Source of the DNA: Acetobacter syzygii
GTDB lineage: Bacteria; Pseudomonadota; Alphaproteobacteria; Acetobacterales; Acetobacteraceae
Assembly (NCBI RefSeq): GCF_000964225.1
Contig: NZ_BAMZ01000027.1
Location: 1 to 64,000, forward strand
DNA length: 64,000 nucleotides
Direction of reading: 5' to 3'
Position numbers and translations under genes: made by a program. How positions within the stretch are numbered: position 1 is the stretch's first letter; each line of letters starts with the position of its first letter. The notes under the pieces were generated by a model that was not told the DNA's origin, ran no database searches, and saw only the letters and a list, made by a program, of their open reading frames with translations. Shown here piece after piece: positions 1 to 64,000 of this stretch.

Positions 1-39
1 ATGGGTATCGTCGGGCAGGAACAGTTCGTCGATCAGTAA
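1..39 (+). CDS. 3' end of an upstream gene (partial)
   Basis: Twelve codons are open from the first base and end in TAA at 37-39, sixteen bases before the next start. The window begins with ATG, but this is too short to be a gene and is best read as the C-terminal end of a protein encoded upstream, in the same operon as the following TPR gene. The residues are not enough to identify the family. Confidence 0.4.
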   Translation: MGIVGQEQFVDQ

Positions 40-54
40 GGGAGTGTTAAGACC

Positions 55-1284
55 ATGACCATGCGTTTTGTGCGGGGCCTGCTGTGTTCCGCGACTGTTT
101 TCTCTCTTGCCGTTCCGGCGGCGTATGCGGCGGATACTCTGGGCCAGCCAGTTGGCACCGCCCTGCAGAAAGCCCAAAGCGCTTTGGGCGCGCATGATTA
201 TGCCAAGGCACTCGCGGCAGTTAATCAGGCTGATGCGGTAAAAGATAAAACAGCTTACGAAGATTATACCATTGCCCAAATGCGTGCGGCTGTTGCCTCG
301 CAGGCTGGGAATGTGGCCGAAGCAACAGCAGCTTACGAAAAGCTGATTGCATCCCCCCGTACACCACGCAATCTGAAAAACCAGATGCTGATGTCGGAAG
401 GGACAATGGCTTATAATGCCAAGGATTATCCCAAGGCGGCCGAAGCTATCCAACGTTACCTGAAAGAAGCTGGCCCCAACCCGCAGATGGAAACACTGCT
501 TGCGCAGTCATATTATTTGCAAAAAGATTATGCAAATACGGTAAAAGTTCTAACACCGGGCATTGCACAGGTGGTTAAGGCCGGGCAGAGGCCGGTTGAA
601 TCCCAGTTGCAGATGCTGGCAGCCAGCGCTACGGCCCTTAAGGATTCCACAACGGCAACGCATGCTTACGTGTTGCTCGCGACCTATTACCCCAAAAAGG
701 AATATTGGGCGCTTTTGCTGCATGAGCTGGTAGTTAACACAAAAATTCCCCCCTCCTTGCAGTTGGATGTTTACCGTATCCGTTTGGCCGTAGGGGATGT
801 TTCCACTGCGCGCGACTTTATGGAAATGACCGAAATTGCCATGCAGGGGCATATGCCGCAACTGGCACTGGACCTGATGAATCAGGGGTACCAGCAGGGC
901 GTTCTTGGTCAGGGGGCAGAAGCTGCACGCCAGGCTCGCCTGAAAGCACTGGTTGAAAAAACGGTTGCTGCCAAAAAGGCGTCTATTGAAGCGGATGAAA
1001 AAGCAGCACTTGCCCAGACATCGGGTAATGAACTGCTGAATGTTGGTTATAATTACGTCACCTTTGGTCAGGCCCCTAAAGGGCTGGCTCTGATGCAGCA
1101 GGCCATTACCAAAGGGGTGACCGACCCCAACATAGCCCGTTTGCACCTTGGCCTTGCCCAGATGCAGGCAGGAAACAAAGCCGAGGCCATTCAGACCCTG
1201 AAGAGTGTTGCCGGGGACAATGGCGCTTACGATATTGCCCAGCTTTGGGTGCTTAAGCTTGGTCAGCCTGCAACCACACACTAA
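55..1284 (+). CDS. Exported tetratricopeptide-repeat protein
   Basis: This 409-residue protein starts with a clear Sec signal peptide (basic MTMRFVR, a hydrophobic stretch, likely cleavage after AYA near residue 25), so it is probably periplasmic. The rest is Ala/Leu-rich helical repeat sequence of TPR character (AHDYAKALAAVNQA, AKDYPKAAEAIQRYL, QKDYANTVKVL), with a final copy near residues 340-400. No catalytic motif is visible. An AGGGAG box lies upstream of the ATG at 55; a second ATG at 61 is possible. It follows the end of another gene by 15 bases, so it is probably the distal gene of an operon. The TPR assignment is firm, but the partner or process is unknown. It ends at a strong bidirectional terminator. 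Confidence 0.8.
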   Translation: MTMRFVRGLLCSATVFSLAVPAAYAADTLGQPVGTALQKAQSALGAHDYAKALAAVNQADAVKDKTAYEDYTIAQMRAAVASQAGNVAEATAAYEKLIASPRTPRNLKNQMLMSEGTMAYNAKDYPKAAEAIQRYLKEAGPNPQMETLLAQSYYLQKDYANTVKVLTPGIAQVVKAGQRPVESQLQMLAASATALKDSTTATHAYVLLATYYPKKEYWALLLHELVVNTKIPPSLQLDVYRIRLAVGDVSTARDFMEMTEIAMQGHMPQLALDLMNQGYQQGVLGQGAEAARQARLKALVEKTVAAKKASIEADEKAALAQTSGNELLNVGYNYVTFGQAPKGLALMQQAITKGVTDPNIARLHLGLAQMQAGNKAEAIQTLKSVAGDNGAYDIAQLWVLKLGQPATTH

Positions 1285-1303
1285 GAGTTTTTGCAGATGT
1301 TAT

Positions 1304-1333
1304 AAAAAAGGCCGCTGAAAAGCGGCCTTTTTT
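1304..1333. terminator. Bidirectional Rho-independent terminator
   Basis: A perfect 13-bp inverted repeat (AAAAAAGGCCGCT, loop GAAA, AGCGGCCTTTTTT) lies between the converging TPR gene and efflux operon. With A-run and T-run on both sides it can stop transcription from either direction. Confidence 0.9.
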
Positions 1334-1346
1334 ATTGGTGTGTCTT

Positions 1347-2876
1347 CTATCCGGCTTTTTGTGGCGTGGGGTTGATAACCCGACTTGCTGGTGCGCTGCT
1401 TTCCTTCCAGCCACCGCCCAATGCGCGGTAAATGGTGACAAGGTTCTGGTATTTTGCAACCGCAACAGTAATCTGGGACTGCTGTGCCTGAAGGTAGTAG
1501 CGTTGTGAGTCCAGTGTGGTCAGGTAGGAATCTGTCCCTGTCTCATAACGAAGTTTGGCCAGACGGTACGCATCACCCGCTGCACTGACCAGATTGCTCA
1601 TCTGGTTGTTTTCGTCCAGGTAGGCTTTGCGCGCGGCAAGGGCATCGGCAACCTCGCGGAAGGCAGTTTGCACGGTTTTTTCATAGGCAGCAATTTTGCC
1701 ATCCCGGGTGGCTTTGGCGGCTTTGAGGTTGCCGCTGTTCATTCCCCACGTCCAAAGTGGGATCTGGAGGCTGGGGTTAAGGCCCCATGTTGTTGCAGCC
1801 GAAGTAAACATCTTGTGGAACTGAAGGCTGGAGACACCATCTGTTGCCGTAAGCGTCAGGCGTGGGAAAAATGCTGCACGGGCTGCACCAATACTTGCCT
1901 GCGAGGAGAGCAGGTCATGTTCTGCTGCGGTAATATCTGGCCTGCGGGCCAGCAGGTCAGAGGGAAGCCCCGCAGGGAGGTCGGCCAGAACGGACTGCTG
2001 GCCCAGCGGAAGCGGGGCAGGCAGGTTCTGCGGAATGGGGGAGCCAATCAGCAGGGTGATCAGATTTTCGTCCTGTTCCACCTTGCGGAGTGCATCGGTG
2101 CGCAGGGTGGCGCTTTGTTGCACCTGCGTTTCCAGCTGACGGACGGTCAGCAGGTTTTCCTCGCCATGGTTGTATTTGTCCTGCGTCAGCTTCAGGCTGT
2201 TCTGCTGGCTGGCCAGAGTGCTCTCGGCCAGTGCCAGAGTATCCCTGTCGCCCAGCCATGTAATATACGCCATGGCGACCTGTGAGACGATGCTGATGAC
2301 CATGCCGCGCATGTTTTCCTGCTGGTACAGGGCGCGTTCAGCGGCTTCCTTGGTTAGTGAGCGGATACGACCGAACAGATCAATCTCGTAAGACGAAAAA
2401 CCAATCCCACCGGAGTAGTAGCGGAACGGGTTACGCGCCATACCAGAACCGGTTTTGTCGGTATCTAGCCCTGGTGCAAAGCTTAGACCTGCCGCATCAG
2501 ACGGAGCCTGATACATTGGCCCCCCGGTTGCGGAAATGGTGGGGAACAAGCCTGCGTGTTGCACATCATACTGCCCCTGTGCGGTGGCAATGTTGGCGGC
2601 GGATGTGCGTAGGTCGCGGTTTTCACGCAGGGCAATGCTGATCAGGGCCTGCAGACGTGGGTCTACAAAAAAATCACGCCAGCCAATATCTGCTGCCACT
2701 TTGGGTAAGATGCTTTCCCCCGTTTTGGCATAGCCGGGCCATGTTGTGGCCAACGGCGGTGTCGGCCGCGTGTATTTGGGAATCATGGTACACGCGGAGA
2801 GTGCCTGTGTAGCCGCAACAGCCATAACCACAGAACGGAGCCGCAAGGGGCGACCAAAAAAGGACTGAGGAGCCAT
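1347..2876 (-). CDS. RND efflux outer-membrane lipoprotein (NodT/OprM type)
   Basis: This 509-residue protein is the outer-membrane channel of a tripartite efflux pump. It has an N-terminal signal with a lipobox (LSAC, Cys near residue 29) followed by the usual TPKYTRP-like start of NodT-family factors. Two OEP-type helical regions follow, with typical segments such as YEIDLFGRIRSL and the LARRPDI turn near residue 310. It is the last gene of the operon and its start lies only 3 bases after the stop of the pump gene. The length is normal for the family. The substrate cannot be read from the sequence. Confidence 0.93.
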   Translation of the reverse strand: MAPQSFFGRPLRLRSVVMAVAATQALSACTMIPKYTRPTPPLATTWPGYAKTGESILPKVAADIGWRDFFVDPRLQALISIALRENRDLRTSAANIATAQGQYDVQHAGLFPTISATGGPMYQAPSDAAGLSFAPGLDTDKTGSGMARNPFRYYSGGIGFSSYEIDLFGRIRSLTKEAAERALYQQENMRGMVISIVSQVAMAYITWLGDRDTLALAESTLASQQNSLKLTQDKYNHGEENLLTVRQLETQVQQSATLRTDALRKVEQDENLITLLIGSPIPQNLPAPLPLGQQSVLADLPAGLPSDLLARRPDITAAEHDLLSSQASIGAARAAFFPRLTLTATDGVSSLQFHKMFTSAATTWGLNPSLQIPLWTWGMNSGNLKAAKATRDGKIAAYEKTVQTAFREVADALAARKAYLDENNQMSNLVSAAGDAYRLAKLRYETGTDSYLTTLDSQRYYLQAQQSQITVAVAKYQNLVTIYRALGGGWKESSAPASRVINPTPQKAG

Positions 2877-2879
2877 ATC

Positions 2880-5800
2880 TTATTCGTTCCCGGTTGCGGT
2901 CTGGACTGAAGGTGCGACCTGTTTGCGTTCGCTCTGGCGTTTGACGTGGAAGACACGCAGAACCAGAACAAAGAAGACAGGCACAAAGTAAATGGCCAGA
3001 AGTGTTGCGGTGGCCATACCCCCGACCACGGCCGTGCCAATGGCCACGCGGGAGGCGGAGCCTGCCCCCGTAGCAATGGCAAGCGGGAACACACCGACCA
3101 CAAAGGCAATGGAGGTCATCAGAATGGGGCGCAGGCGTTCGCGCGCTGCGGTAATGACTGCGTCTTCCAAGGTTTCGCCACGTTCAAAGGCGGCTTTGGC
3201 AAACTCCACAATAAGAATGGCGTTTTTAACCGCCAGCCCGACAGTGGTGAGCAGCCCGACCTGAAAGTACACGTCGTTATTCATATCCCGCCACAAGGTG
3301 GCGGCAATGGACCCCAAAATGCCCAGTGGAATCACCAGCATGACCGCAAAAGGAATGGCCCAGCTTTCGTACAGTGCAGCAAGGCACAAAAGAATAACAA
3401 GGCTGGCCAGTGCGTAGAGCGGGCCGGTGGAGGAGCCGGAGGAAATTTCCTCATAAGAAAGGCCGGTCCATTCGTACCCAATACCTTCGGGCAGTTTTTT
3501 CAGAATATCCTTGATCGCGGTAAGGGAATCCCCCGAGCTATAACCGGCAGCGGGCTGGCCCAGAATTTCAAAGGCGTTCAGGCCGTTGTAATCCTCGACT
3601 TTTTGCGGGCCAGTCAGCCAGTAACCGCGGATAAAGGCGTTAAGGGGTGCTAGTGTATTGGTGTTGGTGCGGATGTACCATTTATCCAGATCCTGCGGTA
3701 ACATGCGGGAGTCCAGATCACCCTGAATGTAAACCTGTTTAACACGGTCGTTGCGGGTAAACTGGTTGACGTAGATCGACCCCAAAGCCCCTTCGATCGT
3801 TGTGTTGATGTCATCAATTGTAATACCAAGCGCGTTGGCTTTTTCGCGGTCGATGTCCAGATGGTACTGGGAGGCATCTTCCATACCATTGGGGCGGACA
3901 GCCATCAGGCGTCGGTCCTGGCTGGCAAGGCCAAGCACCATGTTACGTGCCGCCAGCAACTGCTGGTGGCCAACATGGCCGCGGTCTTCGAGTTCAAGGT
4001 CAAAGCCTGTGGCGTTACCCAGTTCCAACACTGCGGGTGGGTTGATCGCAAAAATTTGGGCGCGCGGGTCAAACCAGTAGTGCATCATAATCCGCTGTGC
4101 AATGGCGGCGGATGTCTGCGATGCCAGAGGCCGGTCTTTCCAGTCTTTCAGGCGGATAAAGAACGCGCCGGAGTTCTGGCCCTGACCAGCAAAGTTAAAG
4201 CCGCTAATGGCATAGACGGATTCAACAAGCCCTTTTTCGGATTTGAGAATGTAATCCGTAATTTCACGGTTCAGCTTTGTGGTCTGTTCCATGGGGGTGT
4301 TAGGGGGCAGGGTTACCTGACCAAAGATCAGCCCCTGATCTTCATCTGGCAAAAAGCCGCTGGGCAGGCGGGTAAACAGGTAACCAGCCAGAGCACTGAT
4401 CAGCACAAAGCATAGAATGGACAGCGCTGTAGAGGAGATCAGCTTGCGCACACCGTTAAGGTAGCCATTGGTCAGGCGGTCAAAGTTGCGGTTGAACCAG
4501 CCTGCCAGCCCGGTTGTTTTAACATGTGTGCCGGGCTTGAGCATGGTGGCGCACAGAGCCGGGGTCAGCACCATGGCAACCAGCACCGAGAGCCACATGG
4601 CCGAAACAATGGTAATGGAGAACTGGCGGTAGATAACCCCTACAGAACCGGAAAAAGCCGCCATGGGCAAAAACACGGCCGTAAGCACAAGCACAATACC
4701 AACCAGTGCGCCGGAGATTTCGTCCATGGAGACACGGGCGGCCTCAATGGGGGAGAGTTTTTTCTCCGACATCACACGTTCAACATTTTCCACCACCACA
4801 ATGGCATCATCCACCAGCAGGCCCACGGCCAGCACCATGGCCAGCATGGTCAGGGTATTGATGGAAAAGCCGAAGATGTTGAGCAGCCCAAAGGTGCCAA
4901 GCAGCACCACAGGCACGGCAATGGTGGGAATAAGCGTTGCGCGGAAGTTCTGGAGAAACACCAGCATGACCAGAAAGACCAGCCCAATGGCTTCGAGCAG
5001 GGTAATGACCACTTCTTCAATGGAAAGGGTAATAAACGGCTCGGTATCCAGCGGATAAACGGTCTTCAGCCCCGGCGGGAAAAACTGTTCCAGCTCGTCA
5101 ATTTTGGCGCGCACCGCAGCTTCGGTCGAAATCTGGTTGGCACCCGGTGCGAGTTTGAGCGCCATGCCCGATGCCGGGTGGTTATTGTAGTAAGAGGATG
5201 TGTTGTAGGTCTGTGGCCCCAGTTCCACCCGTGCCACATCCTTGATGCGCACCTGCGAGCCATCAGGTTGGACCTTGAGCAGAATTTTCTCAAACTCTCC
5301 AGCCGATGTCAGGCGGGTTGGCCCAATAATTGTGGCATCCAGCCGGATGTCCTTGCGGGCTGGCAGGCCACCCAGCTCACCCGAGGAGACCTGAATGTTC
5401 TGGGTCTGGATGGCGGTTTCCACGTCCCGCACGGTCAGGGCGTAGTTGAACAGCTTGTTGGGGTCCAGCCAGATCCGCATAGCGTATTCGGAGCCGAACA
5501 GTGTGTGATCGCCAACGCCGGTTACACGGCTGAGCGGGTCGGAAATGTTGGAAGCAACATAATCGGCAATATCGGAACCGGTCATGCTGTTGTTGGTGGA
5601 GATAAAGGCCAGAACCAGCATGAAGTTCTTGACCGCTTTGGTAATGCTCAGCCCCTGCGCGGTGACTTCCTGTGGGAGTTTTGGTTGTGCAAGCTGGAGC
5701 TTGTTCTGCACCTGCACCTGCGCAATGTCAGGATTTGTGCCCTGTTCAAAGGTCAGGTCGATTTCCATTTGCCCGGAGGCATAGGACTGGGCCGAAATAT

Positions 5801-6035
5801 ATTCCAGATGGTCCAGACCAAACATCTGCTGGAGTATGGGGCGCACGACCGTATCGTTCACCGTATCGGCTGATGCGCCGGGGTAGGTGACGGTAATGGC
5901 GATCTGGGGTGGAGCAATGCTGGGGTACTGGGCAATGGGCAGCCGCAGGATGGACAGCCCGCCAAACAGCATGATGATCAGGCTGATCACCCAGGCAAAA
6001 ATGGGGCGGTTGATAAAAAAGCGCGAGAGCGACAT
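2880..6035 (-). CDS. RND multidrug efflux permease (HAE1/AcrB family)
   Basis: At 1051 residues this has the usual AcrB/MexB length. It starts with the hallmark MSLSRFFINRPIFAWV and has twelve predicted membrane helices in two halves with two large periplasmic loops. The proton-relay aspartates are present in TM4 (GLLVDDAIVVVENV, about residues 400-413). The second half shows the matching TVGLAVKNAILIVEF segment carrying the TM10 Lys. It is an inner-membrane proton-drug antiporter working with the fusion protein upstream (4-bp gap) and the outer-membrane factor downstream. No regulator gene sits next to the operon, so its control is not visible here. Confidence 0.96.
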   Translation of the reverse strand: MSLSRFFINRPIFAWVISLIIMLFGGLSILRLPIAQYPSIAPPQIAITVTYPGASADTVNDTVVRPILQQMFGLDHLEYISAQSYASGQMEIDLTFEQGTNPDIAQVQVQNKLQLAQPKLPQEVTAQGLSITKAVKNFMLVLAFISTNNSMTGSDIADYVASNISDPLSRVTGVGDHTLFGSEYAMRIWLDPNKLFNYALTVRDVETAIQTQNIQVSSGELGGLPARKDIRLDATIIGPTRLTSAGEFEKILLKVQPDGSQVRIKDVARVELGPQTYNTSSYYNNHPASGMALKLAPGANQISTEAAVRAKIDELEQFFPPGLKTVYPLDTEPFITLSIEEVVITLLEAIGLVFLVMLVFLQNFRATLIPTIAVPVVLLGTFGLLNIFGFSINTLTMLAMVLAVGLLVDDAIVVVENVERVMSEKKLSPIEAARVSMDEISGALVGIVLVLTAVFLPMAAFSGSVGVIYRQFSITIVSAMWLSVLVAMVLTPALCATMLKPGTHVKTTGLAGWFNRNFDRLTNGYLNGVRKLISSTALSILCFVLISALAGYLFTRLPSGFLPDEDQGLIFGQVTLPPNTPMEQTTKLNREITDYILKSEKGLVESVYAISGFNFAGQGQNSGAFFIRLKDWKDRPLASQTSAAIAQRIMMHYWFDPRAQIFAINPPAVLELGNATGFDLELEDRGHVGHQQLLAARNMVLGLASQDRRLMAVRPNGMEDASQYHLDIDREKANALGITIDDINTTIEGALGSIYVNQFTRNDRVKQVYIQGDLDSRMLPQDLDKWYIRTNTNTLAPLNAFIRGYWLTGPQKVEDYNGLNAFEILGQPAAGYSSGDSLTAIKDILKKLPEGIGYEWTGLSYEEISSGSSTGPLYALASLVILLCLAALYESWAIPFAVMLVIPLGILGSIAATLWRDMNNDVYFQVGLLTTVGLAVKNAILIVEFAKAAFERGETLEDAVITAARERLRPILMTSIAFVVGVFPLAIATGAGSASRVAIGTAVVGGMATATLLAIYFVPVFFVLVLRVFHVKRQSERKQVAPSVQTATGNE

Positions 6036-6039
6036 GGAT

Positions 6040-7230
6040 TTACTGCCCTTTTTGCGCTGGCTGTGCGGTGGTGCCGGTGGGTGAGTCAGCCTTCGGTTTA
6101 CTATCCAGAACTGTGACCTTGTCTCCGGGATTTATTTTCTGGGTGCCACTGACCACTACGCGCTCGCCTGCCTTAACGCCATCGGTTGCAAGCCAGTTGG
6201 TGCCAATGGCCATACCAATCTTGATCTGGCGTAGGGCAACCGTGCTGTCAGGCTGCACAACCCATACCTGCGGGTCCCCATGGGTGTTACGGCTTACAGC
6301 TTCCTGCGGGATGAGCAGGGCGTTGGGGTCCACACCTTCGTCCAGTTCAGCGTGGACGTACATGCCTGGCAACAGCAGCTTTTGCGGGTTGGGCATAATG
6401 GCACGCACAATAACGGTGGAGGTGGTTGTATCCACATTGACTTCGGCCAGCGCCATGTGACCCTTGAACTCGTAAGGGGAGCCATCTTCGAGTGTCAGGG
6501 TCACGGGGACTTCCCCATTATCCTGACGTTTGATCCGCCCTTCTGCCACTTCGCGCTTGAGGCGCAGCAGGGTAATGGCTGGCAGATTGACGTCCACGTA
6601 AATCGGGTCAAGTCGGGTAATAATGGCTGTGTTGCTCGTCTGCTCGGCCGTGACCAGAGCGCCAACGGTTATGAGCGTGCGGCCAATCCGCCCGGAAATG
6701 GGGGCATACATCTTGGTGTAACCAAGGTTGACCTGAGCACTTTCCACCTGCCCCTGAGCGCTTTCAATCTGCCCACGGGCCTGTTTTTCGGCAGCAACCG
6801 CATCATCATAATCCTGCTGGCTTACGGCGTGTTCGCGTACAAGCTGCTTGTAGCGTTTGACCTTGGCCAGAGCTGTGCCATCTACGGCCATGGCCTGAGC
6901 CAGTTGCCCGCGGGCGGTATCGTACACGGCTTTATAACGGGCGGGGTCGATCTGATAGAGCTGCTGGCCGGCTACCACGTCGGAGCCTTCCACAAACAGG
7001 CGCTTGAGCACAACGCCTGTAACCTGTGGGCGGACCTGAGCAATTTCAAACGCATCTGTACGGCCGGGCAGGCTGGTGTGCACGCTCACAGGTTGGGGTT
7101 GCAAAGTTACAACGCCAACAGCCTGAGGCGGCATCTGCGGTGCGCTCTGCTGGCGTTTACAGCCTTCCAGAGCAAATAGGGCAACCGTGCAGAGCAGGAC
7201 CGGACGAAGAGAAAAAGTGTGTGTTGTCAC
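6040..7230 (-). CDS. RND efflux membrane-fusion lipoprotein (AcrA/MexA type)
   Basis: This 396-residue periplasmic adaptor is the first gene of the efflux operon. The start codon is GTG. A lipoprotein signal ends in LEGC (Cys near residue 24), giving an inner-membrane-anchored protein. The order is typical: barrel-sandwich halves (VRPQVTGVVLKRLFVEGSDV near 70 and YAPISGRIGRT near 175) around a coiled-coil hairpin (about 95-165), then beta-barrel and membrane-proximal domains. The C-terminal tail is Pro/Thr/Gln-rich. The 253 bases upstream, toward rodA, hold the operon promoter; I see no convincing operator there. Confidence 0.94.
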   Translation of the reverse strand: MTTHTFSLRPVLLCTVALFALEGCKRQQSAPQMPPQAVGVVTLQPQPVSVHTSLPGRTDAFEIAQVRPQVTGVVLKRLFVEGSDVVAGQQLYQIDPARYKAVYDTARGQLAQAMAVDGTALAKVKRYKQLVREHAVSQQDYDDAVAAEKQARGQIESAQGQVESAQVNLGYTKMYAPISGRIGRTLITVGALVTAEQTSNTAIITRLDPIYVDVNLPAITLLRLKREVAEGRIKRQDNGEVPVTLTLEDGSPYEFKGHMALAEVNVDTTTSTVIVRAIMPNPQKLLLPGMYVHAELDEGVDPNALLIPQEAVSRNTHGDPQVWVVQPDSTVALRQIKIGMAIGTNWLATDGVKAGERVVVSGTQKINPGDKVTVLDSKPKADSPTGTTAQPAQKGQ

Positions 7231-7483
7231 TTTGGTGTGGCCCTGTTTGTTGAAGGGTTTTCTGCACGTATCAGGTTGGCCCGCTTTGGCTGGAACTGGA
7301 GTAATGCACCATGTCCAGAGCCTTGGGAGAGCTTGAGCCAGAGGCTGCCGCGTGGAGAAAACAAGAGTGGAAAATGAAGGTGAAAAAACAGTACTAAGTG
7401 TTACCTTTAAGGTGCAAGCTAAAAGTCCAGCCGCATCAAGTCAAGAGCAGATCAGCTCAAAAACACAAGCTTTAAGGCGGGTG

Positions 7484-8659
7484 TCAGGCGGTCTTGCTGT
7501 TGTTTTCGTCCAGCCGTGTGTCGCGATGAACCCAGGTTGAGAGCAGCAGACCAAACCCCAGCATAACGTTCAGCATGGCCGACCCCCCGTAGGAAACCAG
7601 CGGCAAAGGCACCCCTCCTACAGGGATTGCCCCCATAACCATGGACAGGTTGACCAGGCAGTAGAAGAAAAAATTCATGCTGATGCCCAGCGCAATTAAC
7701 CGGCCAAAACGGTTGCGGCAGCGAATGGCCATGATCATGCCGCCCATAATCAGCAGAACAAGCAGGGCAATAACAGCTACCGCGCCAATAAACCCCCATT
7801 CTTCGGCAATCATGGTAAAAATGAAGTCTGTCTGTTTTTCGGGCAGAAAGTTAAGTTGTCCCTGCGAGCCATGCAGGTATCCCTGCCCCCACATCCCGCC
7901 CGAACCCAGCGCTATTTTGGACTGGATAATATTGTATCCAGCTCCCAGAGGGTCGTTCTCGGGGTGGAGAAAGGTGGTAATGCGGGCTTTCTGGTAATCA
8001 TGCAGATGCCCATAGGCAAACTGGATAAGTGATGGCACGGGCAGGATCAGCAGCAGGATCTGCCACAGGCGCATCCCCGCAGTAAAAAACATAGTGGCGC
8101 CAATGCCGCCAATAATGACCGCTGTGCCCAGATTAGGTTCTTTCAGAACCAGTCCAACGGGCAGAAGCACCATAATGGCGGGTGGAATAAGCCACAGCGG
8201 GTTGCCCATACGGGCATAATCCATGCGTGAAAACCATGTGGCCAACACGGCAACAAGTGCGATCTTGGCAAATTCGGATGGCTGGATCTGAAGTCCGCCA
8301 ACCATCAGCCAGCGTTCCGCACCTTTGCCAACGTGGCCCATGTGCAGCACGGCCACCAGCAACACCAGGGAGAGAGCATACATCCCCCATGATGCCCGCA
8401 TGAGCAGGTGGGGGGGCAGCATGGCCACGGTCACCATCAGAACCAGCCCAACGGCAAAGCGTGCTGCCTGCGGTGCTGCAAAAGGGTAGGGCATTCCGCC
8501 ACCGGCAGAATAGAGCGTGATGTACCCAATACCAGCCAGTGCGCAGATAAGCAGAACATACAACCAGCTGATCCGCCAGAGCTTGGCCATAAGCCGAAAG
8601 CTCGGTTCCGCCCGTAACAGGCGCTTGTGGAACCTGATGGGACTATTCAAAGCTGTCAT
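7484..8659 (-). CDS. rodA: RodA, SEDS peptidoglycan glycosyltransferase
   Basis: This SEDS-family polymerase (FtsW/RodA/SpoVE) makes glycan strands for lateral wall growth with PBP2 and the MreBCD complex. About ten membrane helices are visible, with the family motifs GAGYNIIQSKIALGSGG and the EEWGFIGA loop, and PVGGVPLPLVSYGGSA near the C-terminus. I chose the ATG at 8659 (391 residues) because it overlaps the end of mrdA by 17 bases, the normal coupled arrangement. A longer reading from 8782 would lie inside mrdA in another frame and adds no family sequence. It is the last gene of the mreBCD-mrdA-rodA operon. Confidence 0.94.
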   Translation of the reverse strand: MTALNSPIRFHKRLLRAEPSFRLMAKLWRISWLYVLLICALAGIGYITLYSAGGGMPYPFAAPQAARFAVGLVLMVTVAMLPPHLLMRASWGMYALSLVLLVAVLHMGHVGKGAERWLMVGGLQIQPSEFAKIALVAVLATWFSRMDYARMGNPLWLIPPAIMVLLPVGLVLKEPNLGTAVIIGGIGATMFFTAGMRLWQILLLILPVPSLIQFAYGHLHDYQKARITTFLHPENDPLGAGYNIIQSKIALGSGGMWGQGYLHGSQGQLNFLPEKQTDFIFTMIAEEWGFIGAVAVIALLVLLIMGGMIMAIRCRNRFGRLIALGISMNFFFYCLVNLSMVMGAIPVGGVPLPLVSYGGSAMLNVMLGFGLLLSTWVHRDTRLDENNSKTA

Positions 8660-10565
8660 CCGCGTTGGCCACGTTTTCGGGCGGCGGTGTTGTATGGTTG
8701 GAGGGGTCACGCAGCAGCGTATCGCGCATGATATTGCGGGCAAGAGGTGCGGCGGCATCTGCCCCGGCGTTGCCATGCTCAATTACGACCGACACAGCGT
8801 AGCGTGGAGCATCGTAGGGGGCAAAGCAGATAAACAGGGCGTGTGGCCGATATTCCCACGGCAGGTTGGCGGAATTAAAATGCCCGCTCTCACGCAGGGC
8901 GCGGGAGACATGGCGCACCTGAGCCGAGCCGGTCTTGCCCGCCATGGCCATGCCCGGCAGGTCCAACTGTGCTTTGGGGGCGGTGCCGTGGGGTTCGTTG
9001 ACCACTGCAAACATGCCCGCGCGTAAAGCCTGCAGGTATTTTTCCGGCATGTTCAGGCTGGGCCAGTTGTCCGGGTTTGCCATGGGGCTAAGTTCGCCGT
9101 TAACAGCGCGCATAAGGTGTGGCTGCACAGCCCGGCCCGTAGCCATACGTGCGGTATAGGTTGCCAGTTGCAGGGGTGTGACCTGAATGAACCCCTGCCC
9201 GATACCGCTGACAATGGTGTCCCCCCCATTCCAGTGGTGGTGGTGGGCCTGCCGCCATGCAGGGGTGGGAATAAGCCCGGAGCGGGTATGCGGCAGTTCA
9301 ATATCCAGCGGGACACCCAGCCCCATACGGTGGGCTGTCTGGGCTATGCGGTCCATGCCGATGCGGCGCGCTATTTCGTAAAAATAAACGTCGCAGGAGT
9401 ATTTGAGCGCAAGATGCAGGTCCACGGACCCATGCCCCCAGCGTGACCAGCAATGAAAACGTGTTCCCCCCACATCCAGATGACCGGGGCAGAATACCCG
9501 GTCAGTGGGGGAGACCAGCCCCGATTCCAGTGCCGCCATGGCTACGGCGGGTTTAAAGGTGGAACCCGGTGGGTACACGCCCGCTACGGCCTTGTTGATC
9601 AGCGGCGTGTGCTGGTTGTTGGTCCATTCAATCCACTGGGCATGGCTAACGCCGCTGTCAAAAAGGGAAGGGTCGAACGAAGGGGTGCTGACCATGGCCA
9701 GCACCTCGCCATTATGGCAGTCCATAACCACGGCGGAGGCAGTCTGGTCCCCTATGTGGTTGAGCACCCTTTGTTGCAGCCCGCGGTCTATGGTCAGGGA
9801 AATTTCTTCCCCCGGTACGCCTTCTTCACGGTTCAGTTCGGAAATCACGCGGCCCACGGCGTTGACTTCCATCTCGACCGAGCCTGCGGTGCCACGCAGT
9901 TTTTCGTCCTGATTCTGCTCTATGCCTGCCCGTCCGACCCGCATTCCGGGTAGGGCCAGCAGGGTGGAGTGGGCGACATCGTTCTCGTTAGGGGGGGCAA
10001 CATAGCCAATAATATGTGCCAGCAGTTCCCCCTCGGGGTAAACGCGGCGTGTCCCCACATCAATGAGCACACCGGGGAGGGACGGGGCATTGAGTTCAAT
10101 GCGCGCCATCTCATCCCACGAGAGGAAGTCCCGCAGCATAACAGGCACAAACCGGCGCTGGTGGCGCAGTTCGCGGGCTATGCGGTTGCGGTCGCGTTCA
10201 TCAAGCGGAATAAGGGCGGAAAAGCGCTCGATTATGCCGGTCACATCTGTTGTTTCCTCCGGCATAAGGAGGGCGCGCCAGTTTTCCTTATTATTGGCAA
10301 GGGCTATGCCATAACGGTCAACAATACGACCGCGTGGTGGGGCCAGCAGGCGTTTGCTAACCCGGTTATTGGCTGCCATGCGGGCGTAGTGGTCACCATC
10401 GTTGATCTGGATATGGTACAGGCGGCGGGCCAGTTCGCCCATGGCGCCAGCCTGCACAGCCATGCACAGCAGGGCGCGGCGGGTAAAAACACCGCGTGCC
10501 GGATCCTTCTGATCACGGATTGGCATTAAGCGGCGGTTGTCGCGTTTACGCCGCTTTAGCCACAT
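8643..10565 (-). CDS. mrdA: Penicillin-binding protein 2 (peptidoglycan D,D-transpeptidase)
   Basis: PBP2 crosslinks peptidoglycan during elongation. An N-terminal membrane anchor is followed by a dimerisation domain (about 60-230) and the transpeptidase domain. Catalytic motifs are intact: SxxK in PPGSTFKPA (near 325), SCD in YSCDVYFYE (near 380) and KTG in AGKTGSAQVR (near 550). The start is taken at 10565 (MWLKRRKRD, 640 residues) because a GGGAGG box lies about 7 bases upstream; an in-frame ATG at 10580 is poorer. It follows mreD closely and overlaps rodA. Confidence 0.94.
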   Translation of the reverse strand: MWLKRRKRDNRRLMPIRDQKDPARGVFTRRALLCMAVQAGAMGELARRLYHIQINDGDHYARMAANNRVSKRLLAPPRGRIVDRYGIALANNKENWRALLMPEETTDVTGIIERFSALIPLDERDRNRIARELRHQRRFVPVMLRDFLSWDEMARIELNAPSLPGVLIDVGTRRVYPEGELLAHIIGYVAPPNENDVAHSTLLALPGMRVGRAGIEQNQDEKLRGTAGSVEMEVNAVGRVISELNREEGVPGEEISLTIDRGLQQRVLNHIGDQTASAVVMDCHNGEVLAMVSTPSFDPSLFDSGVSHAQWIEWTNNQHTPLINKAVAGVYPPGSTFKPAVAMAALESGLVSPTDRVFCPGHLDVGGTRFHCWSRWGHGSVDLHLALKYSCDVYFYEIARRIGMDRIAQTAHRMGLGVPLDIELPHTRSGLIPTPAWRQAHHHHWNGGDTIVSGIGQGFIQVTPLQLATYTARMATGRAVQPHLMRAVNGELSPMANPDNWPSLNMPEKYLQALRAGMFAVVNEPHGTAPKAQLDLPGMAMAGKTGSAQVRHVSRALRESGHFNSANLPWEYRPHALFICFAPYDAPRYAVSVVIEHGNAGADAAAPLARNIMRDTLLRDPSNHTTPPPENVANADDSFE

Positions 10566-10584
10566 GGGAGTACCTCCCATGCGG

Positions 10585-11148
10585 TCATGGCGTGTCCTTC
10601 TCGTCCAGAATATGCAGGAACCACGAGAAAGTGGCGGAAAGCAACGGATAAACCCCTATGCAGAGCAAGGCTTCAAAAAAGGCAGGTGCCGGATCGAGCA
10701 GATGAAGGCGGAACAGGCAGGCAAGTGCCCACTGCAATGCTGCGGCTGCCGCTCCTACCAGTCCGAACAGGCACCAGACCAGTAAAAAATTCAGCCGCAT
10801 AAGGCCAAAACGGGCGTAGTTGCCAATTCCGTGCACCAATAAAAGAATAAAGGCGCTCACCCCCAACGGTGTAAACCCCACAAGATCCATAAAAAGTCCA
10901 AGCAGGAACACCGCCAGTGAGGGCATTCCCGATGGACGCCACACCGACCAGAAAAAAATTGTGTTGATAACAATGGCCGGGAGCAACTCTGCCGCTCCGG
11001 GAATGGTAACAGGGGCGGAGAAAAAAATAATGACCAGCGCCGTAAACACGGAGGGCAAAAGATGGCGCGCCGTACGGTCGAGTCGCTGGCGGGAGGTCAG
11101 TTGCGTTTCGGCGTTATGGTCCCAGCGGGGCTGATGAGGGTCAGACAT
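10585..11148 (-). CDS. mreD: Rod shape-determining protein MreD
   Basis: This 187-residue integral membrane protein has five or six predicted helices and lies between mreC and mrdA, 4 bases after mreC. MreD sequences are poorly conserved. The call rests on length, hydrophobic profile, the GLFMDLVGFTPLGVSAFILLL segment typical of MreD, and position. It belongs to the Rod complex at the inner membrane. The N-terminal 35 residues are polar and Arg-rich. Confidence 0.9.
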   Translation of the reverse strand: MSDPHQPRWDHNAETQLTSRQRLDRTARHLLPSVFTALVIIFFSAPVTIPGAAELLPAIVINTIFFWSVWRPSGMPSLAVFLLGLFMDLVGFTPLGVSAFILLLVHGIGNYARFGLMRLNFLLVWCLFGLVGAAAAALQWALACLFRLHLLDPAPAFFEALLCIGVYPLLSATFSWFLHILDEKDTP

Positions 11149-11152
11149 GGCG

Positions 11153-12118
11153 CTATCCCTCCTGCCCCGGACCCAGCAGTGTTTTAAAAGGCAGGGTCAG
11201 GGCACGGTGCGGACGGGTGAGCGGCACATGACCGGGGGCTTCGGGGGGTTCGATTTCGGATTGTCCAAAGTCGAACACGCGGAGCATGGTCAGCCGGTCC
11301 AGTCGGGCAAAAGGCTGCACCACGGGCTGGCCGGGGTGCAGGTAATGCACACTGCCTATGGGAATGCCGGAGGGGAATGCCCCAGCCTGATCGGATGTAA
11401 CAACCCGTTCACCCTCTATGGGGCGGGTATCCTGCGAGTAGTAGAGCAGGCGGGGCAGGGGGGAATTATCCCCCACCATAATAGCTGTGGCATGGCTGGA
11501 TTCCAGCTCCACGGGCAGGCGGCTGGCAATGTCGGTAATCAGCAGAATACGGGCCGCGTGCGCGCCAACCTCGGTTACGCGGCCAGCCAGCCCATTGGCG
11601 GCAAGGGCAATATTGCCTGTTTGCACACCGCTGCTTGTGCCAGCAACCAGCAATACAGCGCGCGCATAAATACCACCGCTATCTGCTACAACCCGACCTG
11701 TTACAAAGGCAGGTGTGGGTTCTGGTACCCAGTGCAGTTCGGTTTTAAGGGCATCGTTCTCCCGCGCGAGGGAGACCGCAACTTCGTACCACCGCCGGAG
11801 GTTGGCATTTTCCACGCTTAACCGGTGGTTTTCTTCGGACAGGTTGCGGGCTTCCTTTAACCCGTGGACCAGACGCTCGCTGTCAGTCTGTGTACGCGAG
11901 AGCAGATTCCAAAAGGGAGCCAGCACATCGGCTACACGCATCCGCGCCCTGTCGGCCAGCGGACGGTCCGCCTGCCCGGCAATAATGATCCCGACAGACA
12001 TGAGCAGCAGAACCGGAAGAACCAGTTTGCTCAGTGCCTGCCTTACCTGAATGGAAACCGGGACCATGGAAAACCGGATGCCCTTTATCTGACGGCATGA
12101 AGGACCAGACTCAGCCAT
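11153..12118 (-). CDS. mreC: Rod shape-determining protein MreC
   Basis: MreC is a bitopic periplasmic scaffold of the elongasome. After one membrane helix (LSKLVLPVLLLMSVGIIIA) there is a coiled coil (about 75-115, ERLVHGLKEARNLSEENHRL) and the beta-rich MreC core with VTEVGAHAARILLITD and the PLPRLLYY strand. The start is uncertain. ATG 12118 is used; ATG 12067 (MVPVSIQVRQ) fits the usual MreC N-terminus well, and TTG 12127 is also in frame. No site has a strong ribosome binding site. It lies 37 bases after mreB and 4 bases before mreD. Confidence 0.93.
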   Translation of the reverse strand: MAESGPSCRQIKGIRFSMVPVSIQVRQALSKLVLPVLLLMSVGIIIAGQADRPLADRARMRVADVLAPFWNLLSRTQTDSERLVHGLKEARNLSEENHRLSVENANLRRWYEVAVSLARENDALKTELHWVPEPTPAFVTGRVVADSGGIYARAVLLVAGTSSGVQTGNIALAANGLAGRVTEVGAHAARILLITDIASRLPVELESSHATAIMVGDNSPLPRLLYYSQDTRPIEGERVVTSDQAGAFPSGIPIGSVHYLHPGQPVVQPFARLDRLTMLRVFDFGQSEIEPPEAPGHVPLTRPHRALTLPFKTLLGPGQEG

Positions 12119-12155
12119 GTGCCGCAAATCATGGCCATGGCGATGAGCTGGGAGT

Positions 12156-13226
<1,071 letters not shown>

Positions 13227-13378
13227 CTACGCGACTGTGCGGAGGGGGTGGGTCAACAAAACGGACCCCAACGGTCGCTTGGGTCAATATGTTTGCACGG
13301 ATTACCGGGGCATAGCGAGGCAGACAAGCCCTTCGGCCATAAACTTCCGTATAATTTTCCTGTATGGGGCAGTGCCTG

Positions 13379-13414
13379 CCGTGCTCCTGAGGGTATTTGC
13401 CCTCAGGAGCACGG
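13379..13414 (-). terminator. Long stem-loop after leuA
   Basis: A perfect 15-bp inverted repeat (CCGTGCTCCTGAGGG, 6-base loop, CCCTCAGGAGCACGG) begins seven bases after the leuA stop. No clear T-run follows on the leuA strand, so it may be a weak terminator or an mRNA 3'-end stabiliser. Confidence 0.7.
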
Positions 13415-13420
13415 GTTTAC

Positions 13421-15010
13421 TCAGGCCATCAGGGCTTCCGGTGCCGTGCGGGCACGCTTGACCAGCAGTTTGTTCAGTGCGTGCACGTAAGCGCGTACGG
13501 CGGAAACAACGGTATCGGCATCCGCACCCTGACCATCGACCAGCTTGCCATCTTCTTCCAGACGGACCGTGGTGCGGGCCTGTGCGTCCGTGCCTTCCGT
13601 TACGGCACCAACCGAGAACAGCGCCAGCCGTGCATCGTGCGGAAAAGCCTGCCGCAGTGCGTTAAAGGCGGCATCTACCGGACCATTCCCGGCAGCGCTG
13701 GTCTGCACAGTTTTGCCATCGACCAGAATGCTCAGATCGACATGGGAGGGCTTGCCGGAAGCGGATGTCAGGCTCAGGGCTGCAAACCGGATATGGTCGT
13801 GGTCACGGGCTTCGTCATCAACCAGTGCGACAATATCTTCATCGTAAACAACCTTTTTACGGTCAGCCAAGTCCTTGAAGCGGGAGAAGGCTTCGTTCAG
13901 GCGGATGTCATCCATGTCTGCATAACCCAGCGCCTTGAGCTTGTCGCGGAAGGCCGCACGGCCAGAATGTTTGCCCATGACCAGCGCAGAACGGCTCCAG
14001 CCCACGCTCTCGGGGGTCATGATCTCGTAGGTTGCGGCGTTTTTCAGCACCCCATCCTGATGAATGCCACTTTCATGGGCAAAGGCGTTGCGGCCCACAA
14101 TGGCTTTGTTGGGCTGTACGTCAAAGCTGGTGATGGTGGCCAACATGCGCGAGACCTTGAGCAGGTCCGTGGTTTTGATGCCGGTGTTAAAGGGGTACTG
14201 GTCGTGGCGGGTGCGCAGCGCCATGACAATTTCTTCCAACGCAGCGTTGCCTGCACGTTCGCCAATGCCGTTAATGGTACATTCCACCTGCCTGGCGCCG
14301 CCCCGCAGGGATGCCAGTGTGTTGGCAACGCCCAGCCCCAGATCGTTATGGTTATGGGCGGAAAAAATGACCTGATCCGCACCGGGTACGCGTTCGCGCA
14401 CCATGGAAAAGATTTTTTCCATATCTTCAGGGGTGGCGTAACCAACCGTATCGGGGATGTTGATGGTGGTTGCCCCAGCTTTGATTGCGGCTTCCACGCA
14501 GCGGCACAAAAAGTCCGGATCGGTGCGCGACCCGTCTTCGGCAGACCATTCCACATCGTCCGTCAGGTTGCGTGCAGCCGTATTCCCTGCGGTAATCAGC
14601 TCCAGAACAGTCTCTGGCTCCATGCGCAACTTGTACTTCATGTGCAGCGGGGAGGTGGAGATAAAGTTGTGAATCCGCTTGCGTTCGGCTGGGGCCAATG
14701 CCTCGCCAGCAGCGGCAATGTCTTTGGCACCACCACTGCGGGCCAGTGCGCAGATCACGACCCCTTTGGTGTTGCGGGCAATCTCGTTAACCGATTCAAA
14801 ATCGCCTTTGGAGGCCACGGGAAAACCCGCCTCAATCACATCCACACCCAAGGTTGCCAGTGCTTCGGCCATGCGCAGTTTTTCGGCCAGATTCATGGAA
14901 AAACCGGGGGACTGTTCGCCATCACGCAAAGTGGTGTCAAAAATAATAACACGGTCGGGCGTCATGCGGCCAAAAGACGGGTGATTAAAGCTGGACTGAT
15001 CAGCAGACAT
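13421..15010 (-). CDS. leuA: 2-isopropylmalate synthase
   Basis: LeuA condenses acetyl-CoA with 2-oxoisovalerate, the first committed step of leucine synthesis. The 529 residues show the HMGL-like catalytic domain starting with VIIFDTTLRDGEQSPGFSM (near 25), the metal-binding FSAHNHNDLGLG (near 220), the family signature INGIGERAGNAALEE, then a linker and the C-terminal LeuA allosteric domain (about 390-515) that binds leucine. An AGGAA box is 8 bases upstream of the ATG. The gene stands alone and is preceded by a 317-base leader with a possible attenuator, so both feedback inhibition and transcriptional attenuation are likely. Confidence 0.96.
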   Translation of the reverse strand: MSADQSSFNHPSFGRMTPDRVIIFDTTLRDGEQSPGFSMNLAEKLRMAEALATLGVDVIEAGFPVASKGDFESVNEIARNTKGVVICALARSGGAKDIAAAGEALAPAERKRIHNFISTSPLHMKYKLRMEPETVLELITAGNTAARNLTDDVEWSAEDGSRTDPDFLCRCVEAAIKAGATTINIPDTVGYATPEDMEKIFSMVRERVPGADQVIFSAHNHNDLGLGVANTLASLRGGARQVECTINGIGERAGNAALEEIVMALRTRHDQYPFNTGIKTTDLLKVSRMLATITSFDVQPNKAIVGRNAFAHESGIHQDGVLKNAATYEIMTPESVGWSRSALVMGKHSGRAAFRDKLKALGYADMDDIRLNEAFSRFKDLADRKKVVYDEDIVALVDDEARDHDHIRFAALSLTSASGKPSHVDLSILVDGKTVQTSAAGNGPVDAAFNALRQAFPHDARLALFSVGAVTEGTDAQARTTVRLEEDGKLVDGQGADADTVVSAVRAYVHALNKLLVKRARTAPEALMA

Positions 15011-15327
15011 GGAAATGTTCCTGAATTATTCTGGTCTGGCGCGGCCAAAGGCTTGTCACGCCTTATAATTTGCCTGTGCTGCACACAGGCGCTCTCACTT
15101 GCAAAACCCCCTGGGCGGCGGCGGCGCGTAGCCAGCCTGATCGCTCAGGGGCAGATAAGTCGAAGGAGAAGGTCCAGACGAAAGGCCACGCCGCCCTGAG
15201 CCGCTGTTACGCGGGTCTTTAGGGAATCGGACATGAACCGGTCGGAAATCATGCCCAACACAATACCGTCCTGTTTTGTTAGCGCAACAGGAAAATGACT
15301 CGCGGCGGCATTTAAGATTTTTGCGCT
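15011..15327 (-). promoter_or_regulatory. leuA leader region, possible attenuator
   Basis: This 317-base stretch separates heme A synthase from leuA, both on the minus strand. It holds a short Leu-rich reading frame (15252-15145). Complementary segments lie around and after it: GGGCGGCG inside the frame against CGCCGCCC about 60 bases on, and CCCCTG at the frame's stop against CAGGGG just before GTTTT. A separate perfect hairpin, GCCTGTG-TGCAG-CACAGGC, is closer to leuA. Mutually exclusive pairings of this sort suit transcription attenuation. I read this by eye; a folding calculation is needed. Confidence 0.45.
15145..15252 (-). CDS. Candidate leucine leader peptide of leuA
   Basis: A 35-codon frame (29 from the inner ATG at 15234) ends RLDLLLRLICP: five of seven consecutive codons after the Arg are Leu apart from one Asp and one Arg, and Ile follows. 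The stop sits at a possible terminator arm, 134 bases before leuA. Clustered codons for the pathway's end product are the hallmark of amino-acid attenuation leaders, known for leu operons in proteobacteria. Against it: neither start has a clear ribosome binding site, and an overlapping frame that is Pro-rich at its end (to 15095) is also open, though without a good nearby start. Confidence 0.45.
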   Translation of the reverse strand: MISDRFMSDSLKTRVTAAQGGVAFRLDLLLRLICP

Positions 15328-16410
15328 TTAGCCCTGCGGTCTGCCACGCCGCAGCGTGTGCAGCACATACAGCATGACTCCAAGCAGAACCGCGGCAAAG
15401 GTCTGGTGCACAGCACCTGCCCATACCGGCACAACCAGTAGCAGAGTGGTTACACCCAGCCCATACTGGACCAACACCGCCCAGCCGAGCAGAATAATGC
15501 CATTCTGGGCCTGTGGGCCAAGCCCTGCTTCACGCCGCAGACCAGCCAGCAGAACCGCGCCAATGCTGAGTGCGGTCAGGGTTGCCAGCAGCCGGTGGTC
15601 AAACTGAATGGCGGCCTTGTTGGCTACCCAGTTCATCCAGAGTGGGGAGAGCTGGGTATAATCGGCGGGAATGAGGTGCCCGTCCATGAGCGGGAATGTG
15701 TTGAACAAAAAGCCTGCATGGGTGCCAGCCGTAAAGCCGCCCGCAATAATGGTTACGCATAGCAGCCCGATGCTCAGGCAGGCCAGACGCTTGGTCAGCT
15801 TGACACCTGGCGTAAAGGGCGTGGGTTCGGGCTGGGGCCAGCGGATGGAAAAGGCTGTCCACAAAATGGCACCGTACAGCAGCAGGGCGGCACTCAGGTG
15901 CAGTACGAGTCGAACAGGTTCAACCGCCGTGCTGTTGGCCCTAAAGCCCGAGGCAACCATAAACCAGCCAATGGCCCCTTGCAGCGCACCCAGCACAAAA
16001 AACAGGAACAGGCGGGCAGCCAGCCTGCGGGTGATCATCCCCCGGATAACAAACCAGACCAGAGGTGCTAGCAGGACAAGCCCCATAAGCCTGCCCCAGA
16101 ACCGATGAATCCACTCGGCCCAGAAGATTTTCTGGAATCCTTCCAGCCCAAATCCTTCATGCTGGAGGTGGTATTGGGGAATGGTCTTATACAGCGCAAA
16201 CAGTCGCTCCCACTCCGCATGGGAGAGGGGAGGAATCATGCCGCTTACGGGTTGCCAGTCCATAATGGACAGGCCAGAGCCGGTCAGGCGGGTCACGCCA
16301 CCAATGGCAATCATGCCCAGTAACATAAAACACAGGAGGAACAGCCAGCCAGAGATCAGGCGGCGGTGGGCAGGCGTCATGTCTTGCTGGCGCTGGGGCG
16401 TGGTGGGCAT
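15328..16410 (-). CDS. ctaA: Heme A synthase (COX15/CtaA)
   Basis: This 360-residue inner-membrane protein has eight predicted helices in two similar halves and oxidises heme O to heme A. It shows the family sequences [21 protein letters not shown] (near 40) and a second-half [15 protein letters not shown] with a conserved His. Its likely client is the ubiquinol oxidase at 32-36 kb, which in some Acetobacter carries heme A (cytochrome ba3, formerly a1). No protoheme farnesyltransferase gene is next to it. An in-frame ATG at residue 11 is an alternative start. Confidence 0.93.
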
Positions 16411-16498
16411 GGCACTCTTTTGCGCTGGGGTTAAACTTTATGGCTAGGGTTTACAGCCAGCTTGCGGGCTGCGGCAAGAAGATGCTAGCGCCCAAAGG

Positions 16499-17179
16499 AT
16501 GGAACCAGCCCCTCCTGCACCGGATCGCTCCTTCAGGGTGTTGTGCAAACCTTTGCTTATGCTGCTTATTCTGGTGGTGGGGGCTATAGGATTGCGGCAT
16601 ATCCCGGCCTTGCAGCATGTGCTGGACAGCACGGATATGCTGCGTGCGGGGCTTTGGGGGCGCTTTGTGTTTGTGGCGGGTGCGTCGCTCTGGTGCGCTT
16701 TTGGTCTGCCGCGGCAGGCTGCCGGTTTTGCCGCCGGGCTGACGTATGGCGTGGCCGAAGGGCTTGCCATGATCACCGTGGCTTCTACATTAGGGTGTGT
16801 GGCCGGTTTTTTGTGGGCCCGATGGGGTGGTCGTTCTTGGGCGCAGGCACGCCTTGGACCACGGTTTGGAAAACTTGATGCGTTTCTGACCCATAAGCCC
16901 TTCCTGAGTATTCTTACATTGCGCCTTCTGCCGGTTGGGTCAGCCTTGCTGCTTAATCTGCTTGGGGGCGTTTCTGGCATGGCCCTGTGGCCATTTGTTG
17001 CGGCAACCCTGCTGGGGGCTTTGCCCCAGAATGCCGTTGTGGTGCTTTTGGGCGCAGGCGTGCAGGTGGGGGCTGGCTGGCAGTATGGTGCCGGAGCCTT
17101 GCTGTTTGCGTTATCTGCCGGGTTGGGGGTGTGGTTGTGGCGCCATGCCCGTATTGCTGCGGCCAGCACACAAAGCTAG
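16499..17179 (+). CDS. TVP38/TMEM64-family membrane protein
   Basis: A 226-residue integral membrane protein with about six hydrophobic segments. The central part has the features of the TVP38/DedA-like (SNARE-associated/VTT) domain: LPRQAAGFAAGLTYG, the GFLWARWGGRSWAQ loop and the LTLRLLPVGSALLLNLLGG stretch with Arg inside a hydrophobic segment. Members are thought to move or scramble lipids, but no specific substrate can be named. It is divergent from ctaA. The ribosome binding site is poor, so the start may be further downstream. Confidence 0.75.
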   Translation: MEPAPPAPDRSFRVLCKPLLMLLILVVGAIGLRHIPALQHVLDSTDMLRAGLWGRFVFVAGASLWCAFGLPRQAAGFAAGLTYGVAEGLAMITVASTLGCVAGFLWARWGGRSWAQARLGPRFGKLDAFLTHKPFLSILTLRLLPVGSALLLNLLGGVSGMALWPFVAATLLGALPQNAVVVLLGAGVQVGAGWQYGAGALLFALSAGLGVWLWRHARIAAASTQS

Positions 17180-17318
17180 GCCCGCCAGCATGGCACTATG
17201 GGGCTGAGGGTGTGTTGCCAGCCTGTGCCCGACCTAGGTTCCCCATTACGGCTTCATTCAGTGGGATAATATTTTTGCTGTTTTTACGGTATACGACAAA
17301 TCTGGAGGGCCGGGTCTG

Positions 17319-18593
17319 ATGCCTTCTTCCATTGCACAGCCCTCTGCGGGGCAGGCTGCGACAAAGCCTGTTTTTGCCAATGGGGTGCCGGGGTGGTTTT
17401 CGCTGCTGCTGGGGTTTTTAACTGCCGTTGGCCCCATTTCTACCGATATTTACCTCCCCGCCTTTCCAGCCATGGAGCAAAGTTTTCATACTAGTGCGGG
17501 TAATGTGCAGTTTACGTTGGCAGTCTGGTTTGTCGGGCTTGCCATCGGGCAGTTGAGTGTTGGTCCGCTGGCGGACAGGTATGGCCGCCGTATGCCCCTG
17601 CTGGTGGGTAACGCACTGTATGCCGTGGCTTCTGCCATTTGCGCGTTTGCGCCGGATGTAACCACTTTTTCCGTTGCCCGCTTTGTTGCTTCGGTTGGAG
17701 CATCGGCCAGTCTGGTCGTGCCTACGGCCTGCGTGCGGGACGTGGTGTCCGACCGGGCCGCAGGGGCGCGTATGATGTCCCGCCTGATCATGGTTATGGG
17801 GGTGGTGCCTATTCTGGCTCCCATGCTGGGGGGGCTGGTTGTGGAGTTTGTCTCATGGCGGATCATCTTCTGGGCGTCTGCGGTTTATGGCGTGGTGTGT
17901 GTTGCTCTGGTCCTGTGGATTCTGCCCGAAACACTGCCGTACCAGAAGCGACAGGCTCTTTCCCCCATGACGCTGGTAACCCGCTACGTAACGCTGCTGT
18001 GGGATAAAGGGTATGGGATTTACGCGATGATGACCGCGTTCTCGACCTTCATGTCTTTTAGCTACCTTACGGCGGCTCCGTTTGTATTTGTGCAGCTTTT
18101 CCATTTTTCCCCCCTGCATTTTTCCATGCTGTTCGGGGTTATGTCGGTCTTTATGATCGGGGCATCCCAGGTCAATGGGTTGCTGGTTGGGCGGGTGGAC
18201 CCCGGGCGTCTGCTGTATGGCGCGGTGGCCATGGCGGTTCTGGGAACGGTGCTTATGGTGGGGGTAAGCGTGTGGTCTGTCTGGTATGCATCTGCTGCCA
18301 GCCGCGAGTACGAGGTCTGGCTGCTTATTGGCACCATGGTGCTGGCGCTGGCGCCGACAGGTATTATTTTCCCCAATGCCATGACCATGGCTCTGGCTGA
18401 CCATCCTGCCCAGGCTGGGGCTGCCTCTGCGCTGGCGGGAACACTGCAATATGTGCTGGGTGCATTGGCTGGGGTGGTGGTAGGGCAGTTTGCAGCCACA
18501 TCTTCGTTACCAATGGCTGGCTGTATGTGCTTTGGTGCGGTTATGATGCTGTGTATGCATGTGTTCCGCCCGGCAGATCGGGTGGTTGCCTGA
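17319..18593 (+). CDS. MFS drug-resistance transporter, Bcr/CflA type
   Basis: A 424-residue, 12-helix major facilitator. Motif A-like GPLADRYGRRMPLLVG lies after TM2 (near 85), and the N-terminal PISTDIYLPAFPAMEQSF is the characteristic Bcr/CflA start. Proton-driven export of drugs or small metabolites across the inner membrane is expected. A GGAGGG box precedes the ATG. The gene stands alone, with a 140-bp gap upstream and a hybrid kinase gene downstream on the same strand. Confidence 0.88.
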   Translation: MPSSIAQPSAGQAATKPVFANGVPGWFSLLLGFLTAVGPISTDIYLPAFPAMEQSFHTSAGNVQFTLAVWFVGLAIGQLSVGPLADRYGRRMPLLVGNALYAVASAICAFAPDVTTFSVARFVASVGASASLVVPTACVRDVVSDRAAGARMMSRLIMVMGVVPILAPMLGGLVVEFVSWRIIFWASAVYGVVCVALVLWILPETLPYQKRQALSPMTLVTRYVTLLWDKGYGIYAMMTAFSTFMSFSYLTAAPFVFVQLFHFSPLHFSMLFGVMSVFMIGASQVNGLLVGRVDPGRLLYGAVAMAVLGTVLMVGVSVWSVWYASAASREYEVWLLIGTMVLALAPTGIIFPNAMTMALADHPAQAGAASALAGTLQYVLGALAGVVVGQFAATSSLPMAGCMCFGAVMMLCMHVFRPADRVVA

Positions 18594-18685
18594 TCCTGCA
18601 TGGGCTGCCATGCCTTGCCCGGTAAGGATCAAGCTGTCATGCCGGTGCAGTGTGGCGGTACATAGGAATGGGGAGCGTGCCTGAC

Positions 18686-20953
18686 ATGCTACGGCATCCA
18701 GCAAGACGGGCTCATATTCTGGCTCTTATCGGGGCTGGCGTGCTGATTGTGACCTTTGGTGGCATAGGCATAGAACTTGGGAACGACATGGCGCGCCATG
18801 GCGATCTGGACCGCCAGAGCACGGCGGCAGGGAGTTATTTGCGCGGTGTGCACCATGCCACCAGCAATGCCCGGATCTGCCATTATGCGTTTGAGGCTGA
18901 GCACCGCCCGGCAGATGGCGAATGCTATTTGCAGGCCATTACCCAATTGTCCGATGCCCGTACGGGGTTTGAAGGTTTCCGTTCCGTGCAGCTGCGCGAG
19001 GGAGGGGGCCGCAAGGAAGTACTGGGAGTTGTGGAAAAGCAGCTCCAGACCATTAGCGCATGGCCCAGATCAGCCGATGCCATGCCGCAGGATGGCCCGG
19101 CCCTGTTGGCGGCGCTGGACCAGAACCTGTCGGTTTTAAGCCGTGCCAGTACGCTCGATCAGGCCGACCGCGTTGCCAATATGCTACGCAACACAAGCTG
19201 GCAGCGCAGGCTGGCAATACTGGGTATTCTCACTGGTGTGCTGGCCATGATCTCGGCTGGCTGGGTGCTGGATCGGTCCTCCCTTGCCGCCGCAAGGGCC
19301 GAGGCCTCTTCGCGAGATCTGGCGCTGAGGTTGCGGGCCACGCTGGACAGCCTGAGTCTGGGGGTTGCGGTTTTTGGCGCGGATGGCCGCCTGTGGCACT
19401 GGAACGAGCAGCTTGCAACCGTGCTTGGGCTTGGCAAGGATTTTTTGCGCACGGGTCTGTCCTACAATGCCCTGAGTGGTCGGCTTGTGGTGGATGGCGT
19501 GCCTCTGCTTGAACCGTTTGAGCATATTGAGAGCAGCTTGGCCAAAGGCGAGCTTGCTCCCCCTGTTGTGGTGGAATGCAAGGGGGGCAACGGGGCGGAT
19601 CTGGAATTATGCCGCACGCTCTTTTTTGCTCCCGATGGAGCCGCTGAACGGCGGGGATTTGTGCTGACTGCGGCCGATATTACCATGCGCCTGAGGAGCG
19701 AGCGGGCATTGGGCGAGGCCCAAAAGCTGCGTGCTCTTGGTCAGTTGACCGCGGGCATTGCGCATGACTTTAAAAACCTGCTCACGGTTATTCTGGGTAA
19801 TCTGGAACTCGCATCTGAGTATGACCAGCCGGATCAGGTCGAACAGCGGCAGGAATATCTGTCTGCCGCCACCCACGCGGGGCATCGTTCCGAAGCACTT
19901 ACAGGGCAGCTTCTCTCCTTCATGCGCAGGCAGAGTGGTGCACCGGATTCGTTGCGTCTGTCCGATCTGTTTTCTTTTCTGGGTGGTTTGCTGGGGCGCG
20001 TTATTGGCCCGCGCATTGTTGTGGAATGCGGTATTGTGGCCGATGTCTGGCCTGTGCGGGTGGACCCCGCACAACTGGAAAGTGCGGTGCTCAATCTGGC
20101 CATCAATGCGCGTGATGCCATGCCATCTGGCGGGCGGCTGCGCATTACAGCCCGGAACGTGACTTTTTCGGTTAATTCCGATCTGATGAGCCTGCCTGTG
20201 GAGGAAGGGCGTAGCATTCGTGTTGTGTCCGACCCCTCCCCCCTTCCGGCGGGGGACTGGGTGCGACTGGATGTTGTGGATAGCGGCTTTGGTATGACGC
20301 GCGAGGTCATGGACCGTCTGTTCGAGCCGTTTTTTACCACCAAGCGTGAAGGAGCGGGAACAGGGCTTGGCATGGCCATGGTTCTGGCTTTTTCCCAGCA
20401 GGTTAACGGGCGGGTTGTGGTAGCAACAGGCCGTGGCAGCGGGACTGAGGTGTCCCTGTGGTTGCCGCGGGCCGTTACACCAACGGTGGGTGCGGGGGAT
20501 GGTGCGGCACAGACTGCGCCAGCTCTTGGCAAACCTGCTCTGCCTTCAGCCGCACAGGCAGCACAGGGCCGCAGTATGCAGGTGCTGGTGGTGGAGGATG
20601 ATGCGGCTATCCGGGATATCGTCGTGACCATTCTGAGCATGGCTGGCCACAAGGTGCTGGAAGCAGGGGATGGCGAGCAGGCGTTTGACACGGCGGCTGG
20701 GGTGGAAGGATCGTTGGACCTGCTGGTGACCGACATCCAGCTCCCCGGTCCGCTGGATGGTGTTACGCTCTCTCGCGTGCTGGTTGAGCGGTATCCGGCT
20801 TTGGCAGTGGTGTATATGTCGGGCGATCTGACAGCGGATTCCCCTCCGCCGGAGGGGAGCGTGCCCAATGCGCGCCTGCTGGCCAAACCATTCCGGCGTG
20901 ATGGGTTGATGGAGGCCGTAACCGCAGCCCTGAGTACACGGGCGGGGGCCTGA
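18686..20953 (+). CDS. Hybrid sensor histidine kinase with receiver domain
   Basis: About 755 residues from ATG 18686 (a GGGGAG box is 9 bases upstream; earlier in-frame starts at 18650 GTG and 18668 exist). Order: TM1 (about 8-30), a periplasmic sensor of about 140 residues with three Cys, TM2 (about 180-200), a PAS-like domain (DSLSLGVAVFGADGRLWHWN), a HisKA domain with H360 in GIAHDFKNLL, an HATPase domain with NLAINARDAMPSGG and FEPFFTTK-GTGLGM boxes, and a receiver with D683 in VTDIQLPG and Lys in LAKPF. It is therefore self-contained for phosphotransfer. No separate response regulator lies beside it; the input signal is unknown. Confidence 0.9.
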   Translation: MLRHPARRAHILALIGAGVLIVTFGGIGIELGNDMARHGDLDRQSTAAGSYLRGVHHATSNARICHYAFEAEHRPADGECYLQAITQLSDARTGFEGFRSVQLREGGGRKEVLGVVEKQLQTISAWPRSADAMPQDGPALLAALDQNLSVLSRASTLDQADRVANMLRNTSWQRRLAILGILTGVLAMISAGWVLDRSSLAAARAEASSRDLALRLRATLDSLSLGVAVFGADGRLWHWNEQLATVLGLGKDFLRTGLSYNALSGRLVVDGVPLLEPFEHIESSLAKGELAPPVVVECKGGNGADLELCRTLFFAPDGAAERRGFVLTAADITMRLRSERALGEAQKLRALGQLTAGIAHDFKNLLTVILGNLELASEYDQPDQVEQRQEYLSAATHAGHRSEALTGQLLSFMRRQSGAPDSLRLSDLFSFLGGLLGRVIGPRIVVECGIVADVWPVRVDPAQLESAVLNLAINARDAMPSGGRLRITARNVTFSVNSDLMSLPVEEGRSIRVVSDPSPLPAGDWVRLDVVDSGFGMTREVMDRLFEPFFTTKREGAGTGLGMAMVLAFSQQVNGRVVVATGRGSGTEVSLWLPRAVTPTVGAGDGAAQTAPALGKPALPSAAQAAQGRSMQVLVVEDDAAIRDIVVTILSMAGHKVLEAGDGEQAFDTAAGVEGSLDLLVTDIQLPGPLDGVTLSRVLVERYPALAVVYMSGDLTADSPPPEGSVPNARLLAKPFRRDGLMEAVTAALSTRAGA

Positions 20954-21088
20954 GTCGCCAGATCTTCCCTTGCGGAACGTTCCTGCGCGGGATAGAGCGG
21001 GGCCGGTTGCCTCAGGACTGTTCGCCAGCGGTGGTTGACCTATGGGAATAAGGCAGGATGGAAAACGCGCTTGCACAGCGTTGAGCGC

Positions 21089-21646
21089 ATGAATGAAGGA
21101 TTGTCAAAAATCATGACGGGACGTCAGGACATCGATCTTAAGGATTATATCCGTCACATTCCCGATTTTCCCAAGCCGGGTATTCTGTTTTACGATATTT
21201 CGACCCTGATGCGGAACCCGGATGCGTGGCAGATTGCCATGGGCCGTCTGGCCCGCCAGATTGCCCCCTTGCAGCCCGACCTGCTGGCCGCTGTGGAATC
21301 ACGTGGATTTTTGACCGCTGCCCCAATTGCAGACCGCATGGGCTGCGGCATGTTGATGCTGCGTAAAAGTGGCAAACTGCCGGGCAAGACCATCTCGCAC
21401 ACATACGATCTGGAATACGGCTCCGATACGCTGGAAATTCAGGCAGACGCCGTCAAACCCGGTCAGCGCGTTGTGGTCATGGATGATCTGCTGGCAACAG
21501 GTGGTACACTGGCAGCCTCCATCGAACTGCTGCGCAAGGCCGGGGCAGAGGTGGTTGGTGCGTCCGTTCTGGTGGAACTGACGGGCCTTGGTGGTCGTAA
21601 CAAGCTGGATACGCCGGTAACAACCTTGTTGTCCTACGACGAATAA
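21089..21646 (+). CDS. apt: Adenine phosphoribosyltransferase
   Basis: Apt salvages adenine with PRPP to give AMP in the cytoplasm. The protein (about 185 residues) has the N-terminal [18 protein letters not shown] signature, the ESRGF loop near residue 65 and the PRPP-binding motif [16 protein letters not shown] near 125. The start at 21089 (MNEGLSKIM) removes a non-family extension; ATG 21113 is also possible. A strong terminator starts at the stop codon. Confidence 0.95.
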
Positions 21647-21666
21647 AAGCCAAAAACGGCTTTTTT
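21645..21666 (+). terminator. Rho-independent terminator of apt
   Basis: The repeat AAAAGCC, loop AAAAAC, GGCTTTTTT overlaps the apt stop codon and ends in a run of T. Confidence 0.85.
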
Positions 21667-21799
21667 CCTTGCCATGTCCTGCGCGTAACACTGGGTGCAG
21701 GACAGGGCATACGAGGTGTGAATACGCTTTTGAGCTTCTTTAGGGTAAGAAGAAGCCGATGGCAGTAGATCTGATCAGTTCTGACCGACAGAGCGCGGC

Positions 21800-24040
21800 A
21801 TGAAGGCTGCGGCGTTTTCATTGAGCCAGTTCTGTCAGGCGTTCAAAACCATTGTCCGGCAGGCGCTGGAAGGGGGCGGTCCTCCACGCGACCTGAGCCG
21901 ACTACGCTGGCTTTTTGCCCCGAATCTTCTGTCTTTCGGGTATGCGCTGCGTACCACCCTGTCTTCCCTGATTGCTCTGGGCATTGCCTTGTGGTGGGAA
22001 CTGGGGAGCCCGCAATGGGCTGCCCTGACCGTATGGATGGTGGCGCAGGGTACACGCGGCAAATCCATTGCCAAAGCGCGCTGGCACATGTTTGGCATGG
22101 TGGTGGGGACAGTCTGCGCCCTTGTTCTTGTCGGCTCTATGCCACAGTCTCCCTTGCTCTACATCTTCTGGGTTGCGGCGGGGATTGGCGGCTTCTGCTT
22201 TGTCGGCACGCTGCTGCCGGGGCCTGCTACCATGACCAATTACCGTATTCACGGTATGCGGGCATCGGGGTTTACTTACGCCATTATTGCCCTTGATGGT
22301 GCTGCGGCTCCGGACCAGATTTTCCATATTGCCATGGCCCGCGCCACATACATTACGCTCGGCATTGTGGTGGAAACCACAATCTCCTCCCTTTTCCAGT
22401 ACAGGCTTGGTTTGCGGGCCAGAAACCGGCTTGCCACCAATTTTGTGCAGGCACTCGATGGTGCCGTACCTGCCCTTGTTCGCCTGCTTGGGGGGGACCG
22501 GAGGGCCGTTGCCAATTCTCCGGGTGTTTTTACAACCATTGTCAGCCTGAGCGATCAGGTTGAATTTGCTGAAGTGGAGATGGGTGAACACCAGCACGAA
22601 GGTGATCACGCCCGTGCAGCCCTTGCTGCTATTGCAGTACTTATGTCCCGCGGGCTGGATCTGGGGGCGTTGCTGTCCATGCCAGAAAGTCAGGGAAAGG
22701 ATTACCGCGAGATCGCGGGAGAAGTAGCGGCATTTTTACAGACCATTCCCCAACGCCTTTCTGATGATCTGCCTGCTGCTCCCGTTCTGCGCGAATTGAT
22801 AGCCCTGCGGGCCACCTGCACCCAGCTTGCCGCCACCTGCCTTGAGCAGGAAATGATTGCCGCAACACATCCCCCCATAGACATTGCGCAGGAAAGCAGC
22901 CTCTCACGCGAGGGGCAGCTCCTGCACAAGCTGGGGGCTTTGCTGGACGAACTGCAACAGGCCATTGAACAGTTTGAGATGAGCCGCAACCCGGTTCCTC
23001 ACGACCATTTCCGCTACCCCATGCGGAGCTACCGGGACTGGCGCATGGCTTTTACCAACAGCTTGCGGGCATCGGTTACCATTTTTGGGTCTGGTGTTAT
23101 CTGGATCACAACAGGCTGGACGGATGGGCTGACATTTATGATGTTCGTCTCCATTGTCTGCGCCCTGTTTTCCACCTTGGAACAGCCCGCTCTGGCAACG
23201 CAGGCATTCCTGCACGGCACCATTTTTGTTGTGGGGATGTGCGGGCTGCTTGACCTGTGGGTTATGGCCCAGCCGACCATTTACGAAACACTCGCACTTT
23301 GCCTGGCCGTACCCATGCTGGTGGGGGGGCTTGCGTTTGCATGGCCGCCACTGGTGCTGGCTGCCGTTGCTTACAACCTGTTCCTGCCCATTCTTGTTGG
23401 TCCCATGAATCAGGGCCGCATGGACGAAATCCTGTATTTTAATACAGCCTTGCCCCTGTTTCTGGCCATGGTGTTTTCCATGTGGATGTACCGGCTGTTC
23501 CTGCCGTTTGACCCCGATGGCCTGCGTTGGGACCTGCGCGTGAGCATTCTGCGCCGCCTGCGCCGTTTGGCCCAGAAGCGTGCCGCCCCCCCTATGACGG
23601 AAATTATAGGGCGTGGTGTGGATGGATTTGTACGTCTGGCATCCATGACAACGGATGACCGCAACACCTACGTGCGCGACCGCTATGTGAGCGGTGTGCT
23701 GTCGGGCATGACCATAGAGCTGAACCTGCTGCGCCTGCGCGGTATTCTGGCGCGTGATATTCTGCCAGCAGATGCCCGCCACGCCACACAGGCCATGATG
23801 AACCGGATGCAGCAGTTTTCGGGGCGTTACGGAGGGCAGTATGGCCGGACCGCCCGCGCGGCTGATCTGGCGGTGGAATATCTGAGCCGTATGGAACAGG
23901 CCGAGACCAACCTGTCCGTCCGCGAGGAAATGTTACGTGTTTTGGCCAGTCTGCATGTGATTGCAACGGAACTAAAGGAAAATCAGGCGTTCTTTGATGC
24001 ATCCTCTCCTTATCTGGACAGGGCATTTTCCTCATCGTAG
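21800..24040 (+). CDS. FUSC-family inner-membrane transporter
   Basis: A 746-residue protein with two blocks of hydrophobic helices (about 45-200 and 395-560), each followed by a long soluble helical region. This is the build of FUSC/aromatic-acid exporter proteins related to fusaric acid resistance and AaeB. The GSPQWAALTVWMVAQGTRGKS segment near 75 is typical. Such proteins usually work with a small membrane protein and a fusion protein, but none is encoded next to it, so it may act alone or with partners elsewhere. The substrate is unknown. The ribosome binding site is weak. Confidence 0.82.
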   Translation: MKAAAFSLSQFCQAFKTIVRQALEGGGPPRDLSRLRWLFAPNLLSFGYALRTTLSSLIALGIALWWELGSPQWAALTVWMVAQGTRGKSIAKARWHMFGMVVGTVCALVLVGSMPQSPLLYIFWVAAGIGGFCFVGTLLPGPATMTNYRIHGMRASGFTYAIIALDGAAAPDQIFHIAMARATYITLGIVVETTISSLFQYRLGLRARNRLATNFVQALDGAVPALVRLLGGDRRAVANSPGVFTTIVSLSDQVEFAEVEMGEHQHEGDHARAALAAIAVLMSRGLDLGALLSMPESQGKDYREIAGEVAAFLQTIPQRLSDDLPAAPVLRELIALRATCTQLAATCLEQEMIAATHPPIDIAQESSLSREGQLLHKLGALLDELQQAIEQFEMSRNPVPHDHFRYPMRSYRDWRMAFTNSLRASVTIFGSGVIWITTGWTDGLTFMMFVSIVCALFSTLEQPALATQAFLHGTIFVVGMCGLLDLWVMAQPTIYETLALCLAVPMLVGGLAFAWPPLVLAAVAYNLFLPILVGPMNQGRMDEILYFNTALPLFLAMVFSMWMYRLFLPFDPDGLRWDLRVSILRRLRRLAQKRAAPPMTEIIGRGVDGFVRLASMTTDDRNTYVRDRYVSGVLSGMTIELNLLRLRGILARDILPADARHATQAMMNRMQQFSGRYGGQYGRTARAADLAVEYLSRMEQAETNLSVREEMLRVLASLHVIATELKENQAFFDASSPYLDRAFSSS

Positions 24041-24113
24041 CCGGTTATGTGCTGCATGGAGCTGCCAGATAGAGAGGGTGTTGGAACACGCCGGATGATA
24101 GGGAGAAGACTTC

Positions 24114-25412
24114 ATGCCAGTGGCACAGGGTGTGTGGGATAATACACGGGCCAGAAGCGTGTTGCGGTCCATGTTTGATGCAGCCGTAGCCAGCGCTGAC
24201 CCATTCCGCGTGTTGGCAGGGCACCTGCCCCCCAAACCCCGTGGTCGCTGTGTGGTGGTGGGGGCGGGCAAAGCCTCGGCAGCCATGGCGGCTGCACTGG
24301 AGGCCGCATGGCCCGATGTTGTGCTGGAAGGAGTGGTGGTCACGCGGGATGGACATGCCGTTCCCACCCGCCATGTGCGTATACTGGAGGCATCCCATCC
24401 GGTGCCTGACCACCGGAGTGAGGTCGCGGCAAAAGCCGTTATGCAGGCAGTGCAGGGGCTTGGTCCTGATGATCTGGTCATAGCCCTGATCTCTGGTGGA
24501 GGATCATCTTTGCTGGCCTTGCCTGCGGCGGGTTTAACGTTGGATGACAAACGGGTTCTGGGCAAACAGCTCCTGCATTCTGGAGCCACCATTGCCGAAA
24601 TGAACACCGTTCGCCGCGCTTTGTCCGCGATCAAGGGGGGGCGTCTGGCACTGGCGGCATCCCCTGCGCAGGTGCTCACACTGGTAATCAGTGATGTACC
24701 CGGAGATGACCCGGCAGTTATTGCCAGTGGGCCAACTGTACCTCCACCTGACAAGGCGGAAGATGCCTTGCGCATTGTGGAGCGGTACAGGCTTGATCTG
24801 TCCCCATCTGTGCGGCAGGCACTGGAGCGTGGTGTGGCGGAGCAGAAGGCCCAAAACGGTTTGGTCGATCCGCGTAACTGCGTGGTTATGATTGCAACAC
24901 CCCTTATGGCTCTCAAGGCTGCGGCCGATGTGGCGCGGCAGCACGGAATAATGCCGCTTGTTCTGGGCGATGCCCTGGAGGGGGAAAGTCAGGTTGCTGG
25001 CATTGTGCTTGGCGGTATGGCCCGTTCGGTTCATGCACATGGATTGCCGGTTCAAGCTCCTGCCGTGTTGCTGAGTGGGGGGGAGACAACCGTTACAATC
25101 CGCGCAGGGGAAACTGTGGGGAAAGGGGGGCGGAATACGGAGTTTTTGCTGTCCTGCGCGCAGTTTCTGGGGGGGGAGGCCGGTATTTGGGGGCTGGCGG
25201 GGGATAGTGATGGCATAGATGGTACGGAGGACGCTGCTGGTGCCATTTTTGCCCCCGATACACTGGCCCGCGCAGCACAAAAGGGCTACATGGCCGAATC
25301 ATTCCTGCACGCGCATAACAGCTACATGTTTTTCAAGGCGTTGGATGATCTGGTCATGACAGGACCAACATTGACCAACGTAAACGATATACGCCTTTTG
25401 CTGATTGCCTGA
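24114..25412 (+). CDS. Glycerate 2-kinase (MOFRL family)
   Basis: This 432-residue protein belongs to the type 2 glycerate kinase family, often labelled hydroxypyruvate reductase (TtuD). The N-terminal domain has VVVGAGKASAAMAAALE (near 45) and LISGGGSSLLALPAAGL (near 125). The C-terminal MOFRL domain has VLLSGGETTVTIR and GKGGRNTEFLLSCA (near 325-350) and the GDSDGIDGTEDAAGA loop. It should phosphorylate D-glycerate at C2 for entry to glycolysis. A GGGAGA box precedes the ATG. It converges with the next gene with an 11-base gap. Confidence 0.88.
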   Translation: MPVAQGVWDNTRARSVLRSMFDAAVASADPFRVLAGHLPPKPRGRCVVVGAGKASAAMAAALEAAWPDVVLEGVVVTRDGHAVPTRHVRILEASHPVPDHRSEVAAKAVMQAVQGLGPDDLVIALISGGGSSLLALPAAGLTLDDKRVLGKQLLHSGATIAEMNTVRRALSAIKGGRLALAASPAQVLTLVISDVPGDDPAVIASGPTVPPPDKAEDALRIVERYRLDLSPSVRQALERGVAEQKAQNGLVDPRNCVVMIATPLMALKAAADVARQHGIMPLVLGDALEGESQVAGIVLGGMARSVHAHGLPVQAPAVLLSGGETTVTIRAGETVGKGGRNTEFLLSCAQFLGGEAGIWGLAGDSDGIDGTEDAAGAIFAPDTLARAAQKGYMAESFLHAHNSYMFFKALDDLVMTGPTLTNVNDIRLLLIA

Positions 25413-25423
25413 AAAATCAGGAA

Positions 25424-26029
25424 TCAGTCCTCCAACGCGTGGTTAACCGCGCGACGGAGGGCGGGAATAACCTCTGCTTCAAACTCGGGGGTTCGCCGTT
25501 CCCACATGCCAGTGCGCCATGAAGGGTGAGGCAGGGGAAAATAGGTTGGTAAATACTGCTCAAAATTTAAAACCCGTTCAAACACCTTACCTTTGCCCAG
25601 AATGTGGTTTTGTGCGTACGAACCGACCAGCAGGGTAAGCTGGATATTGGGGAGCTGCTCCAGAATACGCTCCCGCCAGAGTGGTGCGCATTCCGGGCGT
25701 GGTGGTTTGTCCCCGCCTTGTGGCAGCACACCAGGGTAACAAAGCCCCATGGGTACAATGGCAACCTTTTCCGTATTGTAAAAAAGAGCACGGTCCATGC
25801 CCAGCCATGCGCGCAGGCGATCGCCTGAGGCATCGTTAAAGGACAGGCCCGTTTCATGCACTTTGGTGCCGGGAGCCTGACTGGCAATTAACAGTCGGGC
25901 ACGGGGAGATACGTGTAGAACGGGGCGTGGGCCAAGTGGCAGCGCATGGGCACAGGCTGTGCAGCCCCGGATCTGGCGGAGCAGGGAGTGCAAAGTCTGG
26001 TCTGTTGCGGTGTGGGGCAGGGGAAGCAT
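25424..26029 (-). CDS. Uracil-DNA glycosylase superfamily protein
   Basis: About 201 residues from ATG 26029. The N-terminus has a Cys pair (RGCTACAHALPLGPRPV). This is followed by the superfamily motif region IASQAPGTKVHETGLSFNDASG, a VPMGLCYPG stretch and the C-terminal LPHPSWRTGMW, matching the HPS motif that contacts the DNA minor groove. The catalytic-motif position is SQAPG rather than the GEAPG of family 4 enzymes, so activity on uracil is inferred and not certain. A longer reading from 26083 is possible but adds no family sequence. Confidence 0.75.
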   Translation of the reverse strand: MLPLPHTATDQTLHSLLRQIRGCTACAHALPLGPRPVLHVSPRARLLIASQAPGTKVHETGLSFNDASGDRLRAWLGMDRALFYNTEKVAIVPMGLCYPGVLPQGGDKPPRPECAPLWRERILEQLPNIQLTLLVGSYAQNHILGKGKVFERVLNFEQYLPTYFPLPHPSWRTGMWERRTPEFEAEVIPALRRAVNHALED

Positions 26030-26140
26030 CCTGTTCAAAAACAGCCTCAGGGCGAATGGAACAGATATGTGTATGCCGCCCATGGCATGGAAGGGGGCCG
26101 GTTATTCAGTACCCTTAACCCGTTAGGGCATGGTGCCATA

Positions 26141-26176
26141 AAAAAACACCGCAGTGTTGCCACTGCGGTGTTTTTT
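26141..26176. terminator. Bidirectional Rho-independent terminator
   Basis: A perfect 16-bp inverted repeat (AAAAAACACCGCAGTG, loop TTGC, CACTGCGGTGTTTTTT) lies 45 bases after adhB. It ends the adhAB transcript and also insulates the UDG gene promoter. Confidence 0.92.
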
Positions 26177-26221
26177 GACTTCGCCACTCAGATGAGAGGC
26201 AGAGAAAAGGTCAGGGAGACC

Positions 26222-27640
26222 TTATTGCTCTGCATCAACCCCTGTGTGGGTCTGCGGGGCAAAGGTCCAGCCAGCGCCGTAAGGCTGTGGCATAAACAGG
26301 CCCCATGTGGAGGTAGCGGACGTTGGGTCAGCCCAGCCGGTGGTCGGGATCGGAGCGTGGTCCAGACGGAGTTTCTGGATATCAGCAGCGGTCACGTTAG
26401 CCGGAGCCTTGTTGCCCCAAGCGGAGCGGATGAAGTTGACCACATCAGCCATCTGCTGGTCGGACAGAATGCTCTTGTAGTCCGGCATGGCAACGGCGGA
26501 AGGTGCCCAGTTGGTCGGCGGCAGTACACCACCAGCCATAACAATATGGGCAATGGAGGTCGGGTCATCCGTTACGACAACCGAGTTACCAGCCAGCGGC
26601 GGGAACATGCGGGCAACACCACCACCATCATTTCTGTGGCAGGCGGCGCACTGTTCAACATAAATCCGTGCGCCCGGGTTGTTGGCCGTATTGCCGGAAT
26701 CCAGAGCCTGAGCCGTGGACGGATCGTACGTGTATTCCCCGCGTGATGGTGGAACCGGCGGCAGGGCCTTCAGGTACTTTGCAATGGCGTGCAGATCGGA
26801 ATCCGTGAAGTACTGGGTGCTCCAGCCAACAACGTCGGCCATGCCACCAAATACGGCGGAATGATCGGTACGGCCGGATTTGAGGAACAGGTAGAGATCG
26901 TCTTCAGACCAGCGGCCCAGGCCAACAACCGGGTCGTTGCGCAGGCTGGGCGCAATCCAGTTGTCGATCGGTGCACCACCGGCAAGGAAGTCCGGACCAC
27001 CGGAAGCATCCAGTGCTTTTTCCTGCATGGCAAAGCCGCGGGGTGTATGGCACGCACCGCAATGGCCTGCGCCAGTTACAAGGTATTCACCACGCGCCAC
27101 ATCTGCATCCGTGCCCGGAGGAGGTGTAAAGTCCTTGGGGGTGGGCGCAAACATGGAGCGCCAGATTGCAAGCGGCCAGCGCATGGACATGGGCCAGCTA
27201 ATGCCGACTTCACGGTTTTTCTGCGCAACAGGGGCCACACCATGCATGAAGTATGCGTAAAGTGCCTTCACATCGTCCTGAGACATGCGGGCAAAGGACG
27301 GGTACGGCATGGCCGGATAAAGCGTGCTGCCATCCTTGCGGATACCGTGGCGCACGGCTTCATCAAATTCCTGCAACGTATAGGTGCCAATCCCGTAAGT
27401 GGGATCAGGCGTGATGTTGGTGGAATAGATCATGCCGATGGGGGTTTTGATTGCCAGCCCACCTGCAAATTTCTGACCATTCAGTGCTGTGTGGCAAGCC
27501 ACACAGTCACCAAGACGGGCAACATATTCGCCCTTTTTGATCAGGCTTTCATCCGCTCCCTGCGCATGTGCCAGGGAGGTTCCTGCCAGAAGCCCGACAG
27601 TGACCGCTCCAAGAGCGGCTTTTAGTCTGTTCATCATCAT
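26222..27640 (-). CDS. adhB: PQQ alcohol dehydrogenase, triheme cytochrome c subunit
   Basis: Subunit II of the membrane ethanol dehydrogenase passes electrons from the quinoprotein subunit to ubiquinone. A Sec signal peptide (cleavage near AHAQ, residue 27) is followed by three CxxCH heme sites: CVACH (near 46), CGACH (near 200) and CAACH (near 335), each with downstream Met ligand candidates. The C-terminal LRLDHAPIPT and FMPQPYGAGWTFAPQTHTGVD stretch is typical of acetic acid bacterial AdhB. I use the first ATG at 27640; GTG 27649 is three codons upstream. It lies 48 bases after adhA. The third, small subunit gene is not in this window. Confidence 0.95.
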   Translation of the reverse strand: MMMNRLKAALGAVTVGLLAGTSLAHAQGADESLIKKGEYVARLGDCVACHTALNGQKFAGGLAIKTPIGMIYSTNITPDPTYGIGTYTLQEFDEAVRHGIRKDGSTLYPAMPYPSFARMSQDDVKALYAYFMHGVAPVAQKNREVGISWPMSMRWPLAIWRSMFAPTPKDFTPPPGTDADVARGEYLVTGAGHCGACHTPRGFAMQEKALDASGGPDFLAGGAPIDNWIAPSLRNDPVVGLGRWSEDDLYLFLKSGRTDHSAVFGGMADVVGWSTQYFTDSDLHAIAKYLKALPPVPPSRGEYTYDPSTAQALDSGNTANNPGARIYVEQCAACHRNDGGGVARMFPPLAGNSVVVTDDPTSIAHIVMAGGVLPPTNWAPSAVAMPDYKSILSDQQMADVVNFIRSAWGNKAPANVTAADIQKLRLDHAPIPTTGWADPTSATSTWGLFMPQPYGAGWTFAPQTHTGVDAEQ

Positions 27641-27688
27641 TTTTACCACTGTATCGCTTGTGTACCGAATGACGTCATGACTGCCGCT

Positions 27689-29920
27689 TTATTGGGGCGT
27701 AATACCCACGACCGGGGTCTGGGGGACTCCCTGATCGTTCTTTCGGGCGTCCACTTCGCGCTGATAGGAGTCGTTCGCCCTCTTGATGAGGTACTGACGA
27801 ATGGATTCGATTTCTTCAGGCTTCATGCTCGTGTCAAAGCGGTCCATGCCATAAGCGGTCAGGGCACCGCGGCCTACAACGTTGTAGAATGCGTCCTGAT
27901 GGCGGATGGAACCGGACCAACGCAGGTCGGGGAGCACGCCAGCTCCTTCGCCATTGTCACCGTGGCAGGTCTGGCAATAGGTCTGATACTGGAAGTAACC
28001 CTTGGCGGCTTCCTTGGTATCATATTCCGCAGGGGGCTTAACGGGCAGGAAGCCCAGAGCGTTCATGGTTGGCAGCTTGGCTTTGCCATCGAGCGAGAAC
28101 ACGGCCACGTAAGAGTGGTTGACGGTCCAGCCGGATGTGCGGCCCATACCACCCATGGAAATCGGGTAGATGCCACCCCAGCCCACTTCAACCGCAACAT
28201 ACTGCTTGCCGTTTACGCTGTAGGTCACAGGCGGTGCAATAATGCCGCTCTGCGCATCAAACTTGTAAAGGTCGGCACCGTTGGTTGCATCGTAAGCGTG
28301 GAATTCGCCGTTTGCCAGGCCCTGGAACAGCAGATCACCACCAGTTGCCAGAACACCACCGTTCCATGGGCCTTTGTGGTCGATCTTCCACACGGTTTCC
28401 ATTTTGACCGGATCCCATGCCAGCAGTTCGCCGTGCAGGTCTTTCAGGTAAGCGGAGCGTGCATCTGCGGAGTCAGGCAGACCGGTTTTGGTCATGTCCA
28501 GACCAAGGTTCCAGGCATCGGGGTGGGCTTTAAAGCCACCGACCTGATTCTGGTAACCAAATGGGATCTGGTGCGCAGGCAGATAGACCAGATGGGTCTT
28601 CGGGCTGTACGCCATGGCCATAAAGTTATGGGCACCCAGCGGGCCGGGAATACCGTACCAGAAGTTGCCGTTCAGGGTCCACAGACCTTCCGGCTTGTAA
28701 ATCGGACGACCGGTCAGCGGATCAAGGCCACTGGCCCAGTTTTCGTACACGTAGTTCTTGCCAGCCAGGAATTCACCCGTTTTGGCATCCAGCATGTAGA
28801 AGAAGCCGTTTTTGGGAGCCTGCACAACAACGTGGCGCATCTCACCATTGATCGGCACGTCAAGTGTCATGACCTGCTGGACGGATGTGTAGTCCCACTG
28901 GTCCATGGTGGTTGCCTGGAAGTGCCAGACATATTCGCCAGTTTCCGGCTTGACCGCAACAATGCTGCCCAGGAACAGGTTGTTGCCGATCCCTTCGGAG
29001 CGGTATTTGTAGTTCCACGGAGAACCGTTACCGACGGCCAGATAAACCAGATCGGACACCGGATCATAAACAATGGAATCCCAGACGGTACCGCCGCCAC
29101 CCTGACGGACCCATGCGCCGTTGGGGCCCCATGTGCGGTAGGCTTTGTTCATCAGAACATTATCCGACGCAGCATGGTCGGGTTCGTTCTTGCTGTTGGG
29201 AACCGTGTAGAAGCGCCATTTGAGCTTGCCGGTTTCCGCATCAAAAGCGGAAACAAAGCCGCGTGCGCCAAATTCTGCGCCGCCATTACCAATCAGGACC
29301 AGGCCCTTGGCAATACGGACTGCACCGTCAACCGTGTAGGAACGCTGTTTACCCAAAGAGGCTTCGGCGGGAATGGTGTTGATTTCCCATACCTTTTTGC
29401 CGGTCTTGGCGTCCAGGGCGATCAGTCGGCCATCAAACGTGCCAAAGTAAACCTTGCCGTTCCAGTAGCCTGCACCACGGTTAACCGTATCGCAGCAGCC
29501 TTTGTCAGCAATGTTGCCGGGCACCTTGGGGTCATATTCCCACAGCAGCTTGCCGGTTGCCGCATCAAGGGCCTTCATTTTGGACCAGTTGGTCGTGGCA
29601 TACATAATGCCGTCCACAATCAGTGGCGTGCCTTCCTGACCGCGGTTGCTGTCCAGTGTAAAGTACCAGGCCAGCTTCAGATTACCGACGTTGGAGCGGT
29701 TGATCTGATCCAGCGGGCTGTAGCGCTGTTCAGAGTAGGTGCGACCATAGGACAGCCAGTTTTCGGGGTGATCATCGGCATGGATGATGGCTTGTCCCGT
29801 GTCTCCCTGACTGTCAGCACGGGCAGGGGCTGCTGCGTAAGGTAGGGCAGCGGCACAGATTGTTCCAGCCGCGAGAATTCCTAGCAGCGAACGTCTCTTG
29901 GCGGAGGCGGGGCGGGTCAT
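27689..29920 (-). CDS. adhA: PQQ-dependent alcohol dehydrogenase, quinoprotein subunit
   Basis: The catalytic subunit I is a periplasmic quinohemoprotein that oxidises ethanol to acetaldehyde. From ATG 29920 (GAGGA box 9 bases upstream) there are 743 residues: a signal peptide ending near APARA, an eight-bladed propeller with repeated W-motifs, the vicinal Cys pair in DKGCCDTVNRG that contacts PQQ (near residue 125), and a C-terminal cytochrome c domain with CQTCH (near 645). The sequence is close to what is expected of Acetobacter AdhA. The promoter lies in 29921-30128. It is transcribed with adhB. Confidence 0.96.
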   Translation of the reverse strand: MTRPASAKRRSLLGILAAGTICAAALPYAAAPARADSQGDTGQAIIHADDHPENWLSYGRTYSEQRYSPLDQINRSNVGNLKLAWYFTLDSNRGQEGTPLIVDGIMYATTNWSKMKALDAATGKLLWEYDPKVPGNIADKGCCDTVNRGAGYWNGKVYFGTFDGRLIALDAKTGKKVWEINTIPAEASLGKQRSYTVDGAVRIAKGLVLIGNGGAEFGARGFVSAFDAETGKLKWRFYTVPNSKNEPDHAASDNVLMNKAYRTWGPNGAWVRQGGGGTVWDSIVYDPVSDLVYLAVGNGSPWNYKYRSEGIGNNLFLGSIVAVKPETGEYVWHFQATTMDQWDYTSVQQVMTLDVPINGEMRHVVVQAPKNGFFYMLDAKTGEFLAGKNYVYENWASGLDPLTGRPIYKPEGLWTLNGNFWYGIPGPLGAHNFMAMAYSPKTHLVYLPAHQIPFGYQNQVGGFKAHPDAWNLGLDMTKTGLPDSADARSAYLKDLHGELLAWDPVKMETVWKIDHKGPWNGGVLATGGDLLFQGLANGEFHAYDATNGADLYKFDAQSGIIAPPVTYSVNGKQYVAVEVGWGGIYPISMGGMGRTSGWTVNHSYVAVFSLDGKAKLPTMNALGFLPVKPPAEYDTKEAAKGYFQYQTYCQTCHGDNGEGAGVLPDLRWSGSIRHQDAFYNVVGRGALTAYGMDRFDTSMKPEEIESIRQYLIKRANDSYQREVDARKNDQGVPQTPVVGITPQ

Positions 29921-30128
29921 GCGTTCATGTCCTCGACTGTGTATCAAGATGAGGAAAAATAGAGCCGGAAATCCGGTTTCTCACACATCAGCCAAGGCGG
30001 GCGCTGTATGTCAATCACGCCAAGAGAATAGCTGCATCCCCACGTCTTCGTTCCTTGCGGGGGTCGGATGCGTAAAAGGAGCGCTCCATGGTGTGGGGCA
30101 GATGGAACCGCCTAACGAAAAATCAATG

Positions 30129-30689
30129 TTATAACAATTCTGACGGGGGGGTAAACAGATCGGCAAACTGGTAGTCTGACATCACTTCCTGAAAAGTGTT
30201 TTCACGGTTTTTTCCAGTCTTGAACACGGTGAATTCGCAAACTTCTTCTGTTGAGGCAAAGCGGTGGCGGTGGGTTGCAAGCCACAGGTTGCACACGCTG
30301 GGGTCAACATCGGTTATGTCGGCCAAAGGGATGCCCGAGGGGAGCAGGAAGCGGGTTGCGCTAACTCCCGCACGCTGTGCGAGGTTCCGTATTTTCACGG
30401 AAAGGTGATCAATAACAGAGGCTTCCATTGTGGCCTCCAGGATGATTCGGTTCCGTTTCAGAGTCACATCAAAGCCGGTGTGTCGGAGCGTGACCGGCGT
30501 GGGCAGGTGCAGGGTGTACAGGCTCTGGTCGAGTTCCTCCCACTCCATGGGCGTCATGCGCCCGAAGGCGACGAGTGGCAGGTAAAGGACGGGAGTGCGC
30601 TGCCATGCTTTGGACGGAAAAAAGTCCTGAAAACCATGTAAAAACAGACGCATATCCATAGGGGGCTGAAGACCGGCAATAAGGTACAT
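30129..30689 (-). CDS. Degenerate 2H-phosphoesterase (LigT-like) protein
   Basis: 186 residues. The layout resembles 2'-5' RNA ligase/ThpR proteins: RLFLHGFQ at the N-terminus, TPVLYLPLVAFGRM where the first HxTL motif belongs, a central VIDHLSVKIRNLAQRAGV helix, and the EEVCEFTVFKTGK to YQFADLF C-terminal pattern. Both catalytic HxT motifs are missing: YLPL replaces the first, and PLADI fits the place of the second. If the fold call is right, the protein is not a phosphoesterase. The assignment is by pattern only. It is a single gene, divergent from the BI-1 gene. Confidence 0.5.
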   Translation of the reverse strand: MYLIAGLQPPMDMRLFLHGFQDFFPSKAWQRTPVLYLPLVAFGRMTPMEWEELDQSLYTLHLPTPVTLRHTGFDVTLKRNRIILEATMEASVIDHLSVKIRNLAQRAGVSATRFLLPSGIPLADITDVDPSVCNLWLATHRHRFASTEEVCEFTVFKTGKNRENTFQEVMSDYQFADLFTPPSELL

Positions 30690-30849
30690 ATCAGGCCTTA
30701 AGACTGGGGGCGTGGCGTGGGGCGTATTGTTACGCAGCAGATTGTCGGTAGGCGCTTATTATATGACGTGCCATACCCTTGACGGAAAGACAGGGCAGCC
30801 ACAAGTATAAAGCAAAGCCAGCTTGTCTGGATAAGGAGAGTAGAAAACC

Positions 30850-31623
30850 ATGTCGTTTAGTCGCGACTACCGTTCCCCCGCATCAGCGTCAGGCTGGAAC
30901 GATCAGGCCAGTCTGGACGCTGGACTGCGCAGCTACATGCTGCGTGTTTACAACTGGATGGCATCTGGTCTGCTACTGACCGGAATTGTGGCGTACGCCA
31001 TTGCCAATACCGGGCTGAGCAGCCTGTTTTTTCAGGTCTTTCAGACGGCTGCGGGTCCTGTGCCGCGCCCGACTTTGCTGGGTGACCTGGCTATGCTGTC
31101 CCCGCTGGCATTTGTGCTGGTGATGTCGTTCGGGATCAATCGCCTGTCCCTGCAGGGTGCGCAAGCGCTGTTCTGGGCATTCTGTGCCACCATGGGAGCA
31201 AGCCTTGCGAGTGTGTTTGTGATTTATACAGGCACCTCCATTGTGCGGGTCTTTCTGGTAACGGCCTGCATGTTCGGGGCGACCTCCCTATGGGGGTATG
31301 TGACCAAGGCAAACCTGCTCCAGTTTGGATCGTTCCTGATGATGGGGCTGTTTGGGCTGGTTATTGCCGGGCTGGTTAACCTCTTCCTTAAAAGCCCAAC
31401 GGTGTATTACCTCTACAGCATTGTGGGTGTGTTCATTTTTACAGCGTTCAGCGCTTTTGATGCACAGCGGATTCGGGTAACCTACCCGCAGCTTGCGGCT
31501 TATGAAGGGCCGGAAATGACTGCCAAGCGCAGTGTGTATGATGCGCTGAGCCTCTACCTGAACTTTATTAATCTGTTTCAGTTTCTGCTGCAGTTCATGG
31601 GTGTCCGTAATTCCAGCGACTGA
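30850..31623 (+). CDS. Bax inhibitor-1 / YccA family membrane protein
   Basis: This 257-residue protein has a polar N-terminus of about 35 residues and seven predicted helices, with the BI-1 features LRSYMLRVYNWMASGLLLTG, the FILVMS-like core and the conserved AFDAQRIRV after TM6. Bacterial members are proton-sensitive channel-like or quality-control membrane proteins (YccA in E. coli binds FtsH). A GGAGAG box precedes the ATG. It is monocistronic, with a terminator downstream. Confidence 0.92.
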   Translation: MSFSRDYRSPASASGWNDQASLDAGLRSYMLRVYNWMASGLLLTGIVAYAIANTGLSSLFFQVFQTAAGPVPRPTLLGDLAMLSPLAFVLVMSFGINRLSLQGAQALFWAFCATMGASLASVFVIYTGTSIVRVFLVTACMFGATSLWGYVTKANLLQFGSFLMMGLFGLVIAGLVNLFLKSPTVYYLYSIVGVFIFTAFSAFDAQRIRVTYPQLAAYEGPEMTAKRSVYDALSLYLNFINLFQFLLQFMGVRNSSD

Positions 31624-31668
31624 GGCACGCAGCCAGAGTCCTTTACGGCACTTAGTGCCAGCCAACAG

Positions 31669-31699
31669 AAAGCCCGGTCCAATATGGCCGGGCTTTTTT
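31669..31699 (+). terminator. Rho-independent terminator after the BI-1 gene
   Basis: A stem AAGCCCGG to CCGGGCTT with a further CC/GG pairing in the loop is followed by T6. A small perfect hairpin GGCAC-TTA-GTGCC lies just before it (31647-31659). Confidence 0.85.
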
Positions 31700-32226
31700 G
31701 TATGGGCAGTTATGCTTGAGCCGAATGATGGCATGAAAATCAAGAATGGGTGCTAAAATGGTCCTGATTTCAATTCTTTAAGTTGTAACGCGGATGTGAG
31801 ATTTTGTGTGATCTCTAACAATATGAAATTTCAGACTAAATTTTGCCATTATTGGAAAATTTGTAATATTTTGTAATATTCCGTGATCATCCCTTTTCGC
31901 CGTTCAGACACCCCAAAAGTAGGCAAATGCCATGCTTAAAATGGCTAACTGATTGTGACGAAAGGCAGATGGAACTTTTCTGACGTTTGAGAATCCGCGC
32001 GTAGGGAATAAAGTAGGCGCAATGCGTTTCCGCCGAGCTGAGGGGGTCGCGCCGTATGCAACATATTTGGGCCATTCATTCTGGGTGGCCAAAATGTGTT
32101 GCGGGGGCGGAACATAAAAGGCTCTCCTGGCTGGGACGCGGTTTTTCTTGCTGTTGTCAGGCATCTGTGGCAGCAGGGCAAAAGTCTTTGTGAGGCTAAG
32201 TTGATGTCAGAACCAAGAGGCGTGCG
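31700..32226 (+). promoter_or_regulatory. AT-rich upstream region of the ubiquinol oxidase operon
   Basis: No gene is supported here. The left 200 bases are clearly richer in A+T than the surrounding genes and contain a tandem 10-base repeat. The right part is more GC-rich, with several short minus-strand frames that overlap one another and look non-coding. The size fits a regulated promoter for cyoABCD, but I could not fix the -35/-10 boxes or a regulator site. Confidence 0.5.
31861..31880. repeat. Tandem 10-bp repeat (TTGTAATATT) x2
   Basis: Two exact adjacent copies of TTGTAATATT lie 347 bases upstream of cyoA within AT-rich sequence. One helical-turn spacing would suit a regulator or UP-like element, but two copies could be chance in such sequence. 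Confidence 0.5.
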
Positions 32227-33144
32227 ATGAAAAACAAGTTACTGGCGAGAATGGCGCGATTGGGCGGCCTATCGTCAGCGTTGCTGCTTGCCGGGTGCGA
32301 ACTAGACGTTCTGGACCCGAAAGGCCCGGTGGGAGAGGGGGTTAAAACTCTTATTACCACCTCTGTGATCGCAATGCTGATCGTTGTGGTTCCGACCATT
32401 ATTCTGACACTTTGGTTTGCCTGGCAGTACCGCCAGTCCAACACAAGTGCCGAATATCTGCCGAAATGGAGCCACTCCAACAAGATCGAAGTGATAATCT
32501 GGGGCGTTCCGTCACTGATTATTCTGTTTCTGGCAGTGATCACCTACCAGACTTGTCATTCTCTGGACCCCTACAAGCCGCTTGAGGCAGAAGCCAACAC
32601 CAAGCCGCTGCATGTTCAGGTTGTGGCACAGGACTGGAAATGGCTGTTCATTTACCCTGAACAGGGAATTGCAACAGTTAATCAGTTGGCAATGCCGGTC
32701 AATACGCCTGTTGATTTCGACATCACCTCTGATTCCGTGATGAACTCTTTCTTCATCCCGCGTCTTGGTTCCATGATTTATGCAATGGCAGGCATGCAGA
32801 CCCAGCTTCATCTGCTGGCAAGCGAGCCGGGCGATTACATGGGTGAATCCGCCAACTATAGTGGGCGTGGCTTCTCCGACATGCGCTTCCATGCTCTGGC
32901 GATGAGCAATGATGAGTTCAATGCTTGGGTCGAAAAGGTGCGTGCATCTTCCGAACAGCTGGATAGCCAGACCTATCCTAAACTGGCAGCACCAAGCGAA
33001 GCGAACCCCGTCGAATATTTCGCGCATGTTGAACCCGGCATGTTCAACACGATCGTTGCCAAATACAACAACGGCATGGTCATGGACAAAAGCACTGGCA
33101 AGATGATTCAGGTGCAGCAGTCCGCGATGTCCGGCATGAATTGA
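32227..33144 (+). CDS. cyoA: Ubiquinol oxidase subunit II
   Basis: 305 residues. A lipoprotein signal (LLAGC) is followed by two membrane helices (about 40-65 and 85-108) and a periplasmic cupredoxin-like domain. The CuA ligands of cytochrome c oxidases are absent, as expected for a quinol oxidase. The segment [21 protein letters not shown] is typical of CyoA. It is the first gene of the oxidase operon, 13 bases before subunit I. In Acetobacter the equivalent genes are also called cyaBACD. Confidence 0.95.
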
Positions 33145-33157
33145 AGGAATAGGATCT

Positions 33158-35149
33158 ATGCTAGGGAGACTATCGCTTTCGGCCATCCCGTTGGATGTGC
33201 CGATCCTAGTAGGTACGTTCATCGGCGTTCTTATTGTCGGTGTCGCGGTACTGGGACTGATTACCTATTACGGCAAGTGGGGCTACCTCTGGAAAGAGTG
33301 GTTTACCTCTGTCGATCATAAACGTCTGGCTGTCATGTACATTGTACTGGCGCTGGTTGCTCTGGCCCGCGGTTTTGCGGACGCCATCATGATGCGTACC
33401 CAGCTCGCGCTGGCTTACGCAGGTAACCCCGGTTATCTGCCTCCGCATCACTATGACCAGATCTTCTCCGCTCACGGGACGATCATGATCTTCTTCCTGG
33501 CCATGGCGTTCATGACCGGTCTGTTCAACTTCATTGTGCCGCTGCAGATTGGCGCACGTGACGTGGCTTATCCGTTCCTGAACAACCTGAGCTTCTGGAT
33601 GACGGCTGTTGCGTTCATGCTGGTGAACATCTCCCTGTTCATTGGTGAGTTCTCACAGTGCGGCTGGCTGGCTTATCCCCCGCTGTCCGAAATGCAGTTC
33701 AGCCCAGGTGTGGGTGTTGACTACTATATCTGGGCAATCCAGATCTCTGGTGTTGGCACGCTGCTGACCGGTGTGAACTTCTTTGTCACCATTGTTAAGA
33801 TGCGCGCTCCAGGCATGACCTGGCTGAAGATGCCCGTGTTCACATGGACGGCTTTCTGCTCTTCCATTCTGATCATGGCGACCTTCCCTGTACTGACGGT
33901 TGCTGTTGCCCTGCTGGGTCTGGACCGTTACTTCGGTATGCACTTCTTCACCAATGATGGTGGCGGCAACCAGATGCTGTACCTGAACCTGATCTGGGCT
34001 TGGGGCCATCCGGAAGTTTATATTCTTGTTCTGCCTGCCTTTGGTGTGTTCTCCGAAGTTGTGCCTGCTTTCTCTGGCAAGCCGCTCTTCGGTTACAAGA
34101 CCATGGTTTATGCAACCTGCTCCATTATGGTGCTGTCCTTCCTCGTGTGGGTGCATCACTTCTTCACCATGGGTGCAGGTCCGGACGTGAATGCCTTCTT
34201 CGGCATTGCGACCATGATCATCTCCATCCCGACCGGTGTTAAGCTCTTTAACTGGCTGTTCACCATGTATAAGGGCCGCATCCAGTATCATGCTTGCATG
34301 TATTGGGCTGTTGGCTTCATGGTGGTGTTCACCATCGGTGGTATGACCGGTGTGATGATGGCCATTCCCGGTTCTGACTTTGTGCTGCACAACAGTCTGT
34401 TCCTGATTGCTCACTTCCATAACGTGATTATCGGTGGTGTGTACTTCGGTTACGTCTGTGGCATGAACTTCTGGGCTCCGAAGGTTCTTGGCTTCAAAAT
34501 GAACGAAGCTTGGGGTATTCGCGCCTTCTGGTTCTGGCTTGTCGGCTTCTTCTTTGCCTTTATGCCGCTGTATGTTCTCGGCTTCGAAGGTATGACCCGT
34601 CGTATGAACCACTATGACAACCCGGCCTGGCATCCCTGGATGCTGATCGCCGAAGTTGGCGCAGTGCTCATCCTGTTCGGTGTTGTTTGCCAGCTGATGC
34701 AGATTTACGTCTCCATCCGCGATTGCAACAAACCCGAAAACCGCGACGTAACGGGCGATCCCTGGAACGGCCGTACTCTGGAATGGTCCACCTCTTCTCC
34801 TCCTCCGGTGTATAACTTCGCCATTGTCCCGCATGTAAGCTCGCTCGATGCCTACACGCATGACAAAGAAAACGGCATTGATACCCGTCAGGCTGGCGGC
34901 AAGTACGAAGCAATCCATATGCCGAAAAACACGGCTTCTGGTATTGCATGTGGTGCCTTTGCCCTGATCTTCGGTTTTGCCGCTGTGTGGTACATCTGGT
35001 GGCTGGCAGCTATTGGCCTTGTGGGCGTGATCGGTACGGTCATTGCACGCAGCGCTAACAAGGATATTGACTACTATATCCCTGCTGAAGAGGTTGCCCG
35101 GATCGAAAACGAGCACACCCGTAAACTGATGGCACAGGCAGCAGAATAA
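33158..35149 (+). CDS. cyoB: Ubiquinol oxidase subunit I (haem-copper)
   Basis: The catalytic subunit, 663 residues with about 15 helices. Visible landmarks: the low-spin heme His in [10 protein letters not shown] (near 105), CuB ligand and cross-link Tyr in [15 protein letters not shown] (near 285), the CuB His pair in VHHFFTMG (near 333), and heme ligands in [10 protein letters not shown] (near 420). It reduces oxygen with electrons from ubiquinol and pumps protons. Whether it carries heme O or heme A cannot be told from sequence. Its last base overlaps the start of subunit III. Confidence 0.97.
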
Positions 35150-35754
35150 TGGCACAGAACACAACTGTTCCGACCGCAGGCCACGACGAACATCACCACG
35201 AAAATACGGTGGTGTTCGGGTTCTGGGTCTATCTGATGACGGACTGCATTATCTTTGGCTCTCTGTTCGCCACGTTTGCAGTCCTGCGTAACCAGTTCAA
35301 TGGTGGGCCAACCCCACACGAACTGTTTGAGTTTGGTGGGCTTGGGCTGGAAACAGCCCTCCTGCTTCTCTCCTCCATTACTTATGGGTTTGGCATGATT
35401 GCCGCCCATAAGTCCGAGATCAGCAAGGTTATCCTGTGGCTTGCCGTCACATTCCTGCTTGGTCTTGGATTTGTTGGTCTGGAAGTGCGTGAATTCGCAC
35501 ACATGATCGCTGAGGGCGCTGGCCCGGATCGCAGTGCATTCCTGTCTGCGTTCTTTACGCTGGTGTCCACCCACGGTCTGCACGTGACGTGTGGTCTGAT
35601 CTGGATTGTTACCCTGATAGTTCAGCTGATGGGAACAACTGAAATTCCGGAACGCATGATGAACAAGCTCACTTGCCTGAGCCTGTTCTGGCACTTCCTG
35701 GATATCGTCTGGATCTGCGTTTTCACCTATGTCTATCTGGCGAGCATGATCTGA
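35149..35754 (+). CDS. cyoC: Ubiquinol oxidase subunit III
   Basis: 201 residues with five predicted helices (for example YLMTDCIIFGSLFATFAVL and FFTLVSTHGLHVTCGLIWI) after a His-rich polar N-terminus. The STHGLHV motif is typical of CyoC. The ATG overlaps the cyoB stop by one base and the stop overlaps the cyoD start, showing tight translational coupling. Confidence 0.96.
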   Translation: MAQNTTVPTAGHDEHHHENTVVFGFWVYLMTDCIIFGSLFATFAVLRNQFNGGPTPHELFEFGGLGLETALLLLSSITYGFGMIAAHKSEISKVILWLAVTFLLGLGFVGLEVREFAHMIAEGAGPDRSAFLSAFFTLVSTHGLHVTCGLIWIVTLIVQLMGTTEIPERMMNKLTCLSLFWHFLDIVWICVFTYVYLASMI

Positions 35755-36086
35755 TGAGCAATCCGAACACATCCTCCTCGGGCGAGAGCCACGGTAGCGT
35801 ATCTTCGTACCTTATCGGCTTTGTTCTTGCCGTTATTCTGACGGTTCTGTCGTTTGGTGTGGTCATGAGCCACAGCCTTGCGCCAGCCGGCACGTTGGCA
35901 GCACTTTCTGTTCTGGCACTTGTTCAGGTTCTGGTGCATCTGCACTACTTCCTGCACATGGGTAGCGGTTCGGAAGCACGTTGGAACAACATTGCGTTTG
36001 TTTTCACCGTTGCATTCGTATCCATCCTGATTGTCGGCACGGTATTCATCATGTCCAACACCTCCATGAACATGATGTCTCGCTGA
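35754..36086 (+). CDS. cyoD: Ubiquinol oxidase subunit IV
   Basis: 110 residues, three helices. The ATG at 35754 shares one base with the cyoC stop (TGATG). The ALVQVLVHLHYFLHM segment is characteristic of CyoD, an assembly subunit of the bo3-type oxidase. It is the last gene of the operon and a strong terminator follows. Confidence 0.95.
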   Translation: MSNPNTSSSGESHGSVSSYLIGFVLAVILTVLSFGVVMSHSLAPAGTLAALSVLALVQVLVHLHYFLHMGSGSEARWNNIAFVFTVAFVSILIVGTVFIMSNTSMNMMSR

Positions 36087-36135
36087 ATGTGATGCATGGC
36101 TCTGCTGCTCTGGCTTAGGTCAGGGCGGTGGTCAG

Positions 36136-36179
36136 CAACAAAAAACCCCCGGTGCTTTGGCTCCGGGGGTTTTTTGTTG
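36136..36179 (+). terminator. Rho-independent terminator of cyoABCD
   Basis: A 17-bp perfect inverted repeat (CAACAAAAAACCCCCGG to CCGGGGGTTTTTTGTTG, loop about 10) follows cyoD by 49 bases. Confidence 0.92.
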
Positions 36180-36266
36180 GCCTATGGTCTGGCGGGGTGT
36201 TGCTTGTGGCCTGTTCTCCAGTGTTTGGTGAAGGAGGTCCTATGGCTGGACTTTAATCCGACCAAC

Positions 36267-36300
36267 AAAAAAGGCACCGGAATGATCCGGTGCCTTTTTT
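36267..36300. terminator. Rho-independent terminator, 3' of fdxA
   Basis: A 14-bp perfect repeat (AAAAAAGGCACCGG, loop AATGAT, CCGGTGCCTTTTTT), 27 bases beyond the fdxA stop. It is symmetrical and may act on both strands. Confidence 0.9.
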
Positions 36301-36327
36301 GTATGAAAACCTGATGTTGGTGCAGGT

Positions 36328-36666
36328 TCAGTCTTTATGCGGCTCGGGGGAGAGCAGGTCAGCCTTGTTCGGCTTGTCTTTCCATTCTTCTGCATCAGCC
36401 GGAGCAGTGCCCTTGCGGGTAATGTTAGGCCATTGGCTGGCGTATTTTGCGTTGATTTCTGCCCACGCTGCTGAACGATCATCACTGTCGGGGAAAATCG
36501 CTTCGGCCGGGCATTCAGGTTCGCACACGCCGCAGTCAATGCACTCATCGGGGTTGATAACCAGAAAATTTTCACCGGCGTAGAAGCAGTCAACGGGGCA
36601 GACTTCCACACAGTCCATGAATTTGCAGCGGATGCAGTTTTCAGTGACCACGTAGGTCATTGCCAT
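36328..36666 (-). CDS. fdxA: 7Fe ferredoxin
   Basis: 112 residues. The N-terminal half carries two cluster motifs: [20 protein letters not shown] (3Fe-4S plus one ligand of the second site) and [14 protein letters not shown] (4Fe-4S). The acidic C-terminal tail (about 60-112) is usual for alphaproteobacterial FdxA. It is a cytoplasmic electron carrier. It lies 159 bases after the helicase gene on the same strand; a similar helicase-ferredoxin neighbourhood is common in alphaproteobacteria. Confidence 0.94.
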
Positions 36667-36825
36667 CTCCGAAATTATCTGGCGGTCGAGTGGGGCTCGC
36701 CGCGTGGGGTCAGGTGGTCAACCAACTGGCCGTACCACCAAGGATGGCGCAGATATGATGGGCTTTTTGCCCTATGGCAACCCGCTTGGACGAAAGGGGG
36801 CACTTCTATTCTAGCAGAGCTGCGT

Positions 36826-39411
36826 TTACATCCGGTTCCGTAGTGTGCCTAAAATCGCAAAAGGACTGTTGTTTTGGGCATTTTGCAGAGATTTGCGCAA
36901 AGCTGGTCGTGATTGGTGCTGTTTTCTTTTTTCTGCGCGTCGTGTTGGTAAAACCATAAAAGGGGCAGGGGGGCCAGCATGTGTGTGGGGTAAGGGGGCT
37001 GGGGATTGCAGGCGGATTCCAAGCCCTCTGAGCACATCTGGCAGGTCTTTTTTGCTTACGCCAAGGTGGGATGCGAGCGAAAAAGGGAGTGGTTTGGGGG
37101 TGCGGGCACATAATGCGTGCATATCCTGCACAATGTTGCTGGCGATATCGACTCGAATCAAAAGGCCATGGCTGGCCACCCAACCCACGTTGCGCAGGAG
37201 TTCCTGCGCGGGTTGCGGCAGAGGAGCGGTCAGCCGCATGGAAACAGCGCCCTCTGGTGGCAGGGGAGTGGGGGGCAGAGCCTTGTAAAGGCGCAGGAGC
37301 AGGCTGCGGAGCGCCATGGCCTGTGGTTTGAGCAAGGGTGTGCAAAAAACCAGAGGGCCGTGGAGTCGTATTGCCTGCCGGCGTAGGAATTCCGCCTCTT
37401 TGGGAGGGAGCGAGGGCGGAGCAGCCAGGGTAACAACGCCCCCATTCTCCATAACGCTGTGCACAATCCCGCGCAGGAGCGGATGGTTGGCTACGGCCTG
37501 TTCGGCACGGAACAGGGGGGCAAGAGTTTGCTGCAACAGGGTGTTCAGGAATTCCGTCAGCCGTTGGCGTATTTTGCTTTTGTGGGCTGTGTCCAAAAAC
37601 TCGGCATCTTCAACATGAATAACCGGGTGCAGAACGCTCTCCCCTTTGCGTAAATGCGCAATCTGTTCGCCTAACCACAGAATATGGCCTGTCTGCTGGT
37701 TCAGCGTTATTGTGCTTTCTGGTGTTTGCAAAAAACGGGCAACAAGGCGCGGGATCTCGCTGCGTGCCGCGCGGCGTGCGGCTTTGAGAATAAGAGTCTG
37801 GTCAGAACGGGCGGCTTCGGGGTCTGGCACAAAGGTAAAGCCGCGCATGTGGCCCACATCGTGCCCTTCCACCCGCACATCGCCGGATTTGCTAATGGCG
37901 CATAGCAGCGGGGTCCCATCGGCCTCCTCCAGCCTGCGGGCCAGACTGGCTGCGCGCTTGTCTACAAATCGGCTTGCCAGCCTCTCATGCAGGGCATCGG
38001 ACAGGGTATCTTCCAGCATTCGGGTGTGGCGTTGCCAGTGCTCTGCATTTTCCACCCATTCCGGGTGGGCAGAAACATAAGACCATGTGCGAATGCCCAT
38101 CAGGCGGTGCATCAGGTCTTCTATTTCGCCGCCTGTATGCTCCAGATTGGCAAGGCGGTTTTTGAGCCATGAGGATGGCAGACGGCCATCTTTTGCCAGA
38201 ATGCTAAAGAGTTGGCCGCATAGGCGGATATGGCTGTCTATTCCCAGTTTACGAAAATCAGGAATCTGGCAGATTTCCCATAACAGACGGGTATGGTCGG
38301 GTGTTGTGGCGAGGGTACGGACAGCGGGTGTCTGCATAAGAGCGCTGAGTGTTTGCATGTCCGATGCAGGCTCGGCGGGTCTTAGGCTAGGGTGTGGGGT
38401 TTTCTGGCACAGGCTGTCATACAGGGCCTGAGGGGAGGCAAAGCTGAGCTTGCTGCTCCGCCACCATAAAAAGGAAAGAGGTTCGAATTTATGGGTTTCA
38501 ATGGCTTCGGCCATTGCCTCAGGTAAAGAGGGGCACTCCCCGGTTGTGCCAAAGGTACCATCCCGCGTGCCGCGGCCTGCCCGGCCTGCGATCTGGGCAA
38601 TTTCAGCCGGGGCCAGCATACGGTGCCGCTGGCCATCAAACTTGGAAAGACCAGCAAACGCCACATGATCGATTGTCATGTTCAGACCCATGCCAATGGC
38701 ATCGGTCGCGACAAGGTAGTCCACCTCCCGGTTCTGGTAGAGAGCGACCTGTGCATTACGGGTGCGGGGGGAAAGCTGCCCCATGACCACCGCACACCCA
38801 CCACGTTTGCGGCGGATAAGCTCGGCAATGGCGTACACCTCGGCCATGGAAAAAGCGACAATGGCAGTCCGTGGTGGCAGGCGGGACAGACGCGTATGCC
38901 CCGTATAGCCCAGACTGGACAAACGGGGGCGTGTTTCTATCTCTATGCCCCGGATCAGCGCCTTCATGAGGGGGGCAATCGTATCTGCACCGAGGAACAG
39001 GGTCTCGGATAATCCCCGTGCGTTTAACAGGCGGTCGGTAAAGATATGACCGCGCTCGGGGTCCGCGCAAAGCTGGATTTCGTCCACGGCTATAAAGTCC
39101 ACCGGGCGGCTCATGGGCATGGCTTCCACCGTGCATGAAAACCAGCGGGCCTGAGGGGGAATAATTTTTTCTTCCCCCGTAATCAGCGCAACCGACCGGA
39201 CGCCTTTCAGGCGCACCATGCGCTCATAATTCTCACGTGCCAGCAAGCGTAGGGGAAAACCGATAATACCGGAGGAGTGAGCAAGCATCCGCTCAAGTGC
39301 CAGATGCGTTTTTCCCGTGTTGGTCGGGCCCAGAATAGCCCGTACAGGGGCCTGATCTTCAAGGGGGGAGGTGCGCAGGGCAGGTGTCATCTGGCGGCTA
39401 GAAACCTTCAT
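36826..39411 (-). CDS. SUV3-like DEAD/DEAH-box helicase
   Basis: About 860 residues. Motif I is AILGPTNTGKTHLAL and motif II is VDEIQLC, both near the N-terminus. Motif V/VI equivalents are YLVATDAIGMGLNM and QIAGRAGRGTRDGTFG, the layout of mitochondrial Suv3 and its bacterial relatives (superfamily 2 RNA helicases). A long C-terminal helical region ends in a basic tail (about 820-860). ATG 39411 is used; 39390 is also possible, and a longer frame to 39525 would overlap the pepA ribosome binding site. It is divergent from pepA. An RNA role is inferred from the family. Confidence 0.85.
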   Translation of the reverse strand: MKVSSRQMTPALRTSPLEDQAPVRAILGPTNTGKTHLALERMLAHSSGIIGFPLRLLARENYERMVRLKGVRSVALITGEEKIIPPQARWFSCTVEAMPMSRPVDFIAVDEIQLCADPERGHIFTDRLLNARGLSETLFLGADTIAPLMKALIRGIEIETRPRLSSLGYTGHTRLSRLPPRTAIVAFSMAEVYAIAELIRRKRGGCAVVMGQLSPRTRNAQVALYQNREVDYLVATDAIGMGLNMTIDHVAFAGLSKFDGQRHRMLAPAEIAQIAGRAGRGTRDGTFGTTGECPSLPEAMAEAIETHKFEPLSFLWWRSSKLSFASPQALYDSLCQKTPHPSLRPAEPASDMQTLSALMQTPAVRTLATTPDHTRLLWEICQIPDFRKLGIDSHIRLCGQLFSILAKDGRLPSSWLKNRLANLEHTGGEIEDLMHRLMGIRTWSYVSAHPEWVENAEHWQRHTRMLEDTLSDALHERLASRFVDKRAASLARRLEEADGTPLLCAISKSGDVRVEGHDVGHMRGFTFVPDPEAARSDQTLILKAARRAARSEIPRLVARFLQTPESTITLNQQTGHILWLGEQIAHLRKGESVLHPVIHVEDAEFLDTAHKSKIRQRLTEFLNTLLQQTLAPLFRAEQAVANHPLLRGIVHSVMENGGVVTLAAPPSLPPKEAEFLRRQAIRLHGPLVFCTPLLKPQAMALRSLLLRLYKALPPTPLPPEGAVSMRLTAPLPQPAQELLRNVGWVASHGLLIRVDIASNIVQDMHALCARTPKPLPFSLASHLGVSKKDLPDVLRGLGIRLQSPAPLPHTHAGPPAPFMVLPTRRAEKRKQHQSRPALRKSLQNAQNNSPFAILGTLRNRM

Positions 39412-39523
39412 GCCGCATATGGTCCGCTGCCCGGCACCGAAAAGCAAGATGGCAATGTGCATGGGCTCCCCGTTGCATGATGGAAAAGGGAGGCGCAGGG
39501 TGCGCTCAGTAAGGAGGAATGCC

Positions 39524-40948
39524 ATGCCCGTTCATGATCTGGATTGCCTGAGTGTTGCACGCAGGCGGAAGACCCTTTGCACCGTTTACGCCGTGCGTGC
39601 GGGTGAACGAGAGACATGGGTGGCTATGGCGGGGGAGGCCGCGGTTACTTTTGCCGAGCAGTGCGGCTTTGGCGGTCAGCCGGGGCAACTGGTCATGGCG
39701 CCTGCTCCGGCAGGTCAGGTGCAGGCATTATTTGGTCTGCCAGCCCGGAATGAGCGTGACCCTTTTGTGTTTGGCAAACTGGCTGTGGACCTGCCCGCTG
39801 GGGAGTGGACCGTACAGGTGCCACAGGATGTGGCGCGTGATGATGTTATTTTGGGATTCTGCCTGGGCGCATATCGCTACAGCCTGAAAACAGGCGATAA
39901 GGATGCTGCGCGTCCGCGTTTGGTTGTGACGGCAGGGGAGCGCAAGGGGCTGGCAGCACAGACTGCACGGTCGATCTGCTTTGCGCGAGACCTGATCAAC
40001 ATGCCCGCCAATCTGCTTGGGCCTTCAGACCTTGCGCGCGAAGCCAAGGCGGTACTTCGCCCATTGGGTGCGGACGTGGAGGTTATCAAAGGGGCTGCAC
40101 TGGATGAGGCTTACCCTCTGCTGGCGCATGTGGGGAATGGGTCTGACCGTAGCCCACGCGTTGTGGTGGCACGGTGGAGTGGTTCTGGTGCAGGCAAGGA
40201 TGCCCCGCTTGTATCCCTGGTTGGTAAAGGCGTGTGTTTTGATAGCGGGGGGTATGACCTCAAACCCTCCAGCGGCATGTTGCGCATGAAAAAGGATATG
40301 GGAGGGGCGGCAACCGTACTGGCTCTGGCGCATCTGGTTATGGTGCAGGATTTGCCAGTACGTCTGGAACTGCGTCTGGGCTGTGTGGAAAACAGTGTTT
40401 CTGGTCATGCCATGCGGCCTTTGGATGTTATTCGCAGCCGTGCAGGACTTACAGTGGAAATTGGCAATACGGATGCCGAGGGGCGGCTGGTGCTGAGTGA
40501 TCTGCTGTCCGAGGCAGGTGAAAGCCAGCCTGACCTGCTGCTGGATGTGGCCACACTGACCGGGGCTGCCCGTGTAGCCCTGGGGCCAGACCTGCCTGCC
40601 CTGTTCTGTAACCATGATTCCACGGCCGATCTGTTTGCAAAGGCGGCTGCGCGTGAGGCGGACCCCCTCTGGCGTCTGCCACTATGGCGAGGGTATGCGG
40701 GCTGGCTCAAAAGTACTGTGGCAGACCTGAATAATATTGCCTCCCGCCCTATGGCAGGGGCCATTACTGCCGGTCTGTTTTTGGAACATTTTGTAAAACC
40801 AGACCAGCGTTGGGTGCATGTCGATAGCTATGCGTGGAACGATTCAGGCCGACCGGGCCGACCAGAAGGTGGCGATATCCCAGGGTTTCGCACACTTTTT
40901 AGTGTAATCCGTTCTCTTTGTGCAACGAATGACACGAAAAAGACTTAA
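39524..40948 (+). CDS. Leucyl aminopeptidase family protein (M17)
   Basis: 474 residues from ATG 39524, with an ideal AAGGAGG box 7 bases upstream. The C-terminal catalytic domain carries the dizinc site and catalytic residues: VGKGVCFDSGGYDLKPSSGM, MKKDMGGAATVL and NTDAEGRLVLSD. The N-terminal domain is divergent, as is common in this group. It should remove N-terminal residues from peptides in the cytoplasm. The first 40 residues are unlike the long PepA of E. coli, so I do not assign the symbol pepA. Confidence 0.9.
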   Translation: MPVHDLDCLSVARRRKTLCTVYAVRAGERETWVAMAGEAAVTFAEQCGFGGQPGQLVMAPAPAGQVQALFGLPARNERDPFVFGKLAVDLPAGEWTVQVPQDVARDDVILGFCLGAYRYSLKTGDKDAARPRLVVTAGERKGLAAQTARSICFARDLINMPANLLGPSDLAREAKAVLRPLGADVEVIKGAALDEAYPLLAHVGNGSDRSPRVVVARWSGSGAGKDAPLVSLVGKGVCFDSGGYDLKPSSGMLRMKKDMGGAATVLALAHLVMVQDLPVRLELRLGCVENSVSGHAMRPLDVIRSRAGLTVEIGNTDAEGRLVLSDLLSEAGESQPDLLLDVATLTGAARVALGPDLPALFCNHDSTADLFAKAAAREADPLWRLPLWRGYAGWLKSTVADLNNIASRPMAGAITAGLFLEHFVKPDQRWVHVDSYAWNDSGRPGRPEGGDIPGFRTLFSVIRSLCATNDTKKT

Positions 40949-41118
40949 AGACGATACAGGAAGAAGAAGCGTAATAATTTTTTGTTACAACGCTTTAAAA
41001 TTTCGTTTCGGTGTCTATATAAAGCCCATCAGATTCATTCCGGTTTGAATATGGGCCGGAAAAACATCGCCGGGCGGGTCATCTCCGTGGCCCCCGGCAA
41101 ACAAGAAAGTTGGATGTC

Positions 41119-41532
41119 ATGGCACAGGCCGCAGAAAAGGCAGAGGATCTGGTCAAGACCCTGCGGGATACCATTGTTGCACTCGTGCGTGGGGAAGGGC
41201 CGGACCTGTCCGCCCGTCAGCTCGCTGTGTTCCTGACCTGCTATCTGGAAGAAAGCGGGCATACGGTGCGTGGTCTGGCCGCAAGCCTGAACGTGTCCAA
41301 GCCTGCCATTACCCGTGCGCTTGATCGCCTGAGCGAGCTGGATCTGGCCCGCCGTAAGGTGGACCCGCTGGACCGCCGTTCCGTTCTGGTGCAGCGCACC
41401 CCTAAGGGAGCCGCTTACCTGAAGGAAATCCGCTCCATTATGGGAACAACCATGCAGGATGCTGCACAGAACACGCAGCCGGAAGAAAAGGTGGCAACAG
41501 TGCGCCGCCTCCGCCGTGTCGCTGCGGCCTGA
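41119..41532 (+). CDS. MarR-like winged-helix regulator
   Basis: 137 residues from ATG 41119 (TTG 41110 is in frame). The central part is a winged helix: LSARQLAVFLTCYLEESGHTVRGLAASLNV, then the recognition helix SKPAITRALDRLSELDLARR and the wing VDPLDRRSVLVQRTPKG. This is a MarR pattern. The N- and C-terminal helices for dimerisation are short and the C-terminus is Arg-rich. The regulated genes are not clear; the nearest downstream gene is an exported orphan. Confidence 0.8.
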   Translation: MAQAAEKAEDLVKTLRDTIVALVRGEGPDLSARQLAVFLTCYLEESGHTVRGLAASLNVSKPAITRALDRLSELDLARRKVDPLDRRSVLVQRTPKGAAYLKEIRSIMGTTMQDAAQNTQPEEKVATVRRLRRVAAA

Positions 41533-41696
41533 TAAAGCGCTTTTCTTTAGTTTTTAAAGCACAGAAGTTGCCGTGTGGTGCCCGTGGACTGTTTTTACAA
41601 ATGGTCGCAGGGGTGCCACCGGCAACTTTTTTGCGTTTGGGGCGTTGTTTTCTTTAACCGTGTCAGAAATGACAGAGAGATAAAGGAAACCATTCC

Positions 41697-42140
41697 ATGC
41701 GTTTTTCTTCTGTTGTTGCCGCTGCTGCTCTGGCAGTGTCGTTCGGGGCTGTGTCTGCTGCTCATGCGGCTGATGCGTTGGGCGCCCCGACTGCCAAAAT
41801 TACCCTTACCGCCAAGTCCGCCGATATTGGGGTGGGCTATACGTGGGGTGAGGGCAAACTGACGTATGGTGGCAAATCTCACACGTTTTCCATTACCGGC
41901 GGAACCATTGCTGCGGTTGGTTTTTCCAAAATCGAGGGGACTGGTACGGTCTACAATCTGCACCGCCTGAAGGATTTTGATGGTACTTATGCCGCTGCTC
42001 ATGGGGAAGCCACGCTGGGTCAGGGACTGGGCGGAGCAGTGCTGGAAAACAAGAATGGGGTGCGGATTAAAATTGAAACCATCTCGCAGGGGGCAAGGCT
42101 TGCCGGTTCCGCGCAGGGGTTGACGTTTACACTGAAATAA
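41697..42140 (+). CDS. Exported protein of unknown function
   Basis: 147 residues with a clear signal peptide (MRFSSVVAAAALAVSFGAVSAAHA, cleavage near residue 24). The mature part is beta-rich and Gly-rich, with two similar-looking stretches (KLTYGGKSHTFSITGG, EATLGQGLGGAVLENKNG). No Cys, so no disulfides or lipid anchor. I do not recognise the family. A GAGAGATAAAGG-type purine tract precedes the ATG. It converges with the transferase gene, 30 bases away. Confidence 0.7.
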   Translation: MRFSSVVAAAALAVSFGAVSAAHAADALGAPTAKITLTAKSADIGVGYTWGEGKLTYGGKSHTFSITGGTIAAVGFSKIEGTGTVYNLHRLKDFDGTYAAAHGEATLGQGLGGAVLENKNGVRIKIETISQGARLAGSAQGLTFTLK

Positions 42141-42170
42141 AAAGCCGCTGTGTGCAGGCGCCGTGTGGAT

Positions 42171-43196
42171 TTACCACCGGCCCACCTGCTGTTTGTGGGC
42201 GCGTAGCACGGTTAGGGCAGTCCATGCCAACTGGGGCAGCATAAGCAGGGTTATTCCGCTTATGCTGCCCCAGATGTTTGTAGCGGATGCAACCAGACAG
42301 GCTATGGCTCCACCCCATATGGTCATGCTCCATTCCAGCATGGAAACAGCGGGAACGGGGACAGCACTGCGGTGGAGGATCTGGTACAGATGGCCTCTAT
42401 GGGCCTGAATGAGCGAATCGCCCATATATTTACGCCGTACAAGAGTAAAAGCCACGTCATAGATCAGGGGGAACAGCAGGGCTGGCCCAAGCAGCCATCC
42501 TGTAGGCTGAGTTGTGTGTGCCGCAATATACAGCGCGGCTGTGCCAGCCAGCAGCCCGCAACCCTGACTGCCAACATCGCCCAGAAAAATACGGGCATGG
42601 GGGAAGTTGAACGGCAGAAAACCCATAAGGCAGCTTGCCAGCAGCAGGGCTGGCAAAACAAGTTCCGGGACACCCATAAATGGGGCCGCAACAGCCAAGG
42701 CAAGGGCCGCACAGCATAGGCAGCCCGCAATAAGGCCGTTTAGCCCATCCATGAAGTTGATGGCGTTGGTAATAAAAATCAGCCAGAGGAGGGACAGGGC
42801 AGCACCTGCCAGTGGTGTTGGCCAGCTCAGGCTGACGCCTCCACCCACGATCAGGCCTGCGGCAACGACCTGTGCGGTAAATTTGATCAATGGAGACCAT
42901 TGATAAAGGTCATCCAGCCAGGAAACACCACATAAGAGCAGCAGAGCGCAAAAGGTCATCAGGTATGAGAAAGAAAGAACCTGCTGACCTGCCAGAATTT
43001 GCACAATAGGAAAAAACAGCCCGAACGCGACCATAACTCCGATTCCGCCGCCCTTGGGTGTGGGTACGGCGTGGGCGCTGCGGTGAACCGGATGGTCCAG
43101 AACGGCCAGCCCGATCATGTGCCGCACAAGTAAGGCTGATAATCCACCCGCACAGAGCAGGCTGGAAAAAACCAAAGCAGAGGAAAAAAAAGACAT
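42171..43196 (-). CDS. MraY/WecA-type undecaprenyl-phosphate sugar-1-phosphate transferase
   Basis: 341 residues with ten or eleven helices. The catalytic loops are GVSWLDDLYQWSPLIKF (the DD motif near 95), NAINFMDGLNGLIAG (near 150) and FLGDVGSQGCGLLAG (near 210). These place it in glycosyltransferase family 4, which starts lipid-linked sugar chains. The context of CapD- and DegT-type genes on the other side of a 66-base divergent gap suggests that its substrate is a modified UDP-amino sugar rather than a peptidoglycan precursor. Confidence 0.87.
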   Translation of the reverse strand: MSFFSSALVFSSLLCAGGLSALLVRHMIGLAVLDHPVHRSAHAVPTPKGGGIGVMVAFGLFFPIVQILAGQQVLSFSYLMTFCALLLLCGVSWLDDLYQWSPLIKFTAQVVAAGLIVGGGVSLSWPTPLAGAALSLLWLIFITNAINFMDGLNGLIAGCLCCAALALAVAAPFMGVPELVLPALLLASCLMGFLPFNFPHARIFLGDVGSQGCGLLAGTAALYIAAHTTQPTGWLLGPALLFPLIYDVAFTLVRRKYMGDSLIQAHRGHLYQILHRSAVPVPAVSMLEWSMTIWGGAIACLVASATNIWGSISGITLLMLPQLAWTALTVLRAHKQQVGRW

Positions 43197-43262
43197 GAAA
43201 AGGGCGGTTGTCCAGTTAGGCTGCTTCTAGGATGTCTGGTGCTAGGCTATAGGTGCAAGATC

Positions 43263-45281
43263 ATGGTATCGCAACGCTCTCGGCTCCAGCATTATTATCC
43301 AAGGTTTCGGCCATTGAACAGAATCGCTGTCAATGTTCTGCTGGATGGCGCCTTGGCGGCTCTGGCGGCTCCTCTGGCACGGTGGCTGGCGGCCCCGCAG
43401 GATGGTCTGCTGCACCCTTTGTGGTTTTTGGCGGGGGGAGGCATCTCACTGATAGTGAGCGGGCTGCCGTTTAGAATACCGCAGCAATACTGGCGGTTTT
43501 CCGGTGTTTCTGACCTGCTGGGTATTGCTGGTGCATCTGTTGCCAGCGCGTTCCTGTTTTCCATAGGGCTGGTGTGTGCCGGGTTCCCCCTGCCAAGCGT
43601 GACTTTTCCCATTATTTACGCGCTTGTTTTGCTTGTTCTGCTGGGTGGATTGCGTGTGTCCTACCGTCTGGCGCACAGGCTGGCTGCGCGGCAGGCAAAC
43701 CAGCAACGTGTGGTTCTGATCGGGGCGGATACGGTGGCCGACCTGTACCTTCGGGCGCTGGAGCGGAGCCGGGATACAAATATCCGCATTGTTGGGCTGG
43801 TGGGGCAGGGCACGCACCAGGTCGGCCGACGGATTCAGAACGTGCCCATACTGGGGCATGTAGACGAGATATCCCTTATTCTGGAACGCATGAGCAAGGC
43901 CGGAACCCTGCCTGAAGCACTGGTTATTACCGATGCCGGCTTCAGGGGGCGTGCACTCGGTCAGGTGCTCAATGTTGCGGCAGATTACGGCATTTCCGTT
44001 CTGAGAACCCCGGTGATGACGGACCTAACCCCTGCTGATCAGGTGCAGTTACGGCCGATCCCTCTTGAGGATCTGCTGAACCGTCCGCAGGTTCCGCTGG
44101 ATCATGCCGGTATGGAACGTCTGATCCGTAACCGCACTGTGCTGGTAACTGGAGCGGGGGGGACTATTGGTTCCGAACTGGTGCGCCAGATAGCCCGGCT
44201 GGGTCCGGCGTGCCTTGTTCTGCTTGATCACGGGGAGTTTGAACTGTGGCAGATTGATGTGGAGCTGGCGGATTGTGTGCCGGATATTCCACGCAGGATG
44301 GTGGTGGCTGATGTAAGGGATGAAGCGCGGATTGAGGCTGTTATGGCCCACTTCAAGCCCGAGCTGGTGTTCCATGCGGCAGCCCTTAAACATGTGCCAA
44401 TTGTGGAAACCAACCCGGCTGAAGGTCTGCTGACCAACGTACATGGCACGCGCGTGGTGGCCGATGCCGCTGCACGGCATGGTGCCGCCGCCATGATTGT
44501 GATTTCGACCGACAAGGCGGTTAATCCATCCAGCCTTATGGGAGCGTCCAAGCGAGCGGCGGAAATGTACTGTCAGGCACTGGATATTCAGGCCCGCGCA
44601 TCCGGGCAGGCTCATGCCATGCGCTGCATTACTGTTCGTTTTGGTAATGTTCTGGGCTCTACCGGGTCGGTTGTTCCGCTCTTCCGGCGGCAACTGGAGC
44701 GGGGGGGGCCGCTTACGGTTACACACCCGGAAATGCGCCGCTACTTTATGACCGTGCCCGAGGCGGTAGGGCTTGTGTTGCAGGCCAGTGTGCGCGGCAC
44801 AGCCGGTAAGCTGGCGACAGGTACGGATGACCTGTTACGCCACGGTGGTATTTTTGTGCTGGATATGGGCGAGCCGGTTAAAATTGTTGATCTGGCCCGG
44901 CAGATGGTGCGGCTGGCAGGCCTTAAGCCGGACGAAGATGTGGCTATTCACTTTACTGGCCTGCGTGCGGGAGAAAAACTGTACGAGGAACTGTTCCACG
45001 GGCGTGAAGCGCCGGTACCAACCGATGCACCGGGGCTGCTGATGGCAACTCCCCGTGTGGTTGAACTGGCGGACGTACGCGCCGCCGTGGACCAGATTAC
45101 AACATATGCCCGCAATGGCGATGTGCAGGCTGCCCTGCAGACTCTGGTCTTGCTGGTGCCTGAGTTCGACCATAACCCCAATGGGGAGGTCCGGGCTCTG
45201 GCTCCGACTGGTGCAAAACCTTCCGGTGTTGTACAGGATGAACAGATAATGGCCGATGGTACGGAGCAAATGGCACCATGA
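43263..45281 (+). CDS. Polysaccharide NDP-sugar 4,6-dehydratase (CapD/WbpM type)
   Basis: About 673 residues. Four hydrophobic segments at the N-terminus (about 20-130) and a Rossmann-like region (VVLIGADTVADLYLRAL near 155) lead to the catalytic extended SDR domain: VLVTGAGGTIGSELVRQ (near 290), VFHAAALKHVPIVE (near 370) and the STDKAVNPSSLMGASKRAAE active-site stretch, with Met in place of the usual Tyr as in this subfamily. It probably makes a UDP-4-keto-6-deoxy-hexosamine at the inner membrane. The stop overlaps the aminotransferase start (ATGA). Confidence 0.9.
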   Translation: MVSQRSRLQHYYPRFRPLNRIAVNVLLDGALAALAAPLARWLAAPQDGLLHPLWFLAGGGISLIVSGLPFRIPQQYWRFSGVSDLLGIAGASVASAFLFSIGLVCAGFPLPSVTFPIIYALVLLVLLGGLRVSYRLAHRLAARQANQQRVVLIGADTVADLYLRALERSRDTNIRIVGLVGQGTHQVGRRIQNVPILGHVDEISLILERMSKAGTLPEALVITDAGFRGRALGQVLNVAADYGISVLRTPVMTDLTPADQVQLRPIPLEDLLNRPQVPLDHAGMERLIRNRTVLVTGAGGTIGSELVRQIARLGPACLVLLDHGEFELWQIDVELADCVPDIPRRMVVADVRDEARIEAVMAHFKPELVFHAAALKHVPIVETNPAEGLLTNVHGTRVVADAAARHGAAAMIVISTDKAVNPSSLMGASKRAAEMYCQALDIQARASGQAHAMRCITVRFGNVLGSTGSVVPLFRRQLERGGPLTVTHPEMRRYFMTVPEAVGLVLQASVRGTAGKLATGTDDLLRHGGIFVLDMGEPVKIVDLARQMVRLAGLKPDEDVAIHFTGLRAGEKLYEELFHGREAPVPTDAPGLLMATPRVVELADVRAAVDQITTYARNGDVQAALQTLVLLVPEFDHNPNGEVRALAPTGAKPSGVVQDEQIMADGTEQMAP

Positions 45282-46414
45282 GCAGTTCAGACAACAGGCC
45301 CATTGCATTTCTCGATCTTGCAGCCCAGCAGAAGCGGATAGAACCCGTTTTGCGCCAACGCCTGGAAGCCGTGCTGGCCCATTGCCGGTTTGTGATGGGG
45401 CCAGAGGTTGGAGAGCTGGAAGAGCGTCTGGCAGCATGGTGTGGTGCGCGTGAATGCGTAGGCGTTTCCTCCGGAACGGATGCTCTTCAGATTGTCATGA
45501 TGGCAGAAGGCATAGGCCGGGGCGATGCCGTGTTTTTACCCGCCTTTACGTACACAGCTACGGCGGAAGTGCCATTGGTGCTGGGTGCTACACCCGTTTT
45601 TGTAGATGTTGATCCAAAGACATTTCAGATTGATCCATCCCACCTGCGCAGCCGTATTCAGGCTGTAAAGGCAGCGGGTAAACTGCGGCCAAAAGCCATT
45701 GTTGGGGTTGATCTGTTTGGTCAACCCGCCCCATGGCCAGAGCTGCGGGCTATTGCTGCAGAGGAGGGGCTGTTCCTTATGGCTGACTGTGCTCAGTCCT
45801 TTGGGGCAGAACTGGCTGGCAAGCCGCTTGGGTGTGAGGCAACTGCTACCACCCTGTCCTTTTTCCCATCCAAGCCCTTGGGCGGGTATGGAGATGGCGG
45901 CGCAATTCTGACGGATGACCCCGAACGTGCCGCACTCTACCGTTCCTTGCGCACGCATGGTGAAGGCACAAGCCGGTATGAAGTGCTGCGGACTGGCATG
46001 AACGGTCGGCTGGATACGTTGCAGGCGGCAGTGCTGCTGGCCAAGCTGGAAAACTTTAAGGATGAACTGGCACGGCGGGATGCCATAGCAGCACAGTATG
46101 ATGCCGGGTTGGCTGGTTGTGTGCAGGTGCCTGTGCGTGTGGCGGATAGCCGGAGTGCCTGGGCTATTTATGCCATTCTGCTCAAGGATGCAGCCGAACG
46201 GGATGCCCTTCAGACCCGGTTGAAGGATAAGGGTGTGCCTTCAGCCATTTACTACCCTCTGCCGTTGCATAAACAGCCAGCTTACCGCGACCACCATGAT
46301 GGGGCAGCGCTCCCGGTCTCCGAAGATCTGGCCCAGCGTATTTTGGCATTGCCGATCCATCCAGAACTGACAAATGAAGATGTAGCGCGCGTGATTGCCG
46401 CAGTAAGAGGGTAA
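45278..46414 (+). CDS. DegT/DnrJ/EryC1/StrS sugar aminotransferase
   Basis: 378 residues, a PLP enzyme of fold type I. Visible features are SSGTDALQI (near 65), the Asp-containing MADCAQSFGAEL (near 170) and the PLP lysine in LSFFPSKPLGGYGDGGA (near 200). Translationally coupled to the CapD-type gene, so the two probably act in order to give a UDP-4-amino-4,6-dideoxy sugar, as in bacillosamine-type pathways. No acetyltransferase gene is adjacent. Confidence 0.9.
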   Translation: MSSSDNRPIAFLDLAAQQKRIEPVLRQRLEAVLAHCRFVMGPEVGELEERLAAWCGARECVGVSSGTDALQIVMMAEGIGRGDAVFLPAFTYTATAEVPLVLGATPVFVDVDPKTFQIDPSHLRSRIQAVKAAGKLRPKAIVGVDLFGQPAPWPELRAIAAEEGLFLMADCAQSFGAELAGKPLGCEATATTLSFFPSKPLGGYGDGGAILTDDPERAALYRSLRTHGEGTSRYEVLRTGMNGRLDTLQAAVLLAKLENFKDELARRDAIAAQYDAGLAGCVQVPVRVADSRSAWAIYAILLKDAAERDALQTRLKDKGVPSAIYYPLPLHKQPAYRDHHDGAALPVSEDLAQRILALPIHPELTNEDVARVIAAVRG

Positions 46415-46428
46415 GAAAGAAGAAAACT

Positions 46429-46893
46429 ATGCGGAAAGAAACAGCGTTTATTATTGGTTTTCTGGTTTTGACTGTTAGTACATCGGTCGCGATCTGGACC
46501 TTTGCCCTTCCTAACTTCAAACCTGTTTCGTTTCCGCAGGTTGTTAGTGGTGTTATTGATGTGGGACCAATGCACCACCAGCGTCCGCTGGATAAGGATG
46601 AAGTGGCGGATCTGAATAAATGGCTTTCTGCGCATAAGTCTGGTTGGGGGCCGCTCAGCCGTACCCCGCCATCTTCTGGGGATTCGCACATTTTTCTCAA
46701 GGATGAACAGGGTAAGGATGTGCTGACCCTGACGTTATGGACAGGTATTAGTGCTGCGGACTGGAATGCAACCGTATTTGTGGAATCCCCCGATGGCTCA
46801 TGGGTCCGCTCGGAAACATTCCCTAATAAAGAGTTCGCACCTTTGCGGATGATGGTGGATCGTTATCCGTTTAAACATTCCAGTTTTCCTTAA
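46429..46893 (+). CDS. Small membrane-anchored protein of unknown function
   Basis: 154 residues. One N-terminal helix (ETAFIIGFLVLTVSTSVAIWTFAL) is followed by a periplasmic domain with several Trp (WLSAHKSGWGPL, LTLWTGISAADWNATV). No Cys and no known motif. The start is 15 bases after the aminotransferase stop, so it is most likely the third gene of the sugar-modification operon. I do not recognise the family. Confidence 0.6.
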   Translation: MRKETAFIIGFLVLTVSTSVAIWTFALPNFKPVSFPQVVSGVIDVGPMHHQRPLDKDEVADLNKWLSAHKSGWGPLSRTPPSSGDSHIFLKDEQGKDVLTLTLWTGISAADWNATVFVESPDGSWVRSETFPNKEFAPLRMMVDRYPFKHSSFP

Positions 46894-47444
46894 GTATTTG
46901 TGAAATGTGTAATATTGATATATTTATACCATTTCAGTTAGAAAACGAATAAATATCATAAGGCCAGCGTATCTGGTTTTTCCCGGCAGGTATTTGTGGG
47001 TCATGCAAATATCTAGCCGGGAGTGTAAAATCTGTAAAAAAATCGATAATTTGTAAAATTTCAGGGGATTTTAGAATGAGTCGTCCTTATTTATAGGGAT
47101 AAAAAACGCATTCCATTTGGTGGATATGTATGAAAATCAAATTAAATATGTTTTTTAATGCATAATTACTTATTATTTTTTAATATTTTCCAAAATTATT
47201 ATGTATTTTTAAAATTTTACTGGATATTTTATAAGGTGTATAAAAGAAATAGAAAAAATATTTCTCTATTTTATCGGCCTGTTTCAATATAAAACAGATA
47301 TCAAGAGTTGCTCTTGCACCTGCCTCGGAGATTATGTTCAGTTCTTTGTAAACTGCTCGTGATGAGTTATTGTTGACCATAATATACGCAGAGGTTTTTT
47401 GAACAAATCCTATGCTGCGTTACGGTAGGATATAGGAGATGGTC
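46894..47444. promoter_or_regulatory. AT-rich intergenic region upstream of the cellulose locus
   Basis: About 550 bases with no supported gene. It is far richer in A+T than the genes on either side. It contains one long imperfect stem-loop (46981-47022), and a short minus-strand frame (47180-47380) whose composition simply reflects the AT content. The promoter of the cellulose operon must lie here or just downstream. I looked for a c-di-GMP (GEMM) riboswitch and did not find one. Confidence 0.6.
46981..47022. other. Long imperfect stem-loop between two polysaccharide operons
   Basis: TCCCGGC and GCCGGGA pair at the base, and TATTTG and CAAATA pair above a small internal loop, with a 9-base apical loop. 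No T-run follows on either strand in the right place, so it is not a classic terminator. Confidence 0.6.
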
Positions 47445-47873
47445 ATGGGTTTCCCTCTTGTAGACGCGGTCCTTGCGAATGTTCCCAGTCAATCCTCCAG
47501 TGATGCGTGTGATATTTCTGGTCTGAGAGTCGCGGTGCAGGAACCGGATCTGAAGTATAAAGAATTTGATAATCTCGCTACTCTGCCGGATGTAGAGCCG
47601 CCTGTTGGCCGGAAGGAAAAAGCTGCTCCCAAACCAGCAGTTACACCGTCTAACAAAGATGCTCTTGCGGACATATTGGCTTCGGTCGAAACAGAGCCCC
47701 CTGTAGAGCCGGAGGTTCGTCAAAAACCCGTTAATCCGCCTTTGCGAATGGCTAAACCGAGCGATGTAAAAACAAAGCCGGAACAACAGTCCTTGCGGGA
47801 CGTTTTTGCGTTTCTGGCAGGAAAGCAGGACAAGCCCCAGCCTGTTTCCAGTCTGTCTGATATTTTCCGTTAA
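47445..47873 (+). CDS. Small Pro-rich cellulose-locus protein (BcsP/BcsH-like)
   Basis: 142 residues from ATG 47445, chosen because AGGAG lies 6 bases upstream; the ATG at 47439 directly abuts that box. No signal peptide or membrane helix, so it is cytoplasmic. The middle is rich in Pro, Lys, Glu and looks disordered. Three short repeats of the form L-x-D-[IV]-[LF] stand out: ALADIL (73-78), SLRDVF (116-121) and SLSDIF (136-141). It precedes bcsQ. Proline-rich scaffold proteins BcsP and BcsH (CcpAx) occupy similar places and organise synthase rows or bind BcsD. The link is by context and composition, not proven homology. Confidence 0.6.
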   Translation: MGFPLVDAVLANVPSQSSSDACDISGLRVAVQEPDLKYKEFDNLATLPDVEPPVGRKEKAAPKPAVTPSNKDALADILASVETEPPVEPEVRQKPVNPPLRMAKPSDVKTKPEQQSLRDVFAFLAGKQDKPQPVSSLSDIFR

Positions 47874-47916
47874 GTGGTCAAATGTTCGTTCGGCACTTTA
47901 TGATAGAGTATTTTGC

Positions 47917-48678
47917 ATGCCCTTGATTTGTTGTGTTTCACCAAAAGGGGGCGTGGGTAAAACCATGATCGCGGCTAATCTGGCTGCCGGTTTGGCCAAA
48001 AACCGACACCTTGAGGTGATTGCCGTTGATCTTGACCCGCAAAATATGCTCCGTCTCCACCTTGGTGGCGATGTGGCGGATGGGCATGGTTTTGTAAAGT
48101 CGGTCGGGAATATAGAATCCTGGGGTGGCGCGCTCAAAGAAGACAGCAATAGTGGCGTGATCATCTTACCGTATGGTCAGCTTTCATCGGGGAAAAGTAT
48201 TAAAAAAGATAGTGTTATACGACAAAAGCCGGAACTGCTCTGGAAGCCGCTGGTCAGGATGGCTGCATCTCCGGGCATGGTGGTCGTGGTGGATACGCCT
48301 CCGGGGCCATCGGTTATGTTACAAGCTATTTTGCCCCATGTGGATTTGCTACTGACTGTTCTGGCCGCAGATGCCGCATCGGCTGTTCTGTATTCCAATA
48401 TTGCGACTGGAAAAATCTATTCGGAAGTGCGTAATGTACGCCGAGGTTATGTTTTAAATCAGTTTGATCCCATGACCCGACTGGGGCGTATTATCTGCTC
48501 TGGGCTGGCAGAAAAAATTGGTGATTCTCTGTTTGGCATCGTGCATCGTGATGAGTATGTGGGAGAGGCGCTGGCCATGCAGCAGCCTGTTGCAGACTAT
48601 GCTCCCCTCTCACGTGCTGCCATTGATCTGAATAACCTTTCTGATCGTGTCAGTCGTTATCTGGAATCACTTACATGA
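47917..48678 (+). CDS. bcsQ: Cellulose biosynthesis ParA/MinD-type ATPase BcsQ
   Basis: 253 residues from ATG 47917 (MPLICCVSPKGGVGKT). The deviant Walker A motif KGGVGKT lies at about residues 10-16, VDLDPQN near 42 and the Walker B-like VVVDTPPGPS near 125. BcsQ proteins localise and assist the Bcs complex at the inner membrane or pole. It has no C-terminal membrane-targeting helix that I can clearly see. The stop overlaps the bcsA start by four bases (ATGA), so the two are co-translated. Confidence 0.87.
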   Translation: MPLICCVSPKGGVGKTMIAANLAAGLAKNRHLEVIAVDLDPQNMLRLHLGGDVADGHGFVKSVGNIESWGGALKEDSNSGVIILPYGQLSSGKSIKKDSVIRQKPELLWKPLVRMAASPGMVVVVDTPPGPSVMLQAILPHVDLLLTVLAADAASAVLYSNIATGKIYSEVRNVRRGYVLNQFDPMTRLGRIICSGLAEKIGDSLFGIVHRDEYVGEALAMQQPVADYAPLSRAAIDLNNLSDRVSRYLESLT

Positions 48679-51257
48679 AATTGTCTGATCGGCTGAACAG
48701 TCTGTTCCGTGTTGATCAGAATGTTCATAAAATTGTTCCTCTTTTTATTCTATTTTTATCTGTCATCAGTTTTTTTATTGTTACCCTGTCTTTTCTGTCT
48801 GCTGGCGGGCAGCTCATTGTTGGCGTTGCAGGGATTGTTGTTTTTTTTCTTCTTAATCGCCGTAAGGATGAGACAGCAACACTGTATTTGAAGATTCTTT
48901 CACTCGCTGTGTCATCTCGCTATCTGCTCTGGCGCATGATTGACACGCTGGTTTTTCAAACAACCTTTCAGGCTGTTCTGGGCATCATTCTTATTCTGGC
49001 AGAAGCTTATGCTTTTATGATGCTGCTGTTGATTTATTTTCAAACAGTGCATCCGCTGGAAAGAAAACCCGCTCCCTTGCCAGATAATTCCGACGACTGG
49101 CCAACGGTTGATGTTTACATTCCAACGTATAACGAAGATCTGAGTATTGTAAGGGTTACGGCACTTGCCTGTGCATCCATGGATTGGCCACCTGATAAGC
49201 TGAACGTTTTTATTCTGGATGACGGTCACCGTGTGGAGTTCCAGCATTTTGCGGAGGCCGCAGGTATTGGCTACATTAGCCGAGCCGATAATGCCCATGC
49301 CAAAGCCGGGAATCTGAACCACGCTCTCCAGCTGACAGATGGAGAACTGATTGCCATTTTTGACTGTGATCACGTTCCGTGCCGGGCGTTTTTACAAACG
49401 ACGCTGGGGTGGTTTGTGGCAGATTCAAAAATCGCTCTGTTACAAACGCCACATCATTTTTATTCGCCCGATCCGTTTCAGAGAAATCTGGCGAATGGTA
49501 TGCGGGTTCCTCCCGAAGGCAACAGCTTTTATGGCCTGCTGCAACCGGGCAATGACTTCTGGAATGCGTCATTTTTCTGTGGTTCATGTGCGGTTATTCG
49601 TCGCACCGCCCTTTTGGAAGTTGGTGGGATTGCAACGGAGACCGTAACAGAGGATGCGCACACAGCTCTCAAGCTGCAACGGCGTGGCTGGTCCACTGCG
49701 TATCTGAGCCTGCCTCTGGCTGCGGGGCTGGCAACGGAGCGGCTGATCCTGCATATTGGTCAAAGAATGCGCTGGGCGCGTGGAATGATCCAGATTTTAC
49801 GTACCGATAACCCATTCTCAGGGCCGGGATTAAGACTTCCGCAAAGGATCTGCTATTTTTCGGCTATGGCCGGATTTTTGTTTGCAATCCCCCGGTTGGT
49901 TTTTTTAACGTCTCCCCTATGTTTTCTGGTTTTTAACCAGACGCTTATTGCGGCATCGCCCATGGCGCTCTGTGCCTATGTCATACCGCACTTTTTCCAC
50001 TGTATCTGCACATCGGCCCGTATGAATGGGAGCTGGCGCTATTCATTCTGGGGTGAAATATACGAAACAACGCTGGCAACCTTTTTGGTGCGCGTCACAC
50101 TGGTAACAATCCTTTTTCCCAAACTGGGCAAGTTTAACGTTACGGACAAAGGTGGAACAATCAAACAGGCTTATCTGGACTGGCAGGCTGTTTATCCCAA
50201 CGTTATTCTAAGCGGGTTTTTGTTTATGGGCATGTTATACGGCTTTTACCGGCTGTTCATGTTCCATAACTCACAGGTTGTCTTTAATGCGCTGTGGCTG
50301 AACGAAGTCTGGATTGCCATTAGTCTTCTTACGCTTCTGCTGGCTATTGCTGTGGGGCATGAATCCCGTCAGGTCCGTGGTAAAGCGCGTATTCAGGTCC
50401 GGCTGCCAGTAACGCTGCGTTCCGAAGGAGGGCGGCTGCTTCCAACCCAGATTATGGATGTGTCCACAGGGGGCTGCCAGGTTGAAATTGCCGAAAGCAC
50501 GGTCGATGAGTGGCAAAAAGGTCAGATCGTCCATGTCCTGACGGAAGAGGGGCGACTGAAGGGCGAGATTGTATGGGTTGGCAAGCGTTCAATCGGGCTG
50601 GATTGGCGTTATGATTCCCTGAGGCATGAGGCTGAGGTCGTCCGGTTTGTTTTTGGGCGGGCAGATGCTTGGGTGGACTGGGGGCGTTACCCGCCAGACC
50701 GGCCATTGCGGAGCCTGTGGCTTGCATTAACCAGTATAACAAGCCTGTTCCGGTTTGAGAAAAATCCTGGTGCAGTCAACCAAAAACTTCCACCAGTAAA
50801 ACCGATGGCTCCGCCGCGTAGTCTGCCTGGCGGCAAAAAAAAGCAGGAAAGAAACGCCGTGATTGTCGCTCCCAAGAAAAAAGCAGCGACATTCTGTTTT
50901 TTTCTCCTTGGTATCATGCTTCCCGCCTCTTCCTGGGCACAGCAGGCTGCGGATGCTTCGCCCGTGCCGCAACCGGCTGCTCAAGCCGTCGCAGCACCTC
51001 CAGCGGGTGTTCCACCACAGGATGGAGAGCCGCCACTCCCCACATCCGATGCAACGGCTCCAGCGACACCAGACCAGCCCTCGCAAACGCAGGGCCTAAC
51101 CCTTGGTACGCCAATAACAGATGCCGCACCGGCTATGGTTGGGGTGCATAAAAAAAGCTGGACCCTTAAAGAGCTGGGCGCAGGAGATACTCTGATGATG
51201 ACGCCTTTTGCGTCTATTCAGGGTTTGTCATTCGGGCTGCCAAAGGCGAGCTTGTGA
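48675..51257 (+). CDS. bcsA: Cellulose synthase catalytic subunit BcsA, running on into BcsB N-terminus
   Basis: The GT2 synthase makes beta-1,4-glucan from UDP-glucose. Motifs: DDG at 182-184, DCDH at 230-233 (first D and second D of the DxD site), TED at 325-327 and QRMRW at 363-367. Membrane helices flank the GT domain. The PilZ c-di-GMP site is intact: R568xxxR572 and D595xS597xxG599. Normal BcsA would end near residue 720. Here the frame continues through a second hydrophobic signal-like segment (about 733-752), a Pro/Ala-rich linker and a BcsB-like start (WTLKELG to SIQGLSFGLP), then ends KASL at 51257. That tail belongs to BcsB, so bcsA and bcsB were one fused gene or are joined by frameshifting. 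Confidence 0.93.
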   Translation: MKLSDRLNSLFRVDQNVHKIVPLFILFLSVISFFIVTLSFLSAGGQLIVGVAGIVVFFLLNRRKDETATLYLKILSLAVSSRYLLWRMIDTLVFQTTFQAVLGIILILAEAYAFMMLLLIYFQTVHPLERKPAPLPDNSDDWPTVDVYIPTYNEDLSIVRVTALACASMDWPPDKLNVFILDDGHRVEFQHFAEAAGIGYISRADNAHAKAGNLNHALQLTDGELIAIFDCDHVPCRAFLQTTLGWFVADSKIALLQTPHHFYSPDPFQRNLANGMRVPPEGNSFYGLLQPGNDFWNASFFCGSCAVIRRTALLEVGGIATETVTEDAHTALKLQRRGWSTAYLSLPLAAGLATERLILHIGQRMRWARGMIQILRTDNPFSGPGLRLPQRICYFSAMAGFLFAIPRLVFLTSPLCFLVFNQTLIAASPMALCAYVIPHFFHCICTSARMNGSWRYSFWGEIYETTLATFLVRVTLVTILFPKLGKFNVTDKGGTIKQAYLDWQAVYPNVILSGFLFMGMLYGFYRLFMFHNSQVVFNALWLNEVWIAISLLTLLLAIAVGHESRQVRGKARIQVRLPVTLRSEGGRLLPTQIMDVSTGGCQVEIAESTVDEWQKGQIVHVLTEEGRLKGEIVWVGKRSIGLDWRYDSLRHEAEVVRFVFGRADAWVDWGRYPPDRPLRSLWLALTSITSLFRFEKNPGAVNQKLPPVKPMAPPRSLPGGKKKQERNAVIVAPKKKAATFCFFLLGIMLPASSWAQQAADASPVPQPAAQAVAAPPAGVPPQDGEPPLPTSDATAPATPDQPSQTQGLTLGTPITDAAPAMVGVHKKSWTLKELGAGDTLMMTPFASIQGLSFGLPKASL
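50845..50861 (+). promoter_or_regulatory. Internal ribosome binding site and GTG start for BcsB within the bcsA frame
   Basis: AGGAAAG (50845-50851) is followed after 7 bases by GTG at 50859-50861, in frame with bcsA (codon 729). Translation from here would begin MIVAPKKKAATFCFFLLGIM, a well-formed Sec signal peptide ending near SSWAQ. It could supply a free, exported BcsB, provided the frameshift at 51243-51245 is crossed. Confidence 0.45.
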
Positions 51258-53314
51258 CCGATGCAGAGCTTGTGCTCTCTGGTGCATTGTCTCCCGCTTT
51301 GTTGCCGAATGTGAGCAGCATTACGATCCGGCTGAACAACCAGTACGTGGGAACAATACCGGTAACGCCGGGTAAATCTGCATTCGGTCCAATAAAATTT
51401 GCTGTTAACCCATTCTTTTTTCTTTCAAAGAATGTTGTCAACTTTACCTTTGCAGGCCAGTACACAGCCACATGTGGGAACGAGATAAGCCCCGTTCTAT
51501 GGGGGCAAATTTCCGGGCAGTCACAACTGTCCATTACAACGGCCCCATTGCCACCCAAGCGTTATTTGTCTGCTCTGCCTTCGCCTTTTTTGGATACAGA
51601 TGCGGTTGACCGCAGTGTTGTACCGTTTGTGTTGCCTGAGCAGGTTGCATCGGGGAATGTTAATGGCCGTATTCTGCTTAAATCTGCGGGTATCGTAGCA
51701 TCGTGGTTTGGCAAACAGGCGGATATCCACCACGTAACCTTCCCTGTTTCGTATCATGTAGCGGAAACAGGGAATGCTGTTGTGGTCGGGACAGCCGCAA
51801 ACTTGCCAGATAATCTGGGAAAAAGCCTGACCATAGCCGGACCTCTTGTTGCGGAGCTTGCTAATCCATCCGACAGTAATGGAACCTTGCTGGTTATTAC
51901 CGGACGCACTGCAACGGAAGTTCTGCAAGCAGCGAACACATTGGCTTACACTTCCAACAGTTTTGGCGATCTGTCTCAGGTTGGGGGAGCAGACATATCG
52001 CTTTCTCCTCGTCAGCCATACGATGCGCCAGCTTTTTTGCCAACGGATAGGGTTGTACGGTTTGGGGAGCTGGTTAGCCAGAGCGCTCTAACCGGGCATG
52101 GGTATGTGCCAGGAACACTGGCCATTCCTTTCCGCATGGCACCAGATTTATATACGTGGCGCGGGCGACCGTTTTCTTCGAGCTTCAGCTTTCATCCACC
52201 CTTGGCGGATAATCTGGATCTCAAGCATTCGCGTGTGGATGTGAGTTTGAACGGGATTTATCTCAGCAGTTTTCCCTGGTCACAATATGAAAAATTACCT
52301 GCGTGGCTGAGGTATTTCCTGCCTGAGCGTTCGACAGTTCAGAAACATCACGTCGAATTGCCAGTCTGGGCTGTTTATGGCCAGAACGAACTGGATTTTT
52401 ATTTTGATGGACGCCCCATGGCGCGGCGGGACTGTAGCGCCATGGCACAGGATATTTCTTTGGAGCTGGACCCGGATTCCACACTGGATATGCGGCGTGC
52501 TTACCATCTGGCGGTTATGCCTAATCTGGCACTTTTTGCTAATAGTGGCTTTCCGTTTACCAGAATGGCGGATTTGTCCGAAACAGCGATTGTTCTGCCA
52601 GACCATGCTGGAACAGGTGTGCTCACAACGTATCTGGATGTTGCCGGGCTGTTAGGGTCTTATACGTGGCTCCCTATATCTGGTGTGGAAGTGGTTTCTG
52701 TTCATGATGTGGCAACCGTCAAGGACAGGGACATTATGATGATTGGTCTGGCAGCGGGTGGTATGCAAACGCCCAGCCAGGCAGCAGAACTGCTCAAAGG
52801 GTCGCCTTACCAGATTGAAGGGGGGCGGCTCAGGTTAAAAGAGCGCAGCGTACTCGATGGTATCCGTTATATGTTTGCGGATAACGCCTTACAGGGTGCA
52901 CAGACTGTAACTTTTCAGGGGAGTGTTTCCCTGAGTGGTGGTGGTGCCCTTATTGGTACGGAGTCCCCCTTTGCAAAAGGACGCTCGGTTGTTGTTCTTG
53001 TTGCAGGAATGCCGCAAGGGCTGGATAATGTGATTAACACCATTGAAAACCCTACGCTTGAAAGAGGGATTCAAGGTGATCTTACTTTTGTTTCCGGGCA
53101 TAAAACCATTGCTTCGCGGAGTGGAACAACGTTTACAGTTGGTAATGCTCCATTCTGGATTTGGAGTGACTGGTATTTTAGTGAACATCCCTGGCGTATT
53201 CTTATGCTGGCAGGCTTAGGTATTCTGGGTAGCGGAAGTGTATTGCGAAAAATGTTGGCAGCCCGGGCCGCCAAACGGCGTTCATATTTGAAGAAGAATG
53301 AAGGGGGCGAGTAG
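51254..53314 (+). CDS. bcsB: Cellulose synthase subunit BcsB, main body (frame-shifted from its N-terminus)
   Basis: This frame is open from 51170 to 53314. The first in-frame start is GTG 51254, overlapping the bcsA stop (GTGA), but it lacks a signal peptide and the first BcsB strands, which are encoded upstream in the bcsA frame. The body matches BcsB: ALSPALLPNVSSITIRLNNQYVG, KSAGIVASWFGKQADI, RKPYDAPAF-like RQPYDAPAFLPTDR, repeated carbohydrate-binding and flavodoxin-like parts, and a C-terminal membrane anchor (WRILMLAGLGILGSG). It is periplasmic and guides the glucan from BcsA. Joining LPK (51240-51245) to GELVTDAE in the -1 frame gives an uninterrupted BcsB when compared with the second copy at 59640. 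Confidence 0.88.
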   Translation: MTDAELVLSGALSPALLPNVSSITIRLNNQYVGTIPVTPGKSAFGPIKFAVNPFFFLSKNVVNFTFAGQYTATCGNEISPVLWGQISGQSQLSITTAPLPPKRYLSALPSPFLDTDAVDRSVVPFVLPEQVASGNVNGRILLKSAGIVASWFGKQADIHHVTFPVSYHVAETGNAVVVGTAANLPDNLGKSLTIAGPLVAELANPSDSNGTLLVITGRTATEVLQAANTLAYTSNSFGDLSQVGGADISLSPRQPYDAPAFLPTDRVVRFGELVSQSALTGHGYVPGTLAIPFRMAPDLYTWRGRPFSSSFSFHPPLADNLDLKHSRVDVSLNGIYLSSFPWSQYEKLPAWLRYFLPERSTVQKHHVELPVWAVYGQNELDFYFDGRPMARRDCSAMAQDISLELDPDSTLDMRRAYHLAVMPNLALFANSGFPFTRMADLSETAIVLPDHAGTGVLTTYLDVAGLLGSYTWLPISGVEVVSVHDVATVKDRDIMMIGLAAGGMQTPSQAAELLKGSPYQIEGGRLRLKERSVLDGIRYMFADNALQGAQTVTFQGSVSLSGGGALIGTESPFAKGRSVVVLVAGMPQGLDNVINTIENPTLERGIQGDLTFVSGHKTIASRSGTTFTVGNAPFWIWSDWYFSEHPWRILMLAGLGILGSGSVLRKMLAARAAKRRSYLKKNEGGE

Positions 53315-53322
53315 TCACCAGA

Positions 53323-56300
53323 ATGAGGCGTTTAGCAGCGATAAAACTTGGGGTGACGGGGGTTGCGGCATTTGTCGTGCCTGTTGCTGTCTATGCCCAG
53401 TCGCTGGAAACGGCTCCCTCTTCTGCGGTTGATGTGGGGACTCTGCTGCTCCAGAAGGCACAATACTGGCACGATCATTACGAAATGGATCAGGCATGGC
53501 AGACTCTGGCTCAGGCTGCTCATCTGGCGCCTGATAATCCGCATGTACTGGAACTGCAGGGCTTGTGGGCGCATGAGGGGGGGGATGGTGCCGCTGCCGA
53601 TGCCGCCCTGCAAACATTGACCCGGCGCTTTCCCGATGCGCCAGAAACACAAAGGTTGCAGGCAGCTCTTGCGCATGGGCATACGCAGGAAGTGGATGTT
53701 TCAAGCGCACGTAGTCTGGCCAAGGCGGGGGAGACAAGTGCTGCCGCCGCTGCGTACCGCAAGCTTTTTCCTAACGGTCCTCCACCAGCCTATGCTGTTG
53801 AATATTACGAAACCATGGCAGGTGCCGTTGGGTATAGGGATAAGGGGCGGCTTGGCCTTAAGCAGTTACTAGAACAGAATCCCAATAATATTGATGCACA
53901 AATAGCCTACGCACAGGTTTTGACCTGGCGACCCCTGACCCGGTTGGACGGGCTTCAGCGTTTACAGCAACTGGCGAATATTAAAGGTTTAACGGCTACG
54001 CAGCGGGATTCCATTGATCATGCGTGGAGTGAAACACTGCATTGGCTGGCGCCCACGCCGGAAAGTGTGCCAGCTTATGACGCATGGCTAAAAGTGCACC
54101 CACAGGATACGGAGATGCAGGCGGTTAGAGATCGCGCGATGGCAGCAGAGCCGGAGAGCGCCTTGATTAATCGTACGCAGGGATATCAGGCACTTTCCAA
54201 CAATAATCTGCCTGATGCTGACAAATATTTTTCACAGGCGGTGGTTGATCGTCCTACCGATGTCGATGCCCTTGTGGGGCTTGGACTTGTTCGTATGCGG
54301 CAAAGTCGTATGCAGGAAGCCATCGATTTGTTTGAAAAAGCTACTAAAATTGACCCTCAGGGTTCAAGCCGATGGGCTTCGGCTTTGGCCGCGGCCAAAG
54401 TTGCGGGAACCTATGCGCGCATAAGGCCGCTTATGCAGGCAGGCAATTACGAAGCTGCTAAAAACGAAATTCAGCAGGCTTTAGCACTTGATCCCAAACA
54501 GGCAGGGCTTATTGCGCTCTCTGGCGATGTGGCAGTTAAAGAAAAAAATCCGCGTGAGGCAGAAGACCTTTACAGGCAGGCTCTTGCAATAGAACCGGAA
54601 AACGCAACGGCCTTGCAAGGGTTATATAGTCTGCTGCGAACATCTGGCAAAACAGCAGAACTTGCCGATGTTGAACGTCGGCTGCTTAAGATTTCGCCTA
54701 ATTTTGGCAAGCAGATTGCGGTAGAAGATCTAAGACGGCAGATCGCGACGACCGCTAATCTGGACGAGAAAATAAACCTGCTGCGCAAAGCTGTTGGGGA
54801 AGAGCCGAGTAACCCATGGTTGCGGCTCAATCTGGCGCAATCGCTGGTAACCGCCGGGAATCAGGGGGAAGCTGCCGAGGTTATGGACCCGATTTTATTG
54901 GCGTCCAGGGCCGGTTCTCTGGCTAATGTGCAGGCTGGCATTTATTACGCCAATCAAGTTCACGATACCGCTTTGCTGGAGCGGTTGTTTAAAGTTTTGC
55001 CCCGTCAGGGTATGACAGCAGACATACGGCAGATTTCTGATCGTTTGAAATTTCAAAAACTGGTTGCTGCCGCACCAGATGATCCACAGGACGCCAGAAT
55101 ATATTTTAACCGTATTGCCCAGCAGGATAGCGAGGATACAAGCGGTGTTCATGGCCAGCTTATGGGGCAGGCACTTTTAAAACGTGGTGATGCAGCCGGA
55201 GCTGTTGGGCTGTTGACCGAAATGCTCCGGCGTGCCCGGGCGCCATCGGCACAGCAACGCATTGCTTACGCCGGGCTTATGCTGGAAGCGCAAAAACCAG
55301 CAGCTGCACGCCGGATTGTTGCATCCCTTGAAGGGGAGCAATTAACAGATGAACAGCAGACTTTTTTGAAAGGCATCAAGGACGGGCTTGCCATTCAGGC
55401 ATCCGATAGGCTGAATGATGAAGGCCGGCGTGCAGAAGCCTATGATGCTCTGGCCCCGGCTTTGCAAACGGGCCAGTCGCCCGGTCAGCTTGCTCTCTCC
55501 CGTCTGTATCAGTCAGATCATAATGTCAAAAAAGCCCTGTCTATTACACGGGCTGTTCTGAATGAGAATCCGGATGATCTGGATGCGCGGTTGCAGGCCA
55601 TTCGCCTGAGTGTTGAGCTTCATGATATTGGGCAGGCCAGGCAGGATCTGGATATGATGCGTGAACGTGCACCGTCCGATCCGCGTACATGGGTTGCAGG
55701 CTCGGTGGTTGCTAAAGCTGCAGGCAACTGGACCGAAGCCCTGAATAATCTGGCTCAGGCCCGTATGCTGCGGCTGGAAAGTGTGGGTACGCCCGTGGAG
55801 GTGGAAGATGGTGAAAATCCGTTCCGCCATGGGGTTTCTCAGGCTGGTGCTACCAAAACCACAGACCCGATGCTGGCTTCGATTGACCGGGAAATTGAGG
55901 TAACCGGTAAGGCTTATGCACCCTATCTGGATGTTGGGCCGGTGTTTAATACCCGCAGCGGATCGGGGCTTGGCAAACTGGCCAATGTGGAAGTGCCAAT
56001 TCTGGGGTCCATGCAGGTGGGGGAAGGACGCCTGAATGCTTCACTCACCCCGGTCTCTCTTTCCGCCGGGGATGCGCCATCGCAATATTCAGGACATGAT
56101 GCAGCGGGTGTGGCGCTGAATGCCGGATATGAGTGGAACTGGCTTAAAGGAGATGTGGGTACAACCCCGCTTGGTTTTGCTACTACGAATGTTGTCGCCG
56201 GTGTGCAGTTTTTCCCACAGATTACGGATAATCTGCATCTGAGCTTTTTAGCGGAGCGGCGTGCCTTAACGGATAGTGTGGTTGCCTATTCTGGCATGAA

Positions 56301-56922
56301 AAACAAAACCACTGGCAAAACATGGGGTGGCGTGATCAAAAATCATGTACACTTGCAACTAGCTTATGATGGCACGGGTTTTACCATTTATGGTGGTGGT
56401 GGGTATGCCTACCTGGATGGTCAGAACACCCGGTCGAACGAGGAGTATGAGGCCGGTGTGGGCGGTATGGTTACCGTGTACAAAAACCATAATCATGAAG
56501 TGCAGATTGGTTCAAACCTGACGTGGTTCCGGTTTGATAATAACCAGTATGTTTTTCCTGATCATACCTACCCGAGTAACAGCTATGGCTATGGCGGGTA
56601 TTTCTCGCCCCAGTCTTTCTTTTCTGTCACTGTGCCCGTTACTTATACCGGTCAGATTGATAAGTGGATGTGGGATGTTGGTGGTCAGTTGGGTTACCAG
56701 AACTATCACTCACAGGCACTGCTTAATCTGGATGATACGTCCCAGCCTATTGGGGCGGCGCGTCCCACCAATCACCTGATTGGTGGCGCACATGGTAATT
56801 TCTCTTATCAGGTCTCTCCCGCTTTGCGTGTAGGTGCGAACTTCCAGTTCCAGAAGGCAGGGCCATGGAACCAGTTTATTGCCGGGCTGGCAGCACGCTA
56901 CACTTTTCTGGATACCCAATGA
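53323..56922 (+). CDS. bcsC: Cellulose export protein BcsC (TPR + outer-membrane barrel)
   Basis: 1199 residues. Signal peptide (cleavage near VYAQ, residue 26), then about 800 residues of TPR-type helical repeats (for example HYEMDQAWQTLAQAAHLAPDNP and GNYEAAKNEIQQALALDPKQ). The C-terminal 330 residues (from about 865) form the BCSC_C beta-barrel, with alternating aromatic strands and a final YTFLDTQ. It carries cellulose across the periplasm and outer membrane. It starts 9 bases after bcsB and its stop overlaps bcsD. Length is close to that known for Komagataeibacter BcsC. Confidence 0.94.
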   Translation: MRRLAAIKLGVTGVAAFVVPVAVYAQSLETAPSSAVDVGTLLLQKAQYWHDHYEMDQAWQTLAQAAHLAPDNPHVLELQGLWAHEGGDGAAADAALQTLTRRFPDAPETQRLQAALAHGHTQEVDVSSARSLAKAGETSAAAAAYRKLFPNGPPPAYAVEYYETMAGAVGYRDKGRLGLKQLLEQNPNNIDAQIAYAQVLTWRPLTRLDGLQRLQQLANIKGLTATQRDSIDHAWSETLHWLAPTPESVPAYDAWLKVHPQDTEMQAVRDRAMAAEPESALINRTQGYQALSNNNLPDADKYFSQAVVDRPTDVDALVGLGLVRMRQSRMQEAIDLFEKATKIDPQGSSRWASALAAAKVAGTYARIRPLMQAGNYEAAKNEIQQALALDPKQAGLIALSGDVAVKEKNPREAEDLYRQALAIEPENATALQGLYSLLRTSGKTAELADVERRLLKISPNFGKQIAVEDLRRQIATTANLDEKINLLRKAVGEEPSNPWLRLNLAQSLVTAGNQGEAAEVMDPILLASRAGSLANVQAGIYYANQVHDTALLERLFKVLPRQGMTADIRQISDRLKFQKLVAAAPDDPQDARIYFNRIAQQDSEDTSGVHGQLMGQALLKRGDAAGAVGLLTEMLRRARAPSAQQRIAYAGLMLEAQKPAAARRIVASLEGEQLTDEQQTFLKGIKDGLAIQASDRLNDEGRRAEAYDALAPALQTGQSPGQLALSRLYQSDHNVKKALSITRAVLNENPDDLDARLQAIRLSVELHDIGQARQDLDMMRERAPSDPRTWVAGSVVAKAAGNWTEALNNLAQARMLRLESVGTPVEVEDGENPFRHGVSQAGATKTTDPMLASIDREIEVTGKAYAPYLDVGPVFNTRSGSGLGKLANVEVPILGSMQVGEGRLNASLTPVSLSAGDAPSQYSGHDAAGVALNAGYEWNWLKGDVGTTPLGFATTNVVAGVQFFPQITDNLHLSFLAERRALTDSVVAYSGMKNKTTGKTWGGVIKNHVHLQLAYDGTGFTIYGGGGYAYLDGQNTRSNEEYEAGVGGMVTVYKNHNHEVQIGSNLTWFRFDNNQYVFPDHTYPSNSYGYGGYFSPQSFFSVTVPVTYTGQIDKWMWDVGGQLGYQNYHSQALLNLDDTSQPIGAARPTNHLIGGAHGNFSYQVSPALRVGANFQFQKAGPWNQFIAGLAARYTFLDTQ

Positions 56923-57353
56923 AAGTTATCGGAATGTCACTGTTTTTGCACGAGCTGGCCCGTAGTTTTGATGCGCAGGTGGGAAGTGTAGGCCGCGACA
57001 GGTTCTTGCAGGATGTGGGGCGCCAGATGGCGGCCCGTCTGGGGCTGCCTCCATGCCAGACGCTTGAGATGCTGGAAATGGAGATGAACGCGGCTCTCGC
57101 TCTTCTGGAGTGGGGGCACGTTACTCTGGCGGTTGATACTTTGGATAAAAAGCTTGTGCTCCGGCACGGGGGACTGCCTCTTGTTGGCAGTATGGGAGAC
57201 CCGCCGGGTTGGTGGCTGGTGCCGGCATTGGCTGGTCTTTATAGTGCATGGTTGGAACAGCAGCCGGATTCTCTTTCGGATGCACGCATGAACTGGTCCG
57301 TGGAGAAAAATTCAGAAGCGACCCATGTCGTTGTGTTGACTTATGGACATTAG
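56919..57353 (+). CDS. bcsD: Cellulose crystallisation subunit BcsD
   Basis: 144 residues from ATG 56919, overlapping the bcsC stop (ATGA). The sequence fits BcsD: SLFLHELARSFDAQVG, RFLQDVGRQMAARLGLPPC, LEMEMNAALALLEWGHVTL, GSMGDPPGWWLVPALAGLYSAWL. BcsD forms octamers that help pack glucan chains into crystalline ribbons and is typical of acetic acid bacterial and other type I loci. No signal peptide is seen. This supports the view that the locus makes structured cellulose. Confidence 0.9.
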   Translation: MKVIGMSLFLHELARSFDAQVGSVGRDRFLQDVGRQMAARLGLPPCQTLEMLEMEMNAALALLEWGHVTLAVDTLDKKLVLRHGGLPLVGSMGDPPGWWLVPALAGLYSAWLEQQPDSLSDARMNWSVEKNSEATHVVVLTYGH

Positions 57354-57397
57354 AACTGTCACTTGCTTATCTGTAATAATGGGAAGGGTTTTCGATA

Positions 57398-58045
57398 ATG
57401 CATCCTTTGCTTGCTGGTCTTACAATTCTTATGATCGGGGATAGCCACCTGACGCATAAGAACACTCTTGTTGCCTCTTTGCCAGAAGCGTTTGTTGCGC
57501 AGGGTGCCAAGGTCGTAACCTATGGTTTGTGTTCGTCCAAACCGGAAGACTGGGTGGATGAAAAACCCCTGAATGCGTGTGGTTACACAAAACGGATTGG
57601 CACCGAACGCATTAATGTCTCCATGGACAAGAACGATGCTCCTCCGAACATTCAGACACTGATGCAGCAATGGCATCCGGATGCTGTTGTTGTGGTCTTT
57701 GGTGATGCCATGGCGGGGTATAGCCAGCCAAAAATGCCAACAGACTGGATTAAGGATCAGGTTCATGCTCTGGTGGAAAATATAGGGTCCACCAAATGCG
57801 TGTGGATTGGCCCAACCTGGGGGCACTACAACCCGCGTTACGGTAAAACAGATGCGCGTACCGTTGAACTGGCCAACCTGCTGAACAAGGAAGTCCAGCC
57901 CTGCCATTATGTGGATTCAACCAAGCTGTTGCAGTCCAAGGATGTGAGCACGGAAGATGGTCTGCACCTGACAACAGAAGATTATACAAAGTGGAGCAAG
58001 GCAATCGTACAGAATGTAGAGCCTATGCTGGAAAAAGGTCAGTAA
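57398..58045 (+). CDS. bcsX: BcsX-type SGNH/GDSL-like protein (first copy)
   Basis: 215 residues. The N-terminus is LLAGLTILMIGDSHLTHK with the GDSH serine motif of SGNH hydrolases. The C-terminal STEDGLHLTTEDY gives the D-x-x-H pair. The block III region reads VVVVFGDAMAGY with no Asn. Related bcsX genes are found in Komagataeibacter type II loci beside bcsY and are thought to help acylate cellulose. It is clearly paralogous to the gene at 62383. There is a good GGGAAGGG box upstream. Location is uncertain; the hydrophobic N-terminus could be the first beta strand, not a signal. Confidence 0.75.
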   Translation: MHPLLAGLTILMIGDSHLTHKNTLVASLPEAFVAQGAKVVTYGLCSSKPEDWVDEKPLNACGYTKRIGTERINVSMDKNDAPPNIQTLMQQWHPDAVVVVFGDAMAGYSQPKMPTDWIKDQVHALVENIGSTKCVWIGPTWGHYNPRYGKTDARTVELANLLNKEVQPCHYVDSTKLLQSKDVSTEDGLHLTTEDYTKWSKAIVQNVEPMLEKGQ

Positions 58046-58071
58046 CACCAATAATGCGAGGTATTAAAACA

Positions 58072-59169
58072 ATGTACGGCAAACAGGCTGAAAATAACCA
58101 TTCAGGCATTGGTCTGTCGCGCCGTACTTTGTTGTGGTCTGCGGCCATGTCCTCTGTATTGGTGCAAAAAGGCATGGCGCAGTCTGTGGATGAGTGGGGC
58201 TGGTATACTTCGCACTTTTTGCGTGATGATGGTCGAATTGTAGATAATGGCAATGGCTCCCAGTCCCATACCGAAGGGCAGGGGTATGGGATGCTGTTTG
58301 CTCAGGCTTATGATGACAAAAAAGCATTTGAAAAAATATTTGCCTGGACCGAAAATAATCTAAAATTACCCGATAGTGCCCTGCACGCGTGGCATTATTT
58401 GCCTGATACATCCCCCCATGTGCCAGATCGCAATAATGCAACGGATGGTGATTTGCTGATTGCTCTGGCACTGGCTTTTGCTGGTTACCGCTGGCAGAAA
58501 TCTGAATATTTGAATTCTGCTCGTGCTATTTACAAAGATGTTCGCAAGCGGCTTGTCCAGAAGGTGGCAGGTAAACGGGTTCTTTTGCCGGGTTACATTG
58601 GTTTTACAAATCCGGATTCCGTTACAATCAATTTATCTTATTACGTCATGCCGTCCTTAATTCTGGCTACAGGGCTGGATAATGCAGAGGTCTGGCGCTC
58701 ATTGATTAAAGATGGTCTGGCGCTAATACGGAGCGGGCGTTTTGGCCGCTGGAATCTGCCACCAGACTGGCTGCAAATTTCATCGCATACAGGAGCGGTT
58801 TCTATTGCTCCTCAATTCCCGCCTCGTTTTTCGTACGATGCCGTTCGCGTTCCCCTGTATCTGGCGTGGGCCGGGCAGTTAGGTGGAGAGCTGATGGCCG
58901 GATTTGATAATTACTGGACGGCATGGCCCGCAGGTTCACTGCCCGCATGGGTTGACCTGAAAACAGGAGAACGTTCACCCTATAATGCCCCTCCCGGATT
59001 TTATGACATTGGGGGGGCATGTGGGTTTGGCACTATGGCGGCAACCATGCCGCCGGTTCAGATGAACGATAATTATTATTCTTCTTCTCTGGCGTTGTTG
59101 TCGAGTCTGGTTAAACGTCAGTTTGGCGCAGATATTATGGCTGCGCAGTTTGGTCGCGGGAAATGGTAA
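58072..59169 (+). CDS. Endo-1,4-beta-glucanase, glycosyl hydrolase family 8 (CMCax/BcsZ)
   Basis: 365 residues from ATG 58072 (GAGG 9 bases upstream; ATG 58054 also in frame). The N-terminus holds LSRRTLLWSAAM, a twin-arginine-like signal. The mature enzyme has GH8 landmarks: SHTEGQGYGMLFA (catalytic Glu), DRNNATDGDLLIALAL, INLSYYVMPSLI and PPRFSYDAVRVPLYLAWAG (catalytic Asp region). In Komagataeibacter, CMCax lies upstream of bcsAB and is needed for normal ribbons; here it lies downstream of bcsD and bcsX. It trims tangled glucan chains outside the cytoplasm. Confidence 0.92.
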   Translation: MYGKQAENNHSGIGLSRRTLLWSAAMSSVLVQKGMAQSVDEWGWYTSHFLRDDGRIVDNGNGSQSHTEGQGYGMLFAQAYDDKKAFEKIFAWTENNLKLPDSALHAWHYLPDTSPHVPDRNNATDGDLLIALALAFAGYRWQKSEYLNSARAIYKDVRKRLVQKVAGKRVLLPGYIGFTNPDSVTINLSYYVMPSLILATGLDNAEVWRSLIKDGLALIRSGRFGRWNLPPDWLQISSHTGAVSIAPQFPPRFSYDAVRVPLYLAWAGQLGGELMAGFDNYWTAWPAGSLPAWVDLKTGERSPYNAPPGFYDIGGACGFGTMAATMPPVQMNDNYYSSSLALLSSLVKRQFGADIMAAQFGRGKW

Positions 59170-59639
59170 ACTATCCGGATACCCGCAGTATTTAAAAATG
59201 TATGGAGAATGCGTATTTTGTATTTTCCCATGATATGAAAAATGCAGATTTGGGAAAGAAATTGAGATAATATCTTGTTAAGGAAAGAAAAAACAAAAAT
59301 ATCTCTAAATTTCATGCTCTATTGTTTCTCATGGAATGTATTATATTTTGTAATGAATGTTTACCCAAGTGGTAGAGTAACGAATAAATTTTATGTTTCA
59401 CAGAAGATGTGGGTTGATTTATTTGCAGATTGCTTAACATAAGTTAATTTGCTAGACATCTTTGTCGCCTGATAGCGTCTAAAAAAATATTTCACAGTTA
59501 TTCATATTTTTTCCAAATGCTCCGTCTTTTTCTGATATAGGTAAAGAGACGAGTGCGTGCAGTTTTCGCGTGTTAACCTGCTTATTCCTAGGTAAAGCTT
59601 TATGGGGTTGTCCAAGGAAGAGCTGTCCGCTCCAATCTG
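59170..59639. promoter_or_regulatory. AT-rich gap between the two cellulose modules
   Basis: 470 bases without a supported gene, much richer in A+T than the flanks. Two short symmetrical sites are visible: TTAAC-ATAA-GTTAA at 59434-59447 and TAAAGCTTTA at 59593-59602. The size and composition suit a separate promoter for bcsB2-bcsX2-bcsY. I could not see a remnant of a second bcsA here. Confidence 0.55.
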
Positions 59640-62273
59640 TTGAGAGAAAGACCGTTCGTGTTCAAATTCTGTTCCCGTGTGATCTGGTCTGTCAGCGCTT
59701 CCGGTGTGGCCAGTTGGGTGTTGCTGACTGGGTGTTCTGCTGTTGCATTGGGGGCTACACCACAAAGCTCTGCACAGTATGAGGTGCCAGAGCGGCCTAG
59801 CCCATTTTTGCCCCCATCGGACGTATCGCTTAATGCTCACGCACGGGCATCTATGCCGTTGCCAGCATCCGGTGGACCAACAGGTACAGCAGGTTCTGGC
59901 AATGTTGCCCCCCCATCTGACCTGCCACCTCCAAGCGCTCCAGCGTCGGATGTTATGTTGGGCCCGAGTGGGACTGCTGCCTATCCCCCGTCAGATTCCG
60001 CATTGCCAGCGCAGGGGAACCCTCAGCCTGCAACGCCTTCAAACGGTCCTTCATATATAGGTGGGGATTCTGGCTATAATTTGGCAACGGCAAATTCATC
60101 GTCAGCCAATGTAGCCCAGCCAGAAATTATACGAACTCTTACCCTGCGTCAGTTGGGGCTCGCGTCTCCCATGACCCTGCGAGGATTTTCGCCTTTGCAG
60201 GGCGTTGATATTCCTATTCCAGCAGACGAAATTGTGACGCGTGCGCAGATTGTTATTGATGGTGCCATGTCACCTTCTTTGCTGCCGGAAGCGAGTAGTC
60301 TGACATTAACACTCAATGAACAGTACGTGGGTACTGTTCTGGTTGATCTTAAAAATTCGCGTTTTGGTCCGCTTGTTTTTGATATTGATCCCATTTTTTT
60401 TACGCGCCTCAATCATCTGAACTTTCAGTTTGCGGGAGAATATCGGCGCGACTGTAATGATATGCATAATGGCGTGTTGTGGGCGCGGGTTTCCAACCTG
60501 TCCAAGGTCATTATTGCTACGGTCAAATTGCCGCCGGTTCGTAAACTCTCTTATTTACCTATGCCATTTTTTGACCCGAATATGCGTGAGGTCTTGAAAG
60601 TTCCTTTTGTTTTCCCTCGTTCCAGTGGGCAGGGAGACCTTAAGGCAGCGGGTATTGTGGCATCGTGGTTTGGTAAGCTGGCGGATTTCCGTGGAACGTC
60701 TTTCCCCGTTTCCACCGCGTTTCCGGCAATCGGGAATGCCGTGGAAATTGGGGAGAATATTCCACTCGACCGCAACGGTACACTCCCTTCTGGCCCAACG
60801 TTGTTTGAGATCGCCAATCCCAATGACCGGAATGGTACGGTGTTGGTTGTCACTGGCCAGAACCATAAAGAAGTTGAAATTGCGGCGCGTGTTCTTGCAT
60901 TTTCGTCTGATACATTAGGAGACGTGCCGTTCAAGGTGGTTTCGGACGTCACTTTGGCGCCCCGCAAACCTTACGATGCCCCTGCTTTTGTACCAACGGA
61001 TCGACCCGTCAAATTTGGCGAGCTGATGTCTGCCATGGATTTGCAGCAGCAGGGTGGTGCTCCTTTGGGTATTAATGTTCCATTCCGCATTCCTCCTGAT
61101 CTGTATCGGTGGAAGCAGCATGGCTTTCCGCTCAAAATTCAGGCCAGAACCCCGGTTGCCGCAGCTTTTGAGCATGAAGGTGCGCATCTGGATGTGCTTG
61201 TCAATAATGCCTATGTGCAGAGCTTCCCGTTATTTTCAGATGTATTTTGGAAAAAGGTTGAAGGGCATCTGCCGGGTCATCAGAATGGGTTGATGACGTT
61301 TGATGCGGCTCTTCCACCATGGTTGCTTTTTGGTGGTCGCAACCAGTTGGATCTGAGCTTTAATGTTCTGCCAATCGACCGTGGTGCCTGTCGGCGTACG
61401 AGTGATGATTTTATTGCTGAGGTCGATTCAACCTCTACGTTTGATTTTCGTAAAAGCTATCATTACGCCACATTGCCAGACCTATCGTATTTTGCAGGCT
61501 CTGCTTTTCCATTTTCCAGAATGGCAGATTATTCCCAGACGGCGGTTGTTCTGCCAGCACAGCCTGATCCGGGTGTTAGCACCGCTTTTCTTAACCTGAT
61601 GGGCTTTTTGGGTGGGGCAACACAATATCCTGTCGTTGGGATCGATGTTGTGTCCAGCAGCGATCTGGGTGGATTATCGTCGTCCAAGGATATTATTGTG
61701 CTCTCCACGCTGGACCAGCTTGGAGCGGCAAAAAGTCTGCTGTCTCGTTCTGCTTATGAGATTAATGGACAGACAATCCGGTTGGGACAAAAAACCCTGC
61801 TCGATGGTCTGTGGTATTTGTTCCAGGACAGGGATAATGCCGGGCAGCATAATAATGTTGAATCGGTTTTGAATGCACCAATTGTTAACGCATCGCTCCT
61901 GATCGGTGGTGAATCGCCGTACACCAACCATCGTTCTGTTGTCGCGCTTCTGGCAGATCGCTCAGACCTGCTCCCGCAAATGGTTTCATCTTTGCTGGAC
62001 AGGCAGAAACTGTCCGCTGTCCAGGGTGATCTGGTGATAAAAAATGGTGATGTCTTCACTAATTACCGTAATACGCGCCGTTATACGGTTGGGTCATTGC
62101 CGTTGTGGATCCGCCTTGAAGTCATGCTTGAGGAGCACGTGGTCCTTGTTATTCTTGCCAGTCTGTTTGGAGCCGGGTTGCTGGCAGTTGGCACGGCCAG
62201 GTGGTTGCGGGCTTACGCACAACGCCGGTTAAAGCGGAAATTACCCGGCGAGGACGACCCGATTGATACGTAA
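59640..62273 (+). CDS. Second BcsB cellulose synthase subunit
   Basis: 877 residues from TTG 59640, or GTG 59658 (six codons later). A hydrophobic signal ends in LLTGCSAVALGA, offering both a lipobox-like LTGC and a Sec cleavage site. After a Pro/Ser-rich linker of about 110 residues comes a full BcsB: LTLRQLGLASPMTLRG, DIPIPADEIVTRAQIVI, NEQYVGTVLVD, AAGIVASWFGKLADFRG, RKPYDAPAFVPTDRPVKFGEL and a C-terminal membrane anchor with a basic tail. It is a diverged paralogue of the BcsB at 51254 and, unlike it, intact. No bcsA accompanies it in the window. Confidence 0.9.
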   Translation: MRERPFVFKFCSRVIWSVSASGVASWVLLTGCSAVALGATPQSSAQYEVPERPSPFLPPSDVSLNAHARASMPLPASGGPTGTAGSGNVAPPSDLPPPSAPASDVMLGPSGTAAYPPSDSALPAQGNPQPATPSNGPSYIGGDSGYNLATANSSSANVAQPEIIRTLTLRQLGLASPMTLRGFSPLQGVDIPIPADEIVTRAQIVIDGAMSPSLLPEASSLTLTLNEQYVGTVLVDLKNSRFGPLVFDIDPIFFTRLNHLNFQFAGEYRRDCNDMHNGVLWARVSNLSKVIIATVKLPPVRKLSYLPMPFFDPNMREVLKVPFVFPRSSGQGDLKAAGIVASWFGKLADFRGTSFPVSTAFPAIGNAVEIGENIPLDRNGTLPSGPTLFEIANPNDRNGTVLVVTGQNHKEVEIAARVLAFSSDTLGDVPFKVVSDVTLAPRKPYDAPAFVPTDRPVKFGELMSAMDLQQQGGAPLGINVPFRIPPDLYRWKQHGFPLKIQARTPVAAAFEHEGAHLDVLVNNAYVQSFPLFSDVFWKKVEGHLPGHQNGLMTFDAALPPWLLFGGRNQLDLSFNVLPIDRGACRRTSDDFIAEVDSTSTFDFRKSYHYATLPDLSYFAGSAFPFSRMADYSQTAVVLPAQPDPGVSTAFLNLMGFLGGATQYPVVGIDVVSSSDLGGLSSSKDIIVLSTLDQLGAAKSLLSRSAYEINGQTIRLGQKTLLDGLWYLFQDRDNAGQHNNVESVLNAPIVNASLLIGGESPYTNHRSVVALLADRSDLLPQMVSSLLDRQKLSAVQGDLVIKNGDVFTNYRNTRRYTVGSLPLWIRLEVMLEEHVVLVILASLFGAGLLAVGTARWLRAYAQRRLKRKLPGEDDPIDT

Positions 62274-62301
62274 CGTAGCCGGGTTATGGACGTAGGTTGA
62301 A

Positions 62302-62347
62302 CAGCAGGTTCTGGATACGCTGGAAAGAAGCCAGCCAGAACCTGCTG
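62302..62347 (+). other. Intercistronic stem-loop between second bcsB and bcsX
   Basis: CAGCAGGTTCTGG and CCAGAACCTGCTG form a perfect 13-bp stem, with an inner CTGG/CCAG extension. The stem lies 35 bases upstream of the bcsX2 ATG and has no T-run after it. Confidence 0.75.
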
Positions 62348-62382
62348 CCATGAATGGCGGATAAAAGGATAAGAACGGGACC

Positions 62383-63033
62383 ATGAGCGCACTTTTAGCT
62401 GGACTGACATTGCTGATTATTGGCGATAGCCATGTCACGTTTAAGGATTCCTTGCTAACAATCCTGCCCGAAGCCTACACACGGGCGGGCGCAAAGGTTG
62501 TGACCTATGGTGTCTGTTCTTCCACGGCAGCAGACTGGGTTGTGCCTAACCCCAATAATGGGTGTGGTGCAGCGCAACGTGTGGGCGATGCGCCTTTGAC
62601 ACCTCCCAACATGACGCCCACGTCCCCCCCGCCCATTACCGCGTTAATTGAGCAATGGCACCCGGATGTTGTGATGGTGGTGTTGGGCGATACCATGGCA
62701 GCTTATGGGCAGAGCGAAATTTCCAGGAACTGGGCGGATGAGCAGGTTAAAACCCTGACCATGACCATTGGCAAAACAGCCTGCATATGGGTGGGTCCAA
62801 CATGGGGTGAATATAGCCCCCGTTATGGAAAAACCGATAAACGGGCGCAGGAAATGGCAGATTTTCTGAAAGATGAGGTCGCCCCATGCACCTATATTGA
62901 TGGCACAAAGCTGATGCAGCCGGGCAGCCCCAAAACAATTGATGGCGTGCACCTGACACCAGCGAGCTACAAGGTCTGGGGTGCAGGCATTCTGCAGCAG
63001 ACAATGCCTATCTTGGAAAAAATTCATAAATAA
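62383..63033 (+). CDS. bcsX: BcsX-type SGNH/GDSL-like protein (second copy)
   Basis: 216 residues, similar along its whole length to the product at 57398: LLAGLTLLIIGDSHVTFKD, GAKVVTYGVCSS, WHPDVVMVVLGDTMAAYGQ, WVGPTWGEYSPRYGKTDKR and TIDGVHLTPASYK. GDSH and the DGVH pair are present, while the expected Asn of block III is again replaced in LGDTMA. It precedes a BcsY-type acyltransferase, as in Komagataeibacter bcsX-bcsY, which suggests a shared role in substituting cellulose. Confidence 0.8.
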   Translation: MSALLAGLTLLIIGDSHVTFKDSLLTILPEAYTRAGAKVVTYGVCSSTAADWVVPNPNNGCGAAQRVGDAPLTPPNMTPTSPPPITALIEQWHPDVVMVVLGDTMAAYGQSEISRNWADEQVKTLTMTIGKTACIWVGPTWGEYSPRYGKTDKRAQEMADFLKDEVAPCTYIDGTKLMQPGSPKTIDGVHLTPASYKVWGAGILQQTMPILEKIHK

Positions 63034-63107
63034 TAATTTGTTATCGTCTTCTCATTAGGCGTTTTTATTGTTCCTGCTCTGGCTATAGAATTGCGGTGGT
63101 TAAGGTC

Positions 63108-64000
63108 ATGTCGCTTACTGTTGTGCAACAAACATGGATAGACAAGCTCAAAGCGGAGTTTTTTCCGCTCAATCGGCGGCGTGATGTTGACGGTTTGCGT
63201 GGTCTGGCTGTTTTGCTTGTTATGATTTTTCATGCAGGGTGGTTAAGTGGTGGGTTTATAGGGGTCGATATTTTTATTGTTATCTCTGGCTACTTTATGG
63301 GGCGGTCTGCCTTTATGCAGCACCCATTTCGTCCGGAGCGTTTTGTTTTAAGGCGTCTTTACAGGCTTGTGCCCGCCTTGCTGGTTATGATCCTGCTGGT
63401 TTGCGCCAGTATGCTCTGGTGGGTCTTGCGGAGTGATCGGGCGGATATTGCGCAAAATGGTGCTTCTGCTCTGGTTTATCTGTCAAACATATGGGCCAGT
63501 GGCCATGTCGGGTATTTTGAGGGGCAGAGTATTGCTTACCCCTTCCTGCATACGTGGTCCCTTTCCCTGGAAATGCAGTTCTACCTGATCATTTTTCTGA
63601 TTGCGCTTTTTCTGTCTGCCCTGCGTTACAGGCAGGCTGTATTGTACGTGGTTATGGCAGCATCTTTTGCTTATAGCCTCATGGCCTACCATTCAGGTGA
63701 TCAGTCGGCTTATTACAGTATTTTTGCACGCCTTTGGGAGTTCTGTCTGGGCACAGTGATCTGGGTGTTGCCTGCTTTGCCGCAATCTCTGTTGTTGTCA
63801 GGGATTTGTTACGCGTTGGCTGTCATGACGCTTTTGCTGTGCGGAGTGTTTTATACCCTTACCAATGCCTGTCCGTCTTATATGGCTATTATTCCATGTG
63901 TTGCGACCATGCTGATTATTATGCAGCCACAGGCCGTAACCCGCAGGTTGCTGGAACCTCTGTCGTCTGTTGGGGTTATTTCTTACTCGCTCTACCTGTG
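63108..64000 (+). CDS. bcsY: BcsY-type acyltransferase (family 3), partial at window end
   Basis: The frame opens at ATG 63108 and is open to the end of the window (about 297 codons). The start of the acyltransferase 3 (OafA/YrhL) domain is clear: RRRDVDGLRGLAVLLVMIFHAGW, GGFIGVDIFIVISGYFMG and FRPERFVLRRLYRLVPALL, then repeated membrane helices and the conserved HTWSLSLEMQFYLI. Members acylate sugars across the inner membrane. Being 74 bases after bcsX2 it fits BcsY, proposed to acylate cellulose. The 3' end is outside the window. Confidence 0.85.
   Translation, partial: MSLTVVQQTWIDKLKAEFFPLNRRRDVDGLRGLAVLLVMIFHAGWLSGGFIGVDIFIVISGYFMGRSAFMQHPFRPERFVLRRLYRLVPALLVMILLVCASMLWWVLRSDRADIAQNGASALVYLSNIWASGHVGYFEGQSIAYPFLHTWSLSLEMQFYLIIFLIALFLSALRYRQAVLYVVMAASFAYSLMAYHSGDQSAYYSIFARLWEFCLGTVIWVLPALPQSLLLSGICYALAVMTLLLCGVFYTLTNACPSYMAIIPCVATMLIIMQPQAVTRRLLEPLSSVGVISYSLYL

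Follow-up and report, generated by a model that had tools for sequence, protein, structure and literature searches.

Loss of cellulose production through frame breaks in bcs genes has been reported repeatedly in Komagataeibacter, in some cases with revertants, and the same set of reports describes cellulose-negative mutants that arise under agitation (PMC7347698, PMC8855687, PMC6528568, PMC13068021). One such case is K. medellinensis NBRC 3288, which is described as cellulose-negative and as carrying a frameshift in bcsBI with a 17-bp deletion (PMC7347698). In accounts of gene arrangement, bcsA and bcsB are given as lying apart in K. xylinus (PMC6528568), and the fused AcsAB product of G. hansenii is described as being processed into two proteins (PMC4877109).

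The locus studied here (48675-53314) lies in a 64,000-nucleotide window, by which we mean the whole stretch of DNA that was analysed, from a draft genome of 2.68 Mb in 94 contigs (G000) that groups with Acetobacter. It shares with the fused AcsAB/BcsAB of Gluconacetobacter/Komagataeibacter hansenii the ancestral frame running from BcsA through a signal peptide and linker into BcsB, but in the window it is interrupted downstream of the signal peptide. The 860-residue ORF encodes the BcsA catalytic and PilZ domains (TIGR03030, 827.8 bits against a cut-off of 699.1), continues without interruption through a stretch that by eye resembles the BcsB signal peptide and a Pro/Ala-rich linker, and takes in the first BcsB residues before ending ...FGLPKASL at a TGA stop (51255-51257). 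The remainder of BcsB is encoded in the -1 frame, which is open for 714 codons with zero stops (51170-53314), as compared with 24 and 34 stops in the other two frames of 51255-53310. Its translation matches PF03170 over profile positions 28-606 of 606 (E 3.1e-139) and aligns, starting at query residue 25, to solved BcsB chains, presumably those of E. coli. The BcsA and BcsB domains are thus divided between two frames, and these ORFs and the PF03170 match bear out the initial annotation, which had placed the start of BcsB in a 0 frame closing at 51257 and the rest of it in a -1 frame open from 51170.

Table 1. Features of the two cellulose synthase operons; positions are those of the window and, beyond 64,000, of the same contig.
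Feature	Position	Strand	Basis or remark
BcsQ-like ATPase, upstream	47806..48678	+	PF06564, E 4.3e-29
Broken bcsAB, bcsA1 part	48675..51257	+	860-aa ORF; Pfam Glycos_transf_2 and PilZ; TIGR03030
Signal-peptide-like stretch of BcsB in the bcsA frame, KKKAATFCFFLLGIMLPASSWA	50874..50939	+	recognised by eye from the translation, without a predictor
BcsB1 remainder, -1 frame	51170..53314	+	PF03170; first start codon GTG 51254
Frame-break site, CCA AAG in frame 0	51240..51245	+	codon and DNA alignment with DsW_060 (G023/L003)
Candidate restart site	51242..51257	+	by eye; SD-like AAAGG 51242-51246, GTG 51254-51256 overlapping the TGA stop (GTGA)
bcsC1, intact	53323..56922	+	PF05420; 1,199 aa, same length in G023
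bcsD, intact	56865..57353	+	PF03500
GDSL/SGNH-like protein, BcsX-like	57398..58045	+	PF00657, weak: E 2.9e-4, 21.5 bits against a cut-off of 23.6
bcsZ endoglucanase (GH8)	57991..59169	+	PF01270
bcsB2, unfused, own N-terminus	59640..62273	+	first gene seen of second operon; PF03170, E 1e-151, profile positions 5-606
Second short SGNH-like protein	62383..63033	+	by eye, likeness to 57398-58045
Acyltransferase, BcsY-like, extends past window end	63096..64000	+	PF01757, E 4.4e-23
bcsC2	contig 64171-68184		beyond window
GDSL protein, second operon	contig 68259-69896		beyond window
bcsA2, unfused, last gene	contig 69991-72087		beyond window

A scan of contigs in the named collection returned two loci, those of A. 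okinawensis DsW_060 (L003, 88%) and JCM 25146 (L004, 85%). In DsW_060 (G023), a single BcsAB ORF of 1,568 residues with 87-88% amino acid identity runs across the break point and its junction reads ...FGLPKGELVTDAE..., so that the join of LPK to GELVTDAE proposed in the initial annotation is the exact unbroken sequence of this relative. DNA alignment places one additional base in DsW_060 within 51240-51245. The length difference sits just 5' of an AAAGGC common to both sequences, which does not support the earlier suggestion that a G was lost from an AAAGGG run; the putative loss can be placed no more closely than within these six positions. The bcsAB gene of JCM 25146 (G022) is also in one frame at the break site and is broken elsewhere; the G022 rows of the junction alignment (L004, L007, L019 and L051) were read from the best match in a shifted frame, and the frame through its junction was taken from separate readings of the locus.

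Matches were found in 9 of 49 genomes in the genus and in 131 of 347 in the family, the window's own genome included in both counts. When the best-scoring family loci were fetched, 24 of the 29 besides the window's own carried both parts in one frame that stays open for 1,200 residues or more. The remaining five, with frames of 840-856 residues, all belong to one genus (g60), which we take to be Komagataeibacter-like, and in each of them bcsA stops beside the ATG of bcsB, ahead of the whole signal peptide. The window and g60 therefore both use two frames, but g60 is split at the gene boundary with a start codon of its own and the window inside BcsB, where the first available start, GTG 51254, follows the signal peptide instead of preceding it. 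Fused genes are common across the family: by our own count, 128 of the 150 matches listed show an open frame of 1,200 residues or longer; the 22 shorter ones comprise two from the window itself, the five from g60 and 15 others (about 700-910 residues) that could represent stand-alone bcsB genes or frames cut off where a contig ends. None of the other loci whose junction was read places the signal peptide in one frame and the body in a different one. An ancestrally split gene is rejected, given that DsW_060 and most of the family loci that were fetched are fused and that g60 is split elsewhere. On these alignments, the window's bcsAB descends from a fused gene and its frame break is private, because DsW_060 and 24 of 29 loci are fused and the g60 genes part before the signal peptide; and because fused relatives read at the junction keep the frame open, the break is more than chance. 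The single frame change interrupting a fused BcsAB, as initially annotated, is supported by the comparison of codon frames in relatives that had been proposed alongside it, with the junctions of the fused relatives reading in one frame and the window's not.

No decay is visible in the BcsB body. In pairwise comparison with DsW_060, dN/dS was 0.053 for the BcsB body and 0.058 for BcsA residues 1-700, and elsewhere 0.158 (signal peptide and linker), 0.094 (BcsC), 0.111 (BcsQ-like gene) and 0.106 (a neighbouring gene), all of them rough ratios since synonymous distances of 0.96-1.49 are near saturation. When changes in the BcsB body were polarised with a further genome (G024), 21 amino acid and 61 synonymous changes fell on the window's branch and 20 and 88 on that of DsW_060; the excess of amino acid changes on the window's branch was not significant (Fisher p 0.29). 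Had the body been free to drift from the moment of the break, the break could account for no more than about 6-10% of the branch. Since constraint on the BcsB body matches that on BcsA, a null could only be a young one, and an old pseudogene is ruled out by the dN/dS values and branch counts together. The locus has the form of a recent loss-of-function allele, a private break in otherwise preserved sequence, in a comparison that includes a single strain of this species. An undecayed body implies that the break is recent, that it is an assembly error or that the frame is somehow read through.

An error would leave just such an undecayed downstream frame, the genome is a draft of 94 contigs, and drafts of close relatives can be rich in breaks: the yardstick draft of JCM 25146 (L051, 1-16001) has five in 16 kb, of which bcsAB holds three and bcsC and bcsB2 one each. 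We nonetheless regard it as unlikely, if far from negligible, that the fused bcsAB of the strain is intact and that the deposited contig is one base short. The runs at the break are no longer than three A and two C, with no long homopolymer, and breaks are rare along the contig. Comparing 104 kb of the window's contig with 100 kb of that of DsW_060 (ORFs of at least 150 residues, overlaps kept), 112 of 146 DsW_060 ORFs were matched at 60% identity or more and six were flagged, among which bcsAB was the sole clear mid-gene break. The same held between near-whole contigs of the two genomes, which are collinear at the DNA level over roughly the first 96 kb: using non-overlapping ORFs of at least 100 residues and at least 60% identity, 89 of 161 DsW_060 ORFs were matched and six flagged, bcsAB again being the sole clear mid-gene break. 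Of the other five, one was the shadow of a 298-residue gene intact in both genomes and four lacked an end part. In the reverse direction, 4 of 98 matched G000 ORFs were flagged, one of which (91804-92406) matched two DsW_060 frames. The DNA alignment of the two contigs contains 255 gaps not divisible by three, 176 of them touching ORFs of more than 500 bases, but many of these are neighbouring cancelling pairs or lie at gene ends, and the gap list alone proves no low error rate. Because other breaks are few in this genome, a real mutation is favoured, and we infer that the base is truly missing in the cell; one isolated assembly error would be compatible with the contig data despite the low density of breaks. 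That none of the other matched ORFs, 89 in all, has a clear mid-gene break speaks against an error-riddled assembly.

Several observations made along the way concern frame-break counts more generally. The breaks in JCM 25146 are probably assembly errors, which makes that draft a poor base for pseudogene calls. At contig positions 75820-76986, the long forward ORF is a shadow of the intact 298-residue gene on the other strand, which by eye resembles ferredoxin-NADP reductase, and is a trap for such counts. At about 86500-86620, a minus-strand ORF ends earlier than in DsW_060, near a one-base gap, and a small C-terminal frame difference is possible there.

Reading through the break would call for a -1 slip at A_AAG (51242-51245), as the initial annotation had suggested, at which a lysine tRNA in the A site could re-pair on AAA and enough BcsAB would be made for function. 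Preservation of the BcsB frame is the main point in favour of such slippage, although a recent break or an error explains it equally well. A_AAG is described as the most slip-prone of sixteen tetramers when combined with a strong pseudoknot in E. coli, where the six best gave 0.26-5.6%, and E. coli tetramer constructs lacking a stimulator averaged 0.147% against a background of 0.112% (PMC4066793). At the join in the window, however, the slippery sequence is a lone tetramer in the context G_CCA_AAG, not the heptamer C_CCA_AAG, and the P-site codon cannot re-pair. Four folds at and after the site were no better than shuffled sequences (z -0.01 to -0.86, in a model that leaves pseudoknots aside), no clear SD-like stretch was seen upstream by eye, and xxA_AAG is commonplace: among the 134 ORFs of 150 residues or more on the same contig stretch, 79 contain it, 136 times in total. 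Neither a conserved slip site nor a conserved frame arrangement was found in relatives; the fused ones that were read run in a single frame, for which slippage is not required. Functional slippage is therefore, in our assessment, very unlikely, and slippage at the level of transcription is unlikely because the run comprises only three A. The resemblance to programmed -1 frameshifting on A_AAG of the insertion sequence type goes as far as the shared tetramer; unlike those systems, the window has no detected stimulator or conservation, and its relatives read unbroken.

Translation might instead restart at GTG 51254 to give a leaderless cytoplasmic BcsB1 core with some role. This codon shares bases with the TGA stop (GTGA) and, judged by eye, has an SD-like AAAGG seven bases upstream. 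DsW_060 carries AAAGGCGAG as well as a GTG in the corresponding position within its reading frame, and both the SD-like AAAGG and the GTG probably predate the break. BcsB works in the periplasm. The restart product would be devoid of the signal peptide and the first residues of the domain and should not reach that compartment, and function would not be restored; because the BcsB product is leaderless, a GTGA restart should be no rescue, and we find this reading hardly credible. It is also highly improbable that the break is fixed in the species and that low-level slippage at A_AAG together with the GTGA restart sets a small output of BcsAB beside an excess of BcsA. If true, this combination would make a recoded cellulose synthase and would fit the undecayed BcsB frame; a limited literature search, aimed at papers that treat bcsB, cellulose synthase and ribosomal frameshifting together, brought no recoded cellulose synthase to light.

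A recent private frameshift null of the first operon is thus the reading that we hold to be probable. Under it, an ancestrally fused bcsAB would have stood in a type-I-like operon (bcsQ-like, bcsAB, C, D, SGNH-like, Z) of an Acetobacter near A. okinawensis, and one base would recently have been lost within 51240-51245, privately to this genome among those seen, so that the frame changes once roughly 30 residues of the Pfam BcsB domain have been read. Translation would then yield BcsA with a BcsB-derived tail ending LPKASL, and as the BcsB body would not be exported, the first synthase should be inactive. The signal peptide and BcsB body lie in different frames, which supports the initial annotation in its expectation that exported BcsB1 is not made if there is no slippage.

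The second operon remains and may still make a cellulose-type glucan. It runs bcsB2, SGNH-like gene, acyltransferase, bcsC2, GDSL gene and bcsA2, and its BcsB2 and BcsA2 are 40% and 45% identical to their counterparts in the first operon. The protein encoded at 62383-63033 had no match in Pfam or NCBIfam. The initial annotation had considered BcsB2 as a stand-in for BcsB1, a proposal that sits poorly with its place at the head of this operon: with BcsA2 and BcsC2 of its own nearby, BcsB2 belongs to the second operon. The operon resembles the type II bcs operon, for which bcsX and bcsY are described (PMC6528568, PMC8855687), but here the gene order differs and BcsA and BcsB stand apart. BcsA2- and BcsB2-like genes occur within about 10 kb on one contig in seven genomes of the genus besides the window's (G022, G023, G024, G028, G030, G045 and G048), and G012 has BcsB only. 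In G028 (L013/L018), whose genome is 86% complete, the BcsB2-like gene was read in two frames, as query pieces 13-192 and 190-683.

If the break is an error, the database record needs correction. If it is real, a further acetic acid bacterium, here an Acetobacter, would have lost a cellulose synthase by a small indel, and the strain would be a natural test of what the acyltransferase-linked second operon puts out alone. Its closest described counterpart in this respect is NBRC 3288: both have a small indel in the type I bcsB of an acetic acid bacterium, but the window concerns another genus, another site and a fused gene. If real, the case is ordinary in kind, one more bcs frame break of the type known from acetic acid bacteria.
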